A stretch of 34,731 bases of DNA from Ferruginibacter sp. (GTDB lineage: Bacteria; Bacteroidota; Bacteroidia; Chitinophagales; Chitinophagaceae): contig JAGNRZ010000010.1 of the NCBI GenBank assembly GCA_017988335.1, positions 1 to 34,731 on the forward strand. Direction: 5' to 3'. The notes beneath the pieces are model-generated. The model saw only the letters and a list, made by a program, of their open reading frames with translations. It had not been told where the DNA came from and ran no database searches. The translations under genes were made by a program, and so were the position numbers. Within the stretch, counting starts at the first letter, position 1. Every line of letters starts with the position of its first letter. Shown one piece after another: positions 1 through 34,731 of the stretch.

Positions 1-419
1 TTTTGCATTTCTGTCAATACTTTTTCACCAAAATAAATACCGCCTTTGCTTATTTTGTCTAGTGCTTTTAATACCTCTTGCTTGCCAATGTTTTTTAGCA
101 CATAGCCGCTAATATTGGCTTCGTCAATCATTTGGTTTACTAAATCGCCTGCCCCACTCATACTTAAGGCTAATATTTTTATAGCTGGAAATTGTTGGTG
201 TACGGCTTTAGACAATTCGGCACCATTCATGCCGGGCATCATAATATCGGTTAATAAAATATCAACGGGTTTTGTTTGTAATAAGGAAAGCATTTGTGTA
301 GAGTCGGTACACTCCAGCACAATTTTAAAATGCTCATGCCCATGCAAAAGCGATTTTATACCATCAATAACAATTTGATGGTCGTCAACTATGGCTAAAG
401 AAATTTTTCCGTTTTTCAT
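1..419 (-). CDS. Response regulator, NarL/LuxR family (3' part outside window)
   Basis: This is the N-terminal 139 residues of a response regulator, and the gene runs off the left window edge. The receiver domain is clear: acidic pair D12/D13, likely phospho-acceptor D58 in LLTDIMMPGMNG, the Ser/Thr switch near S86 and the invariant K109 in GYVLKN. The expected C-terminal LuxR-type HTH lies beyond the window, so the output class is inferred from the partner kinase. It begins 47 bp after the TPR histidine kinase on the same strand, so the two most likely form a cognate NarX/NarL-like pair. The start is the ATG before KNGKISLAIVDDHQ. Confidence 0.88.
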   Translation of the reverse strand, partial: MKNGKISLAIVDDHQIVIDGIKSLLHGHEHFKIVLECTDSTQMLSLLQTKPVDILLTDIMMPGMNGAELSKAVHQQFPAIKILALSMSGAGDLVNQMIDEANISGYVLKNIGKQEVLKALDKISKGGIYFGEKVLTEMQ

Positions 420-465
420 TTTGCCAACTAAGGTTTTATTAGGCTGTTAAGATAGTTTAATTTTT

Positions 466-2301
466 TTACTTGCCAACAGGTACATGAATAGCTACTAATG
501 TACCCTTACCCTCTGCACTATCAAAATCAACCGTTCCTTTTAAAAATTCGACCCTTGCTTTAATATTGTTTACCCCTATGCCTTCATTTTTTATTTTAGC
601 TTTGCTATCAAACCCTTTACCATTATCTTCTATGGTGGCGCTAATGCCATCGTCATCCTTAATTAACGAAATATCTAACTGATTAGCACCCGAATGTTTA
701 ATTACATTATTAACACATTCTTGTATTACCCTGTAAAGTACGGTTTCTATGTTATTATCCAAGCGTTCGTTTAACCCTTCTGTATACAAATTTACTTTTA
801 ATGTTTTGCTTTCAATTTTATCAATAAACTCCTTAATCGCAGATGATAGCCCAGCTTTTAGTAACGCATTTGGCATCATTTGATGGCTTACATTTCGTAC
901 TTCTTTACAGCCTTCATCAACTAAGCTAATGGCTTTTTCAAACTTCAGTTTTTGATTTTCATCTTTAAAATTTAACTCATTTTCAAATGAAGATAAATTC
1001 ATTTTTGCGGCACTCATTACTTGCCCTACGCCATCATGCAAATCTCTGGCAATGCGTTCTCTCTCTTTTTCCTCAGCATCTAATACAGCTTTTGTAGCAA
1101 TATCTTGTTGTTTAATAATAGCTTCTTGCAATCTAGCTTCATGCTGTAATTTTTTTCGTTTGTAAAACGAATAAGTTAAAGCAGATAGTAACAATAAAAA
1201 TATAGCAGTACCTAATAGTAAATAGTTACGCTTTGTAATTTGATACTGTTGCTCCTTTATTTGCTGCTCTTTTTTTTCTGTTTGATACTTTGCATTAAGC
1301 TGTTCTATTTGTTGCATTTTAGCTTCATTGTAGATAGAGTCTTTTAATGCATAATGAAGTTTAATATAGTTTAATGCAGATGCTTGATTGCCTTGCTTTT
1401 CAGCAATATTTGCCAGTTCTTTATAATTGCCCGATACAAGCTCTTTATACTTTAATTTTTGGGCAATCACATTGCTTTGCGTATAACTTTCAGTAGCTTT
1501 TGTCAAATCTCCTTTATCGGCATACATATAAGCTAAATCAGTATAGCTTAGAGCTATTGAAAATGAGTCTTTAAGTTGTTGACGCAATTTTAAGGATTCT
1601 AATAAATTACTTTCAGCCTCTTGATATTTTTTTTGCAATGTGTAAGCCCCGCCAATAAAATTTAAACTATAAGATTGACCAAGTAAATCCTTCATTTTCT
1701 CTCTTATGGCAAGTGATTTTTTGTATCTACTAATTGCTTCGGTATAGTTATTTTCATATTCAAACACTACGCCAGACTCATTAAGTATGGTGGCCATCCC
1801 ATCTAAATTATTTTGTTGTTTATGTATGGCATACGCCTCATCATAATGTTGAAGGGCCCTTTTTAAATCTTTTGTTTTTCGATAAAGCTTTCCCATTTCA
1901 TTTAAAATGGACGCTTTCAATAGATCTACATCTTTTTTAGATTTGGTAGTATTATTTTTTAAAATGTTAATTGCATCATAATAACATACTGCGGCAGTAT
2001 CAAAATTGCCTTTAAAATAGTTGCTTAAACCAATTTGTTTTTTAAAATATGCTTGTGAAAAATTATCATTGTTTTTTTGGGCTAACTCAATACCTTGGTT
2101 AGCTAAATCTATACATTCAGAAAAGTCTTTTGTAACTAGTAGGTCGGTAATTTTTTTTAAGGCGATAATTTTTTTATCGTAAGATGTATTTTGTTTAATA
2201 AGTACTCTTAGTGAATCAAGCTGTAACGATTGTGAAAAACATACTTGTAATAATAAACTACTAAAACAAACTAAGAGTAATAGCTTTTTTGTGAACTGCA
2301 T
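466..2301 (-). CDS. TPR-repeat sensor histidine kinase (HisKA_3 / NarX-like)
   Basis: This 611-residue membrane sensor kinase starts with a signal peptide (about residues 1-23). A long run of TPR helices follows (about 30-330; phrases such as ALQHYDEAYAIHKQQNN and AISRYKKSLAIREK), then a coiled coil and one membrane helix (about 360-381). The HisKA_3 dimerisation domain has RDLHDGVGQ with phospho-acceptor His422. The ATPase domain has an N-box near 528-538 (ECVNNVIKHSG), a G1 box DNGKGF (559-564) and a G2 box GIGVNNI. The TPRs are predicted to be periplasmic and would carry the input. The gene lies 1 bp after dapB and just before the response regulator. The stimulus cannot be read from the sequence. 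Confidence 0.93.
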   Translation of the reverse strand: MQFTKKLLLLVCFSSLLLQVCFSQSLQLDSLRVLIKQNTSYDKKIIALKKITDLLVTKDFSECIDLANQGIELAQKNNDNFSQAYFKKQIGLSNYFKGNFDTAAVCYYDAINILKNNTTKSKKDVDLLKASILNEMGKLYRKTKDLKRALQHYDEAYAIHKQQNNLDGMATILNESGVVFEYENNYTEAISRYKKSLAIREKMKDLLGQSYSLNFIGGAYTLQKKYQEAESNLLESLKLRQQLKDSFSIALSYTDLAYMYADKGDLTKATESYTQSNVIAQKLKYKELVSGNYKELANIAEKQGNQASALNYIKLHYALKDSIYNEAKMQQIEQLNAKYQTEKKEQQIKEQQYQITKRNYLLLGTAIFLLLLSALTYSFYKRKKLQHEARLQEAIIKQQDIATKAVLDAEEKERERIARDLHDGVGQVMSAAKMNLSSFENELNFKDENQKLKFEKAISLVDEGCKEVRNVSHQMMPNALLKAGLSSAIKEFIDKIESKTLKVNLYTEGLNERLDNNIETVLYRVIQECVNNVIKHSGANQLDISLIKDDDGISATIEDNGKGFDSKAKIKNEGIGVNNIKARVEFLKGTVDFDSAEGKGTLVAIHVPVGK

Positions 2302-2302
2302 A

Positions 2303-3022
2303 TTATTTAAGGTTTAGTACATCTTGCATTGTAAATATACCTTTTTTGTCTAATAAAAATTCAGCGGCAAGTACTGCCCCTAAAGCAAAGCCTTGCCTAT
2401 TATGGGCTGTGTGGGTAATTTCAATATCATCAATACTACTGCTATACTTTACGGTGTGAGTGCCGGGTGCAGGGTCTATTCTTTTGCTAATAATAGCTAA
2501 TTCGTTTTGGTTTTCGGTGGCTTCATTTACCCATTTTGTTTTTTGGGTAAGGCTGGCCATAATTCCTTCGGCAATGGTAATGGCTGTGCCACTGGGTGCA
2601 TCTTTTTTTTGGGTGTGATGAATTTCTTCAACACCTACTTTATATGAAGCCTGTTTGCTCATTAGTTGAGCTAATTTTTTATTGAGTTCAAAAAAAATAT
2701 TTACGCCTACACTAAAATTGCTGGCATATAATAATCCACCATTTTTTGAGGTGCAATACTCTTGTACTTGGGGTAATTGATTAAGCCAGCCTGTACTTCC
2801 ACAAACAACTGGCACATTAGCGTTAAAGCATTTATATAAATTTTCTATAGCACTTTCTGGGTTGGTAAATTCAATAGCAACATCAGCTTTTGCTAAATTT
2901 TCAGTTGTAAAATCATTTATGTTCTGTGAAGATATTTTTAGAGAGATATTGTGCCCTCTTTCAATAGCAATAGCCTCAATAGCTTTGCCCATTTTTCCGT
3001 AACCTATTAATGCAATATTCAT
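2303..3022 (-). CDS. dapB: 4-hydroxy-tetrahydrodipicolinate reductase
   Basis: DapB carries out NAD(P)H-dependent reduction of the dehydrated HTPA intermediate to tetrahydrodipicolinate in the diaminopimelate/lysine pathway, in the cytoplasm. The Rossmann motif GYGKMG is at residues 7-12. The DapB signature EIHHTQKKDAPSGTA (about 133-147) holds the catalytic His pair and the Lys that handles substrate. At 239 residues it is slightly short for the family but typical of Bacteroidota. It precedes the histidine kinase by 1 bp, so it is probably co-transcribed with an apparently unrelated two-component system. A CT-rich repeat lies directly upstream. Confidence 0.95.
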   Translation of the reverse strand: MNIALIGYGKMGKAIEAIAIERGHNISLKISSQNINDFTTENLAKADVAIEFTNPESAIENLYKCFNANVPVVCGSTGWLNQLPQVQEYCTSKNGGLLYASNFSVGVNIFFELNKKLAQLMSKQASYKVGVEEIHHTQKKDAPSGTAITIAEGIMASLTQKTKWVNEATENQNELAIISKRIDPAPGTHTVKYSSSIDDIEITHTAHNRQGFALGAVLAAEFLLDKKGIFTMQDVLNLK

Positions 3023-3026
3023 ATAG

Positions 3027-3157
3027 CCTCACCCCAACCCCTCTCCGAAGGAGAAGGAACTCGTAGTTGGGAACTTTTAATTACGAGGTTTTTAAAGTAT
3101 TTACTTTATTTAAATAATAAAAATCCTTTGCTTAAACTCTGCCTTCTCCTTTCACTG
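3027..3157. repeat. CT-rich REP-like palindromic element between dapB and the DUF5683 gene
   Basis: The motif CCTCACCCCAACCCCTCTCC, followed by GAAGGAGAAGG, starts at 3027 and contains the hairpin TCTCC-GAA-GGAGA (3042-3054). A complementary CCTTCTCC lies at 3142-3149 and pairs with GGAGAAGG at 3050-3057, so the whole gap could close into a larger stem. A second small stem is CTCGTA/TACGAG near 3060-3087. From memory, this CT-rich text is a common dispersed repeat in many bacterial genomes, Bacteroidota included. No gene is visible in the gap. Confidence 0.5.
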
Positions 3158-3169
3158 CGGTGAATAAAA

Positions 3170-3790
3170 TTACTTTCCTATTTTTAAAACTAAACTTACT
3201 CCATTTGTCTTTGCTAAATCGCTATAGCCCATTTTTAAACGTAGGCTTAAATCATCGCTTACGTCAAATGTTTTAAGGTGTGCATCTACAGCTGCATCTG
3301 CTACATTTAAACCCCAAAAGAAAATAAAAAATAAAACTGAATAATCTACATTTTGCCGTACTTGGTTTCTAAAGTTTTTTATTCTATCGGGTTGGTTTCT
3401 TACGCTGCAATAAGGTTCTGGAATTTGATTATCGTTACTTGGGTCACTATCACTAGCTAATTTAAATGCCTTATCTGCTTCTTTAAATTGTTTAATGTTT
3501 CTAAAAAAAAGATACGTAGTAGTACCAATAGCTCCATACACTATAGGAAGCTTCCAATATTTTTTGTTTGTAATTTGGCCCCAGCCTGGTGCAATTGCAC
3601 TTCGTATAGTAGCTATACGTGGGTTGTATGGTTTTGAAGGATCTATTTTAGCAAATGGTTGTGTTTTTACTTTTGGCTTTTTGGTGGTAGTATCTTTTTT
3701 AATAATTAAAGTGGTATCGTTTTGTGCAAACAAGTTTGCACAAAAAATAAAATTTGTAAAAAATAAAAAGATAAAAAAACGACGAAGCAT
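3170..3790 (-). CDS. DUF5683 domain membrane protein
   Basis: This 206-residue protein has an N-terminal hydrophobic signal or anchor, a basic linker rich in Lys/Thr, and the DUF5683 core. The core includes RSAIAPGWGQITNKKYWK and hydrophobic segments IVYGAIGTTTYLFF and YSVLFFIFFWGLNVADAAVDAHL. Function is unknown. The family recurs next to parB in Bacteroidota, as here. The ATG overlaps the parB stop by one base (TAATG), which implies translational coupling. A role linked to chromosome segregation or the envelope would be guesswork from context. Confidence 0.8.
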   Translation of the reverse strand: MLRRFFIFLFFTNFIFCANLFAQNDTTLIIKKDTTTKKPKVKTQPFAKIDPSKPYNPRIATIRSAIAPGWGQITNKKYWKLPIVYGAIGTTTYLFFRNIKQFKEADKAFKLASDSDPSNDNQIPEPYCSVRNQPDRIKNFRNQVRQNVDYSVLFFIFFWGLNVADAAVDAHLKTFDVSDDLSLRLKMGYSDLAKTNGVSLVLKIGK

Positions 3791-4704
3791 TAGCTTACTT
3801 TAATATTTAATTTGCTTAACAAAGCATTTAGTTCTTCTAAACTATAATACTCAAATAAAATACTGCCATTACCTTTTTTAGTATGCGTCATTTTTACCTT
3901 GGTACCATAATTAGAAGCTAAATTATCTTCAATTTTTTTAAATGTGGGTGGTAAAGATGATTTTACAGCAGATTTAACAGTTGACGTTGAAGTATATAAT
4001 TTTCTTACTAAATCTTCTGTTTGCCTAACGGATAAACCTTTGCTTTTTATTTCGTTGTAAATAAACAATTGCTTATCTATTACATCTACATTTATTAATG
4101 CCCTAGCATGCCCCATACTTAAATTACCACTACGTACTGCAATTTGAATATCTGGCGGTAATTTTAGTAAACGAATATAATTAGTAACTGTACTTCTATC
4201 TTTACCCATACGCTCTGCTACTTGCTCTTGTGTGTAATCCAATTCATCCATTAAGCGTTTGTAGCTAAGTCCAATTTCTATAGCATTTAAATTTTCTCTT
4301 TGTAAATTTTCTAGTAAACTTAACTCCAGCAACTGCACATCATTTGCCTGACGAACATATACGGGTACATCTTTTAAACCTGCAATTTTACTGGCTCTAA
4401 ACCTACGTTCACCAGCAATTAAGCGATACTTGCCGCTTGGTAATTTACTTACAGTAAGCGGCTGTATAATATCATGCAATTTTATAGAAGCTGCTAATTC
4501 ACTTAATGCTACTTCATCAAAGTCATGCCTAGGTTGTTTTGGATTTACTTCTATTTGATCAATAGAAATACGAGAACTAGTTGTGGTTTGCTCAACAACA
4601 TCTTGCTTTAAATTACCTGCAGTATTTTTTAAATCGGCATCAATGTTTTGTAACAAACTTCTTATGCCTTTACCTAATGCGTCTTTTTTTTGTGGAATAC
4701 TCAT
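3790..4704 (-). CDS. parB: Chromosome partitioning protein ParB (Spo0J family)
   Basis: ParB is a CTP-dependent clamp that loads at parS and works with ParA in origin segregation. The N-terminal ParB/sulfiredoxin-like domain has the CTP-binding GERRFRAS motif (98-105). The central HTH is DYTQEQVAERMGKDRSTVTNY (about 156-175), and a short C-terminal dimerisation region follows. The 304-residue length is normal. A basic N-terminal tail (KKDALGKGIRSLL) matches the ParA-stimulating peptide seen in the family. No parS-like CACGTG-centred palindrome was noticed in the window, so binding sites probably lie elsewhere near oriC. Confidence 0.95.
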   Translation of the reverse strand: MSIPQKKDALGKGIRSLLQNIDADLKNTAGNLKQDVVEQTTTSSRISIDQIEVNPKQPRHDFDEVALSELAASIKLHDIIQPLTVSKLPSGKYRLIAGERRFRASKIAGLKDVPVYVRQANDVQLLELSLLENLQRENLNAIEIGLSYKRLMDELDYTQEQVAERMGKDRSTVTNYIRLLKLPPDIQIAVRSGNLSMGHARALINVDVIDKQLFIYNEIKSKGLSVRQTEDLVRKLYTSTSTVKSAVKSSLPPTFKKIEDNLASNYGTKVKMTHTKKGNGSILFEYYSLEELNALLSKLNIKVS

Positions 4705-4711
4705 GTTAATG

Positions 4712-4830
4712 TGATAATATGATAATTTGCTAATGTGCTAATTTCTTCAACTTCAAACTCTTCTTAAAATAATAAGCTTTGATTTTTTTTATTAGTACAT
4801 TAGCAACATTAGCTAATTAGCTAATTATCC
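4712..4830. repeat. Inverted pair of octamer-phased AT-rich repeats between parA and parB
   Basis: Four consecutive 8-mers occupy 4712-4743: TGATAATA, TGATAATT, TGCTAATG and TGCTAATT. At 4791-4830 the same text returns in inverted orientation (CATTAGC, CATTAGCTAAT, TAGCTAATTATC), running into the 3' end of parA. The two arms are complementary enough to form a long hairpin around a roughly 45-bp core. The position inside the parA-parB operon suggests an effect on transcript processing or translation, which is inference. Confidence 0.55.
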
Positions 4831-5617
4831 TATCTTCTTGATTTATTTTAGTTAAATTATTTTTTTGCAAAATTTCTTTGGCTAAGTTTAAATAGTTAAT
4901 GCTGCCTTTACTATCGGCATCATACAAAATTACTGGCTTGCCAAAACTTGGGGCTTCACTCAACCTTGTGTTACGATGGATGATGCTGCTAAACACCAAC
5001 TCATCAAAATGCCTACGTACTTCACTTACCACTTGGTTGCAAAGGCGTAAACGACCATCGTACATTGTCATTAAAATGCCTTCAATTTTAAGCTCAGGGT
5101 TTAATCTGTTTTGTACAATTTTTACTGTGTTTAATAATTTTCCCAAACCTTCTAATGCAAAAAACTCAGTTTGTACAGGTACTACTACACTATCGCTTGC
5201 GGTTAATGCATTTACGGTTATTAAGCCTAGTGAAGGTGAGCAATCAATTACAATAAAATCATACTCATCTACAACAGGTTCTAGTATTTTTTTTAAAACA
5301 CTTTCTCTGTTGGGGTAATTTATCATTTCAATTTCGGCACCTACCAAATCAATATGCGATGGCATAATGTCTAAATGAGGTATTTCACTTTTTAATATTA
5401 CATCCTTAGCCTGTGCTTCGTTTACCATACAATCGTATAGGCTTTGGGTAATATTATGTAAATCAAACCCAGTGCCTGTAGTACTATTGGCCTGTGGATC
5501 GGCATCTACCAACAATGTTTTGTACTCTAACACAGCAAAACTTGCAGCAAGGTTAATTGCTGTTGTGGTTTTACCTACTCCGCCTTTTTGATTGGCTACG
5601 CCAATTATTCTTGCCAT
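4817..5617 (-). CDS. parA: Chromosome partitioning ATPase ParA (Soj family)
   Basis: This 266-residue deviant Walker-type ATPase forms DNA-bound gradients that move ParB-parS complexes. The deviant Walker A is KGGVGKTT at residues 11-18 and the A-prime motif is DADPQAN near 39-45. Walker B is in [15 protein letters not shown]. There is no N-terminal HTH, so it is the chromosomal Soj type rather than the plasmid SopA/P1 type. It lies 6 bp after the upstream metal hydrolase and is separated from parB by the octamer repeat. Confidence 0.95.
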
Positions 5618-5623
5618 AATATT

Positions 5624-6304
5624 TTATAGTTCAATAGTTTCTCCAATGGCAGGTAGTTTTAATAACAACGCTGCACTGCTAAATAAATCAATCGTTTTTT
5701 GTTTGTCAATTTTTATATAACCAAAAGTATCGTAATGTACGCCAATTATGGTGTTGCAATGTACCATTTTTGCTGCTTGTACAGCATCGGTAGCATCCAT
5801 GGTAAAATTATCGCCTATAGGCATTACACAAAAATTTAATGATGAGTATGCAGGTATTAATTGCATATCCATGGTTAAAGCCGTATCTCCACTATAATAA
5901 AAATTGCCTTCGTTGCTGGTAATAACAAAGCCCATGGGGTTGCCACCATAGCTGCCATCGGGCAAGCTAGATGAGTGCACCGCATTTACACATTTTACTT
6001 TACCAAAATCAAAAGCCCATTTACCGCCGTGGTTCATAGGATGTGTTTTTTCAACTCCTTTATTGCCAAACCATGTGGCAATTTCCCAGCCAGTCACAAT
6101 AGTAGCACCTGTTCTTTTTGCAATAGCTTCTGCATCAGCCATATGATCAAAATGACCATGGCTAATTAATATATAATCAGCTTCAATAGTATTTACATCA
6201 ATATCCTTTGCCAATTCATTTGGGGAAATAAAGGGATCGAATAAAATTTTCTTCCCTTTTATTTCAACCCCAAAGCAAGAGTGACCGTAATATGTAAATT
6301 TCAT
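5624..6304 (-). CDS. Metal-dependent hydrolase, UPF0173 (metallo-beta-lactamase fold)
   Basis: This 226-residue cytoplasmic protein of the UPF0173/YtkL group has the beta-lactamase-fold metal motif SHGHFDHMAD (about 48-57). A further ligand is His in NAVHSSS, a metal-bridging Asp is in YYSGDTALT, and the terminal His is in GVHYDTFGYI. The physiological substrate is unknown. It is the promoter-proximal gene of the parA-parB-DUF5683 unit. The pairing may reflect transcription convenience only. Confidence 0.85.
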   Translation of the reverse strand: MKFTYYGHSCFGVEIKGKKILFDPFISPNELAKDIDVNTIEADYILISHGHFDHMADAEAIAKRTGATIVTGWEIATWFGNKGVEKTHPMNHGGKWAFDFGKVKCVNAVHSSSLPDGSYGGNPMGFVITSNEGNFYYSGDTALTMDMQLIPAYSSLNFCVMPIGDNFTMDATDAVQAAKMVHCNTIIGVHYDTFGYIKIDKQKTIDLFSSAALLLKLPAIGETIEL

Positions 6305-6332
6305 TTTATGTATCTGTTTTATGACAGGATGG

Positions 6333-6363
6333 CAAATTTAACCATTCGGCATAAGATTGGCAA
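6333..6363 (-). promoter_or_regulatory. Bacteroidota-type promoter for the hydrolase-parA-parB unit
   Basis: On the minus strand a perfect -7 box TAAATTTG lies at 6340-6333. A TTG lies at 6363-6361, about 20 bp upstream, and fits the -33 element. The box ends 28 nt before the hydrolase ATG, leaving a short leader. Confidence 0.6.
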
Positions 6364-6407
6364 CAATGTAGCAACATCTTTGTTAATTTGATAAATATTT
6401 AGAAATA

Positions 6408-6917
6408 ATGATAACAATAATAAGCGGAACCAACAGAATTGGCAGCAATACCCGTAAAGTAGCACATGAATACGAACGTATTTTAACCGAAAAAGGCATA
6501 AAAACACAGTTTTTAAGTTTAGAAGACCTACACTCTCTAAAAAGAGATGCCGAATTTGAAAAAATTGAACAGAAAATTTTAATACCTACAAAAGCCTTTA
6601 TTTTGGTTTTGCCAGAGTATAATGGCAGCTTACCAGGTGTTTTTAAATTATTAATAGATAATAGTAAACCTGCCGAAGTATGGCATTACAAAAAAGCATT
6701 GTTAGTGGGTAACGCTACAGGCAGGGCTGGTAATTTACGTGGGCTTGACCATGCTACCAATATTTTAAACCATATGAAGGTGCAAGTGCATCCTAATAAA
6801 TTACCTCTTTCTGTTGTAAATACTTTAATGGATGCCGCTGGTAAATTTACAAATGAAGGAACATTAAATGCTATTAACTTGCAGATTGATGAGTTTATAA
6901 AATGGGCTGGTGAGTAG
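6408..6917 (+). CDS. NADPH-dependent FMN reductase family protein
   Basis: This 169-residue flavodoxin-fold oxidoreductase carries the N-terminal phosphate-binding loop GTNRIGSNTRKVA and the flavin-contacting PEYNGSLPGVFKLLIDN segment typical of the family (azoreductase / ArsH / SsuE-like). It is cytoplasmic and reduces flavins or quinone-like acceptors with NAD(P)H. The natural acceptor is not deducible. It stands alone, divergent from the hydrolase-par unit. Its stop codon is the first part of a heptamer repeat array. Confidence 0.88.
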   Translation: MITIISGTNRIGSNTRKVAHEYERILTEKGIKTQFLSLEDLHSLKRDAEFEKIEQKILIPTKAFILVLPEYNGSLPGVFKLLIDNSKPAEVWHYKKALLVGNATGRAGNLRGLDHATNILNHMKVQVHPNKLPLSVVNTLMDAAGKFTNEGTLNAINLQIDEFIKWAGE

Positions 6918-7048
6918 TCAGTGGTCAGTGGTCAGTGGTCAGTGGTCAGTAGTCAGTAGTCAGTAGTCAGTAGTCAGTAGTCAGTAGTCACTAAATATTG
7001 TAACTAGCAAAATAAATTCAACAATTCGCAATTCAAAAATTTAAAATT
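6917..7048. repeat. GTCAGTG/GTCAGTA heptamer tandem array plus degenerate heptads
   Basis: Four GTCAGTG units are followed by six GTCAGTA units and a final GTCA (6917-6990), with an exact 7-bp period. A second degenerate series follows at 7014-7048: AAATTCA, ACAATTC, GCAATTC, AAAAATT and TAAAATT. The array starts within the stop codon of the FMN reductase and ends just before the metallophosphoesterase start. No spacers are present, so it is not a CRISPR. Confidence 0.9.
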
Positions 7049-7051
7049 TAT

Positions 7052-8347
7052 ATGCGTTCTCCAATAGGTGCTTTTCTTTTCTTTGCTTTCGTAGTTTTTT
7101 TAGACTGGTATATTTTTCAAGCTGTAAAAATGGTAAGCCAATCGGCACAGCCTAAAACCAAAACAATTATATATGTTGTTTATTGGGCTATTTCTATTTT
7201 AGCCTTACTAGCTTTTGTATTAATGGCTTTTGGTGCAGGCGATGCTTTGGGCAAAAAGTTTAAAACCTATTTTGTAGCAACAGCCATAGGTATTTTTATT
7301 GCAAAAATGGTAGCTGTATCTTTTTTTATAATAGATGATTTACGTAGAGGTGTACAGTGGATTGCATCAAAATTATTTAATGCCAATAACGAAATGGCTC
7401 AAATGAATGAAGGTGGAATAAGTCGTAGCATATTTTTGAGTTGGCTTGGTTTGGCTGCTGGAGGTGGTATTTTTAGCACCATGCTTTATGGTTACAGTAA
7501 TAAATACAACTATAATGTAAAAAGAATAAAACCCAATTTTGATAATGTACCACCTGCTTTTAAAGGACTTAAAATTGTACAAATAAGTGATGTACATAGC
7601 GGCAGTTTTATGAATAAAAAGGCAGTAGAAAAAGGAGTGCAAAAAATATTAGATGAAAAGCCCGATGTTATTTTTTTTACTGGAGACTTAGTTAACGATT
7701 TGCCTGCCGAAATGAATGATTATATAGATGTGTTTGCCAAATTAAAAGCACCCATGGGTGTGTATAGTATTTTTGGTAATCATGATTATGGTGATTATGT
7801 AAGATGGCCTGATAGAACCGAAGAACATAAAGCAAAAGAAGAAGCTGCTGGTAAACATTTACTTACACCATTACAACAACAAAGCTTAAACGAATTAGCC
7901 AATGTACACCAAAAATTAGGTTGGCGTTTATTAATGGATGAACACATTACCCTTAAAAAAGCCGATGCTGAAATTGCAGTAATAGGTGTACAAAACATAA
8001 GTGGCAAAGCCCGTTTTTATACGTATGGTAATTTAGCCAAAGCTTATGCTGGTGCCGAAAAATATCCTTTTAAAATTTTACTAAGCCACGACCCCAGCCA
8101 TTGGGATGCCGAAGTAAAACCACACTACCCAGATATTGATTTAACCCTTAGTGGTCACACCCATGGTATGCAATTTGGAATAGAAATACCAGGCTTTAAA
8201 TGGAGCCCTGTACAGTATGTATATAAGCAATGGAGTGGTTTGTACGAAGATGCTAAACAAAAATTGTACATTAACCGTGGCTTTGGCTTTTTAGGTTACC
8301 CAGGTAGGGTAGGCATATTGCCGGAGATTACGGTGATTGAGTTATAG
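7052..8347 (+). CDS. Membrane-anchored calcineurin-like metallophosphoesterase
   Basis: This 431-residue protein has about four N-terminal membrane helices (roughly 7-25, 38-62, 71-95 and 125-148). A metallophosphoesterase domain follows with the full motif set: D180 and H182 in SDVHSG, D212 in TGDLVND, N243/H244 in GNHDYGDY, His in LSHDP and GHTHG near the C-terminus. The architecture matches YaeI/YkuE-type phosphodiesterases, some of which act on lipid-linked substrates such as UDP-diacylglucosamine. The substrate here is unknown. The catalytic domain side of the membrane is not certain. Confidence 0.9.
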   Translation: MRSPIGAFLFFAFVVFLDWYIFQAVKMVSQSAQPKTKTIIYVVYWAISILALLAFVLMAFGAGDALGKKFKTYFVATAIGIFIAKMVAVSFFIIDDLRRGVQWIASKLFNANNEMAQMNEGGISRSIFLSWLGLAAGGGIFSTMLYGYSNKYNYNVKRIKPNFDNVPPAFKGLKIVQISDVHSGSFMNKKAVEKGVQKILDEKPDVIFFTGDLVNDLPAEMNDYIDVFAKLKAPMGVYSIFGNHDYGDYVRWPDRTEEHKAKEEAAGKHLLTPLQQQSLNELANVHQKLGWRLLMDEHITLKKADAEIAVIGVQNISGKARFYTYGNLAKAYAGAEKYPFKILLSHDPSHWDAEVKPHYPDIDLTLSGHTHGMQFGIEIPGFKWSPVQYVYKQWSGLYEDAKQKLYINRGFGFLGYPGRVGILPEITVIEL

Positions 8348-8350
8348 GGG

Positions 8351-8365
8351 TTTGCCTTTGGCAAA
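8351..8365. terminator. Short palindrome TTTGCC-TTT-GGCAAA after the phosphoesterase
   Basis: A perfect 6-bp stem with a 3-nt loop starts 3 nt after the stop codon. It may act as a weak terminator or stabilise the 3' end, but no clean T-run follows. Similar TTGCC-N3-GGCAA palindromes occur at 13911-13923 and, looser, near 25431-25446. The rest of the 8366-8491 gap holds no recognised gene. Confidence 0.45.
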
Positions 8366-8491
8366 TGCATATTTTGTTACAAACAATATAATTCTACTCA
8401 ACTTCATTGGCGTCGCACACTTGTACAGTTTATCTTAATTGTGCTTTTATCGTAGCGTAGTGGTTAGTTGGAAGCACTAATCATGGCTGAG

Positions 8492-8965
8492 CTATCTAGT
8501 GCCAGGTTCTTTATTTTTACTTATCCAAACTCTTTCTTTTACTTTTTTTGTTTCCGAAACCCAAAAATCTTTTTTTAAATATAAATCTCTTGGAGTGAAT
8601 GCAAAATCATATGTTATGGTTGTATATTTTTCCATTTTATATAATCTTAGAGATAAGTTTCTGTTATACTCTATAAAAGAAATAATACTATCTAGGGCTG
8701 TAGAATCTTTTAATTTCCTTATTATGTTAATATTAGTAACATTAAGTTTCCTTAATTCATCTACTATTACAGTATCCTTGATTTTAGATACTATGAAGCT
8801 TGTATCACTTGTTGCACCTTTTGTGAGTGTAAGTAATTTATTACTAAGAGTAACAAAGTCGATATTTTTAACTCTACTAAGAGTTGAAGTTGGTACCCTT
8901 AAACAAGAAACTAACATAAATATGAATACTAGCATAATGAGACATCTTAAAAAATACATAAACAT
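8492..8965 (-). CDS. Hypothetical lipoprotein
   Basis: This 157-residue protein of unknown function has an N-terminal hydrophobic stretch ending in a lipobox-like LVSC (Cys about residue 21), which suggests a lipoprotein. The mature part is charged and mainly helical, with repeated short segments built on I/V-x-K-L-K-D. No family is recognised. The opposite strand carries a 180-residue open frame over the same bases, but this frame has the better signal sequence and composition. It is divergent from the GldM-like lipoprotein gene 91 bp away. Confidence 0.6.
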   Translation of the reverse strand: MFMYFLRCLIMLVFIFMLVSCLRVPTSTLSRVKNIDFVTLSNKLLTLTKGATSDTSFIVSKIKDTVIVDELRKLNVTNINIIRKLKDSTALDSIISFIEYNRNLSLRLYKMEKYTTITYDFAFTPRDLYLKKDFWVSETKKVKERVWISKNKEPGTR

Positions 8966-9056
8966 TATTTATGTTAAAGTACTAAGATTTGCCAGAATGT
9001 TGCATTTTAACTTTTTAAGTAGAATTTATTTTTTATTTTGATGAAAAATAAATGCT

Positions 9057-9971
9057 ATGCGGTACTCTTTGTTTTTTCTTTTACTATCTGTGTTATTCAT
9101 TTCCTGTACTATGCAAACGGAAAGTGAAAAGCTTTTGATTGAGGATGCTATTTATAGCTTGGAGAGGTCGAATGAATCGTTAGAAACTTTCACAGATTAT
9201 ACAGCCAAAGAATTTCATAATAAAAAGATGGAATTTCGTCTTGCAGAAAAAGTAGCAAAATGGGAAGGTGTATTTGACTCTATCCTCAGCATATCTAATG
9301 AAGCAACCAAATATATTTATGAGACAGGCAGAAAATATTTCGAAACTTACGAAGTATCCAAATTAGCATATAGTAAAAAAGCCATACTTAAATTTCAAAA
9401 AGAAGGATGGGATACAATATTATATAAAATTATTTATAATTATAAAAAAAACTTGTTGAGCTTAAATGAGGATTTAACCGAAACATTCAAAAAAGAAATT
9501 GATAGCTCTTTTAAAGACTTTACTGACTATAAAAAAGTAAATGATTACGCTAAATTACATTTCTTAAATATTATGGACAATCAGTTTTACTTAAAATTAA
9601 CTGAGCTAAAAAATAAAATAATAGATATGAAATTGAAATTATTGCAATTTTGTAATATAAGGTGCACTATTTTTAATTGTGGCTATTTTATACGGTTTAA
9701 TGCAATTGTTGGTCAAAATTCTACTGTATTTCGTAAAGGTGATAAAGTATCAATATCAGCAGGTGTAGGCTCATTTTCATTAGAAGCAGCTCCTAATATA
9801 TCAATTGCAAATAAAAAGGTTGACGCTTTTCCTGAAGGTGTCGCTGTTTACGAATTCCAAGCACCAAAGAAGAAAGGTAAATACAAAGTGCCTGTAATAA
9901 TTGAATATACCAGACCGGATGGTATTAAAGAAAAAAGAGAGTATAAAATTGAGTATGAAGTGGTGGAGTAG
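9057..9971 (+). CDS. GldM-like lipoprotein (orphan, short)
   Basis: This 304-residue protein has a signal peptide with lipobox FISC (Cys17). The N-terminal half resembles the helical N-terminal region of GldM (SLERSNESLETFTDYTAKEF, then a KVAKWEGVFDSI stretch). The C-terminal part resembles the first Ig-like domain of GldM (VFRKGDKVSISAGVGSFS, then VPVIIEYTRPDGIKEKREY). GldM itself is about 510 residues, is anchored by an N-terminal membrane helix and couples energy to type IX secretion and gliding. This copy lacks the later Ig domains, has a lipid anchor instead, and sits without gldK/L/N. The family assignment rests on remembered motifs, so it is moderate. The function is open. Confidence 0.6.
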   Translation: MRYSLFFLLLSVLFISCTMQTESEKLLIEDAIYSLERSNESLETFTDYTAKEFHNKKMEFRLAEKVAKWEGVFDSILSISNEATKYIYETGRKYFETYEVSKLAYSKKAILKFQKEGWDTILYKIIYNYKKNLLSLNEDLTETFKKEIDSSFKDFTDYKKVNDYAKLHFLNIMDNQFYLKLTELKNKIIDMKLKLLQFCNIRCTIFNCGYFIRFNAIVGQNSTVFRKGDKVSISAGVGSFSLEAAPNISIANKKVDAFPEGVAVYEFQAPKKKGKYKVPVIIEYTRPDGIKEKREYKIEYEVVE

Positions 9972-9973
9972 CT

Positions 9974-10615
9974 TTAATTGCTATTAGAAATTATTTTTAC
10001 AAACTCCTCCCTTTCAATCATCCTTGCTCCTAAACTTTCTAAATGTTCGGTATAAATTTGGCAATCTATTAATACAACGCCTTGTTGTTGTAAAAGCTGT
10101 ACAAGTTTTATAAACGCAAATTTGCTAGCATTGGGAACAAGGCTAAACATACTTTCGCCAAAAAATATATTGCCTAGTTTAATACCATACAAGCCGCCAA
10201 CTAAAGTATTATTTTGCCAGGTTTCGGCACTTATGGCATATCCTTGTTGGTGTAAGTTGGTATAAGCTGTAATTACTTCATTGCTAATCCAAGTGCCATC
10301 TTGCCCAGGCCTATTAACATTTTTGCAATGCTGCATTACTGCATTAAAATCTTTATTTATAGTAAAAGTAAATAACTGCTTATTTAAAACAGTCTTCATG
10401 CTTTTACTAATTTTTAATTCGGTTGGATATAAAACAAATCTGGGGTTAGGACTCCACCATAAAATAGGTTCATCATCGCTATACCAAGGAAAAATTCCAC
10501 TGCGGTAAGCTAACAATAATCTCTCTGTACCTAAATCTCCACCAATAGCTAATAGCCCATCTTCATCGGCTTGGTGTATTGGAGGAAAATAGAGTTTATC
10601 GGAAAGAATAAACAT
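9974..10615 (-). CDS. aat: Leucyl/phenylalanyl-tRNA--protein transferase
   Basis: Aat transfers Leu or Phe from aminoacyl-tRNA to N-terminal Arg/Lys of proteins in the bacterial N-degron pathway, in the cytoplasm. The hallmark block is intact near the N-terminus: FPPIHQADEDGLLAIGGDL, then YRSGIFPWYSDDEPILWWSPNPR. Conserved GLYGIKLGNIFFGESMFS and LIDCQ segments follow. The 213-residue length is typical. It starts 2 bp after the upstream membrane-protein gene, suggesting one transcript. No clpS or clpA is in the window. Confidence 0.95.
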   Translation of the reverse strand: MFILSDKLYFPPIHQADEDGLLAIGGDLGTERLLLAYRSGIFPWYSDDEPILWWSPNPRFVLYPTELKISKSMKTVLNKQLFTFTINKDFNAVMQHCKNVNRPGQDGTWISNEVITAYTNLHQQGYAISAETWQNNTLVGGLYGIKLGNIFFGESMFSLVPNASKFAFIKLVQLLQQQGVVLIDCQIYTEHLESLGARMIEREEFVKIISNSN

Positions 10616-10617
10616 AA

Positions 10618-11085
10618 TTATGTAGATAAGGCATTATCAATTTGCTTTTTTTTGAGGAAGATAATTATACAAATGCCAAAAAATGAAACCAAACAACTAC
10701 TTAGCCATAACCAGTAGCCAATACCAATGTTTAAAATAGGGTTGACTGTTCCAGCTTCATTTTCAATAATTGTATCAAACATTAAAAATAATAAACTGAA
10801 GATTGATGCTAACAAACTGAATAACCAAGCAATATTTTTGTTTTTAAATATTAATATCCAAGCTGTAAATAAAAATGGATTTGCCAACCAAGATATTGCT
10901 GCACCACCAGTTAACATAGCTAACCAACCTGTTAGCAATGCCTCTAAGCTTGTTCTGCAAAGCTGGGTAGTGCAAAAGCAATTTGTAAAAAGCGAAAAAA
11001 TATAAAAAAATAGAGATAAAATGAATACATAAAAATGTAACGAGGATTTACTTTCCTTTATTTCTTCATCATTTGTAAATGGCAT
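10618..11085 (-). CDS. Hypothetical four-helix membrane protein
   Basis: This 155-residue protein has about four predicted membrane helices (roughly 18-37, 47-75, 80-102 and 118-145) and a short charged N-terminus. No family is recognised. It is the first gene of a probable two-gene unit with aat. A perfect TAAATTTG box lies only 4 nt before the ATG, so its mRNA is predicted to be leaderless. Confidence 0.7.
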   Translation of the reverse strand: MPFTNDEEIKESKSSLHFYVFILSLFFYIFSLFTNCFCTTQLCRTSLEALLTGWLAMLTGGAAISWLANPFLFTAWILIFKNKNIAWLFSLLASIFSLLFLMFDTIIENEAGTVNPILNIGIGYWLWLSSCLVSFFGICIIIFLKKKQIDNALST

Positions 11086-11089
11086 GTTA

Positions 11090-11097
11090 CAAATTTA
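11090..11097 (-). promoter_or_regulatory. -7 box 4 nt before the ATG (predicted leaderless start, membrane protein-aat)
   Basis: On the minus strand the order is TAAATTTG, then TAAC, then ATG. GGTTG about 20 bp further upstream (11122-11118) could serve as the -33 element. The expected transcription start falls at or next to the A of the ATG. Confidence 0.55.
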
Positions 11098-11168
11098 ATT
11101 TTTATCAAAAGATATCTCAACCTTGTAAACTAAATCAAAAAATCATACATCAAAAAATCAAAGATTTA

Positions 11169-13322
11169 TTATTTTACCAGCTTCAACTCTTTAATAATAT
11201 TAGTAGCCCCAGCATATTTATCTACAATAAAGAGTACGTATCTAATATCTACCATTATGTTTCTGCAAATACTTACATCGTAATTAATATCACTCATGGT
11301 GCCTTCCCACACTCTATCAAAATTTAAGCCTATTAAATTTCCTTTTGCATCTAAAGCTGGGCTGCCACTATTACCACCAGTAGTATGGTTAGCTGCAATA
11401 AAGCACACTGGTTGTTTGCCATTTACACCGTACTGTCCAAAATCTTTTTTCTTATAAAGCTCAATAATTTTTGCTGGTACATCAAATTCATAATCGCCGG
11501 GTTTGTATTTTTCCATTACACCATCTAGGTAAGTATAAAAATCGTAGTAGGCACCATCTTTAGGGCGGTAGCCTTTTACATTGCCATAGGTAACACGTAG
11601 TGTGCTATTTGCATCTGGGTATAAATTTTTATCTGCAAATACATCCATTTGTGCTTGCATGTAAAGGCGTTGTAAACTGTTTAGATTTGCTTGTAGGGGA
11701 GCAATATTTTTAGCAACATTATCGCTGTAAGTTTGCATCATATCTGCATTTAATTTGTATGCTACATCCTCTTTAATAGCATTAATAACTTCGGTAGTAT
11801 TGCCTGTTAAAAGTTGTTTAACCATGTCCAGAGATGTGTATTTAGTTTGGGCATATACTGCTCTAGCAAAGGTTTCGTAGCTATTGGAATTTTCTTGCCA
11901 CATCTTTTTAGATAACGGAGATATATAGTCAGTTTTTTGATCTTCCAAATACATCTTCATAAGTGATTCAAATACTTTCTTATCAACATTTGCATCATAC
12001 TCACCAAACAAACTTTCTAAAGCACCTAATGCAGCCGTTTTAGATTCTGTAAAACCTTTTTCACCATTCTTTTCAAAGTTGGCAACCACACTTCGTAGCA
12101 AATTTGCAACCGTTAACAATTCTATCTTTTGAGTAATTTCATTGTAATAATCTCTAGCCAAAGCATAAGGCTCTATATCAGTATAAGCGGTTTCCAATTT
12201 TTTTAAAAGATTTAAGTAAGCGGCATTCATCTCTGGCCTTGCTAAAACAATTTTTTCAAATACAGCTTCTATTTGTTTCTTTTTGCCCACAGCATCTTTA
12301 CTGCGTAAGCCCAATACTTCGCCTTGCCATTTTTTATACGCATTTTGTATAGAAGCATACTTAGCTGCGTATTTAATTTTTATGCCTTCGTCTTTACGCA
12401 TAAAGCCATCAATTACTTGTAATGCTTTTTCACGTATAGCAATTTTTGCAGGGTCGGTTACATCCATAATTTGCTTTACAGCGGTACTGTGTAAGTATTG
12501 TGTAGTACGACCAGGGAAGCCAAACACCATAGTAAAATCGCCTTCCTTAACACCTTTTAACGAAATGCTTAAACTACGTTTAGGTTTGTATGGTACATTA
12601 TCTGGTGAGTAGGCCGCAGGTTTATTATCCTTGCCAGCATAAATTCTAAACATGCTAAAATCGCCTGTGTGCCTTGGCCACATCCAGTTATCAGTATCTT
12701 TTCCAAAATTACCAATACTGCTTGGCGGAGCACCTACTAAACGTACATCTTTGTATGTTTCTGTAACAAAACAAAAATATTTGTTGCCTTCAAAAAATGC
12801 TCTAATCAAAATATCTTGATAGGTTTCTTTTTTAATAGTAGTTTTTAATGCAGCAATGTTTTTATCAATAATACTTTGTCTTTCTCTTTCACTTAAGTTA
12901 GATGTTACGCCTTTTAGTATATCATTAGTTACTTCATCAATACGAATAATAAAAGTGGCAAACAAGCTAGGGTTAGTTAACTCTTGTCCTTTATTATAAG
13001 CCCAAAAACCATCTCTTATATAATTATTTTGGATAGAAGAATGATTTTGAATAGCATCAAACCCACAGTGGTGGTTGGTTAATAGTAACCCCTCATTACT
13101 AATAACTTCGGCAGTGCAAAATCCACCAAAACTTACAATAGCATCTTTAAGGCTGCTTTTATTAATGCTGTAAATATCGCTGGCATTAATTTTCATGCCC
13201 ATTTTTTTCATTTGCTTTTCATTAAGGCTTTGTAGCAATTGAGGTAGCCACATGCCTTCATCAGCAAATGATTTTAAGAAAGATAAAACAGCAATAAATA
13301 GTACTAAAGCAATCTTTTTCAT
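11169..13322 (-). CDS. S46 family dipeptidyl-peptidase, DPP11-like
   Basis: This 717-residue secreted or periplasmic serine exopeptidase removes dipeptides from peptide N-termini. A signal peptide covers about residues 1-20. The catalytic triad is visible: His in TNHHCGF (H84/H85), Asp in MWPRHTGDFS and nucleophile S652 in GGNSGSP. The residue 18 positions after the nucleophile, which sets P1 preference in S46, is Arg670 (LNFDRVWEG). In characterised family members Arg there marks Asp/Glu-specific DPP11, while Gly marks DPP7. Peptide use as carbon and nitrogen source is the likely role. Confidence 0.9.
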   Translation of the reverse strand: MKKIALVLFIAVLSFLKSFADEGMWLPQLLQSLNEKQMKKMGMKINASDIYSINKSSLKDAIVSFGGFCTAEVISNEGLLLTNHHCGFDAIQNHSSIQNNYIRDGFWAYNKGQELTNPSLFATFIIRIDEVTNDILKGVTSNLSERERQSIIDKNIAALKTTIKKETYQDILIRAFFEGNKYFCFVTETYKDVRLVGAPPSSIGNFGKDTDNWMWPRHTGDFSMFRIYAGKDNKPAAYSPDNVPYKPKRSLSISLKGVKEGDFTMVFGFPGRTTQYLHSTAVKQIMDVTDPAKIAIREKALQVIDGFMRKDEGIKIKYAAKYASIQNAYKKWQGEVLGLRSKDAVGKKKQIEAVFEKIVLARPEMNAAYLNLLKKLETAYTDIEPYALARDYYNEITQKIELLTVANLLRSVVANFEKNGEKGFTESKTAALGALESLFGEYDANVDKKVFESLMKMYLEDQKTDYISPLSKKMWQENSNSYETFARAVYAQTKYTSLDMVKQLLTGNTTEVINAIKEDVAYKLNADMMQTYSDNVAKNIAPLQANLNSLQRLYMQAQMDVFADKNLYPDANSTLRVTYGNVKGYRPKDGAYYDFYTYLDGVMEKYKPGDYEFDVPAKIIELYKKKDFGQYGVNGKQPVCFIAANHTTGGNSGSPALDAKGNLIGLNFDRVWEGTMSDINYDVSICRNIMVDIRYVLFIVDKYAGATNIIKELKLVK

Positions 13323-13339
13323 GTGTAAATTTTAGATAA

Positions 13340-13347
13340 CAAATGTA
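13340..13347 (-). promoter_or_regulatory. -7 box of the S46 peptidase gene
   Basis: TACATTTG on the minus strand ends 17 nt before the ATG. The -33 region falls within the perfect palindrome at 13362-13394, whose TTG at 13372-13370 is about 22 bp upstream. Confidence 0.5.
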
Positions 13348-13361
13348 AGATAAAATGTAAA

Positions 13362-13394
13362 AGGGTTGTCAACCTTTTAAAGGTTGACAACCCT
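13362..13394. repeat. Perfect 16-bp-arm palindrome upstream of the S46 peptidase gene
   Basis: The left arm is AGGGTTGTCAACCTTT, one T is central, and the right arm is AAAGGTTGACAACCCT. It lies between the divergent S46 peptidase and ssrA genes, at the distance expected for the -33 element of the peptidase promoter. It could be an operator, a REP-type element or a boundary terminator. Nothing distinguishes these from sequence alone. Confidence 0.75.
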
Positions 13395-13452
13395 AAATCA
13401 AACACCTCAAATCTTTAACCAATATTTACAAATGAAGCTTATTTAAAAAACT

Positions 13453-13460
13453 TAACTTTG
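13453..13460 (+). promoter_or_regulatory. ssrA: -7 box of ssrA
   Basis: A perfect TAACTTTG lies 48 nt before the mature tmRNA 5' end. A loose TTTACA near 13425 is at the -33 position. The intervening leader (13461-13503) is a degenerate 7-bp repeat (TAAATCA, AAATTCC, TAATTCG, AAAATCA). Confidence 0.5.
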
Positions 13461-13508
13461 TAAATCAAAATTCCTAATTCGAAAATCAAAAAATCGAAGA
13501 TGGCATTT

Positions 13509-13890
13509 GGGGCTGACCGGTTTTGACAGCATAGATCTTTGTAAGTGTAAGCATGTAGTGCGTTGGATAATTAGCACTTTAATCAGAATATTCAACCTTT
13601 CAAATGGCAATACTCAGTATGCCATGGCTGCTTAATCGATAGATTAGCATCCATTAGGGCCGCCGAGCAGGTTTACCTTTTACCAAGCTCCGCCGCCGAC
13701 TCAAAAACAAAAAAGGTTGCTGCAATAGAATGATGTGACTATTGTTTAAGCTCCCCGAATTTTCGGGGCATCTAAGGAAGTAATTGGTGTGTTTGGCTCC
13801 TGCTATTTCTCTACAATTAATGCCAAAATAAACATGTAGAAAGCTTATAACGAGTATGTTTGGACCAGGGTTCGATTCCCTGCAGCTCCA
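13509..13890 (+). ncRNA. ssrA: tmRNA (transfer-messenger RNA), one-piece
   Basis: The 5' end GGGGCTGACCGG and 3' end CAGCTCC plus discriminator A form the 7-bp tRNA-like acceptor stem. The T-arm CAGGG-TTCGATT-CCCTG is intact. CCA is not encoded. The tag reading frame is 13606-13635: GGC AAT ACT CAG TAT GCC ATG GCT GCT TAA, giving GNTQYAMAA, a typical Bacteroidota tag ending in A-A. A strong CCCCGAA/TTCGGGG pseudoknot hairpin lies near 13754. The last 19 bases, plus the base after them, are duplicated downstream at the far end of the GIY-YIG element. Confidence 0.95.
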
Positions 13891-13891
13891 C
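13872..13891. repeat. Left 20-bp direct repeat (ssrA 3' end)
   Basis: TCGATTCCCTGCAGCTCCAC covers the T-loop to the discriminator base of tmRNA plus one base. An identical copy lies at 14238-14257. This is the usual att location for elements that target tRNA or tmRNA genes. Confidence 0.9.
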
Positions 13892-13945
13892 TTTATCCGC
13901 CATAGCTTTTTTGCCGTAGGCAACAAAAAGCGACGGCGGATATTT
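13892..13945. repeat. Left terminal palindrome (nested hairpin) of the GIY-YIG element
   Basis: The left inverted repeat folds back on itself. TATCCGCC (13894-13901) pairs with GGCGGATA (13935-13942), GCTTTTT pairs with AAAAAGC, and an inner GCC-GTA-GGC forms the tip. The inner TTGCC-GTA-GGCAA part looks like a second palindrome lodged in the loop of the first. It could also act as a terminator for tmRNA. Confidence 0.75.
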
Positions 13946-13967
13946 CATTTTAGAAAACAAACTACCA

Positions 13968-14204
13968 ATGCATTACGTTTATATTTTAGAACTTAGCAAT
14001 GGCGATTATTATAAAGGGTGTACTAATAATATTGAGGAAAGATTAAAACGACATCAAAATGGGCAAGTAGATTCAACAAAAAATTATTTGCCACTTAAAT
14101 TAGTTACCTACACAGTCTTTTGGAATCAGCAAAAAGCTTATGCTTATGAAAAATATTTGAAAAGCGGATCGGGTAGGGCTTTTATGAATCGGCATTTGAT
14201 TTAG
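13968..14204 (+). CDS. Single-domain GIY-YIG endonuclease (UPF0213-like)
   Basis: This 78-residue protein consists of the GIY-YIG nuclease domain only. The GIY strand reads HYVYILEL (Y5), the YIG strand YYKGCTNN (Y15, G17). Catalytic Arg25 is in ERLKRH with H29 after it, and the metal-binding Glu61 is in YEKYLKSGSG. All expected catalytic positions are present, so the enzyme may be active. Such stand-alone domains are widespread in Bacteroidota and mostly uncharacterised. This one lies between terminal inverted repeats in a 346-bp insert at the ssrA 3' end, which makes it the natural candidate for moving or maintaining the insert. Confidence 0.9.
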   Translation: MHYVYILELSNGDYYKGCTNNIEERLKRHQNGQVDSTKNYLPLKLVTYTVFWNQQKAYAYEKYLKSGSGRAFMNRHLI

Positions 14205-14205
14205 G

Positions 14206-14237
14206 TTTCAGCCTACGCTAAAGCTATGGCTGATAAA
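14206..14237. repeat. Right terminal palindrome / inverted repeat of the GIY-YIG element
   Basis: TTTCAGCC and GGCTGATAAA form the outer arms, and GCT-AA-AGC sits inside. Read from the right border inwards, 14237-14211 matches the left end of the element except for one mismatch and a short internal indel. It begins 1 nt after the GIY-YIG stop codon. Confidence 0.8.
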
Positions 14238-14257
14238 TCGATTCCCTGCAGCTCCAC
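14238..14257. repeat. Right 20-bp direct repeat (duplicate of ssrA 3' end)
   Basis: This is an exact copy of 13872-13891. Only these 20 bases of ssrA are repeated; the bases before and after differ from the tmRNA locus. It is therefore a target duplication or att site, not a second tmRNA gene. Confidence 0.9.
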
Positions 14258-14263
14258 AATTTT

Positions 14264-14333
14264 AGTTCATTGTTCATGGTAAATAGTTTATAGTACGAAA
14301 AAACCATGAACAATGATTATTAACAATGAGCTT
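14264..14333. terminator. Heptad-phased inverted repeat between the convergent GIY-YIG and ytxJ genes
   Basis: Consecutive 7-mers AGTTCAT, TGTTCAT, GGTAAAT, AGTTTAT and AGTACGA are followed by the inverted series ATGAACA, ATGATTA and TTAACAA, which enters the ytxJ stop codon. TCATTGTTCATGGT (14267-14280) pairs perfectly with 14303-14316. A bidirectional terminator is the simplest role. Confidence 0.55.
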
Positions 14334-14646
14334 GTATTTCATCCATCATTATCCCTCCATGACTTTCGTCATACACACATTCGCCATTTTTTATTAAAAG
14401 TATTTGAGGGCTTTCGTGAAATACCGAAAATTTTTCGGCTATTTTGTTAGAAATATTTCTATAATTCAATAAATCAAGATAATAGAAATCAACACCTTCG
14501 GGTGCAGCAGATTTTTCAAGCCTATTTTTGGCTACATTGCTTATACTGCAACGGGTACTATGCTTAAATATTACCTGTGGTTGGGTTACAGATAATTCTT
14601 TTATTTTGGTAAGCTGTTCTTCAGTTACCAAATTAATCCAATTCAT
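14320..14646 (-). CDS. ytxJ: YtxJ-like monothiol bacilliredoxin
   Basis: This 108-residue thioredoxin-fold protein has the YtxJ active-site segment FKHSTRCSIS (Cys about residue 32), a single-Cys site where a dithiol redoxin would have CxxC. The family is linked to bacillithiol, where it is thought to remove bacillithiol from mixed disulfides. Its presence suggests that this organism makes bacillithiol. A C-terminal Cys (QAHC) is the last residue and could be redox active, but it may be incidental. The gene follows a small lipoprotein gene by 9 bp. Confidence 0.85.
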   Translation of the reverse strand: MNWINLVTEEQLTKIKELSVTQPQVIFKHSTRCSISNVAKNRLEKSAAPEGVDFYYLDLLNYRNISNKIAEKFSVFHESPQILLIKNGECVYDESHGGIMMDEIQAHC

Positions 14647-14655
14647 ACAAAAATT

Positions 14656-14769
14656 TTAGTGGATGATTTTTTCATTCATTGGGCAACCACTTTTACGGCT
14701 AGTATGGCAGCTACTAAAAATGGCAGCTACAGCAAATAAAATGGCAACAGCAAAAAATATTTTTTTCAT
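14656..14769 (-). CDS. Small lipoprotein (37 aa)
   Basis: The reading frame begins MKKIFFAVAILFAVAAIFSSC, a complete lipoprotein signal with Cys21. A 16-residue mature tail follows, containing SRKSGCPMNEKIIH. The tail has one extra Cys (residue 29). It is upstream of ytxJ on the same strand with a 9-bp gap and is preceded by a TATTTTTG promoter box, so it is a real expressed candidate. No function is known; the link to a thiol redoxin is suggestive only. Confidence 0.7.
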   Translation of the reverse strand: MKKIFFAVAILFAVAAIFSSCHTSRKSGCPMNEKIIH

Positions 14770-14803
14770 TACTCTTCTTTTAGGGGTAAAAAAACTATTA
14801 TTG

Positions 14804-14811
14804 CAAAAATA
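14804..14811 (-). promoter_or_regulatory. -7 box for the small lipoprotein-ytxJ unit
   Basis: TATTTTTG on the minus strand matches TAnnTTTG and ends 34 nt before the ATG. No convincing -33 element was seen. Confidence 0.4.
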
Positions 14812-14924
14812 ACTCAAAATTTGGGTTTTGGTTACATTTATGCAAAAACTTTGCCATAAGTGTAATTAAGTAGCCAAATGTGCGTTATAGATGGCTTTAA
14901 CCTAAATACTACAACAAAATAAAC

Positions 14925-15695
14925 ATGCTTACACTTACTAAACCTATTGCCTTTATTGACTTAGAAACTACAGGCGTAAGCCTTAGTACAGATAGAATTG
15001 TAGAAATTGCTATAATTAAAGTATTGCCAGATGGAACTAGGCAAACCAAGCGTAAGATTATTAATCCGCAAATGCCTATACCTCAGGGAGCAATAGATGT
15101 ACACGGTATTACTAACGAAATGGTAAAAGATGCTCCTACTTTTAAAGATGTAGCCAACGAAGTAAAAGTATTTATTGATGGCTGCGATTTAGGCGGCTAT
15201 AATAGCAACCGTTTTGATATTCCTATTTTAATGGAAGAGTTTTTAAGAGCTGGTTTAAATGTAGATTTAAGCACTCGTAAAATGGTAGATGTACAACATA
15301 TTTTTTACAGTATGGAGCCACGTACTTTAAGTGCTGCTTATAAATTTTATTGCGAAAAAGAATTGGAAAATGCACATAGTGCAGAGGCAGATATTGCTGC
15401 TACTATTGACGTTTTTTATGCACAGCTTGATAAATATACACAATTGGGTAATACCGTAGAGTCTGTGTTAAGTGTAATTGGCGAAGATAAAATTGTGGAC
15501 TATGCCCGTAGATTTAGTTTTGACGATAAAGGCGTAGAAGTTTTTAATTTTGGTAAACATAAAGGTCGTTCTGTAAGAGAAGTAATAAAAGCAGAACCAA
15601 GCTATTACGATTGGATTATGAAAGGCGATTTTCCGTTACATACCAAGCAAAAACTTACTGAAATTTATAACCGTACCTTGTTAAAAAACAATTAA
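14925..15695 (+). CDS. DEDDh 3'-5' exonuclease (DNA polymerase III epsilon-like)
   Basis: This 256-residue nuclease has an N-terminal exonuclease domain with ExoI FIDLETTG (D12, E14), HGITNEMV, ExoII YNSNRFDIPILMEEF and ExoIII HSAEADIAAT, the DEDDh set. The C-terminal part (FNFGKHKGRSVREV, then SYYDWIMKGDFPLHTK) resembles the extra domain of exodeoxyribonuclease X-like proteins. It probably acts in repair or DNA end trimming rather than as the replicative epsilon subunit. Confidence 0.88.
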   Translation: MLTLTKPIAFIDLETTGVSLSTDRIVEIAIIKVLPDGTRQTKRKIINPQMPIPQGAIDVHGITNEMVKDAPTFKDVANEVKVFIDGCDLGGYNSNRFDIPILMEEFLRAGLNVDLSTRKMVDVQHIFYSMEPRTLSAAYKFYCEKELENAHSAEADIAATIDVFYAQLDKYTQLGNTVESVLSVIGEDKIVDYARRFSFDDKGVEVFNFGKHKGRSVREVIKAEPSYYDWIMKGDFPLHTKQKLTEIYNRTLLKNN

Positions 15696-15721
15696 ATACG
15701 GTATGTAGATAACTGATTGCC

Positions 15722-15750
15722 GTTGTAAACAAATATTTATTGTAAATTTG
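15722..15750 (+). promoter_or_regulatory. Promoter of the polyprenol mannosyltransferase
   Basis: A perfect -7 box TAAATTTG (15743-15750) has GTTG (15722-15725) 17 bp upstream as the -33 element. The box ends 21 nt before the TTG start codon. Confidence 0.6.
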
Positions 15751-15771
15751 AATTGATAAACTTTTATCGCA

Positions 15772-16566
15772 TTGGAGAAACTAGTTATTATACCTACTTA
15801 CAACGAAAAAGAAAATGTTGAAGCTATTATTGCAGCAGTAATTAATTTGCAGCAACAATATCATATTTTAATTATTGATGATAACTCTCCAGACGGTACT
15901 GCAAGTATTGTAAAATCGTTATTTGGTAAATACTCTGGTCAATTATTTTTAGAGCAACGTATGGGTAAGCAAGGGCTTGGTACGGCTTATATACATGGCT
16001 TTAAATGGGCTATTAGCAAAGGCTATAATTATGTGTTTGAAATGGATGCTGATTTTAGCCATAACCCAAATGATTTAGAACGATTGTACATAGCATGTAA
16101 AAATGGTGCAAGTGTAGCTGTGGGTAGCCGTTATGTAAAAGGCGGTGCTGTTGAAAACTGGCCTACTAATCGTATTGCATTATCAAAAGGAGCATCTTTA
16201 TACACCCGTATTATTACTTGGATGCCTATAAAAGACCCTACTGCAGGTTTTGTGTGTTATAAAAGAGAAGTGCTTGAAGCCATAAATTTTGATAGCATAA
16301 ACTTTGTGGGCTATGCATTTCAAATAGAAATGAAATTTGCAGCTTGGAAGCTTGGTTTTACTATTGCAGAAGTACCAATTACTTTTAAAGACCGTACTGC
16401 TGGTGCCAGTAAAATGAATAAAGGCATTGTTAAAGAAGGCATTTTAGGTGTGTTAGAATTACGCTGGCAAAGCCTTTTTAAAAGCTATAGAAAAAAATTA
16501 GCCAAAACTACTTACACTAATACTAATTCGTACCAACAAGCAGAAGTGTTGCTGGAAGGGAAGTAG
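15772..16566 (+). CDS. Polyprenol monophosphomannose synthase-like GT2 glycosyltransferase
   Basis: This 264-residue family-2 glycosyltransferase resembles the catalytic domain of dolichol/polyprenol-phosphate mannose synthase. It has IPTYNEKENV at the N-terminus, the nucleotide-sugar site IIDDNSPDGTA, the metal motif EMDADFSHNP, and GSRYVKGG followed by PTAGFVCYKRE. There is no C-terminal membrane domain, so it works at the inner face of the membrane on a lipid phosphate. It starts with TTG: MEKLVIIPTYNE is the family's natural N-terminus and no in-frame ATG lies near. Confidence 0.9.
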   Translation: MEKLVIIPTYNEKENVEAIIAAVINLQQQYHILIIDDNSPDGTASIVKSLFGKYSGQLFLEQRMGKQGLGTAYIHGFKWAISKGYNYVFEMDADFSHNPNDLERLYIACKNGASVAVGSRYVKGGAVENWPTNRIALSKGASLYTRIITWMPIKDPTAGFVCYKREVLEAINFDSINFVGYAFQIEMKFAAWKLGFTIAEVPITFKDRTAGASKMNKGIVKEGILGVLELRWQSLFKSYRKKLAKTTYTNTNSYQQAEVLLEGK

Positions 16567-16575
16567 TCTTTTGTC

Positions 16576-16595
16576 ATTTCTACGATAGGAGAAAT
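16576..16595. repeat. Short REP-like hairpin downstream of the mannosyltransferase
   Basis: ATTTCT and AGAAAT form a stem around ACGATAGG. The surrounding text, TTGTCATTTC, then TACGATAGGAGAAATCT, resembles a dispersed repeat that I recall from Bacteroidota genomes. No coding region is seen from 16567 to 16769. Confidence 0.35.
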
Positions 16596-16769
16596 CTATT
16601 ATACTTTATGCAAAGTACAATTTGTATGAACAGTATTTTTTTATTGTAACCTATCTCCATTCTTTCTTTTTCTTTGCGGTAAATAATTTAAATATAATTG
16701 CTCCAAAATTATTTCCCATCATTTATGTAATTTAAAAAATGATTGCATCATTATATAAAACTATACTGT

Positions 16770-18560
16770 ATGCAATCAGTACAACTATCAATACCAAAGC
16801 CCTGCCACCAAAATTGGGATAAAATGACACCCACCCAGCAAGGTAGATTTTGCAATGCCTGTGCTAAGCAAGTGGTTGATTTTACTACCATGAGTGATGG
16901 TGAAGTACTCAACTTCTTTTTAAAAAATAAAACAGAAAACGTATGTGGTAGAACGTTACCACAGCAATTAAATAGAGTATTAGAAGCCCCTAAGCCTATT
17001 ATACCCAATAAGCTTTGGTATTGGAAATATGCTGCTGCAGCAGGGTTGTTGTTAATAGGGGAAGAAGGAATGGGGCAACAACAAAGTTTGAATACAATCC
17101 CTACAATTTCACAACAAACAAATACTGTTGAAAATATTAGAGGAGAAATAGTTGTAAGTGCAAAGCAGTTAGTAAAAGGTACTGTAAAAAATATTAGTGG
17201 CGACCCAGTGCCTTTTGCAACTATTGGGGTAAGTGGTATCAACTATAAAACTCAAGCAGATGCAAATGGAAATTTTAGCATTTTGGCTAGAATAAATAAG
17301 GATAAACTAAAAGTATTTGCATCAGGATACGAAGTAAAAGAACTTGATATTAATAGGCAAACTGAAGTTATTATTGTATTAACTTATGCAAAAAGACAGT
17401 TTATGGGTGAAGTTGTTGTTGGGGGTATATCTGCTACAAGAAATGAATACTTTGTGCCTATTATCGAAACAAAAAATGTAGCAGTAATAAAAGTAAAGGA
17501 TTATATAACGGGCAAAACAATAGAAGATGCAAAATTATTTGTAAAAAGTAATTATAGCGACTTTGATACTATACAACTTACAAATGGGCAACACAAGATA
17601 AAAAAAATTGAAAAATATGACAGGTATATTGTTCAGGCTAGTAAAGATGGGTTTGTTTCTAATGCAATTGAAATAACAAGCAAGAATTTTAATAAACGAA
17701 AAGGAGTATTTGAAATTGAGTTGGAGAAAATAAAAACAAAAGAAAATTTAGTTGAACTAGATTCAAAAAAAAGTAAAGATACTTTGTCTCAAGTATTAGG
17801 CTGTAGAGCAAAAGGATTAAATATTCTTTCTGCTGAAACTAGAACAGATAAATCCATTAAGGTAAGGATGGGAGGAGTTAGAACTATAATTGGTACAAAA
17901 CAAGCCTTAATAGTACTAGACGGAAGTATTATTGATAATAGTGTTTTAGCTAAAATGTGCCCTAGTGATATTGATAGTGTAAAAATTTTAAAGGGATCTG
18001 AAGCCCTTGCATTATTTGGTTCAGCAGGGGAGAATGGGGCCTTTATGGTTACTTCAAAAAGAGGAAAACTTAAAAAAGATTCTTTGCCTATACCAAATTA
18101 CAAAACAATGAAAGCAGTTGTTGTGAATAGTATAATTGAGACAAGAAGAATTGGAAAAGTAACGACTACAGGTGCTGTTACAGTAATTTTTGGAGGAATG
18201 GAACGTAAGTTAATTTGTACAGCAAAAGGAAAAAATATTGAAACGGACACCCTCAAACAAAAAATTCTAAATCTTTTTTCACCCATAAAAGTTTACCCTA
18301 ATCCTGTTCAAAAAGGGCAACCTATAAATATTTCATTTAGTAACAAATACAATTCGTACACTATACAAGTAGTAAATACTTCAGGCGTAGTTGTTTTAAA
18401 TCAAAGGCGTCAAAATAGCTTTACTAAAGCCGGAGCCTTTTCTAAAAAAAGTACAGAGCAAATAATTATATCTCCTTTGTGGAGTAGTGGTTATTACCTC
18501 ATTAATATACTCAACGAACAAGGCAAGGTTATAGCCAAAGATGGTTTTTTAGTTTTATAG
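16770..18560 (+). CDS. Cys-rich N-terminus + carboxypeptidase-like regulatory + TonB-plug-like + T9SS sorting-tail protein
   Basis: This 596-residue mosaic starts with a region with CHQNWDKMTPTQQGRFCNAC (C12, C28, C31), a putative metal-binding motif common in Chitinophagaceae. A single hydrophobic segment follows (about 84-99). Next come a CarboxypepD_reg-like beta domain (VKGTVKNISGDPVPFATIGV) and a TonB-dependent-receptor plug-like domain (VLDGSIIDNSVLAKMCPSDIDSVKILKGS). It ends in a type A T9SS sorting domain (KVYPNPVQKGQPINISF to the end). There is no beta-barrel. The ATG at 16770 is preferred over an in-frame TTG at 16743. Function is unknown; surface display or protein binding is inferred. 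Confidence 0.8.
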   Translation: MQSVQLSIPKPCHQNWDKMTPTQQGRFCNACAKQVVDFTTMSDGEVLNFFLKNKTENVCGRTLPQQLNRVLEAPKPIIPNKLWYWKYAAAAGLLLIGEEGMGQQQSLNTIPTISQQTNTVENIRGEIVVSAKQLVKGTVKNISGDPVPFATIGVSGINYKTQADANGNFSILARINKDKLKVFASGYEVKELDINRQTEVIIVLTYAKRQFMGEVVVGGISATRNEYFVPIIETKNVAVIKVKDYITGKTIEDAKLFVKSNYSDFDTIQLTNGQHKIKKIEKYDRYIVQASKDGFVSNAIEITSKNFNKRKGVFEIELEKIKTKENLVELDSKKSKDTLSQVLGCRAKGLNILSAETRTDKSIKVRMGGVRTIIGTKQALIVLDGSIIDNSVLAKMCPSDIDSVKILKGSEALALFGSAGENGAFMVTSKRGKLKKDSLPIPNYKTMKAVVVNSIIETRRIGKVTTTGAVTVIFGGMERKLICTAKGKNIETDTLKQKILNLFSPIKVYPNPVQKGQPINISFSNKYNSYTIQVVNTSGVVVLNQRRQNSFTKAGAFSKKSTEQIIISPLWSSGYYLINILNEQGKVIAKDGFLVL

Positions 18561-18572
18561 TATGTTTATTTT

Positions 18573-18631
18573 ACCGGTTACGATGTCTGCCTTACGATAG
18601 TTTCAAAACAGGAGCATCTAACCGGTTTTTT
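18573..18631 (+). terminator. Rho-independent terminator after the T9SS-tail gene
   Basis: ACCGGTTA-c-GATG (18573-18585) pairs with CATC-TAACCGGT (18615-18626), followed by TTTTT. The T-run reaches the xerD stop codon. Confidence 0.7.
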
Positions 18632-19529
18632 ATTTAAACGCCGGATGAAACTGCTGCAATGTACTTCGTAAAAAATTACTATCTAAATGCGTATAAATTT
18701 CTGTAGTGGTAATACTTTCATGCCCAAGCATTTCTTGTACTGCTCTTAAATCGGCTCCCCCTTCTACCAAATGCGTAGCAAATGAATGCCTAAAAGTGTG
18801 TGGCGAAATAGTTTTTGTAATACCTGCTTTTTTTGCCAAATCTTTAATTACTAAAAAAATCATTACTCTACTTAATGAACTACCTCTTCTATTTAAAAAT
18901 AAAAAATCTTCGTAGCCTGTTTTTATAGGGGTATGTACTCTAATATTGTCTTTATATATTTTTATATACTTTATAGCATCGCTTCCAATAGGCACTAATC
19001 TTTCTTTATCGCCTTTACCAATTACTCTTATAAAACCCACATCTAAATACAAGCAACTTAGTTTTAAATTTACTAACTCACTTACCCGTAAGCCACAACT
19101 GTAAAGCGTTTCAAGTATGGCTTTGTTTCTACCTCCTTCGGGGGTGCTAAGGTCTATTTCATGTATAATTTTTTCTATTTCAGCAAAACTTAAAAAATCG
19201 GGTAAGGCTCTTTTTAATTTAGGAGCTTCTAATAATGTTGATGGATCGGTGATTGAAATTTGCTCTACCACACAATATTTATAAAAATTTTTTAAGCCAC
19301 TAATTATTCTGGCTTGTGAGGCGGCCGTCATCCCTAGTTGTGCAACCCATTGTACAAATTGTTCTAAATCTTTTAACACTAAATCGCCTGGTGGTTTATT
19401 TAATTGTGTAGCTTGTAAAAATGTAGTTAGCTTTTCAATATCATGTAAGTAGGCCTGTACCGAGTTATCGGATAATGATTTTTCTAATTGAAGATAGGCT
19501 TTAAATCCTTTTTTATAGGCTTCCCACAT
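18630..19529 (-). CDS. xerD: Site-specific tyrosine recombinase XerD
   Basis: This 299-residue recombinase of the XerC/XerD type resolves chromosome dimers at dif. An N-terminal SAM-like core-binding domain (about 1-100) precedes the catalytic domain. The catalytic set is complete: R148 (CGLRVSEL), K172 (GKGDKERL), H244 and R247 (HTFRHSFATHL), H270 (LGHES) and nucleophile Y279 (IYTH). Length and composition fit the housekeeping enzyme rather than an island integrase. The XerD assignment over XerC is by overall likeness only. Confidence 0.93.
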   Translation of the reverse strand: MWEAYKKGFKAYLQLEKSLSDNSVQAYLHDIEKLTTFLQATQLNKPPGDLVLKDLEQFVQWVAQLGMTAASQARIISGLKNFYKYCVVEQISITDPSTLLEAPKLKRALPDFLSFAEIEKIIHEIDLSTPEGGRNKAILETLYSCGLRVSELVNLKLSCLYLDVGFIRVIGKGDKERLVPIGSDAIKYIKIYKDNIRVHTPIKTGYEDFLFLNRRGSSLSRVMIFLVIKDLAKKAGITKTISPHTFRHSFATHLVEGGADLRAVQEMLGHESITTTEIYTHLDSNFLRSTLQQFHPAFK

Positions 19530-19602
19530 GTGGCTTAAATCTATTTTGCATTTACAAGCAATTATATGCTATTTTAGCAACTTTATTTTACTAATCGCTT
19601 AT

Positions 19603-19610
19603 TAAATTTG
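19603..19610 (+). promoter_or_regulatory. -7 box 3 nt before the ATG (predicted leaderless start, YkgJ gene)
   Basis: The order is TAAATTTG, then TAA, then ATG. The transcription start expected from this box would lie at or beside the start codon. No strong -33 element was seen. Confidence 0.5.
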
Positions 19611-19613
19611 TAA

Positions 19614-20120
19614 ATGGAGGCCATTAATTTAAAATCTTTTAAACAAAAAGTAGCTAGAAACAAAACCGCTTTTAAACGTTTTTTAAATAAGGTAGATAAA
19701 AATCCACCCAGAAGATTGGATAGCCTTACACCTGCTATTGAAAAAGAAGTTTGGCAAGAAGTAGATTGCCTTAGTTGTGCAAATTGCTGCAAAACAATGA
19801 CGCCTACTTACACTACAGAAGATATTAAACGTATTTCAGCACATCTTGGTCAAACACCAAAACAGTTTAAAGACCAATGGTTGAAATTTGATAAAAAAGA
19901 AGGTGATTGGCAAAATAAAATACAACCTTGCCAGTTTTTAAATTTAAAAACCAACATGTGCAATATTTATGAAATAAGGCCTACAGACTGTTCTGGCTTT
20001 CCTTATCTCTCCATAAAAAAAATGACAGACTATATGCATGTACATAAGCAAAATATTGAGTACTGCCCAGCTACATATAAAATGGTGGAGAAGCTACAGA
20101 AGATAGTAGACAATAGTTAA
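19614..20120 (+). CDS. YkgJ family cysteine-cluster protein
   Basis: This 168-residue cytoplasmic protein has the YkgJ Zn/Fe-binding Cys pattern: VDCLSCANCCK (about residues 55-63), then PCQFLNLKTNMCNIYEIRPTDCSGFP, and a last Cys in EYCPATYK. The family is thought to chelate zinc or an Fe-S cluster; its biochemical role is unsettled. The N-terminal 50 residues are basic. It converges on yraN. Confidence 0.85.
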   Translation: MEAINLKSFKQKVARNKTAFKRFLNKVDKNPPRRLDSLTPAIEKEVWQEVDCLSCANCCKTMTPTYTTEDIKRISAHLGQTPKQFKDQWLKFDKKEGDWQNKIQPCQFLNLKTNMCNIYEIRPTDCSGFPYLSIKKMTDYMHVHKQNIEYCPATYKMVEKLQKIVDNS

Positions 20121-20122
20121 TG

Positions 20123-20224
20123 TTGAATGTACTAATATCGAATGTAGTTAAAATGGTTGCATTTTGTAAAATAGTTAACGTTTAAAAATATTCGCCATTC
20201 GAAAATTTACCATTTACCATTTCA
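20123..20224. terminator. Heptad-phased inverted repeat between the convergent ykgJ-like and yraN genes
   Basis: At 20190-20224 five 7-mers run ATTCGCC, ATTCGAA, AATTTAC, CATTTAC and CATTTCA. At 20123-20144 the opposite-orientation text TTGAATG, TACTAAT, ATCGAATG occurs. The arms can pair imperfectly around a roughly 45-bp AT-rich core. A role as a convergent transcription barrier is inferred. Confidence 0.4.
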
Positions 20225-20578
20225 CAAATAAACATCTTCAATTAAAAAATACTCTACTGCTTCGTTTTTTAACATGGTGATGGCTAACACATCAAATTGT
20301 ATGCGTTTCCATTGAGGGTATTGGTATAAATATTCTTCGGCAGCATTCATTAAATTTTGAATTTTCTTTTTTGATACACTTTCTTCGGGCAAACCAAATT
20401 TTTTTGTTTTACGGGTTTTTACTTCAATAAAATGTAATACCTCATTTTTGCTGGCAATAACATCTACCTCCCAATGGCTATGTCGCCAGTTTTGGTGCAA
20501 AATGGTGTAGTGGTTTTGGGTAAGATAATTTAAAGCCATAGCCTCACCAGTGCTGCCTGTTGTATTGTGCTGTGCCAT
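20222..20578 (-). CDS. YraN family protein (UPF0102), endonuclease-like
   Basis: This 118-residue protein has the restriction-endonuclease-like UPF0102 fold: GEAMALNYL near the N-terminus, then HWEVDVIASKNEVLHFIEVKTRK with the D-x(n)-ExK nuclease-type motif, and a basic helix SKKKIQNLMNAAEEY. The role is poorly known; a link to DNA processing or Holliday junctions has been proposed for the family. A TATATTTG box 4 nt before the ATG predicts a leaderless mRNA. Confidence 0.88.
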   Translation of the reverse strand: MAQHNTTGSTGEAMALNYLTQNHYTILHQNWRHSHWEVDVIASKNEVLHFIEVKTRKTKKFGLPEESVSKKKIQNLMNAAEEYLYQYPQWKRIQFDVLAITMLKNEAVEYFLIEDVYL

Positions 20579-20582
20579 TGGG

Positions 20583-20590
20583 CAAATATA
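20583..20590 (-). promoter_or_regulatory. -7 box 4 nt before the ATG (predicted leaderless start, yraN)
   Basis: On the minus strand the order is TATATTTG, then CCCA, then ATG. No clear -33 element was seen. Confidence 0.5.
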
Positions 20591-20658
20591 TTTATTTAGT
20601 AATTAACAGTATGAGGATAACTGCTTTAGAAAAAAAGCCACACAAATAAATTAATACC

Positions 20659-20680
20659 TATTTTTGCCATGAAATTTTAG
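20659..20680 (+). promoter_or_regulatory. -7 box and three-codon upstream ORF before the DUF6580 gene
   Basis: TATTTTTG (20659-20666) is followed after CC by ATG AAA TTT TAG (20669-20680). The main ATG comes 5 nt later. If the upstream ATG is used, a tripeptide ORF would sit at the very 5' end of the mRNA. Confidence 0.4.
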
Positions 20681-20685
20681 AAAAC

Positions 20686-21255
20686 ATGAAAATTAATAAG
20701 AACATTATTTGGAGTTTTATATTATTGGTAATTATAGCCTCTATTTATAGAATAATACCAGGCAGACCATGGGGATTTGCTCCACAAATTGCTATGGCAC
20801 TATTTGCTGGCTCCATCATAAAGGATAAAAAGTACTCTTTTTTACTGCCATTACTATCTATGTTGGTGTCTGATGTGTTGTATGAAGTTTTATATCAAAA
20901 TGGATTAACTACAATACAAGGCTTTTATGGTGGTCAATTATCAAACTATATTTTATTTGTAGGATTAACTATTATAGGTTTTTGGGTTAAGAAAAATAAT
21001 GTGGCTCACATAATTGGAGGTTCATTAGCTTCTGCAACAGTTTATTTTATAGCAAGTAATTTTTTATCTTGGATTGCCGGTACAGATATTAACAATGTAC
21101 CTTATACAAAAAACTGGGCTGGTATAGTTGAGTGTTATACTGCTGCATTACCATTTTATGTAAATAGTATTTATGCTACATTGTTGTTTAGTGGAATTTT
21201 GTTTGGGGCTTATTACTTAATTAGCAAACCTTCTGCTCAAAAAACAATAGCTTAA
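20686..21255 (+). CDS. DUF6580 family membrane protein (putative transport component)
   Basis: This 189-residue protein has about five to six hydrophobic helices. A conserved entry motif follows the first helix: IYRIIPGRPWGFAPQIAMALFAGS, with PLLSMLVSDVLYEVLY after it. The pattern resembles DUF6580 and the substrate-binding S components of ECF transporters, so small-molecule uptake is plausible. No riboswitch is visible upstream that would name the substrate. A good terminator follows. Confidence 0.75.
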   Translation: MKINKNIIWSFILLVIIASIYRIIPGRPWGFAPQIAMALFAGSIIKDKKYSFLLPLLSMLVSDVLYEVLYQNGLTTIQGFYGGQLSNYILFVGLTIIGFWVKKNNVAHIIGGSLASATVYFIASNFLSWIAGTDINNVPYTKNWAGIVECYTAALPFYVNSIYATLLFSGILFGAYYLISKPSAQKTIA

Positions 21256-21276
21256 TTTTTTATACAAAATATTTTG

Positions 21277-21302
21277 AAGCCATCTGAAAAGATGGCTTTT
21301 CT
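21277..21302 (+). terminator. Rho-independent terminator after the DUF6580 gene
   Basis: AAGCCATC-TGAAAA-GATGGCTT forms an 8-bp stem followed by TTTTCT, between convergent genes. Confidence 0.8.
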
Positions 21303-21303
21303 A

Positions 21304-21768
21304 TTACTCTTTATTAGCTTCGTACCATTCATCTACTAATAAATTTTGCCCATCAGCTGCAGATGTGGCTAATTCATCACATCGGTTGTTATAAGGGTTA
21401 CTAGCATGCCCTTTTACCCAAATTAGTTTTATGGTAAATTGCTTAGCCAATTGATAATACTTGGTCCATAAATCTTTGTTTTTTTTGCCGCCTTTAAAAT
21501 CGGTTTTAATCCAATTGTTAAGCCAGCCTTCGTTAATGGCTTTTACTACATATTGGCTATCACTATAAACATGAACGGGCAGGTTATTTTTTTTAAGCAG
21601 TTGCAAGCCTTCTATTACAGCCATAAGCTCCATTCTATTATTGGTAGTAAAGCGGTAACCTTGTGCTATTTCTTTTTTGTGATGGCCGTACATAAGTACA
21701 ATGCCGTATCCACCTGGGCCAGGGTTGCCTCTAGCTGCACCATCAGTATATATTGTAATGTTGGTCAT
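21304..21768 (-). CDS. rnhA: Ribonuclease HI
   Basis: This 154-residue enzyme cleaves RNA in RNA-DNA hybrids with two Mg ions. The catalytic residues are all present: D9 in YTDGAARGNPGPGG, E47 in NRMELMA, D70 in VYSDSQYV, and H121 with D131 in VKGHASNPYNNRCDELA. The length matches E. coli RNase HI. It follows the carboxylase gene by 2 bp, so the two are probably co-transcribed. Confidence 0.96.
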   Translation of the reverse strand: MTNITIYTDGAARGNPGPGGYGIVLMYGHHKKEIAQGYRFTTNNRMELMAVIEGLQLLKKNNLPVHVYSDSQYVVKAINEGWLNNWIKTDFKGGKKNKDLWTKYYQLAKQFTIKLIWVKGHASNPYNNRCDELATSAADGQNLLVDEWYEANKE

Positions 21769-21770
21769 CT

Positions 21771-23399
21771 TTACACTTGAAACACTCCCATCTTAAACTC
21801 CCCAATTTCACTATTATGGTTAGCCGCAGCAATACCTTCGCTAATTACTTCTCTAGTTTTGGCAGGGTCAATAATAGCATCTACCCAAAGTCTTGCAGCA
21901 GCATACTGTGGTAGGGTTTGGGCTTGGTAGCGTTGGGTAATTTCGGTTAACATTTTTTGTTCATCTTCTGGCTTAATAATTTCGCCTTTGCTTTTTAGGG
22001 AGGCTACTTGTATTTGTAACAATGTTTTTGCGGCTTGTTCGCCACCCATTACTGCAATTTTTGCAGTAGGCCATGCATAAATAAAACGAGGGTCGTAGGC
22101 TTTGCCACACATGGCATAATTGCCTGCTCCAAAACTGTTGCCTACAATTATAGTAATTTTTGGTACTACAGAATTAGCTACTGCGTTTACTAGTTTAGCC
22201 CCATCTTTTATAATGCCACTATGCTCACTACGGCTGCCTACCATAAAGCCAGTAACATCTTGTAAAAAAACTAGCGGTATCTTTTTTTGGTTGCAGTTCA
22301 TTATAAAACGGGCAGCTTTATCGGCACTATCGTTATAAATTACACCACCCATTTGCATTTCGCCTTTTGCATTTTTTAGTACAAGACGTTGGTTGGCAAC
22401 AATGCCTACTGCCCAACCATCTACTCTTCCATAACCACAAACAATTGTTTTACCATACTCTTCTTTAAATTCATCAAAGCTGTCAGAGTCAACAATACAA
22501 TTTATTAAATCAACCATATCGTATGGCTTGGTATTGCCTTCGCTAATTATGCCATAAATATTGCTGTTGTTAGCTTTTGGGGCTATAGGTTTAATTCTAT
22601 CGAACCCAGCATTTTTTGGGCTGCCTAGTTTGCTAAATATTTTTTTAATATGGTCTAGGCATTCTTTTTCGGTAGCAAATTTATAATCGGCAATGCCGCT
22701 AATGGCATTGTGTGTGTTGGCACCGCCAAGGGTTTCGTTATCTATATCTTCGCCAATGGCTGCTTTTACTAAGTAGCTGCCTGCTAAAAAAATACTGCCA
22801 TTACCTTCTACCATAAGCGTTTCATCACTCATAATAGGCAAGTAAGCACCGCCAGCCACACATGCACCCATAACGGCTGCAATTTGTGTAATGCCCATGG
22901 CACTCATTTTAGCGTTGTTTCTAAATATGCGTCCAAAATGTTCTTTATCCGGAAAAATTTCATCTTGCATGGGCAAATAAACACCTGCACTATCTACCAA
23001 ATAAATAATGGGTAATTTATTTTCCATTGCAATTTCTTGCATACGCAAATTCTTTTTTCCACTTATAGGAAACCATGCACCAGCTTTTACTGTTTGATCG
23101 TTTGCTACCACAATACATTGCCTACCACTTACATAACCAATGCCACTAACGGTACCACCTGCTGGGCATCCGCCTTGCTCTGCATACATTTCAAAGCCTG
23201 CAAATGCACCAATTTCGGTAAAGGGTTTTCCTTCATCGCATAAATATTCAATACGTTCTCTGGCAGTAAGTTTATTACGTTCTCTTTGTTTTTCTATTGA
23301 TTTTTTTCCTCCGCCTTCGTAAATTTTTTCAAGCTGATATTTTATAGCACTCCAAGCCAGTTTATTGGCATCTTCGTTTTTGTTGATTTCTATGTTCAT
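21771..23399 (-). CDS. Acyl-CoA carboxylase beta (carboxyltransferase) subunit, MCC-like
   Basis: This 542-residue biotin-dependent carboxyltransferase has two crotonase-type halves. The N-half contains GTVSGIGYVSGRQCIVVANDQTVKAGA, then YLVDSAGVYLPMQ and GACVAGGAYLPIMSD. The C-half contains PLVFLQDVTGFMVG, then GNSFGAGNYAMCGKAYDPRF. Length and the ARLWVDAIIDPAKTREVI tail fit methylcrotonyl-CoA carboxylase beta (leucine breakdown) better than propionyl-CoA carboxylase. No biotin carboxylase subunit is nearby, so the substrate remains inferred. Confidence 0.9.
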   Translation of the reverse strand: MNIEINKNEDANKLAWSAIKYQLEKIYEGGGKKSIEKQRERNKLTARERIEYLCDEGKPFTEIGAFAGFEMYAEQGGCPAGGTVSGIGYVSGRQCIVVANDQTVKAGAWFPISGKKNLRMQEIAMENKLPIIYLVDSAGVYLPMQDEIFPDKEHFGRIFRNNAKMSAMGITQIAAVMGACVAGGAYLPIMSDETLMVEGNGSIFLAGSYLVKAAIGEDIDNETLGGANTHNAISGIADYKFATEKECLDHIKKIFSKLGSPKNAGFDRIKPIAPKANNSNIYGIISEGNTKPYDMVDLINCIVDSDSFDEFKEEYGKTIVCGYGRVDGWAVGIVANQRLVLKNAKGEMQMGGVIYNDSADKAARFIMNCNQKKIPLVFLQDVTGFMVGSRSEHSGIIKDGAKLVNAVANSVVPKITIIVGNSFGAGNYAMCGKAYDPRFIYAWPTAKIAVMGGEQAAKTLLQIQVASLKSKGEIIKPEDEQKMLTEITQRYQAQTLPQYAAARLWVDAIIDPAKTREVISEGIAAANHNSEIGEFKMGVFQV

Positions 23400-23463
23400 G
23401 TTTTTTATTTTGGCAAGATAAATTGTATAGCAAATTTATAGCTTATAGTGAAGTAAACTGAAT

Positions 23464-23496
23464 AAAAAAACCTCTGAAAATTCAGAGGTTTTTTTA
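23464..23496. terminator. Strong bidirectional terminator below tRNA-Leu
   Basis: AAAAAAACCTCTGAA and TTCAGAGGTTTTTTT form a near-perfect stem with an AA loop. It ends 3 nt past the tRNA-Leu 3' end on the minus strand and separates the tRNA from the carboxylase gene. Confidence 0.9.
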
Positions 23497-23499
23497 TTG

Positions 23500-23583
23500 T
23501 GCCCACGAAAGGAATCGAACCTTCACACCCTTGCGAATGGCAGATTTTGAGTCTGCTGCGTCTACCAATTCCGCCACATGGGC
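23500..23583 (-). tRNA. tRNA-Leu (CAA anticodon)
   Basis: On the minus strand the RNA begins GCCCATGTGGCGGAATTGG and ends CGTGGGC plus discriminator A, giving a 7-bp acceptor stem with one G-U pair. The anticodon arm GCAGA-CTCAAAA-TCTGC gives anticodon CAA (codon UUG). A long variable arm (CATTCGCAAGGGTG) marks a class II tRNA, and the T-arm has GGTTCGATTCC. CCA is not encoded. Confidence 0.96.
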
Positions 23584-23591
23584 AAATTTTG

Positions 23592-23669
23592 TTAACTAGT
23601 TAATTTGTTAGGTAGTTTATTAGTTAAGATGTAACCCCAATTAACTAATAACCAAATTAACCTACTCAC
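23592..23669. repeat. Inverted pair of octamer-phased AT-rich arrays upstream of tRNA-Leu
   Basis: Five consecutive 8-mers occupy 23592-23631: TTAACTAG, TTAATTTG, TTAGGTAG, TTTATTAG and TTAAGATG. Four more in the inverse sense occupy 23638-23669: CAATTAAC, TAATAACC, AAATTAAC and CTACTCAC. The period is exactly 8 on both sides and the arms are complementary, predicting a long imperfect hairpin between hscB and tRNA-Leu. Confidence 0.65.
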
Positions 23670-23693
23670 TTTATACTGGGCTGCAATATTACG

Positions 23694-24173
23694 TTAATCC
23701 TCAATTCTCTCCAAAATACGTTGCAAGTATTTTTTCTTAAAATGATAGGTTTTTAATTGCTGTAAATCAGTAGGGGTAATTAATTCATTGTTATAGTTGT
23801 TAATGATAGGCTCTACATCCTCAAAAATAGCTTCTTCAAAAGCTTTGATTTTTTCGGGAGTAGTAGCATCAAAATCCTCATTTAATTCCATTACTTCCAT
23901 TAAAAAATCGGGAGGCAGTTGAAATTTTTCATCGGGCAGTAAAATACCTTTTTCGGTTAAAATATATTCTAAAGTAGCATCTTCATTTTTAAGCACTTTT
24001 AATGCTTTGTTAACTTGCGATGATTTTTCTAAAACCTCTTGTTGCTCCACTTCTGTAGCAAGTGTATAAAAGTCGGGATGAAATTTTTTCTGTAACTCAA
24101 AGTATTTTTTTGACAAAATAGTTCTATCAAATTTTATAGCCACAGGTATTTCAAATAAGTCAAAATATAACAT
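23694..24173 (-). CDS. hscB: Fe-S cluster co-chaperone HscB
   Basis: This 159-residue protein is the J-type co-chaperone that delivers IscU scaffold clusters to HscA. The N-terminal J domain starts LYFDLFEIP and holds the HPD motif in KKFHPDFYT. A C-terminal three-helix IscU-binding domain follows, including LPPDFLMEVMELNEDFDA. The start at 24173 is preferred over an upstream in-frame ATG at 24212. It fits the family N-terminus, and a TATTTTTG box lies exactly 4 nt before it. No other isc genes are adjacent. Confidence 0.88.
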   Translation of the reverse strand: MLYFDLFEIPVAIKFDRTILSKKYFELQKKFHPDFYTLATEVEQQEVLEKSSQVNKALKVLKNEDATLEYILTEKGILLPDEKFQLPPDFLMEVMELNEDFDATTPEKIKAFEEAIFEDVEPIINNYNNELITPTDLQQLKTYHFKKKYLQRILERIED

Positions 24174-24177
24174 GGTG

Positions 24178-24185
24178 CAAAAATA
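24178..24185 (-). promoter_or_regulatory. -7 box 4 nt before the ATG (predicted leaderless start, hscB)
   Basis: On the minus strand the order is TATTTTTG, then CACC, then ATG. If this box is the promoter, translation from the longer upstream ATG is impossible. Confidence 0.55.
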
Positions 24186-24227
24186 ATTCTTTAAAATGGT
24201 ATAACTTGCCATTTTAAAAAACGATTG

Positions 24228-25427
24228 ATGCTAAAGATTGGTTTAATTAGAGAAGGTAAAATTCCTGCAGATAGTAGGGTGGCATTAACACCTGCACAAT
24301 GTAAGTGGTTGCATAAAAATTTTGACGATGTAAAAGTTACTGTACAAACATCGCAAACTAGGTGTTTTAGCGATAAAGAATATGCTATGGCTGGGGTTGA
24401 AGTGGTAGAAGATTTAGCCGAGTGCAATGTATTATTAGGCATAAAAGAAGTACCCAAAGAAATGTTATTGCCTAACAAAACCTATTTGTTTTTTAGTCAT
24501 ACCAAAAAATTGCAACCATATAATCAAGCGTTGTTTAAAAAAATTATTGAGCAAAAAATTACGTTGATTGACTATGAATGTTTGGAACATGAAGATGGGG
24601 CAAGAATTATTGGTTTTGGTTTTTTTGCAGGCATAGTAGGTGCACACAATGGCATTATGGCCTACGGCAATAGAACAAAGGAGTTTAATTTAAAAAGGGT
24701 AGGAGCTTCAAAAGATTTTAGACAATTAATTCATACTTATTTTGGATTAAAACTCCCCAACATAAAAATAGCTATAACTGGTAGTGGCAGGGTTGCACAT
24801 GGTGTTTTAGAAATTATGAATTTAATGGGTATACATGAAGTAGAACCTGAAGATTATGTAAGCAGAAATTTTACATATCCTGTATATGTGCATCTAAAAG
24901 GAGCAGATTTGTATGAACATAAAGAAACAAAGACGTACATAAGAACCGATTTTCATAATAGCCCTGAGCAATATCATTGCAAGTTTGCAACCTATTTACA
25001 CTGTACTGACATTTTAATGAATGGAGTGTATTGGGAAAAAAATATTCCTCGTTTGTTTGAAATGGATGATTTGAAGAGCCCTAATTTTAAAATACAAACC
25101 ATTGCCGATATTACAGACGATGCCAATGGTAGTGTGCCATGTAATGTTGGCGATGCTACTATTGAAAACCCTGTGTATGGTATAGATAAAGCTACGTTTG
25201 AAAAAACCTTGCCTTATTTGGAAAGTAGTGTAGATATAATGGCTGTGGGTAATTTGCCTAATGAATTGCCAAGAGATGCCAGCCGTTATTTTGGAGAGCA
25301 ATTGATAAAATTTGTGTTAGATGATATTAGAAAAGGAGGAAGTACTACATTAGATAAAGCAACCTTGGTAAAAAATGGTGAGTTAACCCATGAGTTTAGT
25401 TATATGAAGGATTACGCAGGGTTGTAG
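24228..25427 (+). CDS. AlaDH/PNT-family dehydrogenase, saccharopine dehydrogenase-like
   Basis: This 399-residue NAD(P)-dependent enzyme has the alanine dehydrogenase/transhydrogenase N-terminal layout (IGLIREGKIPADSRVALTPAQC), a Rossmann loop ITGSGRVAHG near the middle, and a C-terminal segment ADITDDANGSVPCNVGDATIENPVYG. The last segment resembles lysine-forming saccharopine dehydrogenases (LYS1 type). A role in lysine or saccharopine metabolism is therefore possible, but the true substrate is not shown by sequence. The start is the ATG at 24228; a TTG directly precedes it. It is divergent from hscB. Confidence 0.75.
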   Translation: MLKIGLIREGKIPADSRVALTPAQCKWLHKNFDDVKVTVQTSQTRCFSDKEYAMAGVEVVEDLAECNVLLGIKEVPKEMLLPNKTYLFFSHTKKLQPYNQALFKKIIEQKITLIDYECLEHEDGARIIGFGFFAGIVGAHNGIMAYGNRTKEFNLKRVGASKDFRQLIHTYFGLKLPNIKIAITGSGRVAHGVLEIMNLMGIHEVEPEDYVSRNFTYPVYVHLKGADLYEHKETKTYIRTDFHNSPEQYHCKFATYLHCTDILMNGVYWEKNIPRLFEMDDLKSPNFKIQTIADITDDANGSVPCNVGDATIENPVYGIDKATFEKTLPYLESSVDIMAVGNLPNELPRDASRYFGEQLIKFVLDDIRKGGSTTLDKATLVKNGELTHEFSYMKDYAGL

Positions 25428-25483
25428 GAATTTGCTTATTGGCAAATTCTAATTGAAATACGCCAACAGGCGTATTCCTACAA
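25422..25483. repeat. Three-way palindrome carrying the stop codons of two convergent genes
   Basis: The outer arms TTGTAGGAAT (25422-25431) and ATTCCTACAA (25474-25483) are perfectly complementary. Inside are two small stems: GAATTTGC/GGCAAATTC (about 25428-25449) and ATACGCC-AACA-GGCGTAT (25458-25475). The dehydrogenase stop TAG (25425-25427) lies in the left arm and the TrmN6 stop TAG (25480-25478) lies in the right arm. It probably terminates both transcripts. Confidence 0.8.
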
Positions 25484-26185
25484 ATGCAAATAATAATCTT
25501 TTAACAATGCAACAAATGCTGTTGTATAATTATTTTGGTCATCTTTTATAGTTAGTTCAATAATACTTTTTTTTATTTGGGTAGATGAATAGATTTGTAT
25601 TCCTCTAAAATAATTATGCTTTGGTGTTTGTTTTATTAGAAGTTCATCTTTTATATAAAAATTTAACTCGTTTGCCATTAATTCAAACTCGTTAACTCTA
25701 CTGTACGGAAGAAGTACAGCAAATTCGCCATTATCTTCAATTAAACGTTTTATATTTTGTAAAAGTTGTTGTAGCGTAAGGCCTTCATCATGCTTTGCTT
25801 GGTTTTTGTTTTTTTTGAGAGAAATTAAATCGCCTTGGTAAAACGGGGGATTACTTATAATGAAATTATATTTTATAGTAGAATTGTAGTTGATAATATT
25901 TTCATGATGTACAGAAATAGATTTTTGATGTTCACAGTTTTCTTTGGCTTGTTTGTAAGCTTCTTCATTTAATTCAACAGCATCAATTTGCGTATTATTT
26001 TTTTGTACAATCATTAAACTTAACAATCCAGTGCCTGCTCCAATATCTAATACATTATTTATTTTTTGGGTAGATAAATACTGAGCAATATATGCACCAA
26101 ACACACAAGCATCAGTACATACTTTCATAGCACATTTATCTTGCAGTATGGTGAATTTTTTGAATTGGAAATAATGGTTTGCCAT
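25478..26185 (-). CDS. tRNA1(Val) A37 N6-methyltransferase TrmN6-like
   Basis: This 235-residue SAM-dependent methyltransferase has motif I VLDIGAGTGLLSLM, an acidic residue at the end of the next strand (IDAVELNEEA) and the N6-adenine catalytic motif NPPFYQGD. This matches the YfiC/TrmN6 family, which modifies A37 in tRNA1(Val). The first in-frame Met (26197) adds only MFHY. The second, MANHYFQFKKFTILQ, is the family-like start used here. It converges on the dehydrogenase with a shared palindrome. Confidence 0.85.
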   Translation of the reverse strand: MANHYFQFKKFTILQDKCAMKVCTDACVFGAYIAQYLSTQKINNVLDIGAGTGLLSLMIVQKNNTQIDAVELNEEAYKQAKENCEHQKSISVHHENIINYNSTIKYNFIISNPPFYQGDLISLKKNKNQAKHDEGLTLQQLLQNIKRLIEDNGEFAVLLPYSRVNEFELMANELNFYIKDELLIKQTPKHNYFRGIQIYSSTQIKKSIIELTIKDDQNNYTTAFVALLKDYYLHL

Positions 26186-26252
26186 GTAATGGAACACTGA
26201 TTGTTATGATGATTAAGATAAAATATGATTTTTTGAGAGACAGGGATAAAAT

Positions 26253-26300
26253 GGATTTTAATCCGATAAATCAGTATTAATCCGTTTCATCAGCGTTTCT
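26253..26300. repeat. REP-like repeat downstream of tsaD
   Basis: GGATT-TT-AATCC (26253-26264) is followed by AATCCGATAAATCAGTATT and then AATCCGTTTCATCAGCG, with ATC steps 9-10 bp apart. The text resembles a dispersed repeat I recall from Bacteroidota. It touches the tsaD stop codon. Confidence 0.4.
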
Positions 26301-27369
26301 AACTTCTAGCATTTGCACTTACTCCTAAATCCACAAAATCATTTTCTAAGTATTTGTAATAAGCAGTAATAGCAATCATTCCAGCATTGTCTGTACAAAA
26401 TTCAAAAGGAGGTATGTAGGTTTGCCAATTCATTTTTTTGCCCAACTCCTCAAACGCTTTACGTAAGCCACTATTAGCACTTACACCACCTGCAAGGCAT
26501 ACTTGAGTAACGCCAGTTTGCTGTACCGCTTTTTTTAATTTGTTTAATAAAATAGAAACTATGCGGTGCTGAATACTGGCACAAATATCTGCTAAATTTT
26601 CGGCTATAAACTTTTTCTTCTCTTCTTCGGTTACTTTAAATTCTTCTTTATACACATTACTTGTGCCAGCGTTATTTAAAAAATAAAGTATAGAGGTTTT
26701 TAGGCCACTAAAACTAAAATTTAAGTTGGCAATTTGTGGTTCAGGAAATTTAAAACGAGTAGGGTTACCTATTACTGCATATTTATCAATTAATGGGCCT
26801 CCAGGATAAGGTAATCCTAAAAGTTTTGCACTTTTATCAAAAGCTTCGCCAGCAGCATCATCAATTGTTTCGCCAATTATTTGTTGGTTACCTGGGCTTT
26901 TGCATAATACTATTTGTGTATGCCCTCCGCTTACTGTTAAGCATAAAAAAGGAAAACTAGGTTTTGGCTCTAACAATAAATTAGCTAATACATGAGCTTG
27001 CATGTGATGTACAGCAATTAAGGGTTTATCTAATGCCAATGCTAACGATTTTGCAAATTGGCTACCTACCAATAATGAACCAATTAAACCAGGAGCTTGT
27101 GTAAAAGCAATTGCATCAATATCATTTAATGTACAATTGGCTTTTTGTATAGCTGCATCTATCACAGGCACTATATTTTGCATGTGAGCCCTGCTAGCCA
27201 GCTCTGGCACTACACCTCCATATTGCTCATGAATTTGTTGTGTGGCAATTTCGTTGCTTAAAATTTTTCCATCTTTGCAAATGCTTGCAGATGTTTCGTC
27301 GCAACTAGATTCTATGGCTAAAATGGTACCCCTGACCCCTAAAGGGGGGCTTTGCAAATCACCTTTCAT
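26299..27369 (-). CDS. tsaD: tRNA N6-threonylcarbamoyladenosine synthase subunit TsaD
   Basis: TsaD forms t6A37 in ANN-decoding tRNAs with TsaB/TsaE, in the cytoplasm. It is a 356-residue ASKHA-fold protein with AIESSCDETSA, metal-binding HMQAH (H122, H126), SGGHTQIVL, and DDAAGEAFDKSAKLLGLPYPGGP. The core normally begins at about residue 15. Residues 2-14 (KGDLQSPPLGVRG) are encoded by a CCCCTAAAGGGG palindromic repeat and have no counterpart that I recall in the family. A TACTTTTG box is 4 nt before the ATG. Confidence 0.95.
   Translation of the reverse strand: MKGDLQSPPLGVRGTILAIESSCDETSASICKDGKILSNEIATQQIHEQYGGVVPELASRAHMQNIVPVIDAAIQKANCTLNDIDAIAFTQAPGLIGSLLVGSQFAKSLALALDKPLIAVHHMQAHVLANLLLEPKPSFPFLCLTVSGGHTQIVLCKSPGNQQIIGETIDDAAGEAFDKSAKLLGLPYPGGPLIDKYAVIGNPTRFKFPEPQIANLNFSFSGLKTSILYFLNNAGTSNVYKEEFKVTEEEKKKFIAENLADICASIQHRIVSILLNKLKKAVQQTGVTQVCLAGGVSANSGLRKAFEELGKKMNWQTYIPPFEFCTDNAGMIAITAYYKYLENDFVDLGVSANARS
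27330..27360. repeat. CCCCTAAAGGGG repeat forming the 5' end of tsaD
   Basis: A perfect palindrome CCCCTAAAGGGG (27336-27347) with flanking GTACCCCTGA and GGCTTTGCAAATC encodes the tsaD N-terminal extension on the minus strand. The resulting peptide SPPLGVRG is familiar as read-through of a Bacteroidota repeat. Confidence 0.55.
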
Positions 27370-27373
27370 CTTA

Positions 27374-27381
27374 CAAAAGTA
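27374..27381 (-). promoter_or_regulatory. -7 box 4 nt before the ATG (predicted leaderless start, tsaD)
   Basis: On the minus strand the order is TACTTTTG, then TAAG, then ATG. No clear -33 element was seen. Confidence 0.5.
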
Positions 27382-27446
27382 ATTTACTTGTAGTTTAAAA
27401 TTTATAATAAAATAAAAAGATAGTTACCAATATAGAAGGCAGTGGA

Positions 27447-28691
27447 TTATTTGCTACGTATTGCCACTACAGGGTCTAGTTTTGCAGCTTTTCTGGCAGG
27501 GAAAATACCAGCTAATATGCCGATGAAAAAACAAAGAAAAATGGTGGTAATAAGCATGGGTAAAGAAATGTAAACAGGAAAACCAGCTGCTTTTGTAGCA
27601 ATTAATGCTGATACATAAACAAACACTAATCCAATAGCACCACCTACAAAACAAAGAATAATAGCTTCAAGCAAAAACTCTAAAAGTATGCTGCTTTGTT
27701 TTGCACCAATAGCTTTTTTTAAACCAATCATACTTGTTCGTTCTTTAACAGTAACAAACATAATGTTAGCAATACCAAACAACCCTACAATTAAACAAAT
27801 GCCACCAATAAAAAAACCTGCTATTTTAAAAAATGAAAAAAACTCACTTACTGCTTTACTAAAGGCTTCTACACTATTCAACGAAAAATTATCTTCTTGT
27901 GTTGGCGATAGTTTTCGTACTTGTCGCATTATGCCTTTTAGTTCGTCCATTAATGCAGCGGTAAGTACACCTTCTTTACCCTTTACAATAATTATTGGGT
28001 TACTATTTTTTTCATCAAAAACTTGTTTGCAATAATTGTAAGGTAGCATTATGCAATTATCATAATCCCAACCTACAAAATTTTTACCTTCTTTTTTTAT
28101 TACACCTACAATAATTACTTTTTTACCTTTTGCTTCAAGTTGTTTACCAAGGGCTCTTTCGGCAGTGCCAAATAGCGACAATGCATTTTCGTAACCTATT
28201 ATGCAAACATTGCTTCCATTATTAAATTCAGCGGCAGAAAAATATCTTCCTGTTTCAAATTTTAGTGGTTGAATTCTGTTTTGGGCTTCAACAATGCCAT
28301 ACACACCAGCCGATTGTATTACATAATCTTTATAAGAAATTGATGTGCCAGTTTGTAATAAAAAAGCAGCACCTTCTGCCAATTGCGATTTTGTATTTAT
28401 TAATTCTGTTTCATCATACTTCATTACCGGCCTTGCTCTAAATTTCCAAATGGGTTGGTCGGGGCCTCCGCTATAATCCCACTTATCTATATAAATAGTA
28501 TTGCTACCTAAGCTTTTAATTTCTCCTTGAATATTTCTGGTAATACTATCTACAAAGGATAAGCATATAATAATACAAAATACACCAAAAGCAACACCAA
28601 TAATACTTAGCAAGGAACGTAGCTTATTGCCACTTAACTCTTGAAAGGTAAGTCGTAATGAATTTTTTAATATGCCAAACGTTTTACGCAT
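27447..28691 (-). CDS. ABC transporter permease, MacB/FtsX type
   Basis: This 414-residue inner-membrane permease has one N-terminal membrane helix (LLSIIGVAFGVFCIIICLSFV), a large periplasmic MacB_PCD domain and three C-terminal helices of the FtsX fold. The conserved FVTVKERTSMIGLKKAIGAKQSSILLEFLLEA and PARKAAKLDPVVAIR sequences are present. Such permeases use ATP for mechanotransmission, often in export of peptides, macrolides or lipoproteins. No ATPase gene is adjacent and the substrate is unknown. A TACTTTTG box 4 nt before the ATG predicts a leaderless mRNA. Confidence 0.88.
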   Translation of the reverse strand: MRKTFGILKNSLRLTFQELSGNKLRSLLSIIGVAFGVFCIIICLSFVDSITRNIQGEIKSLGSNTIYIDKWDYSGGPDQPIWKFRARPVMKYDETELINTKSQLAEGAAFLLQTGTSISYKDYVIQSAGVYGIVEAQNRIQPLKFETGRYFSAAEFNNGSNVCIIGYENALSLFGTAERALGKQLEAKGKKVIIVGVIKKEGKNFVGWDYDNCIMLPYNYCKQVFDEKNSNPIIIVKGKEGVLTAALMDELKGIMRQVRKLSPTQEDNFSLNSVEAFSKAVSEFFSFFKIAGFFIGGICLIVGLFGIANIMFVTVKERTSMIGLKKAIGAKQSSILLEFLLEAIILCFVGGAIGLVFVYVSALIATKAAGFPVYISLPMLITTIFLCFFIGILAGIFPARKAAKLDPVVAIRSK

Positions 28692-28695
28692 TACT

Positions 28696-28703
28696 CAAAA
28701 GTA
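28696..28703 (-). promoter_or_regulatory. -7 box 4 nt before the ATG (predicted leaderless start, MacB-type permease)
   Basis: On the minus strand the order is TACTTTTG, then AGTA, then ATG. The box sequence is the same as the tsaD one. Confidence 0.5.
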
Positions 28704-28753
28704 CGTTACAGAAACTAAAAACTGAGTATAAAAAAGTATAAACGGTTAATGCT

Positions 28754-28783
28754 TTTGCATTAAAAAGGCAAACCTTACCTTTG
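28754..28783 (+). promoter_or_regulatory. prfC: Promoter of prfC
   Basis: A -33 TTTG (28754-28757), an 18-bp spacer and a perfect -7 TACCTTTG (28776-28783) make the best full Bacteroidota promoter in the window. Confidence 0.7.
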
Positions 28784-28796
28784 CGGCTCAAAAAAG

Positions 28797-28816
28797 GAAT
28801 AACATTAGCGTTATTC
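28797..28816 (+). promoter_or_regulatory. Hairpin in the prfC leader
   Basis: GAATAAC-ATTAGC-GTTATTC forms a 7-bp stem ending 12 nt before the prfC ATG. It is in the right place to hinder or position initiating ribosomes, but a role is only inferred. Confidence 0.45.
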
Positions 28817-28828
28817 TTGGCTTAAGAC

Positions 28829-30415
28829 ATGAAGTATATAAACGAAATAAACAAGCGTAAAACATTTGCCATTATCAGTCACCCCGATGCTGGTAAAACC
28901 ACATTAACTGAAAAGTTTTTGTTGTTTGGTGGTGCTATACAAACGGCGGGTGCTGTAAAAAGCAACAAAATAAAAAAGCATGCCACCAGTGATTTTATGG
29001 AAATAGAACGCCAACGTGGTATTAGTGTGGCCACTAGTGTAATGAGCTTTGAATATAATGGGCATTTAATAAACTTATTAGATACACCGGGGCATAAAGA
29101 TTTTGCAGAAGATACTTACAGAACCTTAACAGCAGTAGATAGTGTTATTTTAGTTATTGATAGTGTGAATGGGGTAGAGGCTCAAACCAGAAGATTGATG
29201 GAAGTTATTGCCATGCGTAAAACGCCAGTAATTGTGTTTATAAATAAAATGGATAGAGATGGTAAGAATAGATTTGATTTGTTAGAAGAAATAGAGAAAG
29301 AATTAAAAATAAATTTGCATCCGAGTACATGGCCAATAAATAGTGGTAAAGATTTTAAAGGGGTGTATGATTTGCATGAAAAAAGTTTGGTGCTATTTAC
29401 TGCAGGTACAAAAGCTAATGATGAAGATGTAGTAGAGATCAATGATTTGAGCAACGAAATTTTGGATAAAAAAATCGGCGATAGCGATGCTAAAACATTA
29501 AGAGAAGATGTAGAATTAATTGATGGTGTGTATGGCCAATTAAATGTAGATGATTACCTAAGTGGCGAAACTGCTCCTGTATTTTTTGGGAGTGCAGTAA
29601 ATAATTTTGGTGTAAAAGAAATGTTAGATACGTTTGTACGTATAGCCCCAACGCCAAGGGCAAGACAAACTACATTAAGAGATGTAAAGCCGGAAGAAGA
29701 AAAATTTAGCGGCTTTATTTTTAAAATACATGCCAATCTTGACCCTAAGCATAGAGATAGAATTGCTTTTTTAAGAGTATGCAGTGGTAGGTTTGAACGC
29801 AATACTTATTATAACCATGTACGGCTTGAAAGAGATTTTAGGTTTAGCAATCCTTATAGTTTTTTAGCTAGGCAAAAAGAAGTAATTGAAGATGCTTACC
29901 CAGGTGATGTTGTGGGTTTGTATGATGCTGGTAATTTTAAAATAGGTGATACATTAACAGAAGGAGAAGATTTTTATTTTACAGGAATACCCTCATTTTC
30001 GCCAGAAATTTTTAGGGAGGTGGTGAATAAAGACCCCATGAAAACAAAGCAACTTGAAAAAGGCTTGATACAATTAACTGACGAGGGTGTAGCACAATTA
30101 TTTACTCAGTTTGGAGGAACAAAAAAAATAATTGGTTGTGTAGGTGATTTACAATTTGAGGTAATTCAATACCGATTATTGCAGGAATATGGTGCTAGTG
30201 TACAAATGAATAGTTTACCATTTTACAAAGCTTGCTGGATAACAAGTGAAGATGATAAAAAGCTACAAGACTTTATACGCTTTAAACAAGCCAACATTGC
30301 CGAAGATAAAGATGGGCATTTAGTTTATTTAGCACAAAGTGAGTGGTTTTTAAATACTGAAATTCAAAACAACCCAGATATTAAATTTCATTTTACGAGT
30401 GAGGTACATAAATAA
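28829..30415 (+). CDS. prfC: Peptide chain release factor 3 (RF3 GTPase)
   Basis: This 528-residue translational GTPase recycles RF1/RF2 from the ribosome. G1 is SHPDAGKTT (17-25). The RF3 switch region is [20 protein letters not shown]3 is [16 protein letters not shown] and G4 is NKMDRD. Domain II and the RF3-specific domain III ([16 protein letters not shown]) follow. The sequence [14 protein letters not shown] distinguishes it from EF-G. Full length for the family. It has its own promoter and a leader hairpin. Confidence 0.96.
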
Positions 30416-30462
30416 GAAAAAAGTTGTAAATTGTTTTTATGTATAGGTTAAATAAAACTGTA

Positions 30463-30639
30463 ATGAAAATGCAAAGCTTTAAGGAAGCTGATATGAGTAA
30501 TGTTTTTTTACCAGACGAGCCACTTGGCGAAAGACTAAACCAAGGTTGGTATTTATCTGCAATGGCACATGGAATTAATCCTTACAACCCACCAAAAATG
30601 CAAAAGCACATTATCAATATTAGAAAACATAAAAAATAA
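30463..30639 (+). CDS. Small protein paired with a nucleotidyltransferase
   Basis: This short protein contains MQSFKEADMSNVFLPDEPLG, then a WYLSAMAHGINPYN segment and a basic tail. Possible starts are 30439, 30463 (used here, 58 residues) and 30469. No family is recognised with certainty. It overlaps the next gene by one base (TAATG), so the two are translationally coupled. It may be the partner or antitoxin half of a nucleotidyltransferase module. That is a context inference. Confidence 0.6.
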   Translation: MKMQSFKEADMSNVFLPDEPLGERLNQGWYLSAMAHGINPYNPPKMQKHIINIRKHKK

Positions 30640-31094
30640 TGCCAAATATTTTTAATGACGATTTTAGAGATTTTATTAAGATCCTTAACAAATATGATGT
30701 TGAATATATTTTAGTTGGCGGATATGCCGTAATTCTTAATGGATATAGAAGGTCTACAGGTGATATGGATATTTGGGTAAATGTAACAGAAGAAAATTAT
30801 AAAAAACTTTTCAAAACTTTTTTAGAGTTTGGGTTGCATACAACAGACTTTACTAAAAAAAATTTTTTAGAAAATAAGGAAATGGATGTGTTTTCATATG
30901 GTATGCCACCTGTTTGTATAGAAATATTAAAAAGTGTAAAAGGAGTTGAATTTAATTCGGCTTATACGATTAGCAAAGTATATGAAGAAGATGATTTGCC
31001 AATCCGGTTTATTCATTTAAATAGCTTGCTTGATGCAAAAAAAGCTGCTGGTAGACACAAAGACTTAGATGATATTGAAAAACTTACACAGTAG
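30639..31094 (+). CDS. MNT-type nucleotidyltransferase (DUF6036/AbiEii-like)
   Basis: This 151-residue protein has the minimal nucleotidyltransferase core: VGGYAVILNGYRRSTGDMDIWV (GG motif plus D-x-D at about 45-47). A third acidic region lies in EMDVF, and the helical tail LLDAKKAAGRHKDLDDIEKL is typical of these stand-alone transferases. Relatives act in toxin-antitoxin and phage-defence pairs by adding nucleotides to RNA or protein, but none of that is shown here. Its 3' end overlaps the convergent DoxX gene by 11 bp. Confidence 0.8.
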   Translation: MPNIFNDDFRDFIKILNKYDVEYILVGGYAVILNGYRRSTGDMDIWVNVTEENYKKLFKTFLEFGLHTTDFTKKNFLENKEMDVFSYGMPPVCIEILKSVKGVEFNSAYTISKVYEEDDLPIRFIHLNSLLDAKKAAGRHKDLDDIEKLTQ

Positions 31095-31470
31095 ACTTTT
31101 TCTTCAACTCAAAAATTATACTTGTCAATACTATTATCAATAAAAAATTATACTCAACTCCATTAGTACCGCCACCCACTACAAACCATCCATTAGGAAG
31201 GTGAACCATAAATACTCCTGCAACTAAAATGGCTATTGTTACAAGACTAGCAGGGATAATCCATTTATTAATTATTAGTAAAATAGCTGCCACTACATGT
31301 GATAATTTTATTGCCCATGCTAAGTATAATCCTACAGGAGCAAATCCAATTTCATTTAAGTATAAATTACCAAAATCGTTTACGCCATTGTTAAACATAC
31401 CAGGGATACTGTGTATTAGTAAAATAATAGCCACAGCGTATCTTAATAGTAGATGGCTAATTTTATTCAT
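31084..31470 (-). CDS. DoxX family-like small membrane protein
   Basis: This 128-residue protein has four predicted membrane helices: LLLRYAVAIILLIHSIPG, LYLAWAIKLSHVVAAILLIIN, IIPASLVTIAILVAGVFMVH and YNFLLIIVLTSIIFEL. The HLPNGWFVVGGGTNGVEYNFLL loop is typical of DoxX. Function is uncertain; some family members are linked to redox or thiosulfate metabolism. It is 50 bp after the LamG gene on the same strand. Confidence 0.8.
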   Translation of the reverse strand: MNKISHLLLRYAVAIILLIHSIPGMFNNGVNDFGNLYLNEIGFAPVGLYLAWAIKLSHVVAAILLIINKWIIPASLVTIAILVAGVFMVHLPNGWFVVGGGTNGVEYNFLLIIVLTSIIFELKKKSTV

Positions 31471-31520
31471 ATCCTTTTGTTTATTGAAAGATGCTGTAAT
31501 TGTTGATTTTACATAGTGTA

Positions 31521-32663
31521 TTATTCTTTAAGTTTAAAACTAATTACACCGTTACTAGTTTTGCTACTGCTAATATTTAGCTCATGCCTTTTTTTGCCAT
31601 CATAAATTACCATTAGGGCTGTGTTAGGCGGTATGCTACCTAAATTTTCGGCATACATTATTAGTTGATTATTTTCGGCATCTTTACTTACTTTAATTGA
31701 AAATGTAATACCCTTGTCGGTTAAAAGCTGGTGTGTAGTCAATATTTGATTTTGATAAATTAAAGTAACACTATCGCCATCAACAATGCCATTATCATAA
31801 AGCGTTACAGTAATAGAATCGTTTTCTACTTCTACTTGGTTTAAAATTTTATTTTCTCTTTTTTCAAGTATAATGGGCTTAGCATCAACTTTGGCAATAA
31901 GAGTATCAGGCTTTTTAGGCTCTACTTTTTTATCTGCGTAGCAAAGTAATTTTATTTCTTGAGTAGATAATGCTCTGTTGTAAATTCTCACATCATCCAC
32001 ATCGGCATGTAACCAAAATGGAAACATAGCATCATCCATTTTGCCAATAAATAAATCTTCGTTATTAGTAAATATCTCTTTAAAGGCAACAGCATATTTT
32101 AATTCGCAGTCCACATATAATTTTGCAGTATCGCCGTCATTTATATAAACCAAATTATACCATGTATTTTTTTTAATAAATGGTGAATAGGCTTGTAATC
32201 CAGTGCCAGTACCTCTAAAGTTCATATGCAAACTATCTTTTAGCCAATCACCACTACAGCCATTCCCTTGGGTGTATAAGGCATCATCAAAACGCAAAGC
32301 GTACGTACCATCTAAGTAATTGCCACTGCCTTTAGTAAGAATTTGGCTAGCATGGCATATATCATAATAAAAACCTGTAGGCCTTACCCACACACTTAAC
32401 GAAATTTTATTTTTTGAATTTAGTGATGGCGAATTTTTTACTCTTATATAACTATTTACACCGTTAAAATGGTAAGCACTATTAGTGTTTCCTAATCTAT
32501 CTGCAGTTAATGTTACATTGTTAAAAACAGGATTGTTGTTATTGCCACTTTCGTCCATAGCATTACCATTGAAAGGGTAGTATGCCATTAAACCTTGGGA
32601 AAGATTGGTTTGTGCGGTGCAAATTTTAGTAATCAGTAAAAAAAGAAAAAATAATTTTTTCAT
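31521..32663 (-). CDS. Secreted LamG / concanavalin A-like domain protein
   Basis: This 380-residue protein has a signal peptide (about 1-18, ending CTAQ). A LamG-type jelly-roll domain runs from about 25 to 240: GLMAYYPFNGNAMDESGNNN, AYHFNGVNSYIRV, ISLSVWVRPTG, and the typical last strand DDVRIYNRALSTQEI. The C-terminal region (about 255-380) is a beta-rich module with VTLYDNGIVDGDSVTL and ends LKLKE with no T9SS tail. Carbohydrate or protein binding at the cell surface is likely. It lies 15 bp after purB. Confidence 0.85.
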   Translation of the reverse strand: MKKLFFLFLLITKICTAQTNLSQGLMAYYPFNGNAMDESGNNNNPVFNNVTLTADRLGNTNSAYHFNGVNSYIRVKNSPSLNSKNKISLSVWVRPTGFYYDICHASQILTKGSGNYLDGTYALRFDDALYTQGNGCSGDWLKDSLHMNFRGTGTGLQAYSPFIKKNTWYNLVYINDGDTAKLYVDCELKYAVAFKEIFTNNEDLFIGKMDDAMFPFWLHADVDDVRIYNRALSTQEIKLLCYADKKVEPKKPDTLIAKVDAKPIILEKRENKILNQVEVENDSITVTLYDNGIVDGDSVTLIYQNQILTTHQLLTDKGITFSIKVSKDAENNQLIMYAENLGSIPPNTALMVIYDGKKRHELNISSSKTSNGVISFKLKE

Positions 32664-32678
32664 ATTGTAAAGATGATA

Positions 32679-34013
32679 TTATACTCCAGTATAATTATGT
32701 GGCGTTATTGCCTTTAATTCTTTTTTAACACTTGCGTTTACCTTTAATGTATTTATAAAAGCATGTATTGTTTTCTTATCAATTGCAGCCTTACCTCTTG
32801 TTAACTCTTTTAGGGCTTCGTAAGGCGATGGATAATTTTCTCTACGCAAAATTGTTTGAATGGCTTCTGCCACTACAGCCCAATTATTTTCTAAGTCAGC
32901 TTTTAGTTTTGGTTCATTTAATACCAATTTATTCAACCCTTTTTCAATAGATTTTATAGATAGAATAGTGTGAGCCATAGGCACTCCAATATTTCTTAAT
33001 ACGGTACTATCGGTTAAATCTCTTTGCAAACGGCTTAAAGGTAACTTAGCTGAAAGATGCTCTAGTATTGCATTTGCAATGCCTAAATTACCTTCTCCAT
33101 TTTCAAAATCGATAGGGTTTACTTTATGTGGCATAGCACTTGAGCCTACTTCGCCTTTCTTTGTTTTTTGCTTAAAATAATCCATGCTTACATAAGTCCA
33201 AATATCTCTACACAAATCAATAAAAATGTTATTTATTCTTTTTATAGCATCAAAATGTGCCGCTAAAGTATCGTAATGTTCTATTTGTGTAGTGTATTGC
33301 TGGCGTTGTAAACCTAATTTTTCTTCTACAAATGTATTGCCAAACTTTATCCAATCTGTTTTTGAAAATGCTACATAATGTGCATTAAAATTACCAGTAG
33401 CCCCACCAAACTTTGCAGTAAAAGGTATGTAGCTAAATAATTGAATTTGATTTTCTAACCTTTCTACAAACACCATTATTTCTTTACCCAACTTTGTAGG
33501 CGATGCTGCCTGCCCATGAGTACGGGCAAGCAATGGAATATGCCACCATTGTTTAGCTAATTGTAGTAATTGATGTTGTAAATTTATTATAGCAGGCAAA
33601 TATTCAAGCTCAATACTATTTTTCCAAAGTAAGGGAATAGCTGTGTTATTAATATCCTGACTGGTTAAGCCAAAATGTACCCACTCCTTTAAATGACTAG
33701 CGTTGCAATTATCTAATGCTTCTTTTAAAAAATATTCTACTGCTTTTACATCATGGTTGGTAATAGCTTCTGTAGCTTTAATTTTTTCGGCGTCTTGTAA
33801 ACTAAAATTATTTACAACTTCTTGTAAGTAATTTTTTGTTTTTACATCTAATTTAAAAAAACGCTTTTCTGCCAAAAACAAAAAGTACTCTACTTCTACA
33901 ATCACTCTATATTTTATCAAAGCAAATTCGCTATAATATTCATCTAAATGATGTAGTTGTTTTCTATATCTTCCGTCAATAGGTGAAATGGCAGTTAATT
34001 GGGCTAAATCCAT
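32679..34013 (-). CDS. purB: Adenylosuccinate lyase
   Basis: PurB catalyses two fumarate-releasing steps of purine synthesis, SAICAR to AICAR and adenylosuccinate to AMP. The 444-residue protein carries the fumarase/aspartase superfamily signature GSSAMPHKVNPIDFENGEGN, the active-site TSQDINNTA and ARTHGQAASPTKLGKE. The N-terminus ISPIDGRYRKQLHHLDEYYSE is typical of the bacterial PurB subtype. It has its own promoter divergent from mqnA. Confidence 0.96.
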   Translation of the reverse strand: MDLAQLTAISPIDGRYRKQLHHLDEYYSEFALIKYRVIVEVEYFLFLAEKRFFKLDVKTKNYLQEVVNNFSLQDAEKIKATEAITNHDVKAVEYFLKEALDNCNASHLKEWVHFGLTSQDINNTAIPLLWKNSIELEYLPAIINLQHQLLQLAKQWWHIPLLARTHGQAASPTKLGKEIMVFVERLENQIQLFSYIPFTAKFGGATGNFNAHYVAFSKTDWIKFGNTFVEEKLGLQRQQYTTQIEHYDTLAAHFDAIKRINNIFIDLCRDIWTYVSMDYFKQKTKKGEVGSSAMPHKVNPIDFENGEGNLGIANAILEHLSAKLPLSRLQRDLTDSTVLRNIGVPMAHTILSIKSIEKGLNKLVLNEPKLKADLENNWAVVAEAIQTILRRENYPSPYEALKELTRGKAAIDKKTIHAFINTLKVNASVKKELKAITPHNYTGV

Positions 34014-34022
34014 GATGTGTTG

Positions 34023-34030
34023 TAAATTTG
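34023..34030 (+). promoter_or_regulatory. -7 box of mqnA
   Basis: TAAATTTG ends 17 nt before the TTG start of mqnA. A TTG at 33999-34001 is 21 bp upstream. The box is directly beside the opposite-strand purB box. Confidence 0.5.
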
Positions 34031-34033
34031 CTA

Positions 34034-34041
34034 CAAAAATA
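34034..34041 (-). promoter_or_regulatory. -7 box of purB
   Basis: TATTTTTG on the minus strand ends 20 nt before the purB ATG. With the mqnA box at 34023-34030 it makes two divergent promoters whose -7 regions are 3 bp apart, so both cannot hold polymerase at once. Confidence 0.5.
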
Positions 34042-34047
34042 CGCTAA

Positions 34048-34731
34048 TTGACACATAAGATAAAAGTAGGGGTGGTAAACTATTTAAATACTAAGCCACT
34101 TATATATGGGTTTGAACAAGGGATGATGAAAGAGGAGGTAGAATTAATTTTAGATTATCCTGCAGCCATTGCTGAAAAATTATTAAATAATGAAATTGAT
34201 ATTGGCCTAGTACCCGTAGCTATTTTGCCAAACTTGCATCCGCATTACATAGTAGGGGAGTACGGTATTGCCTGTAATGGTGAAGTAGCAAGTGTGTGTT
34301 TATTTAGTAAAGTGCCATTACAAGAAGTTGATACTATATTATTAGATTATCAGAGCCGAACATCGGTACAGTTATTGCAAATTTTGCTAAAAGAATATTG
34401 GAAAATTTCGCCAAAATTAGTAGCGGCCTATCCTAATTACGAAAAAGATATTAAAGAAAATGTAGCAGGCTTAGTAATAGGTGATAGAGCATTTAAGCAG
34501 CACTTACTATCAAAATATAGTTACGATTTAGGACAAGCTTGGAAAGATATGACTGGATTGCCTTTTGTATTTGCCGCATGGCTAAGTACAAAAAAAATGA
34601 GTGATGATTTTATTAAACAGTTTAATGCAGCTAATGCAATAGGCTTCAATTATATTGATGAAATTGCAAAAGCAAACAGCATTACGGAATATGACTTAGC
34701 TAGGTATTATAAAAAGAATGTTGACTATAAA
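34048..34731 (+). CDS. mqnA: Chorismate dehydratase MqnA-like, menaquinone (futalosine) pathway (3' part outside window)
   Basis: The visible 228 residues begin with TTG: (M)THKIKVGVVNYLNTKPLIYG. An in-frame TAA directly precedes the TTG and no ATG is near. The family markers are GVVNYLNTKPLIYGF, then NEIDIGLVPVAILP, LDYQSRTSVQLLQILL and the DLGQAWKDMTGLPFVFAAW block. MqnA converts chorismate to 3-enolpyruvyl-benzoate, the first step of the futalosine route, so the host probably makes menaquinone this way. It runs off the right window edge. Confidence 0.9.
   Translation, partial: MTHKIKVGVVNYLNTKPLIYGFEQGMMKEEVELILDYPAAIAEKLLNNEIDIGLVPVAILPNLHPHYIVGEYGIACNGEVASVCLFSKVPLQEVDTILLDYQSRTSVQLLQILLKEYWKISPKLVAAYPNYEKDIKENVAGLVIGDRAFKQHLLSKYSYDLGQAWKDMTGLPFVFAAWLSTKKMSDDFIKQFNAANAIGFNYIDEIAKANSITEYDLARYYKKNVDYK

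Follow-up and report, generated by a model that had tools for sequence, protein, structure and literature searches.

A 366-bp unit at the 3′ end of the tmRNA gene (ssrA) of Ferruginibacter sp. is, in our judgement, probably a free-standing homing-type selfish element, one of a class specialised in tRNA and tmRNA genes. It lies in the window (the whole stretch of 34,731 nucleotides that was analysed), where the following features were located:

13509..13891, + strand: intact tmRNA gene (ssrA), the insertion target (ARAGORN and Rfam calls, 3′ end at 13891/13893)
13872..13891, + strand: 20-bp direct repeat, copy 1, the tmRNA 3′ end from the T-loop onward (repeat search)
13892..13909, + strand: left inverted-repeat arm, TTTATCCGCCATAGCTTT (repeat search; conserved in L218)
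13894..13942, + strand: left terminal hairpin, its loop containing a second palindrome, in a terminator-like position (DNA fold)
13968..14204, + strand: solitary GIY-YIG nuclease gene, 78 aa, UPF0213/Slx1-like fold (ORF list, Pfam, AlphaFold2, fold search)
14208..14233, + strand: right terminal imperfect hairpin (DNA fold)
14220..14237, − strand: right inverted-repeat arm, whose + strand end is GGCTGATAAA (repeat search; conserved in L218)
14238..14257, + strand: 20-bp direct repeat, copy 2 (repeat search)
14267..14316, + strand: perfect 14-bp inverted repeat 3′ of the element (repeat search)

The tmRNA gene is contiguous over 13509–13891 in both the ARAGORN and Rfam calls. The two copies of the 20-bp repeat are identical, with a spacer of 346 bp and a start-to-start distance of 366 bp, and the 18-nt inverted arms, matched at 17 of 18 positions (94% complementary), abut both copies without a gap. 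The left hairpin is strong (DNA fold z = −5.4, equalled by 0 of 200 shuffles), and the right hairpin is weaker (z = −2.0, with 7 of 200 shuffles as good). Within the loop of the left hairpin a nested hairpin is centred around TTTTGCCGTAGGCAACAAAA; it is absent from L218, a related locus described below. The perfect inverted repeat downstream of the element is probably the original tmRNA hairpin, displaced.

The preliminary description of this DNA had pointed to a 346-bp segment between exact copies of the ssrA 3′ end, to inverted termini touching these copies, to an ssrA kept whole, and to a 78-residue GIY-YIG protein with its catalytic residues as the sole gene, with neither transposase nor integrase; the repeat search, the tmRNA calls, the ORF list, Pfam and the conservation of these residues across homologues bear it out on each point. 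It had also named chance repeats and unrelated REP copies as the readings that would speak against mobility. When the 1.1-kb region was shuffled 2000 times by mononucleotides, an exact direct repeat of even 14 bp or more arose in only 11 shuffles; a 20-bp repeat is therefore unlikely to have arisen by chance, and chance repeats were ruled out on these shuffles. Counting exact matches only, the terminal core GCYRTAGCTTTAGCG occurs at 2 places in the 3.08-Mb genome (G000), one of them the element itself, and chance copies of an abundant REP were rejected on this count. A DNA transposon or insertion sequence was set aside in that the unit, its inverted termini notwithstanding (kept in L218), contains no transposase; an integrative element, in that no integrase gene lies within the unit; and a group I intron, in that nothing interrupts the tmRNA and no intron in the window reaches the Rfam gathering score.

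The nuclease and its neighbouring RNA genes

The product of the ORF at 13968–14204, the only listed ORF of at least 50 aa wholly inside the insert, matches the Pfam family GIY-YIG (E = 3.6e-13). Residues Y15, G17, R25 and E61 are invariant, and Y5 nearly so, in an alignment of 16 homologues (L016, which contains a stop, was omitted). The AlphaFold2 model of the 78-aa protein has a mean pLDDT of 94.9, and its best fold matches among solved structures, which the protein is predicted to resemble, are UPF0213 (1zg2) and Slx1 (6seh and 7cq3, whose titles refer to the processing of branched DNA). Among the named families of NCBIfam and PHROGs, the window protein matches none at E 0.001. We know of no tRNA-targeting element described with a UPF0213/Slx1 nuclease. 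Outside its 78 aa the protein has no DNA-binding domain, which counts against a homing reading. Values of dN/dS lie between 0.04 and 0.20 in 12 of 14 nuclease pairs, the exceptions being one very close pair (1.1 on five changes) and one saturated pair; judged by these ratios, the nuclease is under purifying selection.

A protein search of the window genome gave three matches to the nuclease, including L003, where tRNA-Met lies 5′ of the gene and the 3′ end of this tRNA recurs with its terminator 3′ of the gene, and L002, where it lies between inverted repeats without a tRNA. Nuclease matches are present in 28 of 59 genomes of the genus, many of them adjoining tRNA genes, and, with the 16-row profile, in 215 of 294 genomes of the family. 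Among 89 top-ranked family loci (top-ranked profile matches, with tandem neighbours mostly skipped and weaker matches left out; 88 are distinct, L123 and L141 being one locus counted twice), a tRNA gene lies within 300 bp of the best nuclease match in 73, on the same strand in 73/73, upstream in 47 and downstream in 26. In the phylum, the profile search matched 197 of 296 genomes; at 19 of 28 loci outside the family the nuclease and a tRNA gene are no more than 300 bp apart, and the two share a strand in all 19. A scan of named genomes with the window protein and its 74% relative yielded 62 loci spanning Bacteroidota, candidate phyla (Levy-, Kaiser-, Amesbacteria and others), Omnitrophota, Planctomycetota and further groups, including Verrucomicrobiota, Lentisphaeria and Alphaproteobacteria; in 33 of the 62, many in other phyla, a tRNA or tmRNA gene lies within 300 bp on the same strand. 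The assumed baseline for such proximity is 1.4–1.8% (45–60 tRNA genes in 3 Mb), and the control gene ytxJ had a tRNA in 0 of 11 loci. Counting against the association are the loci without an intact tRNA or tmRNA gene within 300 bp (16/89 in the family, 9/28 in the phylum and 29/62 among the named loci). Three of the 33 named loci near an RNA gene, L228, L268 and L277, have a GIY-YIG gene behind tmRNA, in Lentisphaeria, Roizmanbacteria and Phycisphaerae MAGs.

The search for GIY-YIG genes of the same size near RNA genes, suggested at the outset, thus returned many beside tRNA and some beside tmRNA. The proposal of a new class of small gene-targeting element survives in so far as the unit appears mobile, gene-targeting and equipped with a single-domain nuclease; it belongs, however, to a large class whose members are tied to many tRNA genes. 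As more than 100 relatives of the element adjoin tRNA genes in many bacteria, the class looks like widespread, little-noticed selfish DNA. A passive passenger near an integrase was rejected, there being no integrase in the unit and the tRNA association spanning phyla.

The nuclease tree tracks tRNA identity. With 20 tRNA labels on 123 rows, 34 label changes are needed (least possible 19), compared with a mean of 92 for shuffled labels, of which 0/200 were as low as 34; the host-genus label on the same tree (41 genera) needs 69 changes (least possible 40), a figure not directly comparable with that for the tRNA label. A single branch (support 79, not starred) separates all 22 tRNA-Met rows, which come from 17 genera, from the other rows; the tree was built from only 75 columns, and many of its forks are unresolved. 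L026, L099 and L123 were left out as repeats of other rows. Labels were assigned from the longest tRNA match nearby, and rows such as L080, L081, L124 and L129 are thereby labelled by a neighbouring tRNA-Ser, the nuclease there adjoining tRNA-Pro. The window nuclease is 53–61% identical to those of five CPR MAG loci at tRNA-Ser genes and 32–43% identical to 14 of the 15 other family rows of the 16-row alignment; closer relatives than the CPR loci are L005 (62%) and L218 (71%). It also groups with the CPR rows (SH-aLRT 84, not starred) in a small tree of 47 of 122 rows (L001, L005 and 45 taken at random) and 24 of the 62 named loci, with stops replaced by X and L004 left out, L217 being the same locus.

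Shared termini and empty loci

As far as sequence comparison supports it, the strongest evidence for a mobile gene-targeting element is provided by L218, a locus in a Chitinophagaceae MAG whose nuclease, 71% identical to that of the window, sits in tRNA-Val. L218 shares with the window the left end TTTA(T/A)CCGCCA(T/A)AGCTTT and the right end CAGCCTACGCTAAAGCT..GGCTGATAAA, and the element is followed by GGTTCGACTCCGGTAACCTCCAC, the tRNA-Val 3′ end. The same termini are thus combined with different target-derived repeats, which fits the prediction for a mobile gene-targeting unit; on its termini, one element type is found in two target genes. At the place of the left hairpin L218 has a plain hairpin and then T-runs, and in L218, L168 and L187 the hairpin after the RNA gene resembles, by eye, the terminator of that gene. 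In these three loci, again by eye, the nuclease is flanked by tRNA-derived sequence and palindromes, not by the window's terminal inverted repeat (TIR). The transposon-like ends proposed for the unit are hairpins; terminal inverted repeats are present, also in L218.

A sister element at tRNA-Met is present or absent at one orthologous locus in genus g71. The locus is empty in G636, with a single tRNA-Met, no nuclease and no remnant, and the flanks of G636 and G206 are 84% identical over ∼2.2 kb upstream and 82% over 0.8 kb downstream. The orthologous locus holds one nuclease gene with remnants in G206, three nuclease genes in G128, two in G309 and one in G344. In G638 and G265 the contig ends before the tRNA, and G635 and G639 have one nuclease gene each at loci that are partly readable. 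G637 (L293) has two tRNA-Met genes and one palindrome remnant without a nuclease, and is a probable relic after nuclease loss. Two observations count against the homing reading: the resident intact tRNA retains the putative target, and the tRNA-Met anticodon arm, compared by eye, is identical in G636 (empty) and G128 (occupied). Self-protection by a recoded resident tRNA was rejected, the tRNA-Met anticodon arm showing no such difference by eye.

The tmRNA exceeds the cut-off in 46 of the 59 genomes of the genus, and among the 37 of these 46 tmRNAs that were delimited by ARAGORN a doubled 3′ end is found in the window only (three others are flankless). A nuclease relative is present at one of the 45 other ssrA loci, L004 in G009, where a second repeat is absent. 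The preliminary description had looked to empty ssrA sites for support; this expectation was borne out for the sister element, with its empty ortholog at tRNA-Met, but the ssrA loci of the genus yielded no empty site that kept both flanks. In G042 only the left flank is shared (the N-terminal part of an S46 peptidase is 94% identical in amino acids, and the tmRNA 89%), the right flank differs and ytxJ lies on another contig; in G057 a stretch of ∼0.86 kb with a different sequence separates ssrA from ytxJ.

tRNA remnants, palindromes and tandem arrays

Of 117 loci, 102 contain, near the nuclease, extra fragments (at least 17 nt) of the adjoining tRNA that do not belong to an intact gene, compared with 1 of 117 when a tRNA of another amino acid was the query; with a lower cut-off of at least 13 nt, a remnant was found in 104 of 118 loci. 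The 118-locus count left out L026, L099, L123, L166, L170, L172 and L203 as well as loci without an intact tRNA within 450 bp, and the 117 loci are those of the 118 other than the tmRNA locus. Two layouts recur. In one, which the window shares, the intact RNA gene is followed by a terminator, the nuclease and a 3′ remnant; in the other, a 5′ remnant precedes the nuclease and the intact tRNA comes after it. Remnants of the same extent recur across genera: a 27-nt tRNA-Met 3′ remnant in 12 loci (11 genera), a 17-nt Arg(ccg) 5′ remnant in 8 loci (7 genera), a 22-nt Arg(tct) remnant in 8 loci (6 genera) and a 38-nt Asp remnant in 5 loci. Of 101 loci, 81 have their breaks in a cloverleaf loop or in the variable region, versus ∼60 expected if uniform, the loci not being independent of one another.

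In the remnants, read by eye, a G+C palindrome often lies exactly at the break, as in the D-loop break CAATG|CCCGCCCGGCTGACGCCAGTCGGACGGG|GATAG of L106. The palindrome TCCGCCNNNTGGCGGA is dispersed, with 24–135 strand hits per genome in seven g71 genomes (reversed control 0). These palindromes, which resemble arm-loop insertions, and this dispersal favour an alternative that we consider unlikely: the nuclease may mobilise palindromic repeats into hairpin loops, including tRNA arms, its own gene travelling between two palindromes in the manner of REP/RAYT. In REP/RAYT systems (REPtrons) a small nuclease-like gene lies between inverted palindromes, and the RAYTs are Y1-HUH proteins. The element has the small nuclease gene between inverted palindromes in common with them; however, its protein is GIY-YIG and its main link is to tRNA. 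REP/RAYT proper was rejected, the protein being GIY-YIG, not Y1-HUH, and exact core copies few in G000. The palindrome-mobilising alternative is further favoured by a separate GIY-YIG clade without a tRNA label (L002, L015, L018, L019 and L186; SH-aLRT 100). The gene is between inverted copies of a GAGCTTGTCGAAG-type repeat in L002, L018 and L019, and L015 has an exact copy only downstream; L002, L018, L019 and in part L015 look like a REP-nuclease pair. Set against this alternative are the occurrence of the window's terminal core at only 2 exact places, the mere 3 strand hits of TCCGCCNNNTGGCGGA in G000, the agreement of the nuclease tree with tRNA identity, and G636, which has 40 strand hits of TCCGCCNNNTGGCGGA and yet a tRNA-Met locus without nuclease.

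Tandem arrays are common among the nuclease loci. G026 has an array of five 365-bp units, and in L168 a single intact tRNA-Met is accompanied by three 5′ remnants and by three nuclease genes, with a 3′ remnant after every one of these genes. Such arrays, the purifying selection on the nuclease and the precedent of SegB amplification in phage T6 (PMC13096335) would suit a nuclease kept for the host, acting through copy-number change at tRNA loci or on tRNA transcripts (in dosage, stress or defence). We regard this as improbable. The arrays of L168, L187 and L167 hold only one intact tRNA copy, the others being broken, so functional dosage is not raised there, and in a congener the orthologous locus at tRNA-Met is empty; L013 and L109, with two or more intact tRNA copies, are in favour of a host benefit. 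In L168, L187 and L167 the 5′ tRNA remnants stand in tandem upstream of the intact tRNA with periods of ∼87–110 and spacers with GTTCTT. The prediction of nested insertion, that 5′ remnants equal nuclease copies in number, held in 25 of 33 loci (permutation 1e-4), 19 of these 25 equal loci being one and one; over all 80 loci the correlation is weak (rho 0.18, p = 0.11). The array sequences of L167 and L187 fit separate amplification of upstream and downstream units equally well as nested insertion.

Integrative elements at tRNA and tmRNA 3′ ends are flanked by a direct repeat of the RNA-gene 3′ end, and the gene stays whole. The direct repeat and the intact RNA gene of the window follow this pattern, as in the att sites of integrases, and an integrase acting in trans could have inserted a non-autonomous element of small size at the 3′ end of ssrA. 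We give this little credence: the 366-bp unit is integrase-less, its relatives break at D-, anticodon and T-loop positions and leave both 5′ and 3′ remnants, and the same nuclease family is involved each time, a link that would be unexpected for a passenger. The fragments mostly correspond to the local tRNA, a pattern equally compatible with local duplication and homing, and arrays have near-constant periods, but tandem duplication by replication slippage with the nuclease as a chance neighbour is scarcely believable given the same-strand link to one gene family across phyla, the tRNA-specific clades and the termini conserved in two targets.

Proposed mechanism and known systems

For the homing-type reading preferred here, we infer DNA cleavage, its site, repair-driven copying and a role for the palindromes. 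The bare GIY-YIG domain would cut an uninterrupted tRNA or tmRNA gene at an arm loop, here the tmRNA T-loop, and repair of the break from an element-bearing copy would insert the target 3′ end, a hairpin, the nuclease gene and a second hairpin. The RNA gene would thereby be rebuilt from the host 5′ part and the 3′ end of the element, the host's own 3′ end being moved downstream to become the second repeat. Under this model 13872..13891 would be the copy supplied by the element, and 14238..14257 the displaced 3′ end of the target gene itself. Re-cutting and unequal repair between repeats would then generate tandem arrays and pseudo-tRNA remnants. Because the protein is close to a bare catalytic domain and Slx1, one of its neighbours in fold, works on branched DNA, one might naturally guess that the nuclease recognises extruded tRNA arms.

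A more specific version, ‘cut and rescue’, is offered tentatively, as possible rather than probable. A structure-reading GIY-YIG nuclease of 70–80 aa would cut essential tRNA and tmRNA genes at arm loops and spread by restoring the RNA gene; it would occur widely in Bacteroidota, with candidate phyla sharing it, and the palindromes and pseudo-tRNA arrays would be scars of repeated attack. The elements of the class would count as some of the smallest selfish elements that are self-contained, common across a phylum, directed at essential RNA genes, with nuclease evolution tied to tRNA identity, and a source of the broken tRNA copies, tandem arrays and palindromes near tRNA genes. The neighbouring tRNA may allow the target of these tiny natural nucleases to be predicted, and the persistence of free-standing homing genes in bacterial chromosomes would become directly testable.

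By analogy, the architecture is closer to fungal mitochondrial mORF/homing elements and phage SegB than to a transposon. SegB of phages T4 and T6 is a free-standing GIY-YIG homing endonuclease encoded beside phage tRNA genes, in phages that infect several host phyla, Bacteroidota included; its cleavage is implicated in tRNA regions, and it drives tandem amplification of the tRNA-segB segment (PMC13096335, Chihara et al. 2026). The GIY-YIG gene beside tRNA genes and the tandem amplification are common to both. In contrast to the element, SegB is phage-borne and shows no preference among isotypes, and target-restoring tRNA repeats or palindrome-broken copies are not described in the accessible part of that report; the element resides in bacterial chromosomes, encodes a bare domain of 70–80 aa, forms tRNA-specific clades and has tmRNA as a target. 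The mORFs of fungal mitochondria, found in atp6, atp9, cox2 and nad3, consist of an endonuclease gene and a replacement 3′ end in the 3′ part of the target gene, the native end being displaced downstream (PMC3630166, Beaudet et al. 2013). They too place a nuclease gene with a replacement end in the 3′ part of an essential gene, but they occupy mitochondrial protein genes, and their inserted and native ends diverge, whereas the element occupies bacterial RNA genes and the ends in the window are identical.

GIY-YIG genes beside phage tRNAs, and elements of an endonuclease with a gene end in fungal mitochondria, are thus already in print. A chromosomal tRNA-linked GIY-YIG element is not named in the titles or abstract starts among the matches listed from the open-access literature (preprints excluded), and in the accessible part of PMC1564403 tRNA is mentioned 3 times, never for a link to GIY-YIG. 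As far as these searches show, among the matches listed, chromosomal GIY-YIG elements of 70–80 aa that sit in tRNA and tmRNA genes and are accompanied by broken tRNA copies are apparently undescribed.

Further observations concern ssrA itself. The tag peptide of the window tmRNA is GNTQYAMAA. A palindrome, CCCCGAATTTTCGGGG, is present at 13753–13768 of this tmRNA, where eight aligned relatives are ∼12 bases shorter; from this alignment it is probably an insertion within the tmRNA gene itself. At L004 (G009), a long array of short AAAATTCGCTTTCGCGG-type units occupies positions 1420–1760 between ssrA and the GIY-YIG gene.
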